From positions 5,890,001 through 5,954,000 of the forward strand of contig NZ_JARUBE010000003.1 of the NCBI RefSeq assembly GCF_029626035.1: DNA of 64,000 nt, read 5' to 3'. The position numbers were made by a program, and so were the translations under genes. The stretch comes from Micromonospora sp. WMMD980. GTDB lineage: Bacteria > Actinomycetota > Actinomycetes > Mycobacteriales > Micromonosporaceae. This document shows, one piece after another, positions 1-64,000 of this stretch (position 1 is the stretch's first letter; each line of letters starts with the position of its first letter). Below the pieces are notes generated by a model that searched no databases, was not told the origin of the DNA, and saw only the letters and a list, made by a program, of their open reading frames with translations.

Positions 1-1629
1 GCGGCGGGTCTGGCCGCCGCCCCCGCCGAGGAACGGCCGGGCGGCCGAGCCCGGGTGCCGGTCGCCGGGGCGTACGAGGCGGGTCGGTCGCATCCGGCCG
101 GCCGCGACGAGGAGGAAACCGCCGGCCGCTACGGCCCCGACCAGCGGGCCGAGTCGGCGCGGGCGCGTCACGACGTGGAACGACCTGGATCCGACGGCTA
201 CCCCGTCGAGGGCCGGGCGCGGCCCGAGCCCTCCGGTGTCGGGCGTGACCGGCCGGCCGGCGGCCACGACGAGGAGCGCACCGGCTTCGGCGGTCGTGGC
301 GCCGAGCCGGCCCGTCCCGGTCCGCGGCGTGCGGAGTTCGACGGCTACGGCGCGGAGCCCGTCCGGCCCGCCGGGCGTGCCTCGGCCGGCGCCTACGGGG
401 CGGCCCGGGTGTCCGAGCCGGCGTCCCGACCGGAGTCCCGCCCGGTAGGCGTGGTCCACCACACCGAGACCGTGCACGTCACCACGCGGCACACCATCGT
501 GGGTGGCGGCGGCGATCCGTCCGGTTCCCGGTACGGCGGGTTCTCGGGCCGGTGGTCGCCGTCGGCGGAGGACCGGCCGCGCGGCGCGGACCCGGAGGAG
601 TACCGGGCTGCCGACCGGGGCGACGGGTCACGGTCCGGTGCCGACCCGGAAGCCTGGCCGGGGAGCCTGCGGGCCGGCGCGGAGCGGCAGTGGCCCGGTG
701 CCCCGGACGACGACCCGCAGTCCGGCTACCGGTCGGGCGGGTCGGGCGACGGGTGGGCCGGCGACGATTCCGCCCGGCCCGGCGACGGCTCGGGGTGGGC
801 CGGAAACGATTCCGGGCGGGCGGCCGGTGGCTCGGGGTGGGCCGGGGGCGGTTCCGGGTGGCCCGGCGACGGTCCGGGTCGGGCCGGTGGCGAGCATCCC
901 TGGGCGAGCGTCGGCAGATCCGCCGCAGGTGGACGCGGCTGGTCGCCGCGGACCCCGGACGACGGCCGGCCCGCCGGCGACGACCGGGCGCGTCCGGTGG
1001 AGGAGCCGGCCTGGCCGCCGGCCGGACAGTACGGCCGGGCGACGACCTCCGATCGGTTCGGCCGGGCGGACCCGGTCGAGCGTTCCGGCCCGGTGACACC
1101 TGCCGAGCCGGACGGCGAGAACTGGTCCGAGCTGCGTGCCGGCAACCGGTGGGCGGCGGTCCGCGACGACGGTCAGGGCCGGGAGTTCCGGGTCGGCGAG
1201 CGGCGGGCCGCGGTGCACGCCGACGGTGGCGGCACCGAGTACCGGATCGAGGACCGATGGGCGGCGGTCCGCAATGCCCCCGGCGAGTACGGCGGCTCTT
1301 CGCGCCACGATCCTGAGCCGTCCTACGGCGGCGGCTCCCCCCACCACGATCCCGGCGGCTCGGGTGCGGCCTGGCCGGATCCGGAGCCGCCCTACGGCGA
1401 CTCCGCCTGGGCCGGGGAGAGCCGACCGGCGCTGCCGGCGGGGGGTGTGCCGGTGCCGGGCGAGTGGCGCCCACCGACCCAGCGCAGCGGCCAGCCGGAA
1501 TGGCGTCAGGCCGAGCCCGAGTGGCGGCAGCCGGAGCCGGAGTGGCGGCAGCCCGAGCCGCAGTGGCACCGGCCGGAGCCCGGCGGCCACGGACAGCCGC
1601 CGCGGGACGTTCCCGACCGCTGGCGTTGA
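1..1629 (+). CDS. Large low-complexity, probably disordered protein (5' end outside window)
   Basis: The frame is open from base 1 to TGA at 1627-1629, so the gene very probably starts upstream; the first internal GTG is at 55. I recognise no enzyme family. The protein is rich in Gly, Pro, Arg, Asp and Glu and looks intrinsically disordered. Three repeat types are visible: Gly-rich GWAGxxS-like units (bases about 745-890), an 18-residue unit beginning RWAAVRDDGQG, then RRAAVHADGGG, then RWAAVRN (about 1150-1275), and four EWRQPEP-like heptads near the C-terminus (1498-1580). No membrane segment or signal peptide is visible in this part. Codon use matches the neighbours and the wobble bias is in this frame, which supports real coding. 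Function unknown; a scaffold or surface-related role is only a guess. It converges with nuoD. Confidence 0.6.
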   Translation, partial: AAGLAAAPAEERPGGRARVPVAGAYEAGRSHPAGRDEEETAGRYGPDQRAESARARHDVERPGSDGYPVEGRARPEPSGVGRDRPAGGHDEERTGFGGRGAEPARPGPRRAEFDGYGAEPVRPAGRASAGAYGAARVSEPASRPESRPVGVVHHTETVHVTTRHTIVGGGGDPSGSRYGGFSGRWSPSAEDRPRGADPEEYRAADRGDGSRSGADPEAWPGSLRAGAERQWPGAPDDDPQSGYRSGGSGDGWAGDDSARPGDGSGWAGNDSGRAAGGSGWAGGGSGWPGDGPGRAGGEHPWASVGRSAAGGRGWSPRTPDDGRPAGDDRARPVEEPAWPPAGQYGRATTSDRFGRADPVERSGPVTPAEPDGENWSELRAGNRWAAVRDDGQGREFRVGERRAAVHADGGGTEYRIEDRWAAVRNAPGEYGGSSRHDPEPSYGGGSPHHDPGGSGAAWPDPEPPYGDSAWAGESRPALPAGGVPVPGEWRPPTQRSGQPEWRQAEPEWRQPEPEWRQPEPQWHRPEPGGHGQPPRDVPDRWR

Positions 1630-1708
1630 CCGTGCTCGTGGTCAGGGCCGGGTCGTCGCACGCGGACCCGCGCCGCCGGGCCGGGGCCGGGGCCACCCGG
1701 ACGGCGTC

Positions 1709-2878
1709 TCACTTGTCGATGTCGCCGACCACGAAGAACATCGAGCCGAGGATGGCGATCAGGTCCGGCACCAGGCACCCGGGCAGCAGCGTCGACAGCG
1801 CCTGCACGTTCGCGTACGAGGCGGTGCGCAGCTTGAGCCGCCACGGTGTCTTCTCACCTCGGGAAACCAGGTAGTAGCCGTTGATGCCGAGCGGGTTCTC
1901 GGTCCAGGCGTACGTGTGCCCCTCGGGCGCCTTGACCACCTTGGGCAGTCGGGTGTTCACCGGTCCGGAGATCCGGTCCACCCGGTCCAGGCACTGCTCG
2001 GCGAGGTCGAGTGAGGCGTACACCTGGTCGAGCAGCACCTCGAACCGGGCGTGGCAGTCGCCGGCGGTCTTCGTCACCACCGGCACGTCGAGCTGGTCGT
2101 AGGCCAGGTAGGGCTCGTCGCGGCGCAGGTCGAGGTCGAGGCCGGAGGCCCGGCCGACCGGCCCGGACGCGCCGAACGCGGCGGCGTCGGCCGCCGAGAG
2201 CACGCCGACGCCGACGGTGCGGGCCAGGAAGATCTCGTTGCGCCGGATCAGATGGTCCAGGTCCGGCATGCGCCGGCGGACCTCGCCGATGGCGGCCCGG
2301 GCGCGGCCGGTCCAGCCGGCCGGCACCTCCTCCTTGAGGCCGCCGACCCGGTTGAACATGTAGTGGATCCGGCCGCCGGAGACCTCCTCCATCACGGCCT
2401 GGATGGTCTCCCGTTCCCGGAACGCGTAGAACATCGGCGTGATCGCGCCGATCTCCAGCGGGTAGGAGCCGAGGAACATCAGGTGGTTGAGCACCCGGTT
2501 CAGCTCGGCCAGCGCCATCCGCAGCCAGGTGGCGCGCTCCGGCACCTCCATGCCCATCAGCCGTTCGACAGCGAGCACCACGCCCAGCTCGTTGGAGAAC
2601 GCCGAGAGCCAGTCGTGCCGGTTGGCCAGCACGATGATCTGCCGGTAGTCGCGTACCTCGAAGAGCTTCTCCGCGCCCCGGTGCATGTAGCCGACGATCG
2701 GCTCGGCGGCGACCACCCGCTCCCCGTCGAGCACCAGGCGCAGCCGGAGCACGCCGTGCGTCGACGGGTGCTGCGGCCCGATGTTCAGCACCATGTCGGT
2801 GCCGAGCTGCTCACCGCCGGCCCCGGTGCCGACGGTCAGCTCGCGGAGGTCACCGGCGTCCGTGGTCATGCCCGTCAT
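1709..2878 (-). CDS. nuoD: NADH-quinone oxidoreductase subunit D (solitary nuoD paralogue)
   Basis: A 389-residue NuoD/NDUFS2-family protein, the 49-kDa-type subunit that helps form the quinone site of respiratory complex I. The hallmark GPQHPSTHG sits at residues 34-42 and MHRGAEK at 65-71; the C-terminus keeps the family's GDIDK-like ending. The ATG at 2878 overlaps the TGA of the upstream methyltransferase (ATGA, 2875-2878), which implies translational coupling and fixes the start; a much longer open frame upstream is only shadow. No other nuo genes are present here, so this is a stand-alone copy. Actinomycetes usually carry a full nuo operon elsewhere and similar solitary second copies are annotated in Streptomyces (from memory). 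Whether it enters complex I or replaces the main NuoD under some condition is unknown. Confidence 0.93.
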
Positions 2879-3966
2879 CGTGCCACGAGCGGGTCGAGGG
2901 GGACGCCGACCGGCTGCCACAGCCACAGGTGCCCGCCGAGGCCGGCCGGGTCGGTCAGCTCGGCCACCGCCGACGCGGCGGCCAGCGCCCGCAGGTAGCC
3001 GGCCGGGTCCCGGGCGGCCAGGCCCAACGGCGGTCGCCCACCGTCGGCCCCGAGCGCCCGCAGCGCCGCCCGCTGCGACACCAGGGTGTACGCGCACCGC
3101 GCGACCCGCTCACCGGCGGAGGCGACCGAGTCCATGGCGACGTGCGCGGTCACGTCGCACGACCCGTCGAGGGCGGGTGGCACCTGTCGCCCGTCCCGGT
3201 AGCCGGTGACCGTCCCGTCCACCGGCCGGGCGTCCCGCAGGTGTCCGTAGTCGACGGCCAGCGCGAGCCCGCGCTCGAGCCGCCCCACCGCCTCCGCCCA
3301 CGCCTCGTCCCGGGCCCGGCCGATCTCCACCCGCGCCCCACCGCCCCCCGCCCCGCCGTCCTCGGCCGCGACGATCAGGGAGGCAACGTCCGGATCCGAT
3401 CCGCCGGCCGACACGAACTCCCTGATCATCGGGGCGGCGGCGGGTGCGGGCGGCCACCAGCGGGTCAGCCAGGCGGTGTCGTCGGGGGGGAGTGCGGGCC
3501 CCCGGGCCTCCTCGCCGGTGTCGGGATCGACCAGGACCAGGCGCCAGCCCTGCGGGGTGTGCACGGCCACGTCGAGGGGGACGTTGTCCAGCCATTCGGT
3601 GGCCAGCAGCAGGCCGGTGATCCGTGCCGGGACCTCGGGCCGCCAGTCGATCTCCGGGGGCAGGTGGTTGGGGCGGGCGGCCCGTTCCACGGCGACCGGA
3701 CGGAGCCGGGCGGCCAGCTCCGGGCCGGCCTGCGCCCGCAGCGCCCGCAGCAGTTCGCCCCGGCCCGCGCCCACGTCCACCACGTCCAGCCGGGCGGGCC
3801 GCCCCAGCGCCTCGTCCAGCGCGACGAGTTGCCGCAGCAGGCAGCCGGCGAGGACCGGCGAGGCGTGGACGCTGGTACGGAAGTGCGCGGCGGGGTTGGC
3901 GCCGGCGACGAAGAAGCCGTTCGGCCCGTAGAGCGCCCGTTCCATCGCGTCGCGCCAGCGCAGCAT
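2875..3966 (-). CDS. MidA/NDUFAF7-family SAM-dependent methyltransferase
   Basis: A 363-residue class I methyltransferase. The N-terminus has the MidA-type block with ALYGPNGFF and HFRTS, followed by the SAM-binding glycine loop [10 protein letters not shown]. The family (Pfam Methyltransf_28, formerly DUF185) includes mitochondrial NDUFAF7, which dimethylates an arginine of the complex I subunit NDUFS2, the eukaryotic NuoD. Here the gene lies directly upstream of, and overlaps by 4 nt with, a nuoD; this makes an equivalent NuoD-modifying role attractive but unproven. ATG 3966 (or GTG 3969) is preferred because family similarity begins there; the open frame runs upstream to 4158 without family features. 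It is divergent from the DUF2520 gene. Confidence 0.85.
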
Positions 3967-4148
3967 CACCCGTCGACGGTACGCGCCCGTCAGATCTCCA
4001 CGTGGCCGTCCGGCACGCTGGCGTTCGGGGCGGGCGAAACCCGGGGGCTCCGCCTGGTGAACGATTTCACACATGCTTGTTTCGGTTCCGTGACCCCGGC
4101 GCATACTTGCCATCGACCGGTACCCCCTTCGAGGACTGGATCGCTGCC

Positions 4149-5084
4149 ATGAGCGCACCGCTGCGCCCGCGGGCCCTTCGCGCCCCGCTCGCCTTTCCCC
4201 GTACCCTCACTGTCGGCGTGCTCGGCGCCGGCCGGGTCGGCGCCGTGCTCGGCGCGGCCCTCGCCGCCGCCGGCCACCAGGTGGTCGCCGCGTCCGGTTC
4301 GTCCGGCGCCTCGCGGGCCCGGCTGGCGCTGCTGCTGCCGCAGACCCCGCACCGTGCCGCGTCCGCCGTGGCGCGCGCCGCCACCGACCTGCTGATCGTC
4401 GCCGTCGGAGACGACGCTCTGGCCGGCGTGGTCGCCGACCTGGCCGCCTCCGGCGCGCTGCGTCCGGGCCAGGTGGTGGCGCACACCTCGGGCGCGCACG
4501 GGCTGGCGGTGCTGGCCCCGGCCGCCGCGGCCGGTGCCCGGCCGCTCGCGCTGCACCCGGCGATGACCTTCACCGGCACGCCCGACGACCTGTCCGGCCT
4601 GGCCGGCTGCTCCTACGGGGTGACCGCCCCGGCCGAGCTGCGCCCCTTCGCGGCCCGGCTGGTGGCCGACCTGGGCGGCGTGCCGGAGTGGGTGGGTGAG
4701 GCCGACCGGCCGCTCTACCACGCGGCCCTCGCGCACGGCGCCAACCACCTGGTGACCGTGGTCAACGACGCGGCCGACCGGCTGCGCGACGCCGGGGTGG
4801 ACCGACCGGAGAAGGTGCTCGCCCCGCTGCTGCGGGCCGCCCTGGAGAACGCGCTGCGCCTCGGCGACGACGCGCTGACCGGCCCGGTGTCCCGGGGTGA
4901 CGCGGGCACCGTACGCCGGCACCTGGAGCGGTTGGCCGCGACCGCGCCGGAATCGGTGCCGGCCTACCTGGCGTTGGCCAGAAGGACGGCGGACCGCGCG
5001 GTCGCCGCGGGCCGGCTGCGCCCGGTGGACGCGGCCCCGCTGCGCGCCGTGCTGGACGGGATGGAGGTGGCTTCCTCGTGGTGA
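4149..5084 (+). CDS. Rossmann-fold/DUF2520 protein (reductase-like), first gene of the pantothenate block
   Basis: 311 residues. The N-terminal NAD(P)-binding fold has the glycine motif [13 protein letters not shown] (about residues 23-35); the second half corresponds to the helical DUF2520 domain, with the block [13 protein letters not shown]. The overall architecture resembles ketopantoate or 6-phosphogluconate-type dehydrogenases. The stop overlaps the GTG start of panC (GTGA, 5081-5084), and panD follows, so it is the head of a pantothenate operon. A role as a ketopantoate reductase (PanE/PanG-like) is plausible from context, but the substrate is not shown by the sequence. Start ATG 4149 is the first codon after the divergent promoter region. 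Confidence 0.82.
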
Positions 5085-5920
5085 GCGTCGTGCACACGCG
5101 CAAGGAGTTGGCGGCGGCCCGGGACGGGCTGACCGGCACGGTCGGCGTGGTGATGACCATGGGCGCGCTGCACGCGGGGCACGAGACGCTGCTGCGGGCG
5201 GCCCGGGAGCGGGCCGACCACGTGTTGGTGACCGTCTTCGTGAACCCGCTCCAGTTCGGCCCGAACGAGGACTTCGACCGTTACCCGCGCACGCTCGACG
5301 CCGATCTGGAGATCTGCCGTCGGGCCGGGGCGGACCTGGTCTTCGCGCCCCCGGTGAACGAGATGTACCCGCAGGGACAGCCGACGGTGCGGCTGAACCC
5401 GGGTCCGCTCGGCGAGGACCTGGAGGGCCTGAGCCGCCCCGGCTTCTTCCACGGCGTGCTCACCGTGGTCATGAAGCTGCTCCAGCTCACCCGCCCGGAC
5501 CTGGCCTTCTTCGGCGAGAAGGACTACCAGCAGCTCACCCTGGTCCGCCGGATGGTCCGCGACCTGGACGTACCCACCGAGATCGTCGGCGTGCCGACGG
5601 TGCGTGAGCCGGACGGGCTGGCGCTGTCCAGCCGCAACCGGTATCTGTCCGCCGAGGAGCGGCCGGCCGCGCTGAGGCTCTCCGCCGCGCTGCGCGCCGG
5701 TGTCGCGGCGGCCGAGCGGGGCGACGACGCGGGGGCGGTACTGGCCGCCGCGCACCGGGCGTTCGACGCGCCGGGCGCCCGACTCGACTACCTGGTGCTC
5801 ACCGACACCGACCTGGAGCCCGGGCCGGTCGCCGGCGCGGCCCGGCTGCTGGTCGCCGCCTGGGTCGGCGCCACCCGTCTGATCGACAACACGGCGATCC
5901 ACCTCGCGCCGCGTCCCTGA
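5078..5920 (+). CDS. panC: Pantothenate synthetase (pantoate-beta-alanine ligase)
   Basis: 280 residues; joins pantoate and beta-alanine using ATP, through a pantoyl-adenylate. The HxGH nucleotide-binding motif is at residues 32-35 (MGALHAGH), [10 protein letters not shown] lies mid-protein, and LSSRN replaces the KMSKS-type loop, as is usual in PanC. Length is normal for the family. Tandem GTG codons at 5078 and 5081 are both possible starts; both overlap the end of the upstream DUF2520 gene, which indicates translational coupling. panD follows after 29 nt, giving the direct supply of beta-alanine for this enzyme. Confidence 0.96.
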
Positions 5921-5949
5921 CCTCTCAACGAATGCGGAAAGGCACCCCG

Positions 5950-6378
<429 letters not shown>

Positions 6379-6514
6379 CCCGCCCCGCCCTCCCCCTCGG
6401 CGATCGTGCAGTTGGTGCCCCTCGTTCGTCTTGTCCGTTCCTTTCGTCGGGGCGGAAAGTGCAAGATCGGTGGGGCGGGGGAGCGCGGTCTGTTACCGGA
6501 AGGTCATTTTCGGC

Positions 6515-6520
6515 TACCCT
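6515..6520 (+). promoter_or_regulatory. Candidate -10 box (TACCCT) for the lipoprotein gene
   Basis: TACCCT lies 45 nt before ATG 6566 in the 187-nt gap after panD. The hexamer fits the TAnnnT class seen before many genes in this window; no convincing -35 is visible. Apart from this and the Shine-Dalgarno near 6555 I see nothing else in the gap. Confidence 0.35.
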
Positions 6521-6565
6521 GGGCGCACCGTCGGAATCGACGGTCGTCGGGCTGGGGGAGGCGCG

Positions 6566-7459
6566 ATGGGCCGTGTGATGCGAAGCCTCGTCGCCACCGT
6601 GGTCACGGGCGTGCTGCTGGCCGGGTGCGCCTCGTCCGGCGGCCTCGACGGGGACCTCGGGGACGACTGGGCGGCGATGCCACCGGCCGGCCCGTTCTCC
6701 CCGGCGGCCGGCGTCTGCCAGGTCGCCGACTTCACCCCGACCGTGGGCCTGCCGGCGTACGCGCCGGTCGGCTGCGACCTGCCGCACCGGGTGGAGACGG
6801 TGCACGTCGGCGCGTTCACCGTCGACCGGCCCACCCCGCCGGCGCTCGCCTCGCCGGAGATGCGGGGCGCGTTCTCCGAGTGCGACACCCGGGCCCGGGG
6901 CTACGTCGGCGACGACTGGCGCGCCGGGCGGCTCCGGCTCGCCGTGGCCGTGCCCACCGACACCGGCTGGACGGCCGGCTCCCGCTGGTACCGGTGTGAC
7001 CTGACCGAGCTGAACACCGTCGAGGCGGCGGCGGTCGTGGTGACCCGGACGGGCAGCCTGCGCGACGCGCTCAAGCCGCCGTCCCCGCTGCGCCTGGGCT
7101 GCCAGCGCACCGGGCAGGACCGCGGCCGGGTGCAGAGGCTCACGCCCGTCGACTGCGCCGTGGCGCACGACGCCGAGTTCGCCGGCGTCTGGGTGGCGCC
7201 GGACCACCCGTACCCGAAGAAGCCCGCGGACTGGGCGCCGCTCTACGCCGGCTGCTTCGCCGCCGTCGCGCGCTTCTCCGGGGTGCCGGCCGACGGATCC
7301 CTGCGCTACCGCAGCGACGTGGTGGTCCGGCCGCCCGCTGCCGGTCGCTGGGGGGTGGGCGACCGGGGCGTCCGGTGCTACCTGTGGCTCAGCGACCGCA
7401 CGGTGACCGGTTCGCTGAAGGCCTCCGGCCCGGCCCGCCTGCCGGTCCGGACGAGGTAG
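6566..7459 (+). CDS. Septum-formation-family-like secreted lipoprotein
   Basis: 297 residues. The signal peptide has a short basic start (MGRVMR), a hydrophobic core and lipobox LLAGC with Cys21, predicting lipid anchoring on the outer face of the membrane. The mature part carries evenly spaced cysteines in repeats of the type CxxxH/CxVxHxxE (VGCDLPHRVETVHVG, then VDCAVAHDAEFAGVW), typical of the Septum_form family. That family name is historical and the biochemical role is unknown. ATG 6566 is preceded by a GGGGGAGG Shine-Dalgarno (about 6553-6560); the longer open frame starting at 6431 lacks a signal peptide at its N-terminus. It stands between the pantothenate and NAD operons. Confidence 0.75.
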   Translation: MGRVMRSLVATVVTGVLLAGCASSGGLDGDLGDDWAAMPPAGPFSPAAGVCQVADFTPTVGLPAYAPVGCDLPHRVETVHVGAFTVDRPTPPALASPEMRGAFSECDTRARGYVGDDWRAGRLRLAVAVPTDTGWTAGSRWYRCDLTELNTVEAAAVVVTRTGSLRDALKPPSPLRLGCQRTGQDRGRVQRLTPVDCAVAHDAEFAGVWVAPDHPYPKKPADWAPLYAGCFAAVARFSGVPADGSLRYRSDVVVRPPAAGRWGVGDRGVRCYLWLSDRTVTGSLKASGPARLPVRTR

Positions 7460-7468
7460 CCGAAACCA

Positions 7469-7497
7469 CTCGTCCCGCCCCCGTCCCCCGGGACGAG
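7469..7497 (+). terminator. Hairpin between the lipoprotein gene and nadB
   Basis: CTCGTCCCG (7469-7477) pairs perfectly with CGGGACGAG (7489-7497) across an 11-nt loop. There is no U-run. It lies just after the lipoprotein stop, but its 3' arm runs into the likely nadB Shine-Dalgarno (GAGGA, 7495-7499), so it could also act on nadB translation. Confidence 0.5.
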
Positions 7498-7508
7498 GAC
7501 GCTTCGGG

Positions 7509-9269
7509 TTGACTGTGCCCATGGACCTACCCACCGTCGACCTGCCCGCGCTGCCCCGGCTGCTCGCCGCGCCCGCGCCCGGCTGGGTGGAGACCACCGA
7601 CGTGATCGTCGTCGGTTCCGGGGTCGCCGGGCTGACCGCCGCGCTGCACCTGCGCGAGGCGGGCCTGCACGTCACGGTCGTCACCAAGGTCGACATGGAC
7701 GAGGGCTCCACCCGCTGGGCGCAGGGCGGCATCGCGGCGGTGCTCGACCCGGCGGACAGCCCGGGCGCGCACGCGTTCGACACCGAGGTGGCGGGCGTCG
7801 GCCTCTGTGACCCGGCGGCGGTCCGGGTGCTGGTCGAGGAGGGCCCGCTCCGGCTGCGCGAGCTGATGCGGATCGGGGCGGAGTTCGACCGCAACCCGGA
7901 CGGGTCGCTGATGCTCGGCCGGGAGGGCGGCCACCGGGCCGACCGGATCGTGCACGCCGGCGGCGACGCCACCGGCGCCGAGGTGCAGCGGGCGTTGCAC
8001 GCGGCGGTGCGCCGCGACCCGTGGATCCGGCTCGTCGAGCACGCCCTGGTGTTGGATCTGCTGCGCGCGTCGGGTGACGGTCCGGAAGGGCTCGGTCCGG
8101 CCTGCGGGATCACGCTGCACGTGCTCGGTGAGGGCAGCGAGGACGGCGTCGGCGCGATCCTCGGCCGTGCGGTGGTGCTGGCCACCGGTGGGATGGGGCA
8201 GGTCTTCGCGGCCACCACCAACCCGGCGGTCTCCACCGGCGACGGGGTCGCCCTGGCGCTGCGCGCCGGCGCGGCCGTCACCGACCTGGAGTTCGTCCAG
8301 TTCCACCCGACCGCGTTGATCGTGCCGGCCGGTGGACCCGGCGCCGGCCTGGCGCAGCAGCCGTTGGTCTCGGAGGCGCTGCGGGGCGAGGGCGCCCACC
8401 TGGTCGACGGCGACGGCAAGCGCTTCATGGTGGGCCAGCACGAGTTGGCCGAGCTGGCGCCCCGGGACGTGGTGGCCAAGGGCATCCACCGGGTGTTGCT
8501 GGCCACGGGCGCCGACCACGTCTTCCTGGACGCGCGGCACCTGGGCGGCGACTTCCTGGCCCGGCGCTTCCCCACCATCGTGGCGTCCTGCCTGGCCATC
8601 GGCGTGGACCCGGCGACCGACCTGATCCCGGTCGCGCCGGCCGCGCACTACGCCTCCGGCGGCGTCCGCACGGACCTGCACGGCCGCACCTCGATCCCGG
8701 GCCTGTACGCCTGCGGCGAGGTGGCCTGCACCGGCGTGCACGGCGCGAACCGGCTGGCCAGCAACTCGCTGCTGGAGGGGCTGGTCTTCTCCCGCCGGAT
8801 CGCCGCGGACATCGCCGCCGGGCTGCCCGAGCAGGCCCGGCCGGCGGAGACCGGTGCCTGGGTGGGCGGCGCGGGCCGGCTGGTGCCGTCGGCGGGCACG
8901 CCGGAGCTGCAACGGGCGATGACCCGGGGCGCGGGCGTGCTCCGCTCGGCGGAGACGCTGACCGCCGCCGCCGGGGCCCTGACCGCCCTGGGCGAGGGGC
9001 GGGGCGTGCCGCGTACCGCCGACTGGGAGGCGACGAACCTGCTCACCGTGGCGTCGACGCTCGTCGCCGCCGCGTACGCCCGGGCGGAGACGCGGGGCTG
9101 TCACTGGCGGGAGGACTTCCCGGCGGCCGACGACCGGTGGCAGGGTCACCTGGTGGCCGAGGTGGGCACGGGCGGGCTGCTGGTCGAGAGTTGGGTGAGC
9201 GCGCGGAGCGAGCCGGTTCTGCGAGCCCCGCGGTCGCTGACGTCAGGAACAGAGGAGCGGAACTCATGA
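7509..9269 (+). CDS. nadB: L-aspartate oxidase
   Basis: 586 residues; FAD enzyme oxidising aspartate to iminoaspartate, the first step of de novo NAD synthesis. The dinucleotide-binding VVGSGVAGLTAALHL is near residue 35. The succinate dehydrogenase/aspartate oxidase blocks are GREGGHRADRIVHAGGDATG, EFVQFHPTAL and GANRLASNSLLEGLVFSRR. The start is uncertain: TTG 7509 has GAGGA 9 nt upstream, while GTG 7515 and ATG 7521 are in frame a few codons later. The TGA overlaps the nadC ATG (ATGA, 9266-9269). nadA is not in this window, so iminoaspartate must be used by a NadA encoded elsewhere. Confidence 0.96.
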   Translation: MTVPMDLPTVDLPALPRLLAAPAPGWVETTDVIVVGSGVAGLTAALHLREAGLHVTVVTKVDMDEGSTRWAQGGIAAVLDPADSPGAHAFDTEVAGVGLCDPAAVRVLVEEGPLRLRELMRIGAEFDRNPDGSLMLGREGGHRADRIVHAGGDATGAEVQRALHAAVRRDPWIRLVEHALVLDLLRASGDGPEGLGPACGITLHVLGEGSEDGVGAILGRAVVLATGGMGQVFAATTNPAVSTGDGVALALRAGAAVTDLEFVQFHPTALIVPAGGPGAGLAQQPLVSEALRGEGAHLVDGDGKRFMVGQHELAELAPRDVVAKGIHRVLLATGADHVFLDARHLGGDFLARRFPTIVASCLAIGVDPATDLIPVAPAAHYASGGVRTDLHGRTSIPGLYACGEVACTGVHGANRLASNSLLEGLVFSRRIAADIAAGLPEQARPAETGAWVGGAGRLVPSAGTPELQRAMTRGAGVLRSAETLTAAAGALTALGEGRGVPRTADWEATNLLTVASTLVAAAYARAETRGCHWREDFPAADDRWQGHLVAEVGTGGLLVESWVSARSEPVLRAPRSLTSGTEERNS

Positions 9270-10162
9270 TCGAGTCGACGGTGCGGGCGCTGCGGGACGG
9301 GGGCCTGGATCCGGACCGGGTCCGGCAGGTCGTGGTCGACGCGCTGGGCGAGGACCTGGGCCCGGACTTCCTCGACGTCACGAGCGTGGCCACCGTTCCC
9401 GACGATCAGCGGGACACCGCCGACGTGGTGGCGCGCGAGGACGGGGTGGTGGCCGGGCTGCCGGTGGCCGCCGCCGTGTTCGAGCTGGTGGGCGAGGTGA
9501 CCGGCAGCGGGCGTACGGTCGCGGTGTCGCTGGTGGCCCACGACGGCCGGCGGGTGGCGCGCGGCGACGTGCTGGCCACCGTGACCGGGCCGACCCGGCT
9601 GCTGCTCACCGCCGAGCGGACGGCGCTCAACCTGCTCTCCCGGATGTCCGGGGTGGCGACCCACACCAGGGCCTGGGCGGACGCGCTGGCCGGCACGAAG
9701 GCGATGGTGCTGGACACCCGGAAGACCACGCCGGGGCTGCGCGCGCTGGAGAAGTACGCGGTCCGGGCCGGCGGCGGCACCAACAAGCGGATGGGCCTGC
9801 ACGACGTCGCCATGATCAAGGACAACCACAAGCTGGCCGCCGGTGGGATCGCACCGGCGTTCCGGCGGGTCCGGGCGGCGTTCCCGGACGTGCCGGTGCA
9901 GGTCGAGGTGGACACGCTCGCCGAGGCGGTGGAGGCGGTCGAGGCCGGAGCGGGTTTCCTGCTGCTGGACAACATGACCCCGGCGCAGCTGCGTGAGGTG
10001 GTGGCCGTGGTGGGCGACCGGGCGGAACTGGAGGCGACCGGTGGGCTGACCCTGCCGGTGGCTGCCGAGTACGGGGCCACCGGCGTGGACTTCCTCTCGG
10101 TCGGCGCGCTCACCCACTCCTCGCCCATCCTCGACATCGCCCTCGACCTGCGCGACAACTGA
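9266..10162 (+). CDS. nadC: Nicotinate-nucleotide pyrophosphorylase (carboxylating)
   Basis: 298 residues; converts quinolinate and PRPP to nicotinate mononucleotide. Seen: the signature DTRKTTPGLRALEKYAV, GGGTNKRMGLHD, MIKDNHK, and the C-terminal barrel strands LLLDNM and EATGGL. ATG 9266 overlaps the nadB stop by 4 nt and AGAGGAGCGG (9251-9260) is the Shine-Dalgarno. The stop at 10160-10162 lies only 8 nt before the left end of an IS701-type insertion, so anything transcribed downstream from this operon now runs into the insertion sequence. Confidence 0.96.
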   Translation: MIESTVRALRDGGLDPDRVRQVVVDALGEDLGPDFLDVTSVATVPDDQRDTADVVAREDGVVAGLPVAAAVFELVGEVTGSGRTVAVSLVAHDGRRVARGDVLATVTGPTRLLLTAERTALNLLSRMSGVATHTRAWADALAGTKAMVLDTRKTTPGLRALEKYAVRAGGGTNKRMGLHDVAMIKDNHKLAAGGIAPAFRRVRAAFPDVPVQVEVDTLAEAVEAVEAGAGFLLLDNMTPAQLREVVAVVGDRAELEATGGLTLPVAAEYGATGVDFLSVGALTHSSPILDIALDLRDN

Positions 10163-10166
10163 CCGT

Positions 10167-10189
10167 CTAGTACTCCAACGTCACTTGGC
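10167..10189 (+). repeat. Left target duplication (CTAG) and left inverted repeat of the IS
   Basis: CTAG at 10167-10170 is the left copy of the 4-bp target duplication. The left inverted repeat starts TACTCCAACGTCACTT at 10171 and matches the right end for 16 bp without mismatch (18 of 19 in all). CTAG fits the YTAR target reported for IS701-type elements. Confidence 0.85.
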
Positions 10190-11572
10190 TTTGGCGTTGG
10201 GCGTGGCGCGGGCATGAAGACGGCCACCGCGTTGATCATCGATGGTTTGTGAGGACAATCGAAGATCGTGCGGTGGCCGCGTGCCACAGCGTAGACCCCG
10301 CCGGGTGGCGGGTCGTCCTGGACGAGGCGGTGGCGCGTGTCGCTGGCCGGTTCGTGCGGGCGGAGCCCCGTCGGACCGCCGGGCAGTTCGTGGAAGGGCT
10401 GTTGTCGGGCGTGGAACGCAAGACCTGCTGGTCGCTTGCGGAACGGGCGGGTCACGAGGATCCACAGGCGATGCAGCGGCTGCTTCGCACGGCGGTGTGG
10501 GACGCCGATGGCGTCCGCGACGACGTTCGGGCCTGGCTGATCGAGCAGCTCGGGCACCCCGACGCGGTGCTGGCCTGCGACGAGACCGGGTTCCTGAAGA
10601 AGGGTCTGTGCTCGGTCGGGGTCCAGCGGCAGTACACCGGCACCGCCGGACGTGTCGAGAACAGCCAGGTCGGGGTGTTCCTGGCCTACGTCTCGCCCGA
10701 GGGGCGGGCGATGATCGACCGTCGGCTCTACCTGCCCGAGACGACCTGGTGTCAGCAGCCCGACCGCCTCGCCGCCGCCGGCGTCCCCGACCAGGTCGGG
10801 TTCGCCACGAAGCCTGCCCTCGCCCGGCAGATGATCGCCGCCGCGCTGGATGCCGGAGTCCCGTTCGGGTGGGTGACCGGCGACGAGGTCTACGGCGCCG
10901 ATCCCGGCCTACGCGCTGACCTCGAACACCGCGGGATCGGCTACGTTCTGGCCGTCGGCTGCGACCGACGCGTGCACATCAACGACGGTCGCACCCTGAT
11001 CCGCGTCGACGACCTCGCCGACCGGATCCCCACCGCCGAGTGGCAACTGCATAGTTGCGGGCCGGGAGCGAAAGGTCCCCGCGACTACCTGTGGGCCTGG
11101 ATCACCACCGCCACCAGCCCCGTCGAGCACCGGTGGCTGCTGATCCGCCGCAACCGCACCACCGGTGAGTTGGCCTTCTACCTGTGCTGGTCACCCCGCC
11201 CCGTCCCGCTGCACACCCTCGTCACCATGGCCGGCTCCCGCTGGAGCATCGAAGAGCTGTTCCAGACCGGCAAAGGCCAAGTCGGCCTCGACCACTACCA
11301 GGTCCGCGGCTGGGCCGGGTGGCACCGATTCATCACCCTGGCCATGCTCGCCCTGGCCGTCCTGACCATCATCGCCGCCCAGCAGCCCGACACCGACCCG
11401 GAGATCATCGCGCTGACCGTCGCCGAGATCCGCCGACTCCTCAACGCCTTCGTTCTCGCCGTGACGCTCCCACCCGCGCACACCCTGCACTGGTCGATCT
11501 GGCGACGAACATCCCAAGCCCGAGCCCGACGGGCCCACTACCAGCGCAGACAGGCGAAGTGACGTTGGAGTA
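10171..11572 (+). mobile_element. IS701-family insertion sequence, complete, 1402 bp
   Basis: A single-transposase element bounded by near-perfect inverted repeats and flanked by a CTAG duplication. Its ends, target choice and the family of its transposase agree, and the open reading frame is intact, so it could still be mobile. It sits between nadC and coaX, 17 nt apart before insertion, and so physically splits the NAD/CoA gene block. Its right end lies 13 nt before the coaX start codon (see the coaX -10 entry). Neighbouring sequence shows no second copy within this window. Confidence 0.9.
10249..11562 (+). CDS. IS701-family DDE transposase
   Basis: 437 residues, intact. The DDE catalytic residues can be placed: Asp about 110 in LACDETGFLKKG, a second Asp in WVTGDEVYG, and Glu in RWSIEELFQTGKGQVGLDHYQVR, whose Glu-Leu-Phe context is typical of IS701/IS4-group enzymes. 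The start is GTG 10249 (MRTIEDRAV). The stop codon lies inside the right inverted repeat (11560-11562), as in many compact IS elements. Base composition is slightly less extreme at the ends than in flanking genes. No frameshift or internal stop is visible, so it is probably active or recently inserted. Confidence 0.93.
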   Translation: MRTIEDRAVAACHSVDPAGWRVVLDEAVARVAGRFVRAEPRRTAGQFVEGLLSGVERKTCWSLAERAGHEDPQAMQRLLRTAVWDADGVRDDVRAWLIEQLGHPDAVLACDETGFLKKGLCSVGVQRQYTGTAGRVENSQVGVFLAYVSPEGRAMIDRRLYLPETTWCQQPDRLAAAGVPDQVGFATKPALARQMIAAALDAGVPFGWVTGDEVYGADPGLRADLEHRGIGYVLAVGCDRRVHINDGRTLIRVDDLADRIPTAEWQLHSCGPGAKGPRDYLWAWITTATSPVEHRWLLIRRNRTTGELAFYLCWSPRPVPLHTLVTMAGSRWSIEELFQTGKGQVGLDHYQVRGWAGWHRFITLAMLALAVLTIIAAQQPDTDPEIIALTVAEIRRLLNAFVLAVTLPPAHTLHWSIWRRTSQARARRAHYQRRQAK

Positions 11573-11576
11573 CTAG
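11554..11576 (+). repeat. Right inverted repeat and right target duplication of the IS
   Basis: The right end reads AAGTGACGTTGGAGTA (11557-11572), the exact complement of the left end, followed by CTAG at 11573-11576. This copy of CTAG also supplies the first bases of the predicted coaX -10 box. Confidence 0.85.
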
Positions 11577-11579
11577 GCT
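11574..11579 (+). promoter_or_regulatory. coaX -10 box (TAGGCT), leaderless geometry
   Basis: TAGGCT ends 6 nt before GTG 11586, the spacing expected when transcription starts on the start codon itself. The first three bases come from the CTAG target duplication, so the hexamer was restored after IS insertion while everything upstream of it, including any -35 element, now belongs to the IS end. Confidence 0.55.
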
Positions 11580-11585
11580 GCCGCT

Positions 11586-12344
11586 GTGCTGCTCTGCATC
11601 GACATCGGAAACACCAACACCGTGCTGGCGACCTTCGACGGCGACAAGCTGGTGCACTCCTGGCGGATCAAGACCGATGCCCGTTCCACCGCGGACGAGC
11701 TGGGCCTGATGTTCCGCGGGCTGCTGGCCGGTGACGCCGTGGAGATCACCGGGGTGGCCGCCTGCTCGACCGTGCCGGCCGCACTGCGCTCGCTGCGCAC
11801 CATGCTGGGTCGCTACTACGCCGACCTGCCGAGCGTGATCGTCGAGCCGGGCGTCCGCACCGGGGTGCAGCTCGCCATCGACAACCCGAAGGAGGTGGGC
11901 GCGGACCGGGTGGTGAACACGCTCGCCGCGTACACGCTCTACGGCGGGCCGTCGATCGTGGTGGACTTCGGCACCACCACGAACTTCGACGTGATCAGCG
12001 ACCGGGGCGAGTTCCTCGGCGGGGCGTTCGCGCCGGGCATCGAGATCTCGTTCGACGCGCTGGCCGCCCGCGCCGCGCAGTTGCGCAAGGTGGAGGCCAC
12101 CCGGCCGCGCTCGGTGATCGGCAAGAACACCGTCGAGTGCCTCCAGTCCGGCCTCTACTTCGGCTTCGCCGGCCAGGTGGACCGGATCGTCGAGCGGATG
12201 TCCGACGAGTTGGGCGAGGTCAAGGCGGTGATCGCCACCGGCGGCCTGGCCTCGCTGGTGTTGGGCGAGTGCCGCACGATCACCCACCACGAGCCGATGA
12301 TCACCCTGATCGGCCTGCGGATGGTCTACGACCGGAACACCTGA
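11586..12344 (+). CDS. coaX: Type III pantothenate kinase
   Basis: 252 residues; phosphorylates pantothenate with ATP, the first committed step to coenzyme A. The ASKHA-fold phosphate loop is DIGNTNT (residues 5-11), the second motif is VVDFGTTTNFD, and EVGADRVVN and GGAFAPGIEIS are typical of CoaX. GTG 11586 has no Shine-Dalgarno; a -10-like TAGGCT 6 nt upstream suggests a leaderless mRNA. Before the IS701 insertion it followed nadC by 17 nt. Functionally it continues the panC/panD pathway of the same region. Its stop is 1 nt from the stop of the convergent methyltransferase. Confidence 0.95.
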   Translation: MLLCIDIGNTNTVLATFDGDKLVHSWRIKTDARSTADELGLMFRGLLAGDAVEITGVAACSTVPAALRSLRTMLGRYYADLPSVIVEPGVRTGVQLAIDNPKEVGADRVVNTLAAYTLYGGPSIVVDFGTTTNFDVISDRGEFLGGAFAPGIEISFDALAARAAQLRKVEATRPRSVIGKNTVECLQSGLYFGFAGQVDRIVERMSDELGEVKAVIATGGLASLVLGECRTITHHEPMITLIGLRMVYDRNT

Positions 12345-12345
12345 G

Positions 12346-13086
12346 TCAGTACCGGCGCGCCCGCAGCACGACGGTGCGGTAGGGCAGCTCGACGGCGTCC
12401 CGGCCGGCCAACTCCGGGTGGGTGGCGAGCAGGTCGGCCAGCCCACCGTCGACCCGGGCCCGCTCGGCCGGGGTGGCGGTGAGCCAGTAGGAGCGGGTGT
12501 GCAGCATCGCCACCAGCTCGTCCGGCGTGAGCGTGGTGGCGTGGTCGAACTCGCCCACCTGGACCGGGATGAAGGCGGGACCGAAGTCGGCGTACCTGTC
12601 GATCACGTCACCGGCGTTGTGGTCGAGGTGGGCGATCCGGGTCAGCTCCGCCACCCAGCCGACCCGTTCGTCGCGGACGTTCCACACCGGCGCGAACGTC
12701 CCGCCGGGGCGCAGCACCCGGGCCACCTCCGCGTGTGCCCGCTCCCGGTCGAACCAGTGGTAGGCCTGACCGGCCAGCACCGCGTCCGCGCCGCCGTCCG
12801 GCAGCGGCACCGACTCCGCGCTGCCGGCGAGCGCCGTCGTGCCCGGCGTGGCGGCGGCCAGCTGCGCCCGCATTCCCGGATCCGGCTCGACGGGTACGAC
12901 GTGGTGCCCGAGCGCGGTCAGGTCGCGGGTGAGGATGCCGGTGCCGGCGCCGAGGTCCACCACCCGGGCCGGGGCGGGCAGCCCGTCCAGTGCCCAGCGC
13001 AGCGCCGCCTCGGGATAGCGGGGCCGGAACCGGTCGTACTCGGCGGCGGCGGCGCCGAACGAGAGCGCCGCAGTGGGGTCGGTCAT
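12346..13086 (-). CDS. Class I SAM-dependent methyltransferase, substrate unknown
   Basis: 246 residues. Motif I is VVDLGAGTGILTRDL (about residues 42-56), the acidic end of strand 2 is VPVEPDPGM, and LAGQAYHWFD followed by EVARVLRPGG are motifs seen in UbiE/SmtA-like Methyltransf_11 enzymes. The substrate cannot be read from the sequence. The start is ATG 13086: a TAACCT -10 box (complement of 13094-13099) ends 7 nt before it, again the leaderless pattern. The open frame continues far upstream antisense to lysS, but that is shadow. It is divergent from lysS and convergent with coaX (1-nt gap). Confidence 0.82.
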   Translation of the reverse strand: MTDPTAALSFGAAAAEYDRFRPRYPEAALRWALDGLPAPARVVDLGAGTGILTRDLTALGHHVVPVEPDPGMRAQLAAATPGTTALAGSAESVPLPDGGADAVLAGQAYHWFDRERAHAEVARVLRPGGTFAPVWNVRDERVGWVAELTRIAHLDHNAGDVIDRYADFGPAFIPVQVGEFDHATTLTPDELVAMLHTRSYWLTATPAERARVDGGLADLLATHPELAGRDAVELPYRTVVLRARRY

Positions 13087-13179
13087 GGCGGGCAGGTTAT
13101 CCCGTAACGGTCGGCACGACGCTTGAGTACGCTCATGGGCTGACCCCGCCGATGTTCCCCAGGCCTGAGGAAGCGTGCC
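13087..13179. promoter_or_regulatory. Divergent promoter region, methyltransferase / lysS
   Basis: Leftward: TAACCT (13099 to 13094) 7 nt before the methyltransferase ATG. Rightward: TACGCT at 13128-13133, giving a leader of roughly 40 nt before lysS, with a Shine-Dalgarno GAGGAAG near 13167. No T-box-like leader fits in this space. Confidence 0.45.
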
Positions 13180-14688
13180 GTGACCGAGCAGAACGCCCTG
13201 CCCACCGACCCCGCCGACGACCTTCCCGAGCAGATGAAGGTCCGCCGGGAGAAGCGGGACCGAATGCTCGCCGAGGGCGTCGAGCCGTACCCGGTCGGCT
13301 TTCCGCGGACCACCACGCTCGCGAAGCTCCGCGAGCGCTACGCCGACCTGCCCACCGACACCGCCACCGGCGACCGGGCCTCGGTCACCGGTCGGGTGAT
13401 CTTCATCCGCAACACCGGCAAGCTCTGCTTCGCGACCCTGCGCGACGGTGACGGCACCGAGTTGCAGGCGATGCTCTCGCTGGACCGGGTCGGGCCGGAG
13501 CGGCTGGCCGACTGGAAACGCCTGGTGGACCTCGGTGACCACGTCGGGGTGACCGGTGAGGTGATCACCAGCCGTCGCGGCGAGCTGTCGGTGCTGGCCG
13601 ACGAGTGGGCGGTGACCGCCAAGGCGCTGCGCCCGCTGCCGGTGGCCCACAAGCCGCTGAGCGAGGAGTCCCGGGTCCGCCAGCGCTACGTGGACCTGGT
13701 GGTCCGCCCGCAGGCCCGGCAGATGGTCCGCACCCGGGCCGCCGCGGTGCGCAGCCTGCGCGACACCCTGCACTCCCGGGACTTCGTCGAGGTCGAGACG
13801 CCGATGTTGCAGTTGCTGCACGGCGGCGCGGCGGCCCGCCCATTCGTGACCCACAGCAATGCGCTCGACACCGATCTGTATCTGCGAATCGCGCCGGAAC
13901 TGTTTCTCAAGCGGGCGGTCGTCGGTGGCGTGGACCGGGTCTTCGAGATCAACCGCAACTTCCGTAATGAGGGCATCGACTCCTCGCACTCGCCGGAGTT
14001 CGCGATGCTGGAGACCTACGAGGCGTACGGCGACTACGACACGATGGCCGAGCTGACCCGAAATCTCGTGCAGCGGGCCGCGATCGCGGTCGCCGGCTCG
14101 ACGACCGTGACGCACGCCGACGGCCAGGAGTTCGACCTGGGCGGCGAGTGGCGTTCGGTGACGCTGTTCGGTGTTCTTTCCGAAGCGCTCGGTGAGGAGG
14201 TCACCGTCCGCACCGAAAGGTCACGCCTGGTGGAGTACGCGGACAAGGTCGGCCTCTCCGTCGACCCGAAGTGGGGGCCGGGCAAGCTGGCCGAGGAGTT
14301 GTTCGAGGAACTGGTGGTGCCGTCGTTGCAGGCGCCCACGTTCGTCCGCGACTACCCGGAGGAGACCAGCCCGTTGACCCGGGCGCACCGCGCCGAGCCG
14401 GGGCTGGCCGAGAAGTGGGATCTCTACGTGCTGGGATTCGAGCTGGGTACCGCGTACTCCGAGCTGGTGGACCCGGTGGTGCAGCGGGAGCGGCTGGTGG
14501 CCCAGGCGCAGCTCGCGGCGCGCGGCGACGACGAGGCGATGCGTCTCGACGAGGACTTTCTCCGGGCGATGGAGTATGGAATGCCGCCGGCCGGTGGGAT
14601 GGGAATGGGAATCGACCGGCTGCTGATGGCGTTGACCGGCCTGGGAATTCGGGAAACCATCCTGTTCCCGTTGGTCCGCCCCGAGTAG
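13180..14688 (+). CDS. lysS: Lysyl-tRNA synthetase, class II
   Basis: 502 residues. An OB-fold anticodon-binding domain (about residues 65-160, with the strand [20 protein letters not shown]) precedes the class II catalytic domain. Motif 2 is [14 protein letters not shown] and motif 3 is [15 protein letters not shown] near the C-terminus. Charges tRNA-Lys in the cytosol. It is a little shorter and less similar to E. coli LysS in places (for example [12 protein letters not shown] replaces the usual GGA block with only modest change). Start GTG 13180, with TGAGGAAG 7 nt upstream. Next to lsr2 and clpC, an order shared with other actinobacteria. Confidence 0.96.
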
Positions 14689-14724
14689 GCGGGCAAAGCT
14701 TCGCCGCCTCGTTACGCCGTCCTA

Positions 14725-14755
14725 TTGACGGGGCAAGCATCGGACAGGTTATTGT
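14725..14755 (+). promoter_or_regulatory. lsr2 promoter candidate
   Basis: TTGACG (14725-14730) followed at 19 bp by TATTGT (14750-14755), in a locally AT-richer stretch unusual for this window. Gives a leader of about 45 nt before the lsr2 GTG. AT-rich DNA is also the preferred Lsr2 target, so autoregulation is possible. Confidence 0.5.
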
Positions 14756-14803
14756 GCTCGGTGTATTGCAGGAGCACAGCCCTGCTCGAAAGGAATGTGG
14801 GAC

Positions 14804-15154
14804 GTGGCCAAGCAGATCATTCACAAGCTGGTCGATGACCTGGACGGCGGGGACGCTGACGAGACTGTCAAGTTCGCGCTCGACGGCGTGCAGTACGAGA
14901 TCGACCTGTCGGCCTCCAACGCCGAGAAATTGCGCGGCGAATTCGCGCAGTACATCGCGCACGGCACGAAGGTCGGTCGTGGTGGAGTGGTGGTGGGCGG
15001 CCGGGCCGCGCGTGGCCGGGGCGGCGCGACCGCGGACCGGGAGCAGAACCGGGCCATCCGCGAGTGGGCCAAGAAGGCCGGCAAGGACATCTCCGACCGG
15101 GGCCGGATCCCGCAGGAGATCGTGGACGAGTACCACGCGAAGGCGGGGCACTGA
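14804..15154 (+). CDS. lsr2: Lsr2 nucleoid-associated protein
   Basis: 116 residues. H-NS-like xenogeneic silencer of actinobacteria: the N-terminal dimerisation domain starts MAKQIIHKLVDDLDG and the C-terminal AT-hook-like DNA-binding domain carries the Arg-Gly-Arg core at residues 99-101 (SDRGRIPQEIV). The linker (residues 55-80) is richer in Gly/Arg than in mycobacterial Lsr2. GTG 14804 is chosen over ATG 14795 because GAAAGGA (14788-14794) is 9 nt away from the GTG but touches the ATG, and because Lsr2 proteins start MAKQ/MAxK. Likely binds horizontally acquired or AT-rich loci. Confidence 0.95.
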   Translation: MAKQIIHKLVDDLDGGDADETVKFALDGVQYEIDLSASNAEKLRGEFAQYIAHGTKVGRGGVVVGGRAARGRGGATADREQNRAIREWAKKAGKDISDRGRIPQEIVDEYHAKAGH

Positions 15155-15177
15155 CCCGACGGCGACGGCTGGACCTC

Positions 15178-15212
15178 GACGCCGGCCCGGAGGACGACTC
15201 CGGGCCGGCGTC
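15178..15212 (+). terminator. lsr2 terminator hairpin
   Basis: GACGCCGGCCCGGAG (15178-15192) pairs perfectly with 15198-15212 across a 5-nt loop, 24 nt after the lsr2 stop. A very stable 15-bp GC stem without a clear U-run, the usual actinobacterial form. Confidence 0.75.
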
Positions 15213-15334
15213 CGCCGTTTCCGCCGGCCGGTGCGCTACCGAGCCGTTTCCGCCCACCCGTGCCGGATGTCCGGTCCGGCTTGAGGCCGGGCGGCCCGAG
15301 GCGTCCGGCGGGAAGAATCCGGCGTCCGGCCGAG

Positions 15335-15375
15335 TTGTCCACAGGCGGTGGAGATTCCGTCCACAGGCTGTGGAC
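15335..15375. repeat. DnaA-box-like and palindromic sites upstream of clpC
   Basis: TTGTCCACA at 15335-15343 matches the actinobacterial DnaA-box consensus. 15 nt further, GTCCACAGGCTGTGGAC (15359-15375) is a 17-bp palindrome containing CCACAG in both orientations. They lie in the 507-nt gap between lsr2 and clpC, which otherwise holds the lsr2 terminator and a possible clpC -10 (TAGAGT, 15564-15569); I see no gene there. Confidence 0.45.
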
Positions 15376-15661
15376 GACGGTGGCGGGCGCGTGGACGCCC
15401 GCTCAGAAGCCCTCGACCGGGCCTTCCACCGGCGGTCGAATTTCGCTCTGCGCGTACAGGCGGGGGTTCCGGAACACCTCCTGAGCGTGGACGGTTGGCA
15501 GAAACGACGTCGGAACGGTCATCCAGGGGGTCACACGACCTCAGCGGAGACGGTCCGCGGCGATAGAGTAAGGAGGCACGGACGCCCGTCCCGGACGTCC
15601 GCGCACCGGCCCCGCCGAGATCTGACCATCAAGGCGCACGGCATGTGAGGAGCACGAGGGC

Positions 15662-18199
<2,538 letters not shown>

Positions 18200-18221
18200 G
18201 TCGGGCGAGACAAGGTTCCAG

Positions 18222-18265
18222 GGCGACGGCCCCGGTTGGCGAAGGCCACCGGGGCCGTCGCCTTT
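18222..18265 (+). terminator. clpC terminator
   Basis: GGCGACGGCCCCGGT (18222-18236) pairs perfectly with 18248-18262 across an 11-nt loop and is followed by TTT, 23 nt after the clpC stop. Classical intrinsic-type hairpin. Confidence 0.82.
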
Positions 18266-18295
18266 CCGCGCCCTTCCCGCCGCCCCGCCGATCGA

Positions 18296-18334
18296 TCAAG
18301 GAGTTGGTGTCGCGAGGGGACGCGAACTCCTTGA
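18296..18334. repeat. REP-like palindrome TCAAGGAGTT...AACTCCTTGA
   Basis: Perfect 10-bp arms (18296-18305 and 18325-18334) around a 19-nt centre, in the gap between the convergent clpC and mutY genes. The less GC-rich arms stand out against the background and resemble dispersed intergenic palindromes I associate with Micromonospora genomes (from memory). Confidence 0.5.
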
Positions 18335-18360
18335 CCAACAAGCGGGCCAGGGGTGGGAGG

Positions 18361-19260
18361 TCAGGGGAGGGGGACGGGTGGGCCGTCGCCGGCGAGGCGG
18401 AAGGACTCCGGGCCCACCGGTTCCACCAGGCCGTCGGTGACCAGGCCGGCCAGGGCCCGGGCCCGCTGCACGTCGTCGTGCCAGACCTGGTCCAGTCGCT
18501 GGTGCGGCACCGGCCCGGTGGCATCCCGCAGCACACCGAGCAGCAGGCCGCGTACCTGCCGGTCGGTCCCGGCGTAGCGCTGCGGACGGCGGCTGGGGCC
18601 TTCCGGCGCGGTCTGACCGGACGCCCGCCACGCGCAGCTCGCCTCGACCGGGCACACCGCGCAGCGCGGGGCGCGCGCGGTGCACACGACCGCACCGAGT
18701 TCCATGAACGCCGCGCTCGCCAGGGCCGCCGCGGCCGGCTCGTCGGGCAGCAGCTCCTCGGTGGCGACCAGATCGGCCGGACGGGTGGTCGGCCCGGCGT
18801 CGGGCTCGCCGGCGACGGCGCGGCACACCACCCGCCGCACGTTGGTGTCGACAACCGGATGCCGCTGCCCGTACGCGAACGCCGCCACCGCCCGGGCCGT
18901 GTACGTGCCGACCCCGGGCAGCGCCAGCAACTGCTCCAGCCGATCGGGCACCACGCCGCCGTGCCGTTCGACGATCGCCACCGCGCACTCGCGCAGGCGT
19001 ACCGCCCGGCGGGGGTAGCCGAGCCGGCCCCACATCCGGATCGCCTCGGCCGGGGTGTCCTCGGCCAGCGCGCGCGGCTCCGGCCAGCGGGCCAGCCACG
19101 CCTCCCACGCCGGCACCACCCGCACCACCGGCGTCTGCTGGAGCATGACCTCGCTGACCAGGATCGCCCACGCGCCGATGCCGGGGTGCCGCCACGGCAG
19201 GTCGCGGGCGTTGCGCTGGTACCACCGGCTGACCTGGGTGGCGAAGGTGGGTTCAGTCAT
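18361..19260 (-). CDS. mutY: A/G-specific adenine DNA glycosylase
   Basis: 299 residues. Removes adenine mispaired with 8-oxoguanine. The catalytic Glu37 (SEVMLQQTP) and the helix-hairpin-helix LPGVGTY with Asp138 (HPVVDTN) fall at the same numbers as in E. coli MutY. The 4Fe-4S cluster ligands are Cys193, Cys200, Cys203 and Cys209 (CX6CX2CX5C). The C-terminal 8-oxoG-recognising NUDIX-like domain is reduced, as in many actinobacterial MutY proteins: only about 90 residues follow the cluster. Start ATG 19260; longer frames upstream run antisense into the ACT gene and are not credible. Other DNA-damage-related genes (disA, radA) are nearby. Confidence 0.94.
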   Translation of the reverse strand: MTEPTFATQVSRWYQRNARDLPWRHPGIGAWAILVSEVMLQQTPVVRVVPAWEAWLARWPEPRALAEDTPAEAIRMWGRLGYPRRAVRLRECAVAIVERHGGVVPDRLEQLLALPGVGTYTARAVAAFAYGQRHPVVDTNVRRVVCRAVAGEPDAGPTTRPADLVATEELLPDEPAAAALASAAFMELGAVVCTARAPRCAVCPVEASCAWRASGQTAPEGPSRRPQRYAGTDRQVRGLLLGVLRDATGPVPHQRLDQVWHDDVQRARALAGLVTDGLVEPVGPESFRLAGDGPPVPLP

Positions 19261-19356
19261 GGCGGAGCCGATGATGTCACGGGTGGCTTTCCCGCAGGGT
19301 GGGCGGGCCGGGTGACCCGATGCGGTGGATCTTCGGCGGCGGGGCAGAATGTCCGA

Positions 19357-19869
19357 ATGAACGAGCTCGCGATCACCGTCATCGGCCGGGACCGGCCGGG
19401 CATAGTGGCCGACGTCGCGGAGGTCCTCGCCGGGCTCGGCGCGAACCTCACCGACTCGACGATGACCCGGCTGCGGGGGCACTTCGCCATGACCCTGATC
19501 TGCGTGGGGCCGGCCGCCGCCGACGTCGAGGCCGCGTTCGCCCCGCTCGCCGCCGACGGGCACCTGCTGGCCACGGTGCGCGCCGTCACCCCGGACGGCG
19601 CCAGCGAGCCGGCCGGCGAGCCGTACGTGCTGGCGGTGCACGGCGCCGACCGGATGGGCATCGTGGCGGCGATGACCCGGGTGCTGGCCGACGCGGGTGG
19701 CAACGTGACCGACCTGAGCACCCGGCTGACCGGCTCGCTCTACGTGGTGGTCGCCGAGGTGGAGTTGCCGCCGGGCAGCTCGGACGAGGTGGCCGGCCGG
19801 CTCACCCGTGCCGCGGCGGACCTGGGCGTCGGCGTCAGCCTCCGCCCGGCGGACTCGGACCTGCTGTGA
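19357..19869 (+). CDS. Tandem ACT-domain protein (GcvR-like)
   Basis: 170 residues made of two ACT modules: ITVIGRDRPGIVADVAEVLAGLGANL at the N-terminus and LAVHGADRMGIVAAMTRVLADAGGNV at about residue 90. Both keep the D-R-x-G-I-V ligand-loop signature. The family includes the glycine-cleavage regulator GcvR, but in actinobacteria the ligand is unknown; an amino-acid-sensing role is inference. The stop overlaps the def start (GTGA, 19866-19869), so the two are translationally coupled. A CAGAAT box ends 6 nt before ATG 19357, consistent with a leaderless transcript. Confidence 0.85.
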   Translation: MNELAITVIGRDRPGIVADVAEVLAGLGANLTDSTMTRLRGHFAMTLICVGPAAADVEAAFAPLAADGHLLATVRAVTPDGASEPAGEPYVLAVHGADRMGIVAAMTRVLADAGGNVTDLSTRLTGSLYVVVAEVELPPGSSDEVAGRLTRAAADLGVGVSLRPADSDLL

Positions 19870-20429
19870 CCGGCCCGGAATACGCGGGCCTGGGCGGCTG
19901 GACGCCGGAGAAGCTGGGCGTCCCGGGCGAGGTGCGCGCGGTGGTCGCCGCTCCGGAGCCGGTGCTGAGCCGGCCCGGTCCCGAGGTCGACCCGACCTCG
20001 GCCGAGGTGGTGCGCCTGGCCGCCGATCTGGTGGCCACCATGCGGGTCTCCCCAGGCTGTGTGGGCCTGGCGGCGCCGCAGGTCGGGGTGAGCGCACAGG
20101 TGTTCGCGGTGGACGTGACCGGGCACCCGAAGGCGGTCACCGTGCACGGCACATTCGTGCTCTGCAACGCCCGGGTGGTGGAGGCGAGCCGGTGGAAGGC
20201 AGGCCGGGAGGGCTGCATGTCGGTGCCGGACCTGACCGGTGACGTGAAGCGGGCCAGTCGCCTGGTGGTGGAGGGCGTGCTCCCGGGGAGCGGGGAGCCG
20301 GTCCGGCTGGTTACCGACGGTTTCGAGGCGCGCGCTCTCCAGCACGAGATCGATCATTGCGCCGGCCTGCTCTTCCTGGACCAGGTCGCCGGCGCGCACG
20401 CCGTCTACCAGCGCAAGGTCTACCTCTGA
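19866..20429 (+). CDS. def: Peptide deformylase
   Basis: 187 residues; removes the N-formyl group from nascent proteins using a bound metal. All three motifs are seen: GLAAPQVG (motif 1), EGCMSVP (motif 2; the Cys is a metal ligand and Met replaces the more usual Leu) and HEIDH (motif 3, two His ligands and the catalytic Glu). An N-terminal extension of about 20 residues precedes the fold. The GTG start overlaps the ACT gene stop. This genome probably has further deformylase genes with the fmt locus; pairing with an ACT protein is a less common context. Confidence 0.93.
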   Translation: MTGPEYAGLGGWTPEKLGVPGEVRAVVAAPEPVLSRPGPEVDPTSAEVVRLAADLVATMRVSPGCVGLAAPQVGVSAQVFAVDVTGHPKAVTVHGTFVLCNARVVEASRWKAGREGCMSVPDLTGDVKRASRLVVEGVLPGSGEPVRLVTDGFEARALQHEIDHCAGLLFLDQVAGAHAVYQRKVYL

Positions 20430-20534
20430 CGGTGGTCCGACACCTCCACTGTGGAGACGGCGGCAGGCGTCGCACGCGGTTGCCGGCGCGTCGGACCGGC
20501 GCGCCGAGCGCCGCGCGACTACGGTAGGCGCATC

Positions 20535-21308
20535 ATGCGTCTGACGGTCGGCCCCCTGCCCCCCGCTGTCTACTGGCGGCGTCGCGCCGTCGTGCTCGGC
20601 GCGGGGCTGCTCTTCCTGATTGTCCTGCTCTATTCCTGCACCGGCACGAACAAGAACACTGGTGCGCCGGGCGGTGACCCGTCGCCCGGTGGCTCCGCCG
20701 GGGCGGCGCCGGGCCCGTCCGGCTCGGTGCTGGCCCCGCAGTCGACCGCTCCGTCGCCGTCCCCGGGTGCGTCCGGTGACAGCGGCGGCGGCACGGGCAC
20801 GGACGGCGGCACGAGCACCGGCGGTGGCACGGGCACGGACGGTGGCACGAGCACCGGCGGCGGGTCGGGCACGGATGACGGCGGCGCGTCCGGCGAGCCG
20901 GTCTCCGCCGACGGCGCGTGCACCGACTCGGAGATCCGGGTGACGCCGGTGGCGGTGCCGGCCAGCGCCCAACGGGGCACCGTGGTCACCCTGCGCCTCA
21001 AGATCCAGAACATCTCGAACCGTACGTGCAGCCGCGACGTCGGCGCCGACCTGCAGGAGCTCTACGTCAAGGCCGGCGCGGAGAAGGTCTGGTCGTCCGA
21101 CACCTGCGGCACCGGCAAGGGCTCGAACGTGCAGTCGTTCGCGCCCGACTTCGAGCGCGCCTACGAACTGGGCTGGAACGGGCGGGACACCAGCCGCTGC
21201 GACGGCGGGCTGGCCGCCGGACCGTACGCCCCGATCGGCACCTACCAGGTGTTCGCCCGGGTCGGCACCAAGATCAGCGAGCCGGTGAAGCTGACCGTCA
21301 CCGGCTGA
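20535..21308 (+). CDS. Membrane-anchored extracytoplasmic protein with Gly/Thr linker
   Basis: 257 residues. One N-terminal transmembrane helix (about residues 19-35, preceded by YWRRR, positive-inside). Then a Pro/Ser/Gly linker contains two copies of a GGGTGTDGGTST unit (36-nt tandem repeat near 20786-20857), and a C-terminal beta-rich domain of about 130 residues follows with four cysteines (CTDSEI, NRTCSRD, SSDTCGTGKG, SRCDGG). The domain looks like an immunoglobulin-like or DUF4232-type fold, but I cannot name it. Start ATG 20535: the longer frame from 20451 would put about 28 charged residues before the helix. Convergent with disA. Confidence 0.72.
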   Translation: MRLTVGPLPPAVYWRRRAVVLGAGLLFLIVLLYSCTGTNKNTGAPGGDPSPGGSAGAAPGPSGSVLAPQSTAPSPSPGASGDSGGGTGTDGGTSTGGGTGTDGGTSTGGGSGTDDGGASGEPVSADGACTDSEIRVTPVAVPASAQRGTVVTLRLKIQNISNRTCSRDVGADLQELYVKAGAEKVWSSDTCGTGKGSNVQSFAPDFERAYELGWNGRDTSRCDGGLAAGPYAPIGTYQVFARVGTKISEPVKLTVTG

Positions 21309-21314
21309 GGCGGG

Positions 21315-22502
21315 TCAGACGTACCGCTCCAGGATGGACGCCTCGGCGAGCCGGGACAGGCCCTCGCGGACCCCGCGGGCGCGGGCGTCGCCCACCCCCT
21401 CGACGGCCTGAAGGTCCTCCACGGTGGCGCCGAGCAGCCGCTGGAGGCTGCCGAAGTGCACCACCAGCCGGTCGACCACGGCCACCGGCAGCCGGGGCAC
21501 CTTGGCCAGCAGACGGAACCCGCGCGGGCTGACCGCCGCGTCGAGCGCGTCGGACGCGGACGGGTAGCCGATCGCCTTGGCCACCGCCACCAGGTCGATC
21601 AGCTCGGTGGCGCTGAGCAGGTCCAGCTCGACGAGCCCCTCGTCGAGCGTGCGTGACTTGCGGCCCACCGGCAGGTAGTCGCGGATGACCAGGGTGCGGT
21701 CGGCGTCCACGCCGGCCATCAGCTCGTCGAGCTGGAGCGCCAGCAGGCGGCCGTCGGTGCCCAGCTCCACCACGTAGCCGGCGATCTCGTCGGCGATCCG
21801 CCGGACCATCTCCAGCCGCTGCACCACCGCCACCGCGTCGCGGACGGTGACCAGGTCTTCGATCTCGAGCGCGGAGAGCGTGCCGGAGACCTCGTCCAGT
21901 CGCAGCTTGTAGCGTTCCAGCGTCGCCAGGGCCTGGTTGGCCCGGGACAGGATGGCCGCCGAGTCGTCGAGCACGTGCCGCTGGCCGTTGACGTAGAGGC
22001 TGATGATCCGCATCGACTGGCTGACCGAGATGACCGGGTAGCCGGTCTGCCGGGCCACCCGCTCGGCGGTGCGGTGCCGGGTGCCGGACTCCTCGGTGGG
22101 GATGGACGGGTCGGGCATCAGGTGCGCGCCGGCCTGGACGATCCGGGTGCCGTCGCTGGAGAGCACCACGGCGCCGTCCATCTTGCACAACTCGCGGACC
22201 CGGGTGGCGGAGAACTCCACGTCCATCGGGAAGCCGCCGGTGCAGATCTGCTCGACCACCTTGTCGTAGCCGAGCACGATCAGCGCGCCGGTGCGGCCGC
22301 GCAGGATCCGCTCCAGGCCGTCGCGGAGCGCGGTGCCGGGCGCCATGAGAGCGAGGTTGGCGCGCAGCGGGTCGGCGCCGGCCCCGCCGACGCTTCCGCC
22401 GACGCTCACGCTGATGGCGCGGGTGGGGTTGCCGCTCACGGCGCCGGTGCGGGCGTGCGGCGTCGCCGTTGCGGGCTTGGTGGCATCGCGGTCGATCGGC
22501 AC
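21315..22502 (-). CDS. disA: DNA-integrity scanning diadenylate cyclase
   Basis: About 395 residues. Makes cyclic di-AMP from ATP and monitors DNA damage. The DAC domain has [13 protein letters not shown] (DGA motif) and [17 protein letters not shown] (RHR motif). A linker helix region follows, then a C-terminal helix-hairpin-helix DNA-binding domain ([21 protein letters not shown]). Two GTG starts are possible, 22508 and 22502; a TAGACT box (22514 to 22509) ends 6 nt before GTG 22502, so that start fits a leaderless mRNA. Next to radA, the order found in other Gram-positive bacteria. Confidence 0.95.
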
Positions 22503-22643
22503 GGGCACAGTCTACGGACTGCGGTGCGGTGGGTGCTCTCGTGGTTACTGTGATGTGTCACGATGCCGCGCTCGCCCGGCCCTCGGTGGACCGAGCGGCC
22601 AGTCCGGAATCGTCCGCCCGCGCCCCCGCGTGAGCACTCACGG

Positions 22644-24092
22644 TCACTCCGCGGACGCGCGAGCGGCTGCCTGGAGCGCGGCGCGGACGTCCGTGACCTC
22701 GATCACGCGCATGTTCTCCGGGGCGACGCCGCTGCTGCCGGGGCCGCAACCGGGCGGGACCAGGGCCAGCCGGAAGCCCAACCGGGCGGCCTCGGCCAGC
22801 CGGCGGGGCACCGCGCCGACCCGCCGCACCTCGCCGGTGAGCCCGACCTCGCCGATGGCGACCAGGTGCGGGTTGAGCGCCAGGTTGAGACCGCCGGAGG
22901 CCACCGCGAGCGCCACTGCGAGGTCGGCCGCCGGTTCGACCACCCGGATGCCGCCGACGGTGGCGGCGAAGACCTCCCGGTCGTGCAGCGTCAGCCGCTC
23001 GGTGCGGCGCTGGAGCACCGCGAGGACCATGGCCAGCCGGGCGCTGTCGAGGCCGGAGACCGTGCGTCGGGGTGAGCCGGCGACCGTCGCCCCGATCAGC
23101 GCCTGCACCTCGGTGACCAGCGCCCGCCGGCCCTCCATGGCCACTGTCACGCAGGTGCCCGGCACCGGCTCGGAGTAGCGGGTCAGGAACAGCCCGGACG
23201 GGTCGGCCAGGCTGCTGATGCCGCCCTCGTGCATCTCGAAGCAGCCGACCTCGTCGGCCGCGCCGAACCGGTTCTTCACGCCGCGCACCATGCGTAGCGA
23301 GGAGTGCTTGTCGCCCTCGAAGTGGAGCACCACGTCGACCAGGTGCTCCAGCACCCGCGGACCGGCCACCTGGCCGTCCTTGGTGACGTGCCCGACCAGC
23401 ACGGTCGCGACGCCCCGCTCCTTGGCGACCGCGACCAGCGCGGCGGTGACCGCGCGCACCTGGGTCACACCGCCCGGCACACCCTCGGTGCCGGTGGTGG
23501 AGATGGTCTGCACCGAGTCGAGCACCAGCAGCCCCGGCTTGACCGCGTCGAGGTGACCGAGCACCGCCGCCAGGTCGCTCTCGGCGGCCAGGTAGAGCTG
23601 GTCGTGCAGGGTGCCCATCCGCTCGGCGCGCAGCCGGACCTGGCTGACCGACTCCTCGCCGCTGACCACCAGCGACGGGCTGCCCGCGCCGGCGGCCCAC
23701 TGCTGGGCCACGTCGAGCAGCAGGGTCGACTTGCCGACGCCGGGCTCGCCGGCCAGCAGCACCACCGCGCCGGGGACCAGGCCGCCGCCGAGCACCCGGT
23801 CGAGCTCGCTCACGCCGGTCGGCCGGGCCCGGGCCGGCGCGGCGCTGATGGTGGCGATCGGCCGGGCCGGCTCGGCCGGCATCCGGGAGCTGACCACCCG
23901 GCCGGAGACCAGCGGGCCGGTGACCGTGGACTCGACCACCGAGCCCCACTCGCCGCACTCGGGGCACCGGCCCACCCACTTGGGTGGCTGGTGACCGCAG
24001 GCGTCGCACTCGTAGGCCGGGCGGGGCTCGCGGGCGGCGGCGCGGCCGCGACCGGCACCGGCACGGGAGGAGGTCGATCGGGGCGTGGTCAC
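22644..24092 (-). CDS. radA: DNA repair protein RadA (Sms)
   Basis: 482 residues. RecA-like branch-migration ATPase. Seen in order: a four-Cys zinc finger (CDACGHQPPKWVGRCPEC), Walker A GEPGVGKST (about residues 118-126), the RadA-specific KNRFG motif (RGVKNRFGA) and a C-terminal Lon-protease-like domain. The start is GTG 24092 (or 24095): a TAGCGT box (24104 to 24099) ends 6 nt before 24092, the leaderless geometry. It is followed on the same strand by disA after 142 nt; each has its own -10 box, so they need not be one operon. Confidence 0.95.
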   Translation of the reverse strand: MTTPRSTSSRAGAGRGRAAAREPRPAYECDACGHQPPKWVGRCPECGEWGSVVESTVTGPLVSGRVVSSRMPAEPARPIATISAAPARARPTGVSELDRVLGGGLVPGAVVLLAGEPGVGKSTLLLDVAQQWAAGAGSPSLVVSGEESVSQVRLRAERMGTLHDQLYLAAESDLAAVLGHLDAVKPGLLVLDSVQTISTTGTEGVPGGVTQVRAVTAALVAVAKERGVATVLVGHVTKDGQVAGPRVLEHLVDVVLHFEGDKHSSLRMVRGVKNRFGAADEVGCFEMHEGGISSLADPSGLFLTRYSEPVPGTCVTVAMEGRRALVTEVQALIGATVAGSPRRTVSGLDSARLAMVLAVLQRRTERLTLHDREVFAATVGGIRVVEPAADLAVALAVASGGLNLALNPHLVAIGEVGLTGEVRRVGAVPRRLAEAARLGFRLALVPPGCGPGSSGVAPENMRVIEVTDVRAALQAAARASAE

Positions 24093-24198
24093 CACCGGAC
24101 GCTAACCGGCCGGTACGACGAAAGCCCACCGGAGAAACGACGACACCGCCGGTGTGGCGCAGGCCACGGCGGCGGTGTCGACGGGAAACGGTGCGGCG

Positions 24199-24972
24199 TC
24201 AGCCGTGGCTGCCACCCTCGACGCCACCCTCTTCGGCGGAGTGCTCACGCGGGTTGACGACCGGCGACGGCGGCGCCTCCGGGGTCAGCGGGACGCCGAC
24301 CGGCGCCGGCGTCTTGATGACGTTGCCGTTGCCGAAGTCGAAGGTCAGGTTGACCTGCTGGCCGACGAGCACCTTCTGGTTCAGGCCGACGAGCTGGAGG
24401 AACTGCGGGTTGCCGCTGTTCAGCTGGGCGTAGCCGAGCGCCGGGATCTCGATCCGGGCCGGCTGACCGGCGGGCGCGGCCTCGGTCTCCGACGGCGACG
24501 GGCTGGCCGAGGCGGAACCGCTCTCCGACGGCGAGGCGGTCACCTCCAGCGACTGGCTGGGCGAGGCGCTCGGGTCGGTGGCGGTGGGCGAGGCCGAGGC
24601 CGGCTCGGTCGGCGAGCCGGTCGGGGTGGCCGCGCCGCTCGACCCGGCGCCACCGGTGAGCACGATCTCGCGCGCGCTGTCGGTGGTGACGGTGACCGTC
24701 ACCGGCGCCTTGCTGTCGTTGTAGATCACCACGTTGAGTGGCGCGTCCGCGCCCGCCTCGTAGCCCTTCGGACCGGGGAACTGCACGTAGAGGCCGCGCA
24801 CCTGGAAGAGGTTGTCGGAGGTCTGGACGTTGACGCCCTGAACCGACGGGATCTTGTTGGCGGTCTCGGCGATCTGCCCGGCGCCACACCCGGACAGCAG
24901 CAGGCTCGCCGCCGCCGCCGTGCCGGCCAGCAGCAGGGCCGGCCCCCGGGAACCCCTGATCGAGCGCGTCAC
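24199..24972 (-). CDS. Secreted lipoprotein with Ser/Pro-rich linker
   Basis: 257 residues from GTG 24972. Signal peptide with lipobox LLLSGC (Cys29) predicts a membrane lipoprotein. The mature protein has two beta-rich halves separated by a long Ser/Pro/Thr/Ala linker (about residues 128-185), and ends in a Pro- and His/Gly-rich tail. Homologous short lipoproteins sit beside radA in related actinomycetes as far as I recall, but no function is known. The Shine-Dalgarno GAGGAGGAC is 7-8 nt before the GTG, which rules out the longer frame from 25098. Confidence 0.72.
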   Translation of the reverse strand: MTRSIRGSRGPALLLAGTAAAASLLLSGCGAGQIAETANKIPSVQGVNVQTSDNLFQVRGLYVQFPGPKGYEAGADAPLNVVIYNDSKAPVTVTVTTDSAREIVLTGGAGSSGAATPTGSPTEPASASPTATDPSASPSQSLEVTASPSESGSASASPSPSETEAAPAGQPARIEIPALGYAQLNSGNPQFLQLVGLNQKVLVGQQVNLTFDFGNGNVIKTPAPVGVPLTPEAPPSPVVNPREHSAEEGGVEGGSHG

Positions 24973-25113
24973 GTCGGTCCTCCTCGTCACGATCCCCGCC
25001 CGGTCGACCGCCGGGCACGGGGTGGCCATACCCGCGCAGACCGCGCTCCAGGGTAGTTGGAGCTGATCGAGGCCCGCACGCGGACCCGGCAATGCCACCT
25101 GGGCGGGGACTCC

Positions 25114-25953
25114 TCAGACCACGCGACCGTTCGCCACCAGGAGCACCACATCGATGAGCGCGACCACCAGCACGGCCCGGAAGGCGGCCACCGGCCGGCG
25201 GCCGGCCCGGGCGGTGGCGCGTCCGGCGTACCACCCGAGGGCCGGCACCGCGACGGCGGCGGCGACCGCCGAAAGGCCGGCCCACGACGGCGGCCCGGGC
25301 GGGCCGAACACCAGGGCGACGGTGGCCGCGAGGAGCAGCCCGGCGGCGGCCCACCGGCTGCCCGCCGGGCCCAACCGGTGCGGCAGTCCGCGCACCCCGG
25401 TGCGGGCGTCGTCGGCCAGGTCGGGCAGGACGTTGGCGAAGTGCGCCCCGGCGCCGAGCAGCGCGGCCGCGGCCACCAGCCAGGCCGGCGGCGCGGGCGA
25501 GCCGGGCAGGGCCAGCACCACGAACGCGGGCAGCGCGCCGAACGAGACCGCGTAGGGGAGCACCGAGACCGGAGTCGACTTCAGCGGCTTGTTGTAGAAC
25601 AGGGCGGAGACGAGCCCCACTGTGGCGCAGGCCGCCGCAGGCGGACCGGCGGGCAGCGCCAGCAGCGGGGTGGCGACGGCGGCCACCGCAGTGGCCCGGG
25701 CCAGCGTCGACCGGGCGACCGCGCCGGTGGTCACCGGCTTGTCGGTACGCCCCACCGCGGCGTCCCGGTCGGCGTCGATCAGGTCGTTGCTCCAGCCGAC
25801 GGCGAGTTGGCTGGCGAGCACGGTCAGCGCCACCGTCGCGATTCCGGCGGCGGCGTGCCCGACGCCGGCGGCGAGCAGCGCGGCGACCACGACGACCGCC
25901 GCCGCCGGCTCCGGATGGCTCGCCCTGACCAGCCCTAACACCCGCGTCGACAT
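25114..25953 (-). CDS. UbiA-family prenyltransferase
   Basis: 279 residues, strongly hydrophobic with about eight or nine transmembrane helices. The first Asp-rich motif NDLIDADRD (about residues 56-64, NDxxDxxxD) and the second DLADDARTGVRGLP (DxxxD-type) bind the Mg-diphosphate of the prenyl donor. It transfers a prenyl chain to an aromatic acceptor in the membrane. The divergent neighbours (methyltransferase, flavoprotein, type III PKS) suggest a phenolic lipid acceptor rather than menaquinone, although a quinone role cannot be excluded. ATG 25953; CAGACT ends 6 nt upstream of it on the coding strand. Confidence 0.86.
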   Translation of the reverse strand: MSTRVLGLVRASHPEPAAAVVVVAALLAAGVGHAAAGIATVALTVLASQLAVGWSNDLIDADRDAAVGRTDKPVTTGAVARSTLARATAVAAVATPLLALPAGPPAAACATVGLVSALFYNKPLKSTPVSVLPYAVSFGALPAFVVLALPGSPAPPAWLVAAAALLGAGAHFANVLPDLADDARTGVRGLPHRLGPAGSRWAAAGLLLAATVALVFGPPGPPSWAGLSAVAAAVAVPALGWYAGRATARAGRRPVAAFRAVLVVALIDVVLLVANGRVV

Positions 25954-25998
25954 AAGGGAAGTCTGGTCGTTACCGCCCAGTCGTGCCACGCTCGGTCC
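25954..25998. promoter_or_regulatory. Back-to-back leaderless promoters of the prenyltransferase and methyltransferase
   Basis: Leftward CAGACT (25965 to 25960) and rightward CACGCT (25987-25992) each end exactly 6 nt before their start codon. The 45-bp gap thus appears to hold two non-overlapping -10 boxes and little else; shared control of both genes is likely. Confidence 0.45.
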
Positions 25999-26754
25999 AT
26001 GCCAGAAGCGTCCCCGGTGGCCGGTCCGCGCCGGGTGCTGCCCCCGAACGACCCTCGGCAGTACGACGATCTGGCCGGCGAGTGGTGGCGGCCGGACGGT
26101 GCCTTCGCGATGCTGCACTGGCTGGCGCGCGCCCGCGCGGCCCTGGTTCCGCCGGCGTCCACCCGGGACGACCTGCTGGTCGACCTGGGCTGCGGCGCCG
26201 GGCTGCTGGCGCCGCACCTGGCCGGCAAGGGCTACCGGCACGTGGGGGTGGACCTGACCCGCTCCGCGCTCGACCAGGCCGCCGCGCACGGCGTGACAGT
26301 GCTCCAGGGCGATGCCACCGCGGTGCCGCTGGCCGACGGCTGTGCCGCCGTGGTCTCCGCCGGCGAACTGCTGGAGCACGTGCCGGACTGGCGGCGGGCG
26401 GTGGCCGAGGCGTGCCGGTTGCTGCGGCCGGGCGGCCTGCTGGTGCTGGACACCCTGAACGACACGCTGCTGGCCCGGCTGGTCGCCGTGGAGGTGGGGG
26501 AACGGCTGCCCACCGTGCCGCGTGGCATCCACGACCACCGACTGTTCGTTAACTCCCGGGCGCTGGTGACCGAGTGCGCCCGGCACGGCGTGGCGGTGCG
26601 CCTGCGCGGGGTCCGGCCGGAGCTGGGCGGCACGCTGGCCTGGTTGCTGCGTCGGTGGCGCGGCGGCGACCGTCCGGTGCGGACGGAGCCGCGCATCGTG
26701 CCGACCTGGTCGACCGCCGTCCTCTACCAGGGCAGTGGGCGTCGGGGCGGGTAG
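25999..26754 (+). CDS. UbiG-like O-methyltransferase of the phenolic-lipid block
   Basis: 251 residues. The N-terminus (YDDLAGEWWRPDGAFAMLHWLARARAALV) is typical of UbiG-type enzymes, which methylate catechol-like hydroxyls of prenylated phenols. Motif I is VDLGCGAGLLAPHL, the acidic loop HVGVDLTRSAL, and the post-motif SAGELLEHVPDWR. With the type III PKS two genes downstream, the likely substrate is an alkylresorcinol or derived hydroquinone; this parallels AgqB of the Actinoplanes cluster. Start ATG 25999 with CACGCT 6 nt before it. 41 nt separate it from the next gene on the same strand. Confidence 0.83.
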   Translation: MPEASPVAGPRRVLPPNDPRQYDDLAGEWWRPDGAFAMLHWLARARAALVPPASTRDDLLVDLGCGAGLLAPHLAGKGYRHVGVDLTRSALDQAAAHGVTVLQGDATAVPLADGCAAVVSAGELLEHVPDWRRAVAEACRLLRPGGLLVLDTLNDTLLARLVAVEVGERLPTVPRGIHDHRLFVNSRALVTECARHGVAVRLRGVRPELGGTLAWLLRRWRGGDRPVRTEPRIVPTWSTAVLYQGSGRRGG

Positions 26755-26795
26755 CCGGGGGCACCCGGGGTAAGGGACGTCGAGAAGGGGGCGAC

Positions 26796-27962
26796 ATGAC
26801 TGTGCACGCGCTGGAGGCGGCCCGCAGGTTGGCGCCGCGACTGGCCGCCCGCGCGGCCGCGCACGACCGGGACGGCTCGTTCCCCGTCGACGACTTCGCC
26901 GACCTGCGGGCGGCCGGCCTGTTCGGGCTGATGGTCCCGAGCGAGCTGGGCGGGGCCGGAGCGACGTTCGCCGAGTACGCTGCCGTCGCGACCGAGCTGG
27001 CCCGGGGCAACGGCGCCACCGCGCTGGTGTTCAACATGCACGCCTCGGTGACCGGGGCGTTGGGCGCGGTCACCGAGGAGCTGGCCGAGGCGCTCGGCGT
27101 GCCGGAGGAGGCGCTGGCCGCGCGGGACCGGCTGCTGCGCGCGGCGGCCGACGGCGCCTGGTACGCGGTGGCGATGAGCGAGCGCGGCGCCGGGGCCCGG
27201 TTGTCCCAGCTCAGCACCGTCTACGAACCGGTCGACGGCGGCTGGCACGTCAAGGGCAGCAAGACGTTCTGCTCCGGCGCCGGCCACCCGGACGGCTACC
27301 TGGTGGCCGCACGCAGCGCCACCGACCAGTCGGTGGTCTCCCAGTTCCTGGTGCCGGCCGGTGCGGGGATCACGGTCGAGCCGACCTGGGACTCGCTCGG
27401 CATGCGGGCCACCTCCTCGCACGACCTGCACCTCGACGTGACCGTGCCGGCCGACCGGCTGCTCGGCGGCGTGGAGGGTCTGGCCCTGGTGGTCGCCCAG
27501 CTCATGCCGCACTGGCTGGTGGCCAGCTACGCCGCCGTCTACGTCGGGGTGGCCCGGGCCGCGATCGACGCGGCGGCCGAGCACCTGCACGCCCGGAACC
27601 TGACCGGGCTGCCGGCGGTCCGGGCGCGGCTGGGGCGGGCCGACGCGGCCACCGCCGCCGCCGAGCTGGTGGTCGCCGAGGCGGCCCGCCGGGTCGACGA
27701 GGAGCCCGGCTCCGCCGAGACGAACCGCTGGGTGTGGCGGGCCAAGCTGCTGGCCGGCACCACGGCCGCCGAGGTGGCGGCGTCCATGCTGGAGGCCGCC
27801 GGCACGTCGGCCACCCGCCGGGGTCATCCGCTGGAGCGGCTCTACCGGGACGCCCGGTGCGGCTCGCTGCACCCGGCCACCTCCGACGTGTGCGCCGACT
27901 GGTTGGGCATCGCCGCGCTCGGCGGCGACCCGGACCGGGACGGCGCGGTCCCTCGTTGGTGA
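26796..27962 (+). CDS. Acyl-CoA dehydrogenase-like flavoprotein
   Basis: 388 residues with the three-part acyl-CoA dehydrogenase fold: an N-terminal helical domain (LRAAGLFGLMVPSELGGAGA), a middle beta domain (WYAVAMSERGAGARLSQL, then GWHVKGSKTFCSGAGHPDGYLV) and a C-terminal four-helix domain. The usual catalytic Glu is not obvious, and the family includes flavin-dependent hydroxylases (HpaB/KijD3-like) that share the fold. Between a methyltransferase and a type III PKS, a ring hydroxylase acting on alkylresorcinol is as likely as a fatty-acyl dehydrogenase that prepares a starter. ATG 26796; GAAGGGGG 6 nt upstream. The flavin cofactor is expected, not shown. Confidence 0.78.
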   Translation: MTVHALEAARRLAPRLAARAAAHDRDGSFPVDDFADLRAAGLFGLMVPSELGGAGATFAEYAAVATELARGNGATALVFNMHASVTGALGAVTEELAEALGVPEEALAARDRLLRAAADGAWYAVAMSERGAGARLSQLSTVYEPVDGGWHVKGSKTFCSGAGHPDGYLVAARSATDQSVVSQFLVPAGAGITVEPTWDSLGMRATSSHDLHLDVTVPADRLLGGVEGLALVVAQLMPHWLVASYAAVYVGVARAAIDAAAEHLHARNLTGLPAVRARLGRADAATAAAELVVAEAARRVDEEPGSAETNRWVWRAKLLAGTTAAEVAASMLEAAGTSATRRGHPLERLYRDARCGSLHPATSDVCADWLGIAALGGDPDRDGAVPRW

Positions 27963-28034
27963 GCGCGAGGAGTGAGCCGGGTTGAGCCGGAGTTCCTTGG
28001 ACCGCAGGACTGAGCGAAGCTAGGGGTGGGGGAC

Positions 28035-29084
28035 GTGGGCGTACCGGTGATCGCGGGTCTGGGCACGGCGCTACCGCCGGGCGCCGCGCAGGACGAGCTG
28101 TGGACGGGATTCTTCGAGAAGCACTTCTCGGGCACCACCCGGGCGCTGGCCGAGAAGATCTTCGCCAACTCCGGGGTGACCCGCCGGCAGGCGGCGGTGA
28201 ATCCGCTGCTGGAGGACGTCTCGGAGTGGCCGACCGAGCGCCGGATGCGCCGCTACCAGGTGGAGGCGCTGCCGCTGGGCAAGGAGGCGGTCGGTCGCGC
28301 GCTCACCGCCGCCGGCCTGGACGCCGGCGACATCGGCCTGTTCGTGGTCTGCTCCTGCACCGGTTACGCCACCCCGGGCCTGGACATCCTGCTCGCCCGG
28401 GACCTCGGCATGGCCCCGGACACCCAGCGCGTTTTCGTCGGTCACATGGGCTGCTACGCGGCGCTGCCGGGGCTGGCCGTGGCGGGCGACTTCGTCACCG
28501 CCCGCGGGCGACCGGCGCTGTTGCTCTGTGCGGAGCTGACCAGCCTGCACATCCAGCCGCCGGGTGCCCGGGTGGACACCCAGCAGATCGTCTCGCACGC
28601 GCTCTTCTCGGACGCCGCGGTCGCCGCCGTGGTCGTGCCCGGTGGCTCGGGGTACGCGGTGCGCGAGGTCACCTCCGTCACCGACACCTCCACGGCCGAC
28701 CACATGTCGTGGGAGGTCACCGACACCGGCTTCCGGATGGGACTGTCGCCGAAGGTGCCGAAGGTGCTCTCCCGGTTCGTCGGCGATCTGGTGGACGACC
28801 TGTTGGCCCGACACGGGTGCGACAGGTCCGGGGTGGACGGCTGGGCGGTGCACCCGGGCGGCCCGCGCATCCTCAACGTGGTGGAGCGTGAGCTGGCCCT
28901 GCCGCCGACCGCGCTGGCGGCGTCCCGGGAGACGCTGGCCGAGCACGGCAACTGCTCGTCACCGACGGTGCTGTTGATCCTGGACCGCCTGGCCCGTCGG
29001 CCGGCGCCGCCGCGGCGGGTGGTGATGCTCGCGTTCGGTCCGGGGCTGACGCTCTACGCGGCGCTGCTGGAGCGCGCGGGCTGA
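28035..29084 (+). CDS. Type III polyketide synthase (alkylresorcinol/chalcone synthase family)
   Basis: 349 residues. The Cys-His-Asn triad can be placed at Cys140 (VGHMGCYAALPGL), His273 (WAVHPGGPRIL) and Asn306 (EHGNCSSPT). GFGPGLT-like AFGPGLT closes the active site. Such homodimeric enzymes extend an acyl-CoA starter with malonyl-CoA and cyclise it; the neighbouring prenyltransferase, methyltransferase and flavoprotein point to an alkylresorcinol-derived phenolic lipid. GTG 28035 is preceded by a G-rich Shine-Dalgarno (GGGGTGGGGG); GTG 28026 in the same frame is an alternative adding three residues. Last gene of the block. Confidence 0.9.
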   Translation: MGVPVIAGLGTALPPGAAQDELWTGFFEKHFSGTTRALAEKIFANSGVTRRQAAVNPLLEDVSEWPTERRMRRYQVEALPLGKEAVGRALTAAGLDAGDIGLFVVCSCTGYATPGLDILLARDLGMAPDTQRVFVGHMGCYAALPGLAVAGDFVTARGRPALLLCAELTSLHIQPPGARVDTQQIVSHALFSDAAVAAVVVPGGSGYAVREVTSVTDTSTADHMSWEVTDTGFRMGLSPKVPKVLSRFVGDLVDDLLARHGCDRSGVDGWAVHPGGPRILNVVERELALPPTALAASRETLAEHGNCSSPTVLLILDRLARRPAPPRRVVMLAFGPGLTLYAALLERAG

Positions 29085-29117
29085 CGGGCCCGGCCCCGCG
29101 TCGATACCCTGACGGGC

Positions 29118-29711
29118 GTGGTCTCGGAGGAGCGGATCCGGCTGGCGGCGCTGGTCGCCCTGACCGTGCTGGCGGTGACGCTCGGCGCGTGGTGGTGGCG
29201 GTCGACCGCGCCCTGGCTCGGCACGACCGGGGGCGCGACGACCGACGACCTCGTCCGGTCCCGGGTCGAGCGCGCGTTCGGGCAGGACCGGTCGACCGGC
29301 CGGGACCCGGCGGTGGTCGTCATCGACCCCGACACCGGCGAGGTGGGTCCGGGGCCGGACCGTTCGGTGGTGATCCACGTCGGCCCGGACGGGTCGGCGC
29401 GTCCGCTCGAGGTGTCGCACGTGGTGTGGCGGGAGACGTCCCGGCTGACACCCGGCGCGCCGGCGGTGGTCCGCCAGGCGAACCCCTCGTCGGGCGACAC
29501 GTACCGGTTGTCGGTGCGGTGCTCCGGTGCGGGGGCGGCTGTCGCGCTGCGGGTCATCGGGACCGGTGCCGGCGACACGGAGCGGGTGCTGAGCTGCGGC
29601 GCCCGGCTGGACATTCCGGTGCTGGAGGGCACCGGCGCGCCGGTCTGGGTGCGGTTCGAGCCGCTGCGGGGTGAGGCCGAGTTGGACGCCCGCCTGGAGG
29701 CGCTCTACTGA
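29118..29711 (+). CDS. Single-pass membrane protein, function unknown
   Basis: 197 residues. One N-terminal transmembrane helix (about residues 8-25, RLAALVALTVLAVTLGAWWW), then an extracytoplasmic region of about 165 residues with a beta-rich C-terminal half containing two cysteines (SVRCSGAG and VLSCGAR) that could form a disulfide. I recognise no family. The GTG start has no Shine-Dalgarno; TACCCT (29105-29110) ends 7 nt before it, a leaderless arrangement, so it is probably transcribed separately from the PKS gene 33 nt upstream. Convergent, with a 4-nt gap, to the redoxin-like gene. Confidence 0.65.
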   Translation: MVSEERIRLAALVALTVLAVTLGAWWWRSTAPWLGTTGGATTDDLVRSRVERAFGQDRSTGRDPAVVVIDPDTGEVGPGPDRSVVIHVGPDGSARPLEVSHVVWRETSRLTPGAPAVVRQANPSSGDTYRLSVRCSGAGAAVALRVIGTGAGDTERVLSCGARLDIPVLEGTGAPVWVRFEPLRGEAELDARLEALY

Positions 29712-29715
29712 GCCG

Positions 29716-30414
29716 TCAGCCGGCCAGGCGGACCAGGTCGTCCCGGTAGTCCGACGCGGGGCCGAGTTCCGGCACCACCCGCACCAGCGTGCCCTGCCGG
29801 TCCACCAGCAGTGCGACGGCGGTGCCCGGCTGGGCGGCGAGGTGCAGGTAGGAGCGCAGTCCGCCGGCCGGGTCGCCGAGCGGGCGTACGCCGGTGGCGG
29901 TCGCGGGCCCGGCGGTGCGGCCCTCGGTCACGGTGACCACGGTGACCCCGGCGGGCGCGGTCGTCGCCGCCGTGCCGACCTCGCCGGCGCAGGCGCAGGC
30001 GTCGACCAGGATGATCATGGCGGGCAGCAGGCTGCGCAGCGGCACCGGGGTGTCGTCGGCGCCGACCAGGTCCAGCGCGGGCAGCGGGCCGACCGCCGCC
30101 GGCGCGGCCGTGGTGGACCGGGGCAGCACGGTCGGGGCAGTGCCGGAGCGGTGGGGTCGCGGCCAGGTGACGGCGGCCAGCCCGGCGAGCGTGATCAGCA
30201 TCGAGACCAGCAGCACCAGCACCGGAAGTCCGAGCCGGACCCGGGCCGGCCGGTGGTGGGTGTGCCGGTGATCGCGGCGCAGGTCGCGGCGCACCTGTCG
30301 CGCCTCGTCGGCGAGCGCCGAGGCGTCGTCGGGGACGACCACCCGGCCCCATTCCGGGGGCAGCCCACCGAGCCCGTCCGGCGGCCCCTGGCCGTCCGCG
30401 TCAGGCACGCCCAT
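29716..30414 (-). CDS. Membrane-anchored redoxin-like protein
   Basis: 232 residues. A cytoplasmic N-terminal part of about 70 charged residues, one transmembrane helix (about residues 63-85, LGLPVLVLLVSMLITLAGLAAV), then an outer thioredoxin-like domain. The segment AMIILVDACACAGEVG sits where thioredoxins have CxxC but reads CAC, so the redox centre, if real, is atypical. Strand GTAVALLVDRQGTLVRVVPEL is typical of the fold's second half. ATG 30414 is preceded by GGGGGTCCCG; the longer frame from 30492 is rejected. Function unknown; a methylamine-utilisation (MauE-like) or cell-envelope thiol role is only a guess. Confidence 0.62.
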   Translation of the reverse strand: MGVPDADGQGPPDGLGGLPPEWGRVVVPDDASALADEARQVRRDLRRDHRHTHHRPARVRLGLPVLVLLVSMLITLAGLAAVTWPRPHRSGTAPTVLPRSTTAAPAAVGPLPALDLVGADDTPVPLRSLLPAMIILVDACACAGEVGTAATTAPAGVTVVTVTEGRTAGPATATGVRPLGDPAGGLRSYLHLAAQPGTAVALLVDRQGTLVRVVPELGPASDYRDDLVRLAG

Positions 30415-30613
30415 CGGGACCCCCAGAACGTGTCGGTGAGCGGACGTCACGTCCACCACAAGCGTCCCGCACCGGGGGCCGTACCGCCACACCTGGGCGC
30501 GGACGGAGTTGCGGAGCTACCATGGAAGGAGCGCATTGCCCTAGATCTGCAACGCTCCGGCCGCCCGCATCCGGTTGTCATGTGTTAGTCACGGAGCGTG
30601 TCCAAACCATCGA

Positions 30614-30715
30614 CTTGACCTCCTGTCAAGCCGAAGAAATACCTCTCACAGGGCCCCTGAGCTGCGCCAACGGTCAGGACAGCGGTGAGACATCGGTGCC
30701 TGAGCGTGTTACCCT
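30614..30715 (+). promoter_or_regulatory. carD upstream region: palindrome and -10 box
   Basis: The 328-nt gap between 30414 and carD is less GC-rich than its surroundings. It holds CTTGACCTCCTGTCAAG (30614-30630; perfect 6-bp arms, 5-nt spacer), which contains a TTGACC, and TACCCT at 30710-30715, about 27 nt before the carD ATG. No RNA gene or ORF is evident. Confidence 0.45.
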
Positions 30716-30742
30716 AGACACAGCGAAAGGGGTTTCGAACCT

Positions 30743-31228
30743 ATGGTTTTCAGTGTCGGCGAGACCGTTGTTTACCCCCACCACGGGGCCGCACTCATCG
30801 AGGCAATCGAGACTCGGGTCATCAAGGGCGAGCCCAGGGAATACCTCGTCCTGAGGGTCGCGCAGGGTGACCTGACGGTCCGGGTGCCTGCCGAGAACGC
30901 CGAGATCGTGGGTGTGCGCGAGGTGGTCGGCGAAGAGGGCCTGGGCAAGGTCTTCGACGTGCTCCGTGCACCGCACACCGAGGAGCCGACCAACTGGTCG
31001 CGGCGTTACAAGGCAAATCTGGAGAAGCTGGCCTCCGGTAATCCGCTGAAGGTGGCCGAGGTCGTCCGCGACCTGTGGCGCCGGGAGCGGGAGCGGGGCC
31101 TGTCGGCGGGCGAGAAGCGCATGCTCGCCAAGGCCCGTGACATCCTCGTGGGCGAGGTCGCGCTGGCCGAGAAGAGCACCAAGGACGAGGCGGAGACGCT
31201 GCTCGACAAGGTGCTGACCGAGGCCTGA
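30743..31228 (+). CDS. carD: CarD-family RNA polymerase-binding regulator
   Basis: 161 residues, normal length. The N-terminal Tudor-like RNAP-interacting domain begins [23 protein letters not shown] and the helical C-terminal domain binds promoter DNA at the upstream edge of the bubble ([42 protein letters not shown]). The conserved Trp near residue 85 (NWSRRYKAN) is present. CarD stabilises open complexes at rRNA and many other promoters in actinobacteria. ATG 30743 follows GAAAGGGG. ispD starts 53 nt after the stop, a gene order shared with mycobacteria and streptomycetes. Confidence 0.97.
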
Positions 31229-31281
31229 TCCGCAACTCTGCCTCTACCCGCACCACAGCGAACGAAACCGAGGACCGCGAC

Positions 31282-31977
31282 GTGACCGCGCAGCTCAATC
31301 CGCGCGGTGACGTCGCGGTCCTCGTTCCTGCGGCCGGCGCCGGGGTGCGCCTCGGCCCGGGCGCGCCCAAGGCACTCCGCCCGCTGGCCGGCGAGCCGCT
31401 GCTGGTGCACGCCGTGCGCCGGATCGCCGCCGCGCCCTCGGTGCACACGATCGTGGTGGCCGCGCCGGCCGCCGACGTCGAGTCGGTGCGAGCGCTGCTC
31501 GCGCCGGTGGCGCCGGTGACCGTGGTGCCCGGTGGGGCCGAACGCCAGGCGTCCGTGGCGGCGGCCCTCGCGGCCGTGCCCGCCGGGCCGGAGATCGTCC
31601 TGGTCCACGACGCCGCCCGGGCGCTCACCCCGCCGGAACTGGTCGAGTCGGTGGCCGCGGCGGTCCGGGGCGGGCACGACGCGGTGATCCCGGTCCTGCC
31701 GGTGGTCGACACGATCAAGGAGGTCGACGCCGTCGAGCGGGTGCTCGGCACTGTCGACCGGGCCGCGCTGCGCGTGGTGCAGACCCCCCAGGGCTTCCGC
31801 CGGGCGGTGCTGGCCGCCGCGCACCGGGCGGCGGGGGATCCGCTCACCGACGACGCCGGTCTGGTGGAGAAGCAGGGCGTCGCGGTGTTCTGCGTACCCG
31901 GGTCGGAGCTGGCCTTGAAGATCACCCGCCCGTTCGACCTGGCCCTGGCCGAACACCTCCTGACCACCGGCGCCTGA
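31282..31977 (+). CDS. ispD: 2-C-methyl-D-erythritol 4-phosphate cytidylyltransferase
   Basis: 231 residues. Third enzyme of the MEP isoprenoid pathway, coupling CTP to methylerythritol phosphate. The nucleotide-binding loop [20 protein letters not shown] (about residues 13-32), [27 protein letters not shown] and [14 protein letters not shown] are all family blocks. Start GTG 31282 with GAGGAC a few nt upstream. It precedes ispF by 26 nt, the usual ispD-ispF pairing, although ispF also has its own -10 box. Confidence 0.95.
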
Positions 31978-31991
31978 ACGCGCGGCGCGCG

Positions 31992-31997
31992 TACCCT
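31992..31997 (+). promoter_or_regulatory. ispF -10 box (TACCCT), leaderless geometry
   Basis: TACCCT ends exactly 6 nt before ATG 32004 and there is no Shine-Dalgarno, so ispF is probably also transcribed on its own as a leaderless mRNA inside the carD-ispD-ispF run. Confidence 0.55.
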
Positions 31998-32003
31998 CTG
32001 GTC

Positions 32004-32486
32004 ATGATCGTTCCTCGGGTGGCTGTCGGCACCGACGTGCACGCGTTCGCGGCCGGGCGGCCCTGCTGGGTCGCCGGCCTGCACTGGCCCGGCCAGGACG
32101 GCCTGGCCGGGCATTCGGACGCCGACGTGGTCGCGCACGCCGCCTGCAACGCGTTGCTCTCCGCCGCCGGCCTCGGTGACCTGGGCGCGAACTTCGGGGT
32201 GGACCAGCCGGAGTGGGCGGGCGCCTCCGGGGTGGCCCTGCTGACCGAGTCGGCCCGGCGGGTGCGGGTGGCCGGCTTCGCGATCGGCAACGTGTCCGTG
32301 CAGGTGGTCGGCGACCGGCCCAAGATCGGGCCGCGCCGGGACGAGGCGCAACGGGTGCTCTCCGAGGCGGTCGGCGCGCCGGTCACGGTCTCCGCGGCCA
32401 CCACCGACGGGCTGGGCTTCCCGGGGCGCGGCGAGGGGCTGGCCGGCATCGCGGTGGCGCTGGTGTACGAGGCGCCGGCGAACTGA
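32004..32486 (+). CDS. ispF: 2-C-methyl-D-erythritol 2,4-cyclodiphosphate synthase
   Basis: 160 residues, normal length. Metal ligands Asp11, His13 (GTDVHAF) and His45 ([12 protein letters not shown]) are visible, with GHSDADV and the C-terminal [23 protein letters not shown] block. It forms the cyclic diphosphate intermediate of the MEP pathway. In many actinobacteria cysS follows directly; here the next gene is a convergent unknown, and cysS appears about 31 kb later at the window edge. Confidence 0.96.
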
Positions 32487-32521
32487 CGCGGCGGCCGGGG
32501 ACGCCGACCGCCGCGCCCTGG

Positions 32522-33046
32522 TCAGTCGACGTCGGTGCAGACGTTGTGCGTGGTGCCGTGCAGCATCGTGATGGTCTTGTCGTAGGTAGGGGTGAACGCC
32601 ACCCGGAACTGGCCGTCGACGATCCACAGCCCCTTCGGCAGCGAACCGGCGTTCTCCCGGAAGCCGAGCAGCACCGGACCGGTGACGTACCAGGTCATCG
32701 ACCCGTCGGGGCGGTAGACGACGAGTGAGGTGCCGCTCGCGTCGGCCGTGGCGGTGGCCCCCGTCTCCAGGTTGGTCACCCGGTCGACGAGCGCGCCGGT
32801 GAACAATTCCCGCTTCGGGGAGCCGTCCGGGTAGGTGTCCAACGTCAGTTTGCGTACCTCGTCGACGATCGGCTCCACCCGTACCGCGAACTCGCACCGG
32901 GCGCCGGCGGGCATCTCGAATGCCTCCTGGGGCGCCGGCACCCAGGCGCCGGGCGCGACGTCGGCGGCGGACGCCGCACCGGGAAGGGCCGCCACCAGGG
33001 CGGCCACCACCGACGCCGCCGCGACGCTCATCCTGCTGAACCGCAT
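32522..33046 (-). CDS. Small secreted protein, function unknown
   Basis: 174 residues. A clear Sec signal peptide (MRFSRMSVAAASVVAALVAALPGAASA, cleavage after Ala27) gives a mature extracellular protein of about 147 residues, beta-rich, with two cysteines (ARCEFAVRVEP and HNVCTDVD) likely to pair. The family is common and unnamed in actinomycetes. ATG 33046, with GGAGTGAAC just upstream, is the start; the longer frame from 33091 would bury the signal peptide. Divergent from the SARP-CGNR regulator gene across 188 bp, so a regulatory link is possible. Confidence 0.7.
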   Translation of the reverse strand: MRFSRMSVAAASVVAALVAALPGAASAADVAPGAWVPAPQEAFEMPAGARCEFAVRVEPIVDEVRKLTLDTYPDGSPKRELFTGALVDRVTNLETGATATADASGTSLVVYRPDGSMTWYVTGPVLLGFRENAGSLPKGLWIVDGQFRVAFTPTYDKTITMLHGTTHNVCTDVD

Positions 33047-33086
33047 GTTCACTCCATCCGTTCCGCTGATCAAGGGCGGTCCCAGC

Positions 33087-33121
33087 GTCACCGGGGTGAC
33101 TCACCACCGGCTCACCACCGG
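33087..33121. promoter_or_regulatory. Palindrome plus 11-bp direct repeat upstream of the SARP-CGNR gene
   Basis: GTCACCGGGGTGAC (33087-33100) is a perfect palindrome. It is followed by CTCACCACCGG repeated twice in tandem (33100-33110 and 33111-33121). An 11-bp period is the hallmark of SARP binding sites. It lies in the divergent gap 33047-33234; no clear -10 is visible. Confidence 0.45.
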
Positions 33122-33234
33122 GGCGGCGGCGCCGGGCCGCCCGACCCGCGCCACCGACCCCCGGTCGGGCCCACCGACCACGCGCTCACCGCCGGACGAC
33201 AACCGCCCGGACCGGCCGGCTCGTCCTGGTCGGT

Positions 33235-34587
33235 ATGGACTTCCGACTGCTCGGACCGTTCGAGGCGCGCCACGAGGGCCGGACCGTCGAGGTCGGCAGC
33301 CGCCGGCAGGAGCGCTGCCTGCTCGGGCTGCTGCTGCTCGACCCGGGTCGGGTGGTGCCGACCGACCGCCTCGTCGACCTGCTCTGGAACGGCCGCCCGC
33401 CGGCCACGGCGCGCGGCACGGTGCAGACGTACATCGGGCGACTGCGGGCGGCGCTGCATCCGTACGGGGTGCGGATCGACACCGGCGGCGAGGGCTACCG
33501 CGTCGACGTCACCGGGCATCGCGTCGACGTCGACGAGTTCGGTGAGCTGGTTCGGGCGGCGGGCACGGTCGCCGACCCCGCCGAGCGGGTGCGGTTGCTC
33601 GATCGAGGGCTCGCCCTCTGGCGGGGGCCGCTGCTCGCCGACGCGGCGGACGGCGACCTGCGGGACCGGCTGCGCGGCACGGTCGAGGAGTTGCGGCTGG
33701 TGGCGGTGGAACTGCGTGCCGAGGCGCGGCTCGCGCTGGGCCAGCACGCCCCGGTGATCGCCGAGCTGATGCCGGCGGCGACCCGGCACCCCACCCGTGA
33801 GCAGCTCCTGGCCGTGCTGATGACCGCCCTGTACCGGGGTGGTCGGCGGGCCGACGCGCTGCGGCTCTACCGCACCACCCGGGAACTGCTGGCGGCGGAC
33901 TTCGGCGTCGAGCCGGGGCCGCGGCTGCGCGAGGTGCACCGCCGGGTCGCGGCCGGCGACGACCGGCTCGACCGGGTCGGCCGACCGATATACGAGGTGC
34001 GGGTCGGCGACGAGAGCCTGCCGTGGAGCGTCGGCGGCCATCCCGCGCTGGACTTCTGCAACACGCTCGCCGGGTGGGGCCTCGCGTCGCCGCTGCCCGG
34101 CGCCGAGTGGCTGCGCGGCTATCGGACCCTGGCCGTCTGGGCGGGACACGTCGGGTTGACCGACGAGGTGGCGGTGAACCGGCTGCTCCACCTCGCGCGC
34201 CGCGACCCGGACACGTCGGAGCGGGTGCTCGCCGAGGCCCGTACGCTTCGGGCCGCCCTCCGCGCCTGCCTGGTCGATCCGGCGGACCGTCGGGCCTTCG
34301 ACGCGGTCGCCCGGTTCGCCGAGGTGGCCGCCCGGGCGCTGGTGTTCCGGCGCGAGGGGGACGGGCGCGGGCGCTGGTGGATCGATCTCGCCGCCGGGCT
34401 GCGACTGCCCCTGCACGCCGCCGCGTTCAGCGGCGCCCAACTGCTCACCGATCCGACCCGGCTCACGGTCCGGGCCTGTCCCGACGAGCGCTGCGGGTGG
34501 CTGTTCCTCGACGAGAGCGGCCTGCGGCGGTGGTGCAGCCTGGGCACCTGCGGGGGGCGGGCCGGCACGCCGTGCCGCGGCGCCTGA
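33235..34587 (+). CDS. SARP/BTAD transcriptional regulator fused to an ABATE-CGNR zinc-finger module
   Basis: 450 residues with two regulator types in one chain. Residues 1-95 form an OmpR-type winged helix of the SARP class (MDFRLLGPFEARHEG, then TVQTYIGRLRAALHPYGVRI). Residues 96-245 are the bacterial transcriptional activator domain, ending LLAADFGVEPGPRLREVHRRV. From about 260 a second module begins (GGHPALDFCNTLAGWG), typical of the ABATE domain, and ends with a CGNR zinc finger: CPDERC, a spacer, WCSLGTC, then GGR in place of the usual GNR. SARP proteins activate secondary metabolism; CGNR proteins are usually separate regulators. No ATPase or TPR part. No Shine-Dalgarno is clear at ATG 33235. 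The fusion is unusual in my experience. Confidence 0.85.
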   Translation: MDFRLLGPFEARHEGRTVEVGSRRQERCLLGLLLLDPGRVVPTDRLVDLLWNGRPPATARGTVQTYIGRLRAALHPYGVRIDTGGEGYRVDVTGHRVDVDEFGELVRAAGTVADPAERVRLLDRGLALWRGPLLADAADGDLRDRLRGTVEELRLVAVELRAEARLALGQHAPVIAELMPAATRHPTREQLLAVLMTALYRGGRRADALRLYRTTRELLAADFGVEPGPRLREVHRRVAAGDDRLDRVGRPIYEVRVGDESLPWSVGGHPALDFCNTLAGWGLASPLPGAEWLRGYRTLAVWAGHVGLTDEVAVNRLLHLARRDPDTSERVLAEARTLRAALRACLVDPADRRAFDAVARFAEVAARALVFRREGDGRGRWWIDLAAGLRLPLHAAAFSGAQLLTDPTRLTVRACPDERCGWLFLDESGLRRWCSLGTCGGRAGTPCRGA

Positions 34588-34627
34588 CCGTGGTCGGGTG
34601 GCGAGCCGGTCGGCTACGCTCACCGGG

Positions 34628-35626
34628 ATGCCGAGTGACGCCGCCGAGGACCAGTCCGCCGCCGACGGTTTCCTGCAGCGCGCCCACCTCCTCGCCGAGC
34701 TGGGCCGCTACGACGAGGGGATCGGCGAGCTGACCGCGTTGATCGCCAGTGAGCCCGCGCACGTCGAGGCGTGGGGAATGCTGGCCCGGATGCAGCTCGC
34801 CGCCGGCCGCCCCGCCGAGGCGCTCACGGTGGCCGAGGCGGCCTTGGCGGCCGACCCGGGCGCCGTGCCGCCGCTCGTGACACGCGGGCTCGCGCTGGTG
34901 GACCTGGAGCGCTGGAAGGGCGCCGCGAGCACCGCCGAGGAGATCCTGGCGCTCGGCCCCGACGACGCGTACGCGCAGCGCAGCGCCGCCGCGATCCTTT
35001 CCGCCGCGCGCAACGGGCAGCCGGCGCTGAACGCGGCCTGGCGCGGGGTCGAGCTGACCCCGGACGAGCCGGAGGCGCACCTGGTGCTCGGCCTGGTCTC
35101 GGTGCGGCTGGCGCTGTTCGACCTGGCCGAGCGGGCCTACCGCGAGGCGTTGCGGCTGGACCCGGCGCTGGCCGAGGCGGGGCGGGACCCGGGCGTGGCG
35201 CGGCTGGAGCGACGCCGCTACGCGGAGGCGCTGGAGCGCCTGACCGAGGCCGCCGACATTTCCCCGGCCCGCCCGGACCCGGCCCGGACCGCCGACACCG
35301 GCCTGCGCCGGCTGGTGCTGTCCGCGGCCGGCTGGTCGCTGCTGCTCACCGTGCTGGTCGCCGCGCTGGCCCCGGCCGCACCGGGCGCGTCCCGGCTGCT
35401 CGCCGTGCTCGCGGCGGTCGGGGTCGGGTTGCTGGCGGGTCTGCCGGCCGCCCGGTTGCCCGGCGCGCGGGACGCGATGTCGCGCGGTCTGTCCACGGCC
35501 GTCTACGCGGTGGCCGCCGCGCCGCTGCTGCTGGCGGTGTATGCCCTGGTCGGCGGGGTGTGGCCGCTGGTGGGTGCGATCACTGCCACGGTGGTCGCCG
35601 GGTTCGCCGTGTTCCGCCGGGGGTAG
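34628..35626 (+). CDS. TPR-repeat membrane protein
   Basis: 332 residues. The N-terminal two thirds are tetratricopeptide repeats: units such as [65 protein letters not shown] and [21 protein letters not shown]. The C-terminal third (from about residue 235) has three or four hydrophobic helices ([62 protein letters not shown]). The repeats face the cytosol and probably assemble proteins at the membrane; partners are unknown. ATG 34628 with TACGCT (34615-34620) ending 7 nt before it is leaderless-like, which rejects the longer frame from 34598. Confidence 0.78.
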
Positions 35627-35634
35627 AAAGTCGG

Positions 35635-36675
35635 ATGTTGACCGTCAACGCCTACGCGGCGACGTCCGCGTCCGACCCGCTCACGCCGACCACTGTCGAG
35701 CGGCGGGACCTCGGACCGGACGATGTCCTCATCGACATCAAGTTCGCCGGCATCTGCCACTCCGACATCCACACCGCGCGCAGCGAGTGGGGCCCGACCA
35801 CCTACCCGATCGTCGTCGGTCACGAGATCGCCGGCGTGGTGCGCGAGGTCGGCTCCGCGGTGACGAAGTTCGCCCCCGGCGACCGGGTCGGCGTCGGCTG
35901 CATGGTCGACTCCTGCCGGGAGTGCGACAACTGCCGCAAGGGCCTGGAGCAGTACTGCCTCAAGGGCAACATCGGCACCTACGGGGCGGTCGGCCGGGAC
36001 GGCGAGCCGACCCAGGGCGGCTACTCCGAGGCGATCGTGGTCACCGAGGGCTTCGTGCTGCGGATCCCGGACGGCATCGAGCTGGACGCCGCCGCGCCGC
36101 TGCTCTGCGCCGGCATCACCACCTACTCACCGCTGCGGCACTGGAACGCCGGGCCGGGCCGGAAGGTGGCCGTGGTCGGCATGGGCGGTCTCGGCCACAT
36201 GGCCGTGAAGCTGGCCCACGCCATGGGCGCCGAGGTGACCGTGCTGTCCCAGTCGCTGAAGAAGCGGGAGGACGGGCTGCGGCTCGGCGCCGACCACTAC
36301 TTCGCCACCTCGGACGAGTCCACGTTCACGGACCTGGCCGGCTCGTTCGACCTGATCGTCAACACGGTGAGCGCGTCCATCGACCTGGACGCCTACCTGG
36401 GGCTGCTGGCCGTGGACGGGACGCTGGTGAACGTGGGCGCGCCGGAGGACCCGCTGTCGGTGCGCGCCTTCTCGCTGATCCCGGCCCGGCGGTCGTTCGC
36501 CGGCTCGATGATCGGCGGCATCGCCGAGACGCAGGAGATGCTCGACTTCTGCGCCGAGCACGGGCTGGGCGCCGAGATCGAGGTGATCGCGGCCGACAAG
36601 ATCAACGAGGCGTACGAGCGGGTGCTCGCCTCGGACGTGCGCTACCGCTTCGTCATCGACGCCTCGACGTTCTGA
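35635..36675 (+). CDS. Zinc-dependent NAD(P) alcohol dehydrogenase (YahK/CAD-like)
   Basis: 346 residues, medium-chain dehydrogenase family. Catalytic zinc region [14 protein letters not shown] and [12 protein letters not shown]; the structural-zinc cysteines [15 protein letters not shown] are intact; the NAD(P) loop is [19 protein letters not shown], whose context resembles NADPH-dependent aldehyde reductases of the cinnamyl-alcohol type (YahK, YjgB, AdhC). It reduces aldehydes to alcohols or the reverse; the physiological substrate is unknown. ATG 35635 lies 8 nt after the TPR gene's stop, so the two may be co-transcribed. Convergent with hmgA. Confidence 0.9.
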
Positions 36676-36723
36676 CGGGCGACACCCGGGAGGGCCGCGT
36701 CCGCGCGGCCCTCCCGGGGTACG

Positions 36724-37890
36724 TCAGGGCTTGCGCGCCCAGGTCCAGGCGTAGCCGTCGTCCTCGCAGGCGGTGCCCGCGTCGCAGAGGTCCAGCGGGC
36801 GGAACGTGTCCACCATGACCGCCAGCTCGTCGAAGAAGTCCGCCCCGATGGACCGCTCGGCGGCGCCCGGCTGGGGGCCGTGGGTGAAGCCGGACGGGTG
36901 CAGCGAGATCGAGCCCTGCTCGATCCCGGAGCCGCGCCGGGCCTCGTAGTTGCCGCCGGTGTAGAAGAGCATCTCGTCGGAGTCGACGTTGTGGTGGTTG
37001 TACGGCACCGGGATGGCGGCCGGGTGGTAGTCCACCTTGCGCGGCACGAACGAGCAGATCACGAAGTTCGGGCCCTGGAACGTCTGGTGCACCGGCGGCG
37101 GCTGGTGGATCCGCCCGGTGATCGGCTCGAAGTCGTGGATGGAGAACGCCCACGGGTACATGTGCCCGTCCCAGCCGACCACGTCGAACGGGTGGTTCGC
37201 GTAGACGTACCTCGTCCAACCGCGCCGGTGCTTCACCAGCACCTCGACCTCCTCGCCGTCGACCAGCAGCGGGGTGTCCGGCCCCCGGACGTCGCGCTCG
37301 CAGTAGGGCGAGTGCTCCAGGAACTGCCCGCGCACGGAGAGGTAGCGCTTGGGCGGGCCGATGTGGCCGGCCGCCTCCACGGCGAGCAGCCGGGTCGGCT
37401 CGTCGCCGGTCGGCACCAGGCGGTGGATGGTCGAGGTGGGGATGACGACGTAGTCGCCGGCGACCGCGTCGAGCACGCCGAACGGCGACTCCACCCGCAT
37501 CGAGCCGGATTCCAGGTAGAGGCAGTGGTCGCCGGTGGCGTCGCGGAACAGCGGCGAGGGCCGGTCGGCCAGCACGTACGCGATCCGGACGTCGTCGTTG
37601 GCGAGCAGGTACCGCCGGCCGAGCACCGGGTCCGCGCCGGGGCCGTCGAGCTTGTGGGTGCGCAGGTGGCGCGGCTTGAGTGGCAGGTTCGGCACCCGGG
37701 TGACGGCGGGCGGGGCGAACTCCTCGGCGGCGAGGATCGCGGTCGGCGCGTGGCGGTGGTAGAGCAGCGACGAGTCGGAGGAGAAGCCCTCCTGGCCGAC
37801 CAGCTCCTCCGCGTAGAGCGTGCCGTCGGGCTGCCGGAACTGGGTGTGGCGTTTCCGGGGCACCTCGCCCACGCTGCGGTAGTAGGGCAT
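36724..37890 (-). CDS. hmgA: Homogentisate 1,2-dioxygenase
   Basis: 388 residues. Opens the ring of homogentisate to maleylacetoacetate in tyrosine catabolism. Cupin-type family blocks include MPYYRSVGEVPRKRHTQF, the substrate/iron region HPAAIPVPYNHHNVDSDEMLFYTGG and SLHPSGFTHGPQPGA. The His and Glu of HHNVDSDE and the His of FTHGP are in the expected places for the iron ligands. ATG 37890, with GGGAGG 5 nt before it. It is divergent from the operon of the unknown gene 37984 and fumarylacetoacetase, which suggests common control through the 93-bp gap. Confidence 0.95.
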   Translation of the reverse strand: MPYYRSVGEVPRKRHTQFRQPDGTLYAEELVGQEGFSSDSSLLYHRHAPTAILAAEEFAPPAVTRVPNLPLKPRHLRTHKLDGPGADPVLGRRYLLANDDVRIAYVLADRPSPLFRDATGDHCLYLESGSMRVESPFGVLDAVAGDYVVIPTSTIHRLVPTGDEPTRLLAVEAAGHIGPPKRYLSVRGQFLEHSPYCERDVRGPDTPLLVDGEEVEVLVKHRRGWTRYVYANHPFDVVGWDGHMYPWAFSIHDFEPITGRIHQPPPVHQTFQGPNFVICSFVPRKVDYHPAAIPVPYNHHNVDSDEMLFYTGGNYEARRGSGIEQGSISLHPSGFTHGPQPGAAERSIGADFFDELAVMVDTFRPLDLCDAGTACEDDGYAWTWARKP

Positions 37891-37925
37891 CTCGCCTCCC
37901 GTTATGTCCCGTCTCCGGCCGATGG

Positions 37926-37942
37926 CGTCCGATAATCGGACG
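37926..37942. promoter_or_regulatory. Candidate operator of the homogentisate genes (17-bp palindrome)
   Basis: CGTCCGATAATCGGACG is a perfect palindrome with 8-bp arms and a single central base, near the middle of the 93-bp divergent gap between hmgA and the 37984 gene. A second, imperfect site CGTTACTCGTAGCG follows (37951-37964), then TACATT at 37970-37975, 8 nt before the rightward GTG. The symmetry suits a dimeric regulator acting on both promoters. Confidence 0.5.
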
Positions 37943-37983
37943 CAGTTGTCCGTTACTCGTAGCGTCCCGTACATTCTTGTCTC

Positions 37984-38844
37984 GTGTCAACGCAGGTGCC
38001 CCGCCTCCTCGCCGGCCTGGTGGACGACGCCGCGGTCTTCCCCCCGGGCAACGCCGCGCTGCCCGACGCGGTGACCGCGCACCGCGAGCACCGCACGGCC
38101 TGGTACGCCGACCTGGTCGGCCCGCTGCTGCTGCCCGCCTCGGAGATCGTCCGCGGCGCGTTGCACGGCGTGGTGGACCCGGGCCTCGTCATCGGGCTGA
38201 TCGGTGACACCGGCCTCGACCAACTGCCCGCCGCGCTGTCGGCCCTGACGCCCGACGGGGTCACCGCCCGGCAGGTCGAGGCGCCGGTCGCCAAGCGCGG
38301 CGAGGACCCGCAGCCCGGCCTGGCCGAGTTGGTCGCGCTCGCCGGCCGGCTCGACGGCACCGCCGTCTACGCGGAGATCCCGCTGACCTTCGGGCTGATG
38401 GGCGCGCTGGACTCGCTCGCGCGGGCCCGCGCCGGCGGGTTGCCGGTGGCGGCCAAGTTCCGTACCGGCGGGCTGGCCGCCGAGCTGTTCCCGACCCCGG
38501 TCGAGCTGGCCGCGGTGATTCGCGCCTGCCACGAGCGGGACCTGCCGTTCAAGCTCACCGCCGGGCTGCACCACGCGATCCGGCACCGCGACCCGGAGAC
38601 CGGCTTCACCCACCACGGCTTCGTCAACGTGCTTGCCGCCACGCTCGCCGCCGTCGACGGCGCCGAGGTGGACGGGGTGGCCGAGCTGCTGGCCGCCACC
38701 GACCCGCTGCGCGTGGTCGAGTCGGCCCGCGCCCGGCGTGCGGCTCCGCGTCCGCTCTGGGCCGGGTACGGCTCGTGCAGCATCTCCGAACCACTGACCG
38801 ATCTGATCCGGCTGGGGCTGGTGAACGGAGGCTTCGAAGCATGA
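37984..38844 (+). CDS. Uncharacterised enzyme-like protein of the homogentisate locus
   Basis: 286 residues. I do not recognise a named family. Alternating hydrophobic strands and helices (AVYAEIPL, LPVAAKFRTGG, LPFKLTAGLHHAIRH, HGFVNVLAATLAAV) suggest a TIM-barrel-like fold, and conserved-looking polar residues (Lys in AAKFRTGG, the His pair in GLHHAIRH, Lys in FKLTAG) look like an active site. The gene overlaps the fumarylacetoacetase start by ATGA (38841-38844) and is divergent from hmgA, so it belongs to the tyrosine/homogentisate pathway, where maleylacetoacetate isomerase is otherwise missing. GTG 37984 has no Shine-Dalgarno; a TACATT or CATTCT box is close upstream. Isomerase activity is a hypothesis. 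Confidence 0.7.
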   Translation: MSTQVPRLLAGLVDDAAVFPPGNAALPDAVTAHREHRTAWYADLVGPLLLPASEIVRGALHGVVDPGLVIGLIGDTGLDQLPAALSALTPDGVTARQVEAPVAKRGEDPQPGLAELVALAGRLDGTAVYAEIPLTFGLMGALDSLARARAGGLPVAAKFRTGGLAAELFPTPVELAAVIRACHERDLPFKLTAGLHHAIRHRDPETGFTHHGFVNVLAATLAAVDGAEVDGVAELLAATDPLRVVESARARRAAPRPLWAGYGSCSISEPLTDLIRLGLVNGGFEA

Positions 38845-38993
38845 CCGAACGCACCGAGTGGAGCGAGGGCCGTGAGGGCATGCCCGGCCAGCTCGGCATG
38901 ACCGAACGCACCGAGTGGAGCGAGGGCCGTGAGGGCATGCCCGGCCAGCTCGGCATGACCGAACGCACCGAGCGGAGCGAGGGCCGTGAGGGC
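38841..38993 (+). repeat. 57-bp in-frame tandem repeat at the 5' end of fahA (2.7 copies)
   Basis: Copies start at ATG 38841, 38898 and 38955; the first two are 57 bp and identical, the third is cut to 39 bp with one change (TGG to CGG codon). Each unit begins ATGACCGAACGCACC and encodes MTERTEWSEGREGMPGQLG. The fourth ATG (38994) begins the conserved enzyme. Confidence 0.9.
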
Positions 38994-40193
38994 ATGACGT
39001 GGGTTCCAGGAGCGGCGGGGTCGCCGTACGGGGTGACGAACCTGCCGTACGGCGTGTTCCGGCACGGCGACCGCGAGCCGCGGATCGGGGTCCGGATCGG
39101 CGACCTCGTGTTCGACCTGGCCGGCGCGGAGGCGGCCGGCCTGGTGCTGGCCGCCGGGGCGCTGGGCCGGCACACGCTCAACGCCTTCCTGGCGCTCGGC
39201 CGGCCGCAGTGGACGGCCGTCCGGGAGCGGGTCACCGAGCTGCTCACCGACCCGGCGCACCGGCCGGCGGTGGAGCCGCTGCTGGTGCCGGTCGCCGAGG
39301 TCGAGATGCTGCTCCCGTTCGAGGTGGCCGACTACGTCGACTTCTACTCCTCCGAGCACCACGCCGGGAACGTCGGGCAGATCTTCCGGCCCGGCCAGCC
39401 GCCACTGCTGCCCAACTGGAAGCACGTGCCGATCGGCTACCACGGCCGGGCCGGGACGGTGGTCGTCTCCGGAACCCCGGTGGTCCGACCGACCGGGCAG
39501 CGGGCCAGCGCGCAGGGCCCGACCACCGGCGCCTCGGTACGCCTCGACATCGAGGCCGAGGTCGGCTTCGTGGTCGGCGTGCCGAGTCGGCTCGGCGACC
39601 GGGTGCCGGCCGCCGAGTTCGCCGACCACGTCTTCGGCGTGGTGCTCGTCAACGACTGGTCGGCCCGGGACATCCAGGCATGGGAATATCAGCCGCTCGG
39701 CCCGTTCCTCGGCAAGTCGTTCGCCACCTCCGTCTCCGGCTGGGTCACGCCGCTGGAGGCGCTCGCCGACGCGTTCGTGCCCGCGCCCGACCAGGACCCA
39801 CCGGTGCAGGACTACCTCCGGGACACCCCGCACCTCGGGCTGGACCTCACGCTGGGCGTGGAGTGGAACGGCGAACGGGTGGCCGAGCCGCCGTTCGCCA
39901 CCATGTACTGGACCCCGGCCCAGCAACTCGCCCACCTCACCGTCAACGGGGCGTCGCTGCGCACCGGCGACCTCTACGCCTCGGGCACCGTCTCCGGACC
40001 GGCACGCGACCAGGTCGGCTCGTTCCTGGAACTCACCTGGGGCGGGGCCGAGCCGGTGAAGTTCGCCGACGGCAGCCAGCGGACCTTCCTGCAGGACGGC
40101 GACACGGTGACGATCACCGCCACCGCGCCCGGGCCGGACGGCACCACGATCGCGCTCGGCGAGGTCACCGGGACGGTCCTTCCGGCCCGCTGA
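38841..40193 (+). CDS. fahA: Fumarylacetoacetase
   Basis: Last step of tyrosine breakdown, splitting fumarylacetoacetate to fumarate and acetoacetate. The enzyme proper runs from ATG 38994 (399 residues): N-terminal domain with YGVTNLPYGVFRHG, then the FAH catalytic core with DFYSSEHHAGNVG, LLPNWKHVPIGYHGRAGTVV, the metal-binding DIEAEVGFVVG, VNDWSARDIQAWEYQPLGPFLGKSF. From ATG 38841 the frame adds 51 residues made of a 19-residue repeat with no similarity to the family; that ATG overlaps the upstream stop and has GGAGG 9 nt before it, so the extension may really be translated. Both starts should be considered. Coupled to the unknown gene 37984. Confidence 0.92.
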   Translation: MTERTEWSEGREGMPGQLGMTERTEWSEGREGMPGQLGMTERTERSEGREGMTWVPGAAGSPYGVTNLPYGVFRHGDREPRIGVRIGDLVFDLAGAEAAGLVLAAGALGRHTLNAFLALGRPQWTAVRERVTELLTDPAHRPAVEPLLVPVAEVEMLLPFEVADYVDFYSSEHHAGNVGQIFRPGQPPLLPNWKHVPIGYHGRAGTVVVSGTPVVRPTGQRASAQGPTTGASVRLDIEAEVGFVVGVPSRLGDRVPAAEFADHVFGVVLVNDWSARDIQAWEYQPLGPFLGKSFATSVSGWVTPLEALADAFVPAPDQDPPVQDYLRDTPHLGLDLTLGVEWNGERVAEPPFATMYWTPAQQLAHLTVNGASLRTGDLYASGTVSGPARDQVGSFLELTWGGAEPVKFADGSQRTFLQDGDTVTITATAPGPDGTTIALGEVTGTVLPAR

Positions 40194-40342
40194 CATCCAC
40201 CTTCCGCGTCGACGGCCCCGGATCGCACCCACTGTGCGACCGGGGTCGTCGCGTTGCGCGTTGATCGACGCGGGTCGCGCGCGCGCCCGGGCGGTGCCGG
40301 TCCGGAGGCGCACGCGAGGAGTGCACACAGGAAGGACCGAGC

Positions 40343-40552
40343 ATGACCGAGTTGACCGGCGCCGTCTGGCGCACCAGCAGCCGATCGAACGATCAGGGCC
40401 TCTGCGTCGAGGTGGCCACCAACGTGGTCACCGCGCACGGCGTGGTGGGCGTACGCGACTCGAAGGACCAGGACGGTCCGACGCTCGCGGTGAGCCCGCC
40501 GGGCTGGACCGCTTTCGTCACGGCGTTGCGCGGCGACGCCCTTCGCGGCTGA
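40343..40552 (+). CDS. Orphan DUF397 protein
   Basis: 69 residues. The family pattern is complete: WRTSSRSNDQGLCVEVA, VVGVRDSKDQDGPTLAVSPPGWTAFVTAL. DUF397 proteins normally sit directly behind an Scr1-type HTH regulator gene and form regulator/small-protein pairs in actinomycete development and metabolism. Here the neighbours are fahA and an SRPBCC gene and no HTH gene is adjacent, so it is solitary. ATG 40343 has GGAAGGA 8 nt upstream. No structure beyond the domain itself. Confidence 0.85.
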   Translation: MTELTGAVWRTSSRSNDQGLCVEVATNVVTAHGVVGVRDSKDQDGPTLAVSPPGWTAFVTALRGDALRG

Positions 40553-40663
40553 CCGATCCCGCCGGACCCCGGCGCCCCGTACGGGGCGCCGGTGGTGGAA
40601 ATGTCACTCTGAGGCTCCCCTGGACCGGTGACGGCCCGTACCGTGGACGACACGGGAGGTGCC

Positions 40664-41146
40664 ATGTCGACGGTGACCGTTTCCGCCTTCATCGAAGCGC
40701 AGGACGCCGATCTGTGGCGCCTGCTCACCGACCTTCCGGCCCGTGCCGACTGGCTCTCCGCGGTGGGCGAGGTCGAGGTGCTCACCGGCGGCGGGTTCGC
40801 CGCCGGCACCTCCTGGCGGGAGACCCGGGTCCGGCCGGACGGCGGGTCCGAGCCGGAACAGTTCGAGGTGATCGAGGCGATCGCCCCGCGCCGGGTGGTG
40901 CTCTGCTCGCGCGGTGCCGGCGTCGACTACCGGATCACCTGGGCGCTGCGCACGGTCGAGCGGCGGCGACGCGGCTGCACCGAGGTCACCGTCCGGCAGG
41001 AGGCGGTGCCGACCCGACCGTACGGCCGGGTGTTGGCCCTGATCCTCGGCGGCCTGGCCGCACGGGCGGTGGAGGGGGCGCTCCGACGCGACCTGGCCGA
41101 TCTGGCCCTGGCCGCCGGTCCCGCCCGCTCCACCGAGGCCGCCTGA
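40664..41146 (+). CDS. SRPBCC-fold (START-like) ligand-binding protein
   Basis: 160 residues. The polyketide-cyclase/dehydrase-type pattern is visible: MSTVTVSAFIEAQDADLWRLLTDLPARADWLSAVGEVEVL at the N-terminus, then a long beta sheet and a C-terminal helix (GGLAARAVEGALRRDLADLAL). Such proteins bind hydrophobic ligands in a deep pocket; no catalytic residues are predictable. No polyketide genes are adjacent. ATG 40664 with GGGAGG 4 nt upstream; GTG 40628 in frame is an alternative but adds residues outside the fold. Confidence 0.8.
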   Translation: MSTVTVSAFIEAQDADLWRLLTDLPARADWLSAVGEVEVLTGGGFAAGTSWRETRVRPDGGSEPEQFEVIEAIAPRRVVLCSRGAGVDYRITWALRTVERRRRGCTEVTVRQEAVPTRPYGRVLALILGGLAARAVEGALRRDLADLALAAGPARSTEAA

Positions 41147-41206
41147 GCCGGCCCACCGCTTGCCGACGCTGCGCGTCGCCGTGCCGTGCCGGCGTCCCGG
41201 TGTCGG

Positions 41207-41256
41207 GCTCTGGGTGCGTTTGTGGTCGCCGGGGCAACCACGAGCGCACCCAGAGC
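41207..41256 (+). terminator. Long hairpin after the SRPBCC gene
   Basis: GCTCTGGGTGCG (41207-41218) pairs perfectly with CGCACCCAGAGC (41245-41256); inside, GTGGT pairs with ACCAC. The 50-nt structure lies 60 nt after the stop in an otherwise featureless 198-nt gap and probably ends that transcript. Confidence 0.55.
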
Positions 41257-41344
41257 TTCCGGGAGCCGCCGGCCCGCGGCGGTGAGCGGGCGATCGGCTC
41301 GCGCTCCGGCCGGGGCCGGTAGGGTGCCGGGGCGGAGGTGGCGG

Positions 41345-42598
41345 ATGGCGAAGGCCGGCAGGCGGCGGGCCGTGGTGGCGATGGCGGCGGTGCTGGCCGT
41401 CGCGGCGTCGGTCGCCGTGGTCGCCCGGGTGTTGGCCCCGGCCGAGGTCGAAACCGTGGCCCGCGAGCCCTACCCGGCGGCGCCCGCGCCGACCGCCGGG
41501 GTGATCGGGCGGCTGCCGGTGGCGCCGCTCGTCGTGGACAACCGGCTCCGCGTCTACGCCGGCGCCCGCCAGGTGTACGCGGACCAGCCGGTCACCGGCC
41601 GGCACCGGGTCACCCCGTTCTGGTCCTACCGCCGCTGGCCGGCGAAGCTGGTCGGGGTGCTCGCCGAGGGCACCACCGTGGTCAGCCGCTGGTCCGACGG
41701 GAAACTGGTGGCGCTGGACGCGCGTACCGGACGGGTGTCCTGGCGCGCCGACGGGCCGCCGCCGGGCTCGGTGCCGAAGCCCCGCCGCACGTTCGCCGCC
41801 ACGGTCTGGGACCCGGCCGGCCTGCACCTCGCGCGCACCGCCGAGGGTCTCGACGTGCTGCTCGCCGCCGGTCCGGGAGCGGTCGGCGGATACGCCCTGG
41901 CCGACGGTCGGCGGCTCTGGCGCGCCGACGTCGAGCGGGACTGCCGGGTCGACGTGGGCAGCACCGCGAGCGGTGAGATGGTCGGGGTGGACACCTGCGC
42001 GGGGCCGCCCTCGGTCGAGTTGCGGGACGCGGGGACCGGCGTGGTCCGCACCCGCTGGCGGCCACCGGACGCGCCCGGGCACCTCGTGGTCACTGCGGTC
42101 GGCTGCCGCGACGGGCACTCCGGCTGCCGCGGCCTGCGTACCGCCGGGCCGGACGGGGCGAACGGCCGCGGCTGGCTGGTGACCGATCCGGGCGAGCCGA
42201 CGGCCGCGCCCGGCCTGGACGCAGCGGACGCGGTGCTGGACGGCGAGCGGGTGGTGGAAACCTCCGGCGGTGTGGTGACCGCGCGGTCCGCGCGCACCGG
42301 CGAGGAACTGTGGCGGCGGGCGGACATCCACCCGGCGCGGGTGCTCGCCACCGAACCGGGCCGGGTGCACCTGCTGACCGACCGGCGTGAGTTGGTCACG
42401 ATCGACCCGCTCACCGGCGCGACCCGGTCCGAGTTCGTGTTCACCGCCGGGCGGGACGGGATCGGCTGGCAGCCGGGCCGGGCGTACGCGGTGGGCGGCT
42501 ACGTCGCGGTGGAGCGCGCCCGGGAGGACGCCACCCCGGACGACGACGACCAGGGCTGGTTCCTGATGGCCGAGCCGGTCCTGCTCGCCGCCACCTGA
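41345..42598 (+). CDS. Membrane-anchored PQQ-like beta-propeller protein (copy 1)
   Basis: 417 residues. N-terminal transmembrane anchor or signal (AVVAMAAVLAVAASVAVVARVLA, residues about 9-31), then a propeller built from blades with the repeated pattern KLVALDARTGRVSWRADG, GYALADGRRLWRADV, VVTARSARTGEELWRRADI and ELVTIDPLTGATRSE. PQQ-like repeats of this kind without the enzyme's Asp/Ca ligands are usually protein scaffolds (BamB-like), not dehydrogenases. Cys residues in the third and fourth blades could form disulfides. ATG 41345 follows GGAGGTGG; TAGGGT at about 41319-41324 is a candidate -10. A related protein is encoded at 47467. Confidence 0.8.
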   Translation: MAKAGRRRAVVAMAAVLAVAASVAVVARVLAPAEVETVAREPYPAAPAPTAGVIGRLPVAPLVVDNRLRVYAGARQVYADQPVTGRHRVTPFWSYRRWPAKLVGVLAEGTTVVSRWSDGKLVALDARTGRVSWRADGPPPGSVPKPRRTFAATVWDPAGLHLARTAEGLDVLLAAGPGAVGGYALADGRRLWRADVERDCRVDVGSTASGEMVGVDTCAGPPSVELRDAGTGVVRTRWRPPDAPGHLVVTAVGCRDGHSGCRGLRTAGPDGANGRGWLVTDPGEPTAAPGLDAADAVLDGERVVETSGGVVTARSARTGEELWRRADIHPARVLATEPGRVHLLTDRRELVTIDPLTGATRSEFVFTAGRDGIGWQPGRAYAVGGYVAVERAREDATPDDDDQGWFLMAEPVLLAAT

Positions 42599-42639
42599 GC
42601 AGCCGGCCGGCGCCGGCCGGTGTCGTTCTGTCGTTCGGT

Positions 42640-42690
42640 GAGAAGGGGCCCCTTCTCGACGCCAGGCGTTAAGAAGGGGCCCCTCCTTAC
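42640..42690. repeat. GGGGCCCC palindromic repeats at the 3' end of the aminotransferase gene
   Basis: Two units: GAGAAGGGGCCCCTTCTC (42640-42657, a perfect palindrome) and a 23-bp unit at 42668-42690 with the core AAGGGGCCCCTCC. The complement of the second begins GTAAGGAGGGG; its TAA is the stop codon of the aminotransferase. Probably also a bidirectional terminator between the two convergent genes. Confidence 0.75.
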
Positions 42691-43790
42691 GCCAGGGCGG
42701 CTTCGGCTGCGGCGAGGAACGCGTCGTTCTCGGCCGGGGTGCCGATGGTGACCCGGACGCCGTCGCCCGGGAACGGCCGCACGATCACGCCGCGCGCCTC
42801 GCACGCCTTGCCGAACGCCACCGCCCGCTCGCCCAGCGGCAGCCAGACGAAGTTGGCCTGGCTCTCCGGCACGTCCGGCACGAACTTGCGCAGCGCCTCG
42901 GTGACCCGGTCCCGCTCGGCCACCACGAGCGCACAGCGCCGCTCCACCTCGTCGGCCTGGGCCAGCGCGGCCAGCGCGCCGGCCTGGGCGGCCGTGCTGG
43001 TGGAGAACGGGGTGACCACCTTGCGCACCGCGGCGGCCACCGCCGGCGCGGCGACCAGCCAGCCGATCCGCAGACCGGCCAGGCCCCACGCCTTGGAGAG
43101 CGTGCGCAGCACCGCCACGTTCGGCCGGTCCAGGTAGCCGAGGCCGTCGGGCACCTCGGCGTCGGTGACGAACTCCCGGTAGGCCTCGTCGATCACCACG
43201 AGCACGTCGTCCGGCATCGCGTCGAGGAAGCGGTCCAGATCGGCCCTGCGCACCGCCGTGCCGGTCGGGTTGTTCGGGTTGCAGACCAGGACCATCCGGG
43301 TCCGGTCGGTCACCGCCGCGGCCATCGCGTCGAGGTCGTGCCCGTGGCCGGCGTCGTTGGGCACCCGCACGCTCGTCGCGCCGCTGGTCGCCGCGATGAT
43401 CGGGTACGCCTCGAAGGAGCGCCACGAATAGATCAGCTCGTCGCCGGGCAGGCAGGTGGCCCGCACCAGGTGCTCGGCCAGCGCCACCGAGCCGCAGCCG
43501 GTGGCGATCCGGTCGGCGTCCACGCCGTAGCGTTCGGCGAGGGCCTCGCGCAGCGCCACCACGCCCATGTCGGGGTAGCGGTGCGAACCGGCGACCGCCT
43601 CGGCGACCGCCTCCACCACGCCCGGCAGCGGGCCGTACGGCACCTCGTTGCTGGCCAGCTTGATCGCCTCGGGCAGGCCCAGCTCGCGGGCCAGGTCGGC
43701 CGGGCTGCGGCCGGGCACGTAGTTGGGCAGCGCGTCCAGGTCGGCGCGGGTGAGCCGCAGCGGAGGCCGGTGACGTCCGGTGTCGGTCAT
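42687..43790 (-). CDS. Aromatic/histidinol-phosphate-type aminotransferase
   Basis: 367 residues, fold-type I PLP enzyme. The Schiff-base lysine lies in [26 protein letters not shown] and [10 protein letters not shown] are the PLP-pocket Asn and Asp/Tyr blocks. It is closest to HisC/Pat (phenylalanine aminotransferase) proteins; a true hisC normally sits in the his operon, so an aromatic amino-acid role is likelier. With HPPD 1.7 kb upstream on the same strand it could make 4-hydroxyphenylpyruvate from tyrosine. ATG 43790 overlaps the stop of the upstream RDD gene (ATGA). Its TAA stop lies inside a repeat element. Confidence 0.86.
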
Positions 43791-44788
43791 GGGGTGTCTC
43801 CCGGGGGGTCGGCGCGGTCGTGCGGGGTGGTGCGGGGGTCGGGGCGGGTGCGGGGGAGCTGGACCACGACGGTCTGCGCCCGCTTGTCGTGCAGCGCCTG
43901 GCGCAGCGGCTGGTCGAACAGCGGCGAGACGGCGTCGACGAACTGGAGCACCAGCCCCAGCCCGCAGCAGTACCAGAGCAGCGTGGGCATGCCGAGCGTG
44001 CTCCAGCGCCGGAAGGCCCGGCCGAAGCCGAGCGGTTGGTTCGCCTCGACCGGCAGCGCGCGGATGCCGGCCATCCGCTTGCCGAAGGTCTGCCCGCGCG
44101 CCGCCATCGACGGCACCTCGTAGGCGAACCAGAGCGCGGTGGCGATCAGCAGGATGACGACCTGCAATCCGCCGGCCTGGTCGTCGATCTGGGGCAGCCC
44201 CTCGGTGGAGGTGTCACCGTTCACCGCCCGGCGCATCGTCTCCCGTAGGTAGGGCGAGATCGCCTCGAAGTAGCGCCAGACGAACCACCCGTTGACCAGG
44301 GCGTTGAGGAGGAACACCACGCCCAGGTCGATCAGGCGGGCGACCAGCCGCGCGCCGTACGAGGCGAGCGGCAGCCCGTGCGGGCGCGGGATCGGCGGTC
44401 GGCCCGGCCACTGCGGGTACGGCCAGCCCGGCGGCGGCCCGTGCTGGCCCTGCTGCCCCGGCTGACCGGGCTGCCCCGGCCACGATCCGGCCTGGCCCGG
44501 CTGGTCCGGCCACGATCCGGCCTGGCCCGGCCACGGCCCGGCCTGGTCCGGCCGCCCGGGTGCGCCGGACGTCGAGACCGGCTCGGGCGAGCCGGCCGCG
44601 CCCGAGGTCGGCCGGTCGTCGGTCGCACCGGGGGCCGGCGTGGTGGCCGGCTCGGGCTCGGCCGGCGGCGGACCGTCGGGCGGGGTGACGTCGACCGGAA
44701 TCGGCGCGCCGATCCACCCCTCCCCGTCCCACCAGCGGCGGGTCTCCGGCTCGGCGGGGTCGACGTACCAGCCGGGTTCCAGACTCAC
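43787..44788 (-). CDS. RDD-family membrane protein with Pro/Gly-rich N-terminus
   Basis: 333 residues. A DUF2510 motif starts the protein ([19 protein letters not shown], residues 4-22), followed by about 120 residues of Pro/Gly/Gln-rich linker with repeats of the type [10 protein letters not shown], then an RDD domain with about three to four membrane helices ([49 protein letters not shown]). The Arg-Asp pair of the first helix (ARLIDLG) names the family. Function unknown; ion or osmolyte transport has been reported for some RDD proteins. GTG 44788 is the best start because DUF2510 begins there. Confidence 0.82.
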
Positions 44789-44810
44789 GGTCGTGCCTCG
44801 CTGCGCTCGC

Positions 44811-45494
44811 TCACGGTCCAACCTTAACGACGACCGTGTTCGCGAACTTGTCGTGGAGGCACTGCTGCCAGGGCTTGTCCCAGAGCTGCCAGAAGCCGTC
44901 GAGGTAGCTGAGGAACGGCACCAGCGACCCGGCGACGAACTCGACGAGGTAGCGCTTGCCGAGCATGCCCCGGGTCAGCGTGGCGCCGGGCCGCGCCGGC
45001 ACGATCCGTAGCTTCATCACCTTCTTGCCCAGCGTCTGCCCGCTCCGGCGGGCGTACTCCACGTGGTAGAGCCAGTAGAAGACCAGCACCACCAGGAAGA
45101 GTCCCAGCTCGGCGGCGAGGAGCGGAAGGAAGATCTCCGTCCAGACCGTGGCCGGATCGGGCCCCTCCGGGCCGGCGGCGCTCAGGTCGTCGACCACCCG
45201 GAAGACGATCCACAGGAAGACCGGCAGGAACAGCACCATGGCCACCGCCGAGGCCACCGCGGTGTCGATCAGCCAGGCCAGCAGCCGGTCGCCGAAGCTG
45301 GCCAGCGGCCGTCCGTCCGGCGCGACCGGGGGCGGGGCGAGCGGCGGGTACGGCGCGTACCCGGGCGGGGGCGGCGGGTAGCCGGGCACGCCCGCGTACG
45401 TCGGCGGGGTGCGCTGCGTGGGCGGCGCGAAGCCGCCGCCCACGGGCGGGGGCCCGGCAGGCGGCGGCGTCGGGTTCGGGGGAGGCTGGGTCAC
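44811..45494 (-). CDS. RDD-family membrane protein
   Basis: 227 residues. About 60 Pro-rich residues (PPPNPTPPPAGPP, PGYPPPPPGYAPYPP) precede an RDD domain: FGDRLLAWLIDTAVASAVAMVLFLPVFLWIVF, then LPLLAAELGLFLVVLVFYWLY and RRSGQTLGKKVMKLRIV, and a final ...CLHDKFANTVVVK typical of the family's end. Tandem with the second RDD gene (22-nt gap), probably by duplication. The start is GTG 45494, read on the minus strand. The gene is downstream of HPPD on the same strand with a 10-nt gap, so all four genes 46710 to 42687 may form one transcript. Confidence 0.82.
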   Translation of the reverse strand: MTQPPPNPTPPPAGPPPVGGGFAPPTQRTPPTYAGVPGYPPPPPGYAPYPPLAPPPVAPDGRPLASFGDRLLAWLIDTAVASAVAMVLFLPVFLWIVFRVVDDLSAAGPEGPDPATVWTEIFLPLLAAELGLFLVVLVFYWLYHVEYARRSGQTLGKKVMKLRIVPARPGATLTRGMLGKRYLVEFVAGSLVPFLSYLDGFWQLWDKPWQQCLHDKFANTVVVKVGP

Positions 45495-45504
45495 GCGGAC
45501 AGTG

Positions 45505-47387
<1,883 letters not shown>

Positions 47388-47454
47388 ATTCGAGCCCGGG
47401 CAAGAAGGGGCGCGACACGCCCCGCGTGGAGCCCGAGGGAACGGTGATCGTCGC

Positions 47455-47460
47455 TACCGT
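47455..47460 (+). promoter_or_regulatory. -10 box (TACCGT) of the second propeller gene, leaderless geometry
   Basis: TACCGT ends exactly 6 nt before GTG 47467 and no Shine-Dalgarno is present. Confidence 0.5.
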
Positions 47461-47466
47461 GTCGGT

Positions 47467-48891
47467 GTGAAGGGCCTAGGCGTACGCGGCTGGTTGCTGC
47501 TCGGGCTCATCACCGTGGTCGTGCTCGCCGCCACCGGCGTGTGGAATCCGTTCCCCCGCCTGTGGGACTGGGTCGACCGGAGCGAGCCGATCTCCGAGCC
47601 GGACGTGGCCTGGCAGCAGCGCGTCGGCGGCACCCCGCGCAGCGTCACGATCGCCGGCGACACCGTGATCGTCGAGCAGCGCACCCGGATCGAGTCGCGC
47701 AAGCTCGCCGACGGCAGCCAGCTCTGGGAACGCAAGGCCGACTGGTCGGCGGTGGCCGGCAGCGGCCGGGAGTCGGTCGTCGCCGTGGGCAAGCTGCTGG
47801 ACAAGGGGTACGAGGTGCTCGACCCGGCGTCCGGCGTCACCCGTCGGCGCGACGATCGCGCGATAGCCGTCTGGACCTACCGCAACCTGCTGCTCGACGC
47901 CTACTGCGTGCAGCCCACCGACTGCACGTTGCGGGCCTGGGAGCCGCGTGGCACCACCCCGTTGTGGAGCGCGTTCCTGCCCGGCGTACACAGCGGCGTG
48001 CTGGCCGACAACCCGGAGCTGCTCGGCACCCGGCGGCTGGGCGCGACCCGGATCGACGGCGGGGTGGCCGGGCCGGAGTCGGTCCCGCCGCTGCTCGGCT
48101 TCCCGGTCGACGGCCGGGTGCACGTGGTGGACACCGCGACCGGTCGGGTGTTGCAGAACGTCCAGCCCGGGCGGGACGAGCGGCTCGCGGTGGTCGGCGG
48201 CCGGCTGCTCCGGATCGCGGCCACCTCCCGCGACGGGAGCTGCTACTTCGTCATCATCGCCGTCGACCCGGCCACCGGGCAGCAGGTGTGGCGCCGGGCC
48301 GGGATCAACCTGCGCACCGCGGACTCCGCCGGCTGCGTGCAGCGGGAGGACCCGCAGGGCGCCCGGAACGTCCTCATCGGGGTGGCCCCGGACGGCCGTG
48401 AGGCGGTCCTCGACGGCTACGACGGCCGGCTGCTCCAGGTCGGCGCGGACGGGGAGAAGCTGCTCGCGGTCGACGACCGCTACGCGGTGGTGCGCAGCGC
48501 CGACAAGGACTCGCTGTTCGGCCGCGAGCTGTCCGCCGACCGGACCCGGTGGACCCGCCCGGCCGGCGGCAAGACCGGCGCGGCGCTCACCCCGTACGCG
48601 GCGGTGATCACCGAGGAGAAGCCGTCCCGGCTGGTCGCGGTCGAGCCGCGCGGCGGCCGGGTGCTGGTCGAGCTGCGCACCGCGGCGAACGCGCTCGCGG
48701 TCGGCCCGAACGGCATGATCATCGGCGAGGGTCGGGAGATCGGGTACGTCCGCTGGGGCGCCGCCGACGCCGGCGTGCCCCCGCCGGACCAGGGCGCGGT
48801 GCCGGTGCCCGATCCGGCCGACACCTGGCGTCCCCCGAGCGACCAGGGCAGTTGCGGGCCGAAGAAGGAGCTCTGCGCCGACGGGAAGTGA
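47467..48891 (+). CDS. Membrane-anchored PQQ-like beta-propeller protein (copy 2)
   Basis: 474 residues. A single N-terminal transmembrane helix (GWLLLGLITVVVLAATGVW, residues 8-26) anchors an outer propeller with repeated blades (SRKLADGSQLWERKA, VHVVDTATGRVLQNV, IIAVDPATGQQVWRRAG, LVAVEPRGGRVLVELR). Paired cysteines occur in DAYCVQPTDCTLRAW. It ends in a Pro-rich, Cys-containing tail (GSCGPKKELCADGK). Overall it resembles the protein at 41345 in plan but not closely in sequence. GTG 47467 is leaderless-like. Such proteins probably act as scaffolds in the envelope; no enzymatic residues were seen. Confidence 0.8.
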   Translation: MKGLGVRGWLLLGLITVVVLAATGVWNPFPRLWDWVDRSEPISEPDVAWQQRVGGTPRSVTIAGDTVIVEQRTRIESRKLADGSQLWERKADWSAVAGSGRESVVAVGKLLDKGYEVLDPASGVTRRRDDRAIAVWTYRNLLLDAYCVQPTDCTLRAWEPRGTTPLWSAFLPGVHSGVLADNPELLGTRRLGATRIDGGVAGPESVPPLLGFPVDGRVHVVDTATGRVLQNVQPGRDERLAVVGGRLLRIAATSRDGSCYFVIIAVDPATGQQVWRRAGINLRTADSAGCVQREDPQGARNVLIGVAPDGREAVLDGYDGRLLQVGADGEKLLAVDDRYAVVRSADKDSLFGRELSADRTRWTRPAGGKTGAALTPYAAVITEEKPSRLVAVEPRGGRVLVELRTAANALAVGPNGMIIGEGREIGYVRWGAADAGVPPPDQGAVPVPDPADTWRPPSDQGSCGPKKELCADGK

Positions 48892-48967
48892 CGCCCGGTG
48901 AGATCGGCGTCCCACGACCCACCGGCGGGTGTCACCGATCGACCGCTCTGCCCTAGGCTTTTCGGTC

Positions 48968-50635
<1,668 letters not shown>

Positions 50636-50746
50636 GCGACATCGGTGCGCTCGCCCGGCCTCGCGGCCCGACGAGCGCACCGCCCCCGTCGGATGCCGTC
50701 ACCGACGGCAACCCGGGACGAGTGTGGACGCCGCCGCTCTCGATCG

Positions 50747-50764
50747 TCTATCAGATCTCTATCA
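50747..50764 (+). promoter_or_regulatory. Direct repeat TCTATCA x2, 11-bp period, upstream of the AfsR-like gene
   Basis: TCTATCA at 50747-50753 and again at 50758-50764, separated by GATC: the heptamer-plus-4 arrangement bound by SARP regulators. It is AT-rich for this window and lies 30 bp before a TACGCT -10 box (50795-50800). Confidence 0.5.
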
Positions 50765-50807
50765 CCACCGCGCGGCGTTCGGTGACCGCCGCGTTACGCT
50801 CCAGGAA

Positions 50808-53800
50808 GTGCACAAAGGGCGTACGGGGGCGCGCATGCGGTTCGGGATCCTGGGACCACTGCGGGTGGGCGGCGGCGAAGCCACCGTCACCGCAGGTCGG
50901 GACCGGACCGTGCTCGCCCTGTTGCTGCTGCGCGCCGGCCGGGTGGTGCCGTTCGACGAGCTGATCGACGCGGTCTGGGAGGAACGCCCGCCGGCCACGG
51001 CCCGGGCCCAGTTGCACATCTGCGTCTCGCGGTTGCGGCACCGGTTCGTGGTGCTGGGGCTGCCCGCCGAGACCATCGTCACCGATCCGGCCGGCTACGG
51101 CATCCGGGTCGAGCCGGACGACCTGGACGCCGAGGTGTTCGCCCGGACCGTGGAGGCCGCCCGCGCGCAGGTGGTCGCCGGCCAGGTGGGCGAGGCGTGC
51201 CAGCGCTACCGGTCCGCGCTGGCGCTCTGGCGCGGTCCCGCGCTCGCCGGCATCCCCGCCCGGAGTGTGCGGCGGCGGGCGCAGACCCTCGACGAGCAAC
51301 GGCTCGCGGTGCTGGAGGAGTGCGTCGACGTCGAGCTGCGGCTGCGCCGGGCGGCCGAACTGATCGACGAGCTCACCGACGCCGTCGAACGCAACCCGCT
51401 GCGCGAACGGCTGCGGGGGCAGTTGATGCTGGCCCTGTCCGCGGTCGGCCGCCAGGCCGACGCGCTCGCCGTCTACCGCGAGGGCCGGCGCATCTACGCC
51501 GACGAGTTGGGCATCGAACCGGGTACGGCGTTGCAGGAGCTGCACCAGCGGGTGCTCGCCGGTGACCTGGCGCTGGGCGGGACGGAGAGCCGGGCCACCG
51601 GCCCGGTGCGGGCGCTGCCCCGGGCGATCAGCGACTTCACCGGGCGGCAGCAGACCGTGGCACGGCTGGTCAAGGAGATCGAGCAGGACGGGGTCCGGGT
51701 CCAGTTGGTCGACGGCATGGCGGGCAGCGGCAAGACCACGCTCGCCGTCCAGGTGGCGACCGCCCTGAGTGACCGGTTCCCGGACGCGCAGCTCTTCGTC
51801 GACCTGCACGGGCACAGCGAGCGCAGCCCGCTGACCACCGCCGCGGCGGCGGCGACCCTGCTGCGGCAGCTCGGCGTGCCGGCCGAACGGGTGCCGGTGG
51901 ACCCCGCCGACCGGTTGGCGATGTGGCGCTCCGAGCTGGCCGAGCGGCGGGCGGTCGTGGTGTTGGACAACGCGGCGGACGCGGCTCAGGTCGCGCCGCT
52001 GCTGCCGAACGGCCCGGACTGCCTGGTGCTGATCACCAGCCGCCGGCGCCTGATCGGTCTGGACGAGGGTCGGCCGTCGTCGCTGCCGCTGCTCGACCTG
52101 GACGAGGCGGTCGAGTTGCTGGCCCGGGTGGCCGGCGGGGAGCGGATCACGGCCGAGCCGGCGGCGGCCGCGGAGGTGGCCCGCCGGTGTGGCCTTCTCC
52201 CGCTCGCGTTGCGGCTGGCCGGGGCGCGGCTGGCGCACCGACCGCGGTGGCGGGTGGCCGACCTGGCCGAGCGGCTGAGCAGCGCGGCAGACCCGCTGGC
52301 CGAGCTGGCCGCCGGGGAACGGTCGGTGGCCCAGGCGTTCGCCCTGTCGTACGAGCAGGTGTCGCCGGCCGCCCAGCGGGTTTTCGCGTTGCTCGGCCTG
52401 CACCCGGGGGCCCGTGCCGACAACCGCGTCGCGGCGGTGCTCGCCGATCTCCCGCTCGCCGACGCGCAGGACGCGCTCGACGAGCTTGTCGACGCGCACC
52501 TGGTCGAGGAGGTGGAACCGGGTCGTTACGGCCTGCACGACCTGATCCGGGAGTACGCCCGTACCCTCGGCGCGGAGCGCGAGACGGCCGCGGGGCGGCA
52601 GGCGGCGCTGGCCCGGCTCCTCGACCATCACCTCCAGGTCGCCGCGACCATCGCGTTGTCGCTGGAACTCGCCGTGCCGCGCGATCTGTTCGCGCTGGCG
52701 GACCCACTGCGGCCCGACCTGGTGGCGGCCACGGTCGGGCTGGGCCGCACCTGGATCGAGGAGAACCGGGCGACGCTGGCCGCGCTGGTGCGGTTGGCCG
52801 AGGCGGAGGGCTTCCTGCAGCAGAGCTGGCAGCTCGCCCGCGCCGGGTGGGCGGTCAACTTCGACGGCGGTCACCTGGACGACCTGATCGAGACGCACCG
52901 GGTCGGCCTGCGGGCCGCCGAGCGGCTGGGTGACGACAAGGCCGTGGCGACCATGCACAACTATCTCGCCTCGGCCAACTACCGGCGGGCGCGCTTCGCC
53001 GAGGCGATCCGGCAGATGGAGGTGGCGGTCGGGATCTACCGGCGGCTCGGCCTGACGGGGGAGCTGCGGGGCGCGGTGGCCAACCTCGGCACGGCGTACG
53101 CGGTGGGTCTGCAGTTCCGGCGGGCGATCGAGACGTTCGAGGCGTCCCGGGAGTTCTTCCGGGAGTCGGACGGCCCGGCGCCCCTGGCCAATCTGCTCAA
53201 CAATCTCTCGCTCACCCTGCTGTGGAGCGGGCGCACCGACGAGGCCGTCCGGATGTGCCGCCACCACCTGGGCGTCGCCCGGCAGAGCGGCGACCTGCGC
53301 CAGATCGGAAACGCCATCGGCCATCTCGGCATGGCCCGGCGCCAGCGCGGGGAACGGGAGCCGGCGCGGCGGCTGCTGCGGGCCGGGCTGACCGTGAAGC
53401 GCCGGACCGGCAACCGGTTCGGCGAGGGTGAGCTGCTCAACGAGCTGGGCGTGATCGAGCGCGAGGAGGGCCGGCCCGACCTGGCCGCGGCCCTGCACCG
53501 GCAGGCGCTGGTCGCCATCAACGACGCCGGTGACCTGGTCGGGCAGTGCGCCTCCCGGAACCTGCTCGCCCGGGCGATCCTCGACCAGGGCGACGAGGCG
53601 AGCGCGCTGGACCTGCACCGCCGGGTGCTCACCGACGCGACCCGGCTCGGCGCCCGCTACGAGCAGGCCCGGGCGCTGGACGGCATGGCCCGCTGCCTGC
53701 GGTGGACGGACCCGGAGCAGGCGCACCGGTACGCCAGCCGGGCGCTGGCGCTGTTCGTCCAGATCGAGTCGCCGGACCGGCGGGCCACCGCGGAGTTGCT

Positions 53801-53816
53801 GACCGAGCTGGGCTGA
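50808..53816 (+). CDS. AfsR-like SARP regulator: winged helix, BTAD, NB-ARC ATPase, TPR repeats
   Basis: About 1002 residues. Domains in order: OmpR-type winged helix ([30 protein letters not shown]), BTAD helices to about residue 250 (ending [23 protein letters not shown]), an NB-ARC ATPase with Walker [13 protein letters not shown] (about 310-321), Walker B AVVVLDNA and the GLPLAL-like [14 protein letters not shown], then TPR repeats (residues about 690-1000, for example [28 protein letters not shown]). This is the AfsR plan, a nucleotide-controlled activator of secondary metabolism. GTG 50808 is chosen because TACGCT (50795-50800) ends 7 nt before it; ATG 50835 (MRFGILGP) is the alternative with a G-rich leader. 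It may regulate the neighbouring fumarases or itself. Confidence 0.9.
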
Positions 53817-53869
53817 GACCGGCGCGCGTTCCGCTGCACGTCGGCGGGCGGCGCGGCAGGATGGGATGC

Positions 53870-55270
53870 GTGACGACTCCAGAGGCGACCGGCTACCGGA
53901 TCGAACGCGACTCGATGGGCGAGGTGGAGGTGCCCGCCGAGGCGCTGTGGCGGGCGCAGACGCAGCGCGCGGTGCAGAACTTCCCGATCTCCGGGCGCGG
54001 GCTCGAACCGGCCCAGATCAAGGCGCTGGCGCAGATCAAGGGTGCGGCGGCTGAGGTCAACGGCGAGCTGGGGGTGATCGACGCGGACGTGGCCGAGGCG
54101 ATCACGACGGCCGCGGCGCACGTCGTCGCCGGCGGCTACGACGACCAGTTCCCGGTGGACGTGTTCCAGACCGGGTCCGGCACGTCGTCCAACATGAACA
54201 CCAACGAGGTGATCGCCTCGCTGGCGAGCCGTGAGCTGGGCCGGGACGTCCACCCCAACGACCACGTCAACGCGTCGCAGTCCAGCAACGACGTGTTCCC
54301 CACCTCGATCCACCTGGCCGCCACCCAGTTCGTGGTGGAGGATCTGCTGCCCTCGTTGACGCAGCTCGCCATGGCGTTGGAGGCGAAGGCAGCCGAGTTC
54401 GAGACCGTGGTCAAGTCTGGCCGGACGCACCTGATGGACGCCACCCCGGTGACGCTGGGGCAGGAGTTCGGCGGCTACGCCGCGCAGGTCCGCTACGGCG
54501 TGGAGCGGCTGGAGATGGCGTTGCCCCGGCTGGCCGAGCTGCCGCTGGGCGGCACCGCGGTGGGCACCGGTATCAACACACCGCTCGGCTTCGCGGGCAA
54601 GGTGATCGGGCGACTGCGCGACTCGACCGGCCTGCCGTTGTCCGAGGCGCGTAACCACTTCGAGGCGCAGGGCGCGCGGGACGCGCTGGTGGAGACGTCG
54701 GGTCAGCTCCGCACCGTCGCGGTCGGCCTCTACAAGATCGCCAACGACGTACGCTGGATGGGGTCCGGCCCTCGTGCGGGCCTGCGCGAGCTGCGCATCC
54801 CCGATCTCCAGCCGGGTTCGTCGATCATGCCCGGCAAGGTCAACCCGGTGGTGGCCGAGGCGATGCGCCAGGTCTGCGCCCAGGTGATCGGCAACGACGC
54901 GGCGGTGGCCTTCGCCGGCTCGCAGGGCGACTTCGAGCTGAACGTGATGCTCCCGGTCATGGGCCGCAACCTGCTGGAGTCGATCAAGCTGATCGCCGCG
55001 TCCAGCCGGCTCTTCGCCGAACGCCTGGTGGCCGGCCTGGTCGCGGACGCCGAGGTCTGCCTGGCGTACGCGGAGGGCTCGCCGTCGATCGTCACCCCGC
55101 TCAACCGCCACCTCGGCTACGACGAGGCCGCCTCGATCGCCAAGGAGGCGCTGGCCAAGCAGGTGTCCATCCGCGAGGTGGTGATCTCCCGTGGCCACGT
55201 CGACTCGGGCAAGCTCACCGAGACCCAGTTGGACGAGGCGTTGGACCTGCTGCGGATGACGCACCCCTGA
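53870..55270 (+). CDS. fumC: Fumarate hydratase, class II
   Basis: 466 residues, aspartase/fumarase superfamily. Typical blocks: [67 protein letters not shown], the TH dyad region [18 protein letters not shown], and the mobile signature [11 protein letters not shown]. No metal is needed. GTG 53870 is preferred ([14 protein letters not shown]): CAGGAT (53857-53862) ends 7 nt before it; ATG 53861 adds three residues. Follows the AfsR-like gene after 53 nt on the same strand. Confidence 0.96.
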
Positions 55271-55271
55271 G

Positions 55272-55535
55272 TCAGGGCGTCGCCCGCCGCCGGGCCCAGC
55301 CGAGGAAGCGGTCGAACAGGGCGGCCGGGTCGAGCCGGTGGTCGGGGTGGAGGCGGTGCAGGTCGGCGGTCGCCTCGTGGAGCACGCCGCAGAGGTAGAC
55401 GCTCAGCCCGACGGGGTCGGTGGCGTACTCACCGACCAGGGTGAGGCGTGCCTGCGGGCACGGCCAAGGGGTGCCGCAGGTTCGGCAGAGCCAGAGCGGG
55501 CGTAACGCCAGGTGCGGCCGGTCGGGTGGGGGCAT
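55272..55535 (-). CDS. Small Cys-motif protein (often annotated flavin-reductase-like), function unknown
   Basis: 87 residues. Compact protein with CRTCGTPWPC (CxxC plus a third Cys) near residue 17, then helices LSVYLCGVLHEATADLHRLHP and LDPAALFDRFLGWARRR. It may bind zinc. Similar small proteins lie next to Scr1-type HTH genes in Micromonosporaceae and are sometimes labelled flavin reductase, for which I see no support here. ATG 55535 with GAAAGGGA 6 nt upstream is clear. Convergent with fumC (1-nt gap) and divergent from the HTH gene over 257 bp, in which I see no other gene. Confidence 0.68.
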   Translation of the reverse strand: MPPPDRPHLALRPLWLCRTCGTPWPCPQARLTLVGEYATDPVGLSVYLCGVLHEATADLHRLHPDHRLDPAALFDRFLGWARRRATP

Positions 55536-55792
55536 GCCAGTCCCTTTCGAGCTGAGTCGTTGGTGATGTCGCCGCCCCGGCGGGTGTGGGACCGCCCGGC
55601 CGGGGGAGCGGGCGGTCCCACCGCGACACCGTGCCCGGGGATCGGAGCACCGGACGTCGCGCTTCACAGTCTGCTGACGACGCGACTACGCTCGGAAGGC
55701 TTTGCGCGCGCTGCGCGAGGCACGCTGCGGTGCGCCGCCCGGTCGGTGGCGCACCGTCGGAGTTGACCGACCCGGCGTTGGAGGGCGACTGG

Positions 55793-56605
55793 ATGGCGGA
55801 CGGGCAGATGACGGCGGCGGCGTTCCTGGTCGCCGAGCTGCGCCGAGCCCGGGTTCGACGCGGCTTGAGCCAGGAGGAGCTGGCCCGGGCGGTCAACTAT
55901 TCGGCGTCGATGGTGAGTGCGGTGGAGCTGGGTCACCAGCCGCCGACCGCGAAGTACGTGGAGCTGGTCGATGAGGCCCTCGACACCGGCGGTCTCTTCG
56001 GCCGCATGCTCACCGAGCTGGTCAGCCTGGACCGCGCCCAGCCCTGGTTACGCGGATGGCGGGCGATCCTGGCGCAGTCATGGGCCATGCGGTGGTTCGA
56101 GCCGCTGCACGTTCCGGGTCTGCTCCAGACCGAGGCTTATGCCCGGGCGGTGTTCGAGTCCGATCCCTTGCTCGATCCGGATGAGGTGGAGCGCCGGCTC
56201 AGCGACCGGATGGACAGTCAGAAGGTGCTCTACGCCGAACGTCCACTCCGACTCGTGGCCGTGGTGGATGAAGCCGCGCTGCATCGACGGGTGGGCGGGC
56301 GAACGGTGATGTCCGACCAGGCGCTGCACCTTGCCCGTATGACATCCGAGCACCCGCACGTCCGAGTGCAGGTTGTACCCAGTGCCGCAGAGGAGTACCC
56401 GGGTCTGAACGGCCCCTTCATCCTTGCCAGCATCGTGGACGGCAACGAACTGGCGTTTCTCGGAGGCCAGGTCGGCGGGCAGGAGCTGGATCGACCGTCC
56501 GATCTGATCCGATTGCAGCGGACCTGGGAGGCTACCCTCGCCGTGGCGCTGCCACCACCGGAGTCGCTGGAACGGTTGAGGGGATTGGCGGAGTCATGGA
56601 GTTGA
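55793..56605 (+). CDS. Scr1-type helix-turn-helix regulator (XRE HTH plus DUF5753)
   Basis: 270 residues. The N-terminal HTH reads VAELRRARVRRGLSQEELARAVNYSASMVSAVELGHQPP; the C-terminal DUF5753 domain has the typical WFEPLHVPGLLQTEAYARAVF, DRMDSQKVL, LRLVAVVDEAALHRRVGG, VQVVPSAAEEYPGLNGPFIL and YLE-like ELDRPSDL. Proteins of this type pair with DUF397 partners; in Streptomyces such pairs control development and antibiotics. ATG 55793 has GGAGGGCGACT upstream. The stop overlaps the DUF397 gene by 10 nt. Confidence 0.9.
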   Translation: MADGQMTAAAFLVAELRRARVRRGLSQEELARAVNYSASMVSAVELGHQPPTAKYVELVDEALDTGGLFGRMLTELVSLDRAQPWLRGWRAILAQSWAMRWFEPLHVPGLLQTEAYARAVFESDPLLDPDEVERRLSDRMDSQKVLYAERPLRLVAVVDEAALHRRVGGRTVMSDQALHLARMTSEHPHVRVQVVPSAAEEYPGLNGPFILASIVDGNELAFLGGQVGGQELDRPSDLIRLQRTWEATLAVALPPPESLERLRGLAESWS

Positions 56606-56781
56606 TTGGTGCTCGCTGGCGCAAGAGTCGCCGGAGTGGTTCCAATGATCAGTGTGTCGAGGTCGCCGTGAACCTGCCGGGCGTGGTCGGGGTGCGGGAC
56701 AGCAAGGACCCGGCCGGACCGGTGCTCACCTTCGACGCGTACCCCTGGCGGGTTTTCGTCGCCGCGCCACCGCGGCGGTAA
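56596..56781 (+). CDS. DUF397 partner of the HTH regulator
   Basis: 61 residues, full DUF397 pattern (RWRKSRRSGSNDQCVEVAVNLPGVVGVRDSKDPAGPVLTF). It starts within the last codons of the HTH gene (10-nt overlap), so the two are co-expressed; the pair is the standard HTH/DUF397 module and contrasts with the solitary DUF397 at 40343. Its function is probably to modulate the regulator; no catalytic residues are visible. Confidence 0.88.
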   Translation: MELIGARWRKSRRSGSNDQCVEVAVNLPGVVGVRDSKDPAGPVLTFDAYPWRVFVAAPPRR

Positions 56782-56822
56782 ATGCCTCGCTCGGGCGCCG
56801 GGGACGGCGGGATGATCCGACC

Positions 56823-57418
56823 GTGGCTGACGACGACGGGGTGTTGCTGGAGACCGCGCGGCTGACGCTGCGCCGGTTCACCGCCGACGACGTGGACCTG
56901 TTGGGCGAGCTGGACGCCGACCCGGAGGTGATGCGGTTCCTCACCAACGGCGCGGCGACGCCGGTCGAGACGATCCGGGGCGAGATGCTGCCCCGGCTGC
57001 TCGCGCGGTACGACCGCCATCCCGGTCTCGGCTGCTGGGCCACGCTCGACCGGTTCACCGGGGAGTTCCTCGGTTGGCATGCGCTCGACCCGTCCGAGGA
57101 CGGCGCCGAGGGGGAGTTGGGCTACCGGCTGCGTCGCGCGGCCTGGGGGCACGGGCTGGCCACCGAGGGGCGCGGGCGCTGGTGCGGCACGCGTTCGACA
57201 CGGTCGGGGTGCGGCGGGTGTGGGCGCAGACGATGGCGGTGAACGACAGGTCCCGCGCGGTGCTGGCCCGGGCCGGGTTGCGCTACGTCCGCACGTTCCA
57301 CCTGACGTTCGACGACCCGATCCCGGGTACGGAGCACGGCGAGGTGGAGTACGAGCTGGCCCGGTCGGACTGGCCGGGGGTGCGTCAGGAGTGGGACGCG
57401 GCCCTGCGTGCCCGGTAG
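56823..57418 (+). pseudogene. GNAT N-acetyltransferase, frameshifted
   Basis: The start (GTG 56823, VADDDGVLLETARLTLRRFTADDVDLLGELDADPEVMRFL) and the first half follow the RimJ/RimL-type GNAT pattern to GELGYRLRRAAWGHGLATEG, then the frame leaves the family. A second frame, one base displaced, continues with ALVRHAFDTVGVRRVWAQTMAVNDRSRAVLARAGLRYVRTFHL to a stop at 57418. One missing G in the tract GAGGGGCGCGGG (57165-57176) explains both. If real the gene is broken in the acetyl-CoA region; if a sequencing error the product is about 199 residues. A GATGAT box ends 6 nt before the GTG. It overlaps the CGNR gene tail by 34 nt. Confidence 0.75.
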
Positions 57419-57930
57419 GCGCTGACCGCGGCCCGGTTGCCGCAGCCACCGTCACAGAACCGGCGGGACCGGTTCTTCGACAGGTCGACCAGCACGTCGT
57501 CGCAGTCCGGGTGGTCGCAGTGGCGCAGCCGGGTCAGCTCGCCGGACCGGACCAGGTCGGCCACGGCCATCGCGGCCTCGACCGCCATCCGGGCGGCCAG
57601 CGGCGCGTCGCGGGGCACGGCGTGCAGATGGTACGGCTCGTCGTCGTGCCGGATGAGCTGCGGCAGCGCGCGGGACTCGCGGAGCAGCGCGTTGACGATC
57701 TCCACCACCTCGTCGGTGCCGGCTTCCCAGATCCGGCGCAGCCGGGGTCGTAGCGCGCGGACCTGACGCAGCTCGGCGTCGGTGTGCTCGTGCCGGCCGC
57801 TCCAGCCGTAGGCGGTGAAGAACGCGTCGAGCGCGGCCACGTCGGGCAGGCCCTCCCGGCCCGGGCCGGCGGTGTTCACCAGCGCGGCGGCGGCGACCAG
57901 CCCGCACTCGGTGTCATGAGCGAAAAGCAA
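57385..57930 (-). CDS. CGNR zinc-finger regulator
   Basis: 181 residues. The N-terminal ABATE domain starts LFAHDTECGLVAAAALVNT and the C-terminal zinc finger reads CDHPDCDDVLVDLSKNRSRRFCDGGCGNR, ending in the family's namesake CGNR tetrapeptide. It starts at TTG 57930 with AGGAG 5 nt upstream. The gene is divergent from an EamA exporter 72 nt away, which makes control of that transporter likely. The other CGNR module of the window, at 33235, is fused to a SARP. Its 3' end overlaps the GNAT pseudogene on the other strand. Confidence 0.88.
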   Translation of the reverse strand: MLFAHDTECGLVAAAALVNTAGPGREGLPDVAALDAFFTAYGWSGRHEHTDAELRQVRALRPRLRRIWEAGTDEVVEIVNALLRESRALPQLIRHDDEPYHLHAVPRDAPLAARMAVEAAMAVADLVRSGELTRLRHCDHPDCDDVLVDLSKNRSRRFCDGGCGNRAAVSAYRARRAASHS

Positions 57931-58002
57931 CTTGACTCCTGTCGGACGCTGCCCCTAGCGTCATCAGCGTAACGCCTATTCACCCATGACCAGGAGTTGC
58001 CG

Positions 58003-58965
58003 ATGCGTGAACGGTCCGGTGTCGGGCTCGGCCTGGCCCTGCTCTCCGCGCTCACGTTCGCCACCTCGGGCACGTTCGCCCGTCCGTTGATCACGGGAGA
58101 GTGGTCGGCCGTGGCGGTGGTGATCGCCCGGGTCGGCATCGCCGCCCTGGTGCTGGCCGTGCCCGCCCTGCTGGCGCTGCGCGGCCGGTGGCCGGTGCTG
58201 CGCCGCAACGCGTTCACGGTGACCCTGTTCGGGCTGCTCGGCGTGGCCATGGCCCAGGCGTGCTTCTTCAACGCCGTCCGCTACCTGCCGGTCGGCGTCG
58301 CGCTCCTGCTGGAATACCTCGGCATCGTGCTGGTCGTCGGGTGGACGTGGCTGGTCCACGGCCAGCGCCCCCGCCGGTTGACCGTGGCCGGCTCGCTCAC
58401 CGCCCTGGTGGGCCTGGTGTTCGTCCTCGACCTCACCGGCGCCGGCCGCCTCGACCCGGTGGGCGTGCTCTGGGGGCTCGGCGCCGCGGTGGGGCTGGCC
58501 GGCTACTTCGTCATCGCCGGCCGCCTCGACGACGAGCTGCCGTCGGTCGTGATGGCCAGCGGCGGCATGGCCGTCGGCGCCCTGGTGCTGCTGCTGCTCG
58601 GTGCCGTCGGGGCGCTTCCGCTGGCCGCCGGCACCGCCGACGTCAGCTTCGCCGGCCACCGGGTGAGCTGGCTGGTGCCGATCGCCGGGCTGTCGCTGAT
58701 CGCCGCCGTGGTCGCCTATCTGTCCGGGGTGGCCGGCACGCGGCTGCTCGGCGCCCGGCTCTCCTCGTTCGTGGGGCTGACCGAGGTGATGTTCGCGGTG
58801 CTGATCGCCTGGCTGGTGCTGAACGAGCTGCCCACCCTGGTCCAACTGGCCGGCGGGGTGCTCATCGTCGGTGGCGTCGCGCTGGTCCGGGTGGACGAGC
58901 TACGGTCCGCCCCGGCTCCGGTCGCGCCGGTCCTGGCGGAGCCGGCGCTGAGCGGCGACCGATGA
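58003..58965 (+). CDS. EamA-family (DMT) transporter
   Basis: 320 residues with ten predicted transmembrane helices in two EamA halves (GLGLALLSALTFATSGTFARPLI; GVLWGLGAAVGLAGYFVIAGRL) and a short charged C-terminus. DMT exporters carry amino acids or other metabolites outward; the substrate is not deducible. ATG 58003 with AGGAG 6 nt upstream. Its TGA overlaps the start of the HAD gene (ATGA, 58962-58965). Divergent from the CGNR regulator. Confidence 0.88.
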   Translation: MRERSGVGLGLALLSALTFATSGTFARPLITGEWSAVAVVIARVGIAALVLAVPALLALRGRWPVLRRNAFTVTLFGLLGVAMAQACFFNAVRYLPVGVALLLEYLGIVLVVGWTWLVHGQRPRRLTVAGSLTALVGLVFVLDLTGAGRLDPVGVLWGLGAAVGLAGYFVIAGRLDDELPSVVMASGGMAVGALVLLLLGAVGALPLAAGTADVSFAGHRVSWLVPIAGLSLIAAVVAYLSGVAGTRLLGARLSSFVGLTEVMFAVLIAWLVLNELPTLVQLAGGVLIVGGVALVRVDELRSAPAPVAPVLAEPALSGDR

Positions 58966-59659
58966 GCGGCCACCGCACCGCGGTCGTCTTCGACGCCGAC
59001 GAGACGCTCGTCGACCTGCGCCCGGCGGTCACCGGCGCGCTGGCGGCCGTACTCGAGGAGATGCGGCGGCGGACCCCGGTGGCGGCCGAGGTCTCGCTCG
59101 CGGACCTGGAGGGCGACTGGGGTTCGGTCTTCGGCGCGCTCAGCGCGGCCCCGGTGCAGGAGATCCGGCGGGCCGCGCTGGCCCGGTCGCTGGAGCGGGC
59201 CGGGCTCGGCGCCCACCTCGACGAGTTCGCCGCGCTCTTCTTCGCCCGCCGGTATGCCCTGAGCCGGCCGTTCCCGGACGCGTTGCCGGCCCTGGCCGCC
59301 CTGCGCCCACACCACCTGCTGGGCTTCGCCACCAACGGCAACAGCCGCGCCGAACGCTGCGGCCTCGCCGGCCAGTTCGCCTTCGCGTTGTACGCCCACG
59401 AGGGCGGCCTGCCGAAGAAGCCGGCACCCGGTTCTTCGCCGCCGTGGTGGCGGCCGCCGGGTTGCCCGCCGGCCGGATCGTGCACGTGGGCGACTCGCCG
59501 GAACACGACGTGGTCGCCGCCCAGCGAGCCGGCCTGCGGGCCGTCTGGCTCAACCGGGGCGGACTGCCGCGCCCGCCCGGCCTCGAACCCGACGCGGAGG
59601 TGTCCACGTTGACCGACCTGCCGGCTGTACTCGTCGATATGACGGACGCGAATGCCTGA
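58962..59659 (+). pseudogene. HAD-superfamily hydrolase, frameshifted
   Basis: The N-terminal part has the HAD nucleophile motif VVFDADETLVDL (first Asp about residue 11), the cap, and LLGFATNGNSRAERCGLAGQF with the motif II Thr; it then reads LPKKPAPGSSP, where HAD proteins continue PKPxPxxF. Displaced by one base, a second frame supplies FFAAVVAAAGLPAGRIVHVGDSPEHDVVAAQRAGLRAVWLNR, including motif IV (VGDSPEHD), to a stop at 59659. One missing C in CACCCGG (59425-59431) would join them. If intact the product is about 232 residues. Coupled to the EamA gene upstream. Confidence 0.75.
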
Positions 59660-59748
59660 TTGGGTGCTATTCCGGACGGGCCCCTGGCGAAACCCGCGTC
59701 CATGTTGTGGGATGACTGCCACGTCCCTCAACGAGAGGATCTGATGTG

Positions 59749-61437
59749 GTGAGCAAGCGCTTCACCGCCGGCGCGGTCGCGGTCGCGGCTTCGCTGGCAC
59801 TCACGGTGACCGGCCTGGGTGTCCCGGCGACCGCCGCGCCGTCGCAGACCCGGACCTTCACCGTGCTGGCCGAGAACGGTGTCTCCACCGACGCCGCGAT
59901 CGCCGCGATCAAGGCGGCCGGCGGCACGGTCGTCTCCCGCACCGACGACGTCGGCCTCTTCCAGGTGACCAGCGACCGGGCGGACTTCGCCAGCCGTGCC
60001 AACGCCGCCGGGGCGCTGGTCGGCGCCGCACAGGAGAAGGCGATCGGCCGCAAGCCGAAGCTGGACCGGGTCGAGCAGGAACACCTGCTGGCCGCCGCCG
60101 CAGCCAAGGGCAAGGCGGCCAAGGGCAAGGCCAAGAAGATGGACCCGCTGGACGACAAGCTCTGGGGTCTGGACATGATCCGGGCCGACCAGGCCCGCAA
60201 GATCGAGCCGGGTGACCGTCGGGTGACCGTCGGCGTGCTGGACACCGGCGTCGACGCCAGCCAGCCGGACCTGGCCCCGAACTTCAACTGGGCGCTGTCG
60301 CGCAACTTCGCGACGGACATCCCCGACGTCGACGGGCCCTGCGAGGTGGCGAGCTGCCTCGACCCGGTGGGCACCGACGACGGCGGGCACGGCACCCACG
60401 TGGCCGGCACGATCGGCGCCGCCGCCAACGGCTTCGGCCTCTCCGGCGTGGCCCCGAAGATCTCCCTGGTCGAGCTGAAGGGTGGCCAGGACAGCGGCTA
60501 CTTCTTCCTCAACCCGGTGGTCAACGCGCTGGTGCACGCCGGTCGCTCCGGGCTGGACGTGGTCAACATGTCCTTCTACGTCGACCCGTGGCTCTACAAC
60601 TGCGCCGCCAACCCGGCCGACTCGCCGGAAGCGCAGGCCGAGCAGCGGACCATCATCGAGGCCATGAAGCGGGCGCTGACCTTCGCCCACCGCAAGGGCG
60701 TCACGCTCGTCGGCGCGCTCGGCAACAACCACGAGGACCTGGGCGACCCCCGCACCGACGTGAGCAGCCCCGACTACGGCGCCGACCCCTACCCGCGGCC
60801 GATCGACAACGCGAGCTGCTGGGACCTGCCCACCGAGGGCCCGCACGTGATCAGCGTGTCGGCGGTCGGGCCGTCCGGTAAGAAGGCCGACTACTCGAAC
60901 TACGGCACCGAGCAGACCGCGGTGGCGGCTCCGGGCGGCTGGTTCCGGGACGGCTTCGGCACCGACACCTACCGGGCCGACGCCAACATGATCCTCTCCA
61001 CGTACCCGAAGAAGGTGCTCCAGGAGGAGGGGTCGGTCGACGAGAACGGCAACATCGTGGCCGGCTTCGAGAACTCGGTGTTCAAGCAGTGCACGGCCAA
61101 GGGTGAGTGTGGCTACTACACCTACCTCCAGGGCACCTCGATGGCGTCCCCGCACGCCGCCGGCGTGGCCGCGCTGATCGTCAGCAAGTTCGGCAAGAAG
61201 CAGGGCCGGGACGGCTACGGCATGGCGCCGGACCTGGTCGAGCAGCACCTCTACCGGACGGCGGCCGAGCACGCCTGCCCGGAGTCGCGGCTGCAGACCT
61301 ACACCAACGAGGGCCGGAGCGACGAGTTCAACGCTTACTGCGCGGGCTCGCTGAACTTCAACGGCTTCTACGGCTACGGCATCGTCGACGCCTACGCGGC
61401 GGTGAAGACCCCGCTGAAGCCCAACGCGCGGCCGTAA
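59749..61437 (+). CDS. Secreted subtilisin-family serine protease (S8)
   Basis: 562 residues from GTG 59749 (GTG 59746 is one codon earlier). Signal peptide (VSKRFTAGAVAVAASLALTVTGLGVPATA), then an inhibitor-I9-like propeptide rich in Ala and Lys (to about residue 130), then the S8 catalytic domain: Asp in GVLDTGVDASQPDL, His in GGHGTHVAGTIG, Ser in GTSMASPHAAGVAAL, with GALGNNHE as the oxyanion Asn region. Two Cys pairs are in the mature enzyme. GAGAGGATCTG gives the Shine-Dalgarno. A secreted protease of broad specificity; role unknown. Confidence 0.92.
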   Translation: MSKRFTAGAVAVAASLALTVTGLGVPATAAPSQTRTFTVLAENGVSTDAAIAAIKAAGGTVVSRTDDVGLFQVTSDRADFASRANAAGALVGAAQEKAIGRKPKLDRVEQEHLLAAAAAKGKAAKGKAKKMDPLDDKLWGLDMIRADQARKIEPGDRRVTVGVLDTGVDASQPDLAPNFNWALSRNFATDIPDVDGPCEVASCLDPVGTDDGGHGTHVAGTIGAAANGFGLSGVAPKISLVELKGGQDSGYFFLNPVVNALVHAGRSGLDVVNMSFYVDPWLYNCAANPADSPEAQAEQRTIIEAMKRALTFAHRKGVTLVGALGNNHEDLGDPRTDVSSPDYGADPYPRPIDNASCWDLPTEGPHVISVSAVGPSGKKADYSNYGTEQTAVAAPGGWFRDGFGTDTYRADANMILSTYPKKVLQEEGSVDENGNIVAGFENSVFKQCTAKGECGYYTYLQGTSMASPHAAGVAALIVSKFGKKQGRDGYGMAPDLVEQHLYRTAAEHACPESRLQTYTNEGRSDEFNAYCAGSLNFNGFYGYGIVDAYAAVKTPLKPNARP

Positions 61438-61453
61438 CACCCCGCACCACCGG

Positions 61454-61485
61454 GAAGCCCGGGCGACGCGTGTCGCCCGGGCTTC
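61454..61485 (+). terminator. Terminator of the protease gene
   Basis: GAAGCCCGGGCGAC (61454-61467) pairs perfectly with 61472-61485 across the loop GCGT, 17 nt after the stop. The rest of the gap to 61694 shows nothing notable. Confidence 0.8.
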
Positions 61486-61694
61486 TCCGCGTCGGCGAAT
61501 GCGTACGGTGGCCTTCCCGCCGGACGCTGCCCGGTTGGCGTGAGCTGGCATTTGCACAGCTCGAAACCGTTTCGATGAATGGCCGCGAGAGGGTTGCATC
61601 CGGTCCGGCACTCCGGTGATCGCCGCCCAGTCGGACGAGACCCGGCCGGGGCACGCCGCCCGCGGTCGGCCCCGAACGGGCCGGGCCGGGCAGG

Positions 61695-62849
61695 TCATGG
61701 GCGCCACCCCCGGGCCACCAGGGCGGCCCGGATCTCGCGGACCAGAGCGGGAAACTCCTGCCGCAGGCGGCGCCCGGTCACGTGCAGCACGAGCCAGCCG
61801 GCCTCGACGAGCTGATTGAGCCCCCGCCTGTCGAGGTGCATCCGGTCGGGATCGGCGTGCCACTGACCGTCGTACTCCACGGCGACCCGAAAATCCGGCC
61901 AGGCCAGATCGGGGTGCAGAAGGAGGCCGGTGGACACGCGTATCGGATGCTGCGCCACCGGACGCGGCAGCCCGGCGAACATGAGCCGAACCCGCAGGTG
62001 GGACTCGGGTGGCGACTGGGCGCAGCCGTCGGTCAGGCCGAACACCCAGGACGCCCGCCGGCCGCCCGGTCGACCGGCGTTGCGAGCCGCCTCCGCGGCC
62101 AGCCCGGACCGGCTGACCGCCCCGATCCGCAGCAGCCCGTCGACGATGCCCACCGCCCTGACCGGATCCGACCAGACTGCGGTCTCCCAGGCACAGGCGG
62201 CCGGTCCGGTGCGGGGTGGCGGCCCGGGCGGACGGGTCGGTTCGGGCGGGAGCGGCGCGCCGGCGAGGCCGGACGGACGGCGCGGATCTGGCGTCCGGGT
62301 CAGAGTCGCCTTGTCCGACGGACCGACCGCCAGTGGCGCCCCGCCGACGTCCGTCGACAGCAAGGTGGTGGCGGTCGGGGAGGCACCGGAACGGGCCGGT
62401 CCGAGCCCGCCTGCTTCGGGACCGCGACCGACGGGAGCGCCTGCGCGGGGACCGCCGGCCGTGGCAGCGCCGGCGGGGACCGGCAAACCACGCGAGAAGT
62501 CGGCAATCGGGGCGTGGTGCACCCGGACGCCCGGCTGGGAGTCGGCCCGAATCGTGGCCGGAAGCAGGACGTGCACGTCATCGGTGAAGTCGGCGGCGTG
62601 CTCGACACCGTGCAGGTAGGCCGCGGACGGCCCGGCGATCAGGGTGCCGGGCGGCATCCGGAGCAGCACGGCCCGGCAGGCCAGCGCATGATCGCGGTCG
62701 AGGCGCGCGTCGGCGTAGACGTCCTGCCGGAGCCGGACCCAGGACGCGCCACGGAGATGGTGCCGGGACAGCAATCCGCGCCGGACCGCGTCCGAGCCGC
62801 GGAAGACCTGCCCGGCCAACTGCTGCGGACGATGTGGATGAGGTGGCAT
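61695..62849 (-). CDS. AbiEi-like N-terminus plus DUF559/Vsr-like nuclease fold protein
   Basis: 384 residues. The N-terminus (GSDAVRRGLLSRHHLRGASWVRLRQDVYA) resembles AbiEi antitoxin-type winged helices, and the C-terminus (LAWPDFRVAVEYDGQWHADPDRMHLDRRGLNQLVEAGWLVLHVTGRRL) the DUF559 fold related to very-short-patch-repair nucleases, with the Glu-Tyr-Asp of EYDGQWH in the metal position. Between them about 90 residues of Pro/Gly/Ala-rich low complexity (about 130-220) interrupt the family pattern. Such proteins are plentiful in actinobacteria and their role is unclear; no abiEii toxin gene is adjacent. ATG 62849 with CACGCT 6 nt before it on the coding strand. Confidence 0.72.
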   Translation of the reverse strand: MPPHPHRPQQLAGQVFRGSDAVRRGLLSRHHLRGASWVRLRQDVYADARLDRDHALACRAVLLRMPPGTLIAGPSAAYLHGVEHAADFTDDVHVLLPATIRADSQPGVRVHHAPIADFSRGLPVPAGAATAGGPRAGAPVGRGPEAGGLGPARSGASPTATTLLSTDVGGAPLAVGPSDKATLTRTPDPRRPSGLAGAPLPPEPTRPPGPPPRTGPAACAWETAVWSDPVRAVGIVDGLLRIGAVSRSGLAAEAARNAGRPGGRRASWVFGLTDGCAQSPPESHLRVRLMFAGLPRPVAQHPIRVSTGLLLHPDLAWPDFRVAVEYDGQWHADPDRMHLDRRGLNQLVEAGWLVLHVTGRRLRQEFPALVREIRAALVARGWRP

Positions 62850-62886
62850 GTGCCAAGCGTGAGGTGACGCCGCGACCGTAGGACAG

Positions 62887-62937
62887 CCCTGTGGACAACC
62901 GCTGCCGGCCCCGACCGCCGCGCCCTGTGGACAACCA
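62887..62937. repeat. Two 15-bp direct repeats with DnaA-box core
   Basis: GCCCTGTGGACAACC occurs at 62887-62901 and 62923-62937, 36 bp apart; each contains TGTGGACAA, the complement of TTGTCCACA. The sites lie in the gap between two leftward genes. No replication genes are near, so an origin is not implied. Confidence 0.5.
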
Positions 62938-63050
62938 CCACACCACCCTCTGGTGTGCTACGTGCGCTCGCCCGGCGCCGATGCCGCCACGTCCCCGAAC
63001 TGGCGGCGGCCACCTCGGGCACCCCCCGGCACCCGGGCGCACGGGCCACC

Positions 63051-63698
63051 TCAGGCGAGCGCGGCGGTGACCGCCTCGGCGGCGGCGGTGACCTGGGCGC
63101 CGACCTCGGCCACGTCCAGCGGGGTCAGCGACACCACGCCGACGCTCCCCTCCAGCCCGGGCACCCCGAGCACCGGCGCGGCCACCCCGTACGCGCCGGA
63201 CTGCAGCTCGCCGCTGGTGCTGACCGGCCCGGCGTCGCCGGCGCGTCCGGCCAGCACGGCCCGGCCCGCCGCGCCCCGCTCCAACGGATGCCGGGAGCCG
63301 GTCCGGTAGGCCACGTGGAAGGCGGTCCAACTCGGCTCGACCACCGCCAGCGCGACCCCCTCGCCGCCCTCGACCACGGTCAGGTGCGCGGTCGCCCCGG
63401 TCCGCTCGGCGAGCCGGCGCAACGCGGGCAGCGCCCCCTCGGCGAGCAGCGGTTGGGCTCGCCGGGCCAGGTGTAGCACGCCGACGCCGATCCGCAGCCG
63501 ACCCGCGCCGTCGCGCCGCAGCATGCCGTGCCCGGCGAGCGCGCCGACCAGCCGGTAGACGGCCGCGCGGCCGATGCCCAGCCGGTGCGCCGCCTCGGTG
63601 ACGGTCAGCCCGCCCGGGGCGTCCGCGACGAGGTGCAACAGGCGTAGACCCCGGTCCAGGGTCTGCGCGGTCTCTGGAGGGCGTGCCGCCGTGTCCAC
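63051..63698 (-). CDS. IclR-family transcriptional regulator
   Basis: 215 residues, a little shorter than most IclR proteins. The N-terminal HTH has [52 protein letters not shown], and the C-terminal effector domain the [17 protein letters not shown] and [19 protein letters not shown] blocks. GTG 63698 has a TACGCT box 7 nt upstream on the coding strand (leaderless). It is divergent from cysS over 63 bp; the effector is unknown. No catabolic genes adjoin it here. Confidence 0.86.
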
Positions 63699-63761
63699 AG
63701 CACGCAGCGTACGACCCGGCTCCGGCCAACCTCGAAATGTGCGGACGGCTACCCTTGTGAG
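63699..63761. promoter_or_regulatory. Divergent leaderless promoters of iclR and cysS
   Basis: Leftward TACGCT (63711 to 63706) is 7 nt before the IclR GTG; rightward TACCCT (63750-63755) is 6 nt before the cysS GTG. Both appear leaderless and the 63-bp gap leaves room for one shared operator. Confidence 0.5.
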
Positions 63762-64000
63762 GTGACGCTACGCCTGTATGACACCGCCACCCGATCGGTG
63801 CGGGACTTCGTCCCGCGGGAAGCCGGCAAGGTGGGGGTCTACCTGTGTGGTCTCACGCTCCAGGCGCCCCCGCACATCGGCCACCTTCGCTCCGGCGTCA
63901 ACTACGACGTGCTGCGCCGCTGGCTGGTGCGCCACGGGTTCGAGGTCACGTTCATCCGCAACCTGACCGACATCGACGACAAGGTCCTCGCCAAGGCCAT
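63762..64000 (+). CDS. cysS: Cysteinyl-tRNA synthetase or related ligase (3' end outside window)
   Basis: The first 79 residues are present. The zinc-Cys region VYLCGLT and the class I HIGH motif [25 protein letters not shown] are followed by [17 protein letters not shown], which matches the start of CysRS. The related mycothiol ligase MshC shares this fold, but NLTDIDDK and the location downstream of the isoprenoid genes in other actinobacteria favour CysRS. GTG 63762 has TACCCT 6 nt upstream, so the mRNA is probably leaderless. The gene runs off the right edge. Confidence 0.9.

Follow-up and report, generated by a model that had tools for sequence, protein, structure and literature searches.

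Two minus-strand genes, a second nuoD (nuoD2) and midA, overlap near the start of the window, by which we mean the whole 64-kb stretch of DNA that was analysed. The genes and the features discussed below are as follows.

1709..2878, minus strand: nuoD2, encoding a short-type NuoD of 389 aa, the putative D subunit of a second complex I (open reading frame, PF00346, PRK06075)
2875..3966, minus strand: midA, encoding a SAM-dependent methyltransferase of the MidA/NDUFAF7 family, 363 aa (open reading frame, PF02636, matches to 5ztz and 1zkd)
2875..2878, minus strand: ATGA stop/start overlap of midA and nuoD2 (sequence)
2678..2680, minus strand: CGG codon of Arg67 in MHRGAEK, the equivalent of NDUFS2 Arg85 (alignments of NuoD2 and main NuoD)
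2609..2611, minus strand: codon of Trp90 in RHDW, at the position of the quinone-ligating Tyr87 of Thermus (alignments of NuoD2 and main NuoD)
3751..3777, minus strand: SAM-binding motif I of MidA, DVGAGRGEL (alignment of 38 MidA)
3586..3597, minus strand: ExLD motif of MidA, EWLD (alignment of 38 MidA)

On the minus strand, midA runs from an ATG at 3966, with a GTG one codon upstream, to a TGA stop at 2877-2875, and nuoD2 runs from an ATG at 2878 to a TGA stop at 1711-1709. The original prediction described a methyltransferase gene and a nuoD gene that overlap by ATGA, lie apart from any other nuo gene, and encode a NuoD with the equivalent of the NDUFS2 arginine, and all three points were confirmed. 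The overlap is present in the sequence, tblastn of the 64-kb window with nuo queries other than NuoF detected only nuoD2, and the arginine is residue 67, encoded by CGG at 2680-2678. No other nuo genes were seen when the ORFs of the 10 kb upstream were inspected by eye. Elsewhere in the genome, a PF00346 search found one other NuoD, in the main operon approximately 900 kb away, and a PF02636 profile search found midA to be the only gene of its family.

Both proteins could be assigned to families. NuoD2 scored 242.9 bits against PF00346 (cut-off 24) and 381 bits against PRK06075 (cut-off 360), identifying it as a NuoD, and scored below the cut-offs of TIGR01962 (394 vs 459) and PRK12322 (396 vs 522). 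It lacks the approximately 41-residue C-terminal insert of main NuoD, and the short NuoD model NF008974 and FpoD are among its best NCBIfam matches. At position 90, where Thermus has the tyrosine implicated in quinone ligation (Tyr87; PMC8042128), all 87 NuoD2 sequences have tryptophan and all 41 main NuoD sequences have tyrosine. Given this replacement, we do not claim that NuoD2 supports quinone reduction by the usual site. Trp90 was also present in the NuoD2 of genomes with a full second complex.

MidA scored 79.8 bits against PF02636, above the curated cut-off of 23.3, and gave weak but significant matches to two solved structures, the NDUFAF7 homologue 5ztz (E 2e-4) and the DUF185 protein 1zkd (E 1e-7). 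In an alignment of 38 MidA, E124, L126, D127, D239, and Y240 were invariant and D64, A67, G68, and G70 of motif I were conserved in at least 90% of sequences, with departures from motif I in certain divergent sequences such as those of loci L136 and L139. The 18 aligned MidA from lineages with a reduced second complex, described below, kept the ExLD, DY, and T-x-x-V positions invariant, with motif I departing in some. Judged from this alignment, the methyltransferase motifs are retained across relatives, in a protein that evolves fast (32-57% identity outside the genus). PF02636 matched 3 of 14 control genomes, and E. coli was not one of them. According to PMC12455994, the function of prokaryotic MidA has been inferred in silico only.

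The view of this NuoD as solitary did not hold. Approximately 307 kb from nuoD2, the same genome carries a second nuo cluster (L020) with nuoB2, C2, H2, I2, J2, K2, L2, M2, and N2, and queries with NuoA, NuoD, NuoE, and NuoG gave no match in the 19.9 kb fetched there (NuoF was not queried). The genome thus contains a second set of B, C, and H to N with exactly one matching D outside it, NuoD2 being the only NuoD besides that of the main operon. From this gene content, NuoD2 most likely supplies the missing D subunit to a second complex I that has no NADH module. A free spare copy of NuoD was considered and rejected because of the D-less cluster in the same genome.

Between nuoB2 and nuoC2 of the second cluster lies an ORF piece (L020:7148-8752; G000:C3, approximately 6.200-6.202 Mb), which we take to be DUF2252-like. 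The genome also contains a third partial nuo-like set (L021; G000:C3, approximately 2.77-2.79 Mb), with K, L, M, and N types detected by tblastn, a NuoH detected by PF00146, and A- and J-like ORFs recognized by eye. This set adjoins an ORF that resembles cytochrome c oxidase subunit I, and a PF00346 search found no NuoD in it.

We then asked how consistently the two genes occur together. Among 61 relatives, including the window's genome, NuoD2 and MidA were each found in 47 and both in 46, with NuoD2 alone in one genome (G044) and MidA alone in another (G041). Within the genus, 36 of 37 genomes had the pair, with MidA sequence no more than approximately 250 bp from NuoD2 on one contig, so the pairing is not absent in close relatives. 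In two drafts (G001, G028) an N-terminal piece of MidA sits on another contig, and neither gene was found in the 37th genome (G023; 990 contigs).

A survey of nuoD copies for a linked midA bore out the pairing across the class Actinomycetes. In 246 genomes, NuoD2 was detected in 99 and MidA, by PF02636, in 91; 86 genomes had both, 13 NuoD2 only, 5 MidA only, and 142 neither (Fisher p ~1e-45 for co-occurrence, on counts that ignore phylogeny). NuoD2 was called from full-length, unsplit matches, with two partial sequences (G080, G154) and a distant one (G194) counted in. At the family level, NuoD2 occurred in 28 families and MidA in 27, with 24 families having both. The two genes were on separate contigs in seven of the 86 pairs, and 78 of the 79 same-contig pairs lay within 10 kb of each other, the maximum being 11 kb. 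MidA was upstream on the same strand in 61 of these 79 pairs and on the opposite strand in 18, of which 16 belong to a Streptomyces-like family (f33).

A lineage-specific profile revealed MidA beside NuoD2 in four more class genomes (G079, G185, G247, G227), raising the pairing to 90 of 99. MidA was undetected in the other nine NuoD2 genomes of the class (G074, G141, and G154, as well as G173, G184, G194, G214, G234, and G259, which are 95-99% complete), and Arg67 was present in all eight of the MidA-negative genomes with a readable site. Of the five class genomes with MidA and no detected NuoD2, four are 72-80% complete and one (G127) is 94% complete. In a scan of named genomes, MidA lay within the fetched flank at 76 of 80 loci (best 80 of 583); three of the four loci without MidA are short contig pieces, and the fourth (L233) is not. 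These best 80 of 583 included loci from Streptomyces and its relatives, Embleya, Actinoallomurus, Aeromicrobium, and a Nanopelagicales MAG, among others. All 80 carried HRG.EK and RHDW, in a scan whose patterns themselves required RHDW or EKL.E.RDY.

In one class genome, G185 (60 contigs, rated 100% complete), NuoD, NuoB, and NuoH were each detected once, and each belongs to the second type. Its second-type complex I (loci L163 and L071) is the only complex I detected there, with MidA near NuoD2. This genome is a natural test case for whether a second-type complex I can respire alone.

Linkage of MidA and NuoD2 is looser outside the class. Of 149 genomes surveyed across the phylum, 49 had MidA, including 43 that fall outside the class. 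Inspection by eye placed a NuoD2-like gene on the MidA contig in 22 of these 43, within 10 kb in 20 cases, and the remaining 21 showed no such gene on that contig. In G376, the MidA and NuoD2-like genes are on different large contigs and truly apart. Opposite orientations of midA and nuoD2 recur outside the class, and many NuoD2 loci there sit in A-B-C-D-H-I operons, which suggests that the detachment of nuoD2 to midA is probably derived. All 29 NuoD2 loci of the phylum survey (24 outside the class) had both the arginine and the tryptophan; MidA was present in 16 and undetected in 13, and the arginine was kept in all 13. Since MidA-negative genomes of both the class and the phylum survey keep this residue, we rejected a strict rule of arginine only with MidA. 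Its persistence does not require MidA, and it is useful without methylation, as in E. coli.

The residue at position 67 distinguishes the two NuoD proteins. Main NuoD has threonine at this site, in the motif LHTGIEK, in all 41 sequences read, of which 21 come from genomes that also have NuoD2, while NuoD2 has arginine, preceded by histidine, in 87 of 87; an arginine substrate at this site is therefore possible only in NuoD2. In the sequences read, the threonine excludes equal modification of the nuo-operon NuoD at residue 67, an outcome that would have counted against the original prediction. A reciprocal pattern was found in the B subunit, with arginine in 22 of 22 NuoB1 and threonine in 20 of 20 NuoB2, which ties NuoD2 to NuoB2 despite their genes lying apart. 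Arginine is likely the ancestral state of the family (group 4 hydrogenases), and its presence alone is thus weak evidence. In Thermus, threonine at the D site is combined with arginine in NuoB, and the two side chains fill the same space (PMC8042128). Both states of this switch, as known from Thermus and Yarrowia, are visible here within one cell, in two complexes.

The second complex I is not of the same extent in all lineages. NuoD2 was at least 69% identical to the window copy in 63 of the 99 class genomes, 57 of which have two or more NuoH, compared with only 4 of the 36 genomes with divergent NuoD2 (39-68% identity). Similarly, a close NuoB2 (E 1e-80 or better) was found in 38 of 41 high-identity genomes examined vs 0 of 33 divergent ones. 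We inspected 17 genomes with divergent NuoD2, 15 from the class sample plus the relatives G045 and G057. All 17 have nuoD2, and 16 have a compact nuoB2-nuoC2-nuoI2 set; in G285 the contig ends inside the set. The 6 to 20 kb fetched from each genome contained no additional H, J, K, L, M, or N in any of the 17, and NuoH was single genome-wide in 14 of the 15 class genomes, with two in G259. Of the 17, 13 have MidA; it was not found in G184, G194, G259, or G173. Among genes beside nuoB2-C2-I2 at 16 loci, no conserved extra partner was found: only those three were shared by all 16. Other ORF groups were shared by at most 13, and several resemble, by eye, the neighbours of the main-operon end.

These reduced sets retain their Fe-S ligands. 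The N2 cysteines were kept in 20 of 20 NuoB2, 17 of which come from reduced sets, and all 16 reduced NuoI2 carried both of their 4Fe-4S motifs. In 39 reduced NuoD2, Arg67 and Trp90 were invariant and His41 was kept in 33, while residue 142 was Glu in 4 and Asp in 5; the 48 other NuoD2 kept all four positions without exception. In reduced NuoD2, the best-conserved 25-residue window begins at residue 66 (mean 0.89 vs 0.58 overall), and the same region also leads in the other NuoD2 (0.96 vs 0.82 overall).

On this evidence, we consider it likely that MidA is dedicated to NuoD2 of the second complex I, as its protein-arginine methyltransferase and assembly factor, and the pairing of the two genes points to a bacterial counterpart of a step in mitochondrial complex I assembly. 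Human NDUFAF7 dimethylates Arg85 of NDUFS2 (PMC3829151), and the equivalent arginine is dimethylated in Paracoccus but not in E. coli (PMC3750175). We propose that MidA would dimethylate Arg67 of free NuoD2 during its synthesis, helped by the overlap of the genes, and that this methylation would precede docking of NuoD2 on NuoB2. Placed beside cluster N2 of NuoB2, Arg67 would then lock both subunits, as Arg85/Arg121 do in mitochondria. The main complex I would need no MidA owing to its opposite switch state, with threonine in NuoD1 and arginine in NuoB1. We infer the methylation, its timing, and its effect on N2 and assembly; at the sequence level, the proposal has as its basis the gene coupling, the arginine-bearing copy, the reciprocal B and D residues, the MidA motifs, and the N2 ligands.

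The original prediction of a dedicated modifier-substrate module for a second NuoD thus stands in part. It is supported by the class-wide pairing, by specificity for the arginine-bearing copy (the operon NuoD having threonine in 41 of 41), and by the retained MidA motifs, but NuoD2 is not a spare copy and its arginine is kept also where MidA is undetected. Each cell with both complexes carries a built-in control, one NuoD with arginine and a linked MidA and one with threonine, so the role of a bacterial MidA and of arginine methylation at cluster N2 becomes testable by a single gene deletion.

Linkage and co-loss could instead reflect a shared pathway in which MidA modifies another residue or protein and has NuoD2 as a binding partner. 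The five class genomes with MidA and no detected NuoD2, and the retention of Arg67 without detected MidA, fit this explanation. We consider it unlikely, however, because the known substrate of the homologous enzyme is in the same loop (PMC3829151), the best-conserved window of reduced NuoD2 begins immediately before Arg67, and the arginine is missing from the other NuoD in these cells. Functionally meaningless synteny, inherited in a neighbourhood that rearranges slowly, could account for the shared order in 61 of 79 pairs and for the 21 of 43 MidA genomes outside the class without a same-contig NuoD2-like gene, but is very improbable, since proximity outlasts rearrangement (18 of 79 pairs on opposite strands, 16 of them in f33, and again outside the class) and synteny alone leaves the correlated presence and absence within the class unexplained.

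Tentatively, and with a chance that we place close to even, we suggest that the reduced second complex I may be a soluble Q-module of NuoB2-C2-I2 plus NuoD2, a free-standing Fe-S electron-transfer complex in which the MidA-modified arginine would serve N2 rather than quinone chemistry. By the same tentative reading, such a Q-module would occur in several actinobacterial lineages without a membrane arm, an NADH module, or an intact quinone pocket, with the methyltransferase found in 13 of 17. Reduced sets, if functional, would allow the role of the arginine at N2 to be told apart from quinone reduction.

NuoB2-C2-I2-D2 might alternatively form a second peripheral arm for the main complex I, docked onto the membrane arm of the latter, as could be expected from the position of nuoB2(-C2-I2) within approximately 7 kb of the main-operon nuoN in 11 of the 17 inspected genomes. 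We regard this as doubtful in view of the decayed quinone site of reduced NuoD2, with Glu at residue 142 in only 4 of 39, His41 in 33 of 39, and Trp for Tyr in all 39. The fast divergence of NuoD2 and the lack of membrane genes beside the set would also suit decaying relics of a lost second complex I, but such decay is quite improbable given the N2 cysteines, 4Fe-4S motifs, Arg67, and Trp90 kept in every reduced sequence aligned.

The present pair and its second complex I can be compared with known systems. With NDUFAF7 and NDUFS2 Arg85 of mitochondria, and with the dimethylated NuoD Arg65 of Paracoccus denitrificans, the present pair shares the enzyme family (PF02636), the subunit, and the arginine of the HRG loop. 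It differs in that, in these actinobacteria, the enzyme gene lies beside one of the two genes for NuoD, and in that the enzyme would serve a second complex I without an NADH module. The Streptomyces nuo2 cluster and its detached nuoD2 have already been published (PMC3765725, PMC8388888) and represent a second complex I set without an N module, as is likely here, with nuoD2 apart. The word MidA is absent from the main texts of these two papers, and we found no MidA-NuoD2 link in the literature searched, a search that left most subscription journals outside. Relative to the nuo2 papers, the residue switch, the class-wide spread, and the reduced sets are described here.

The 11-subunit complex I, for example of Desulfitobacterium (PMC11238625), lacks the N module, as the second complex I here probably does, and shares a short NuoD without the approximately 41-residue insert, as reflected in the NF008974 and FpoD matches of NuoD2. 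In contrast to that complex, the D gene here is split off to midA and has tryptophan at the position of the quinone tyrosine. The switch between Thermus and Yarrowia (PMC8042128) involves the same alternatives, arginine in D with threonine in B or the reverse, whereas here both states occur in one cell and MidA accompanies the state with arginine in D.
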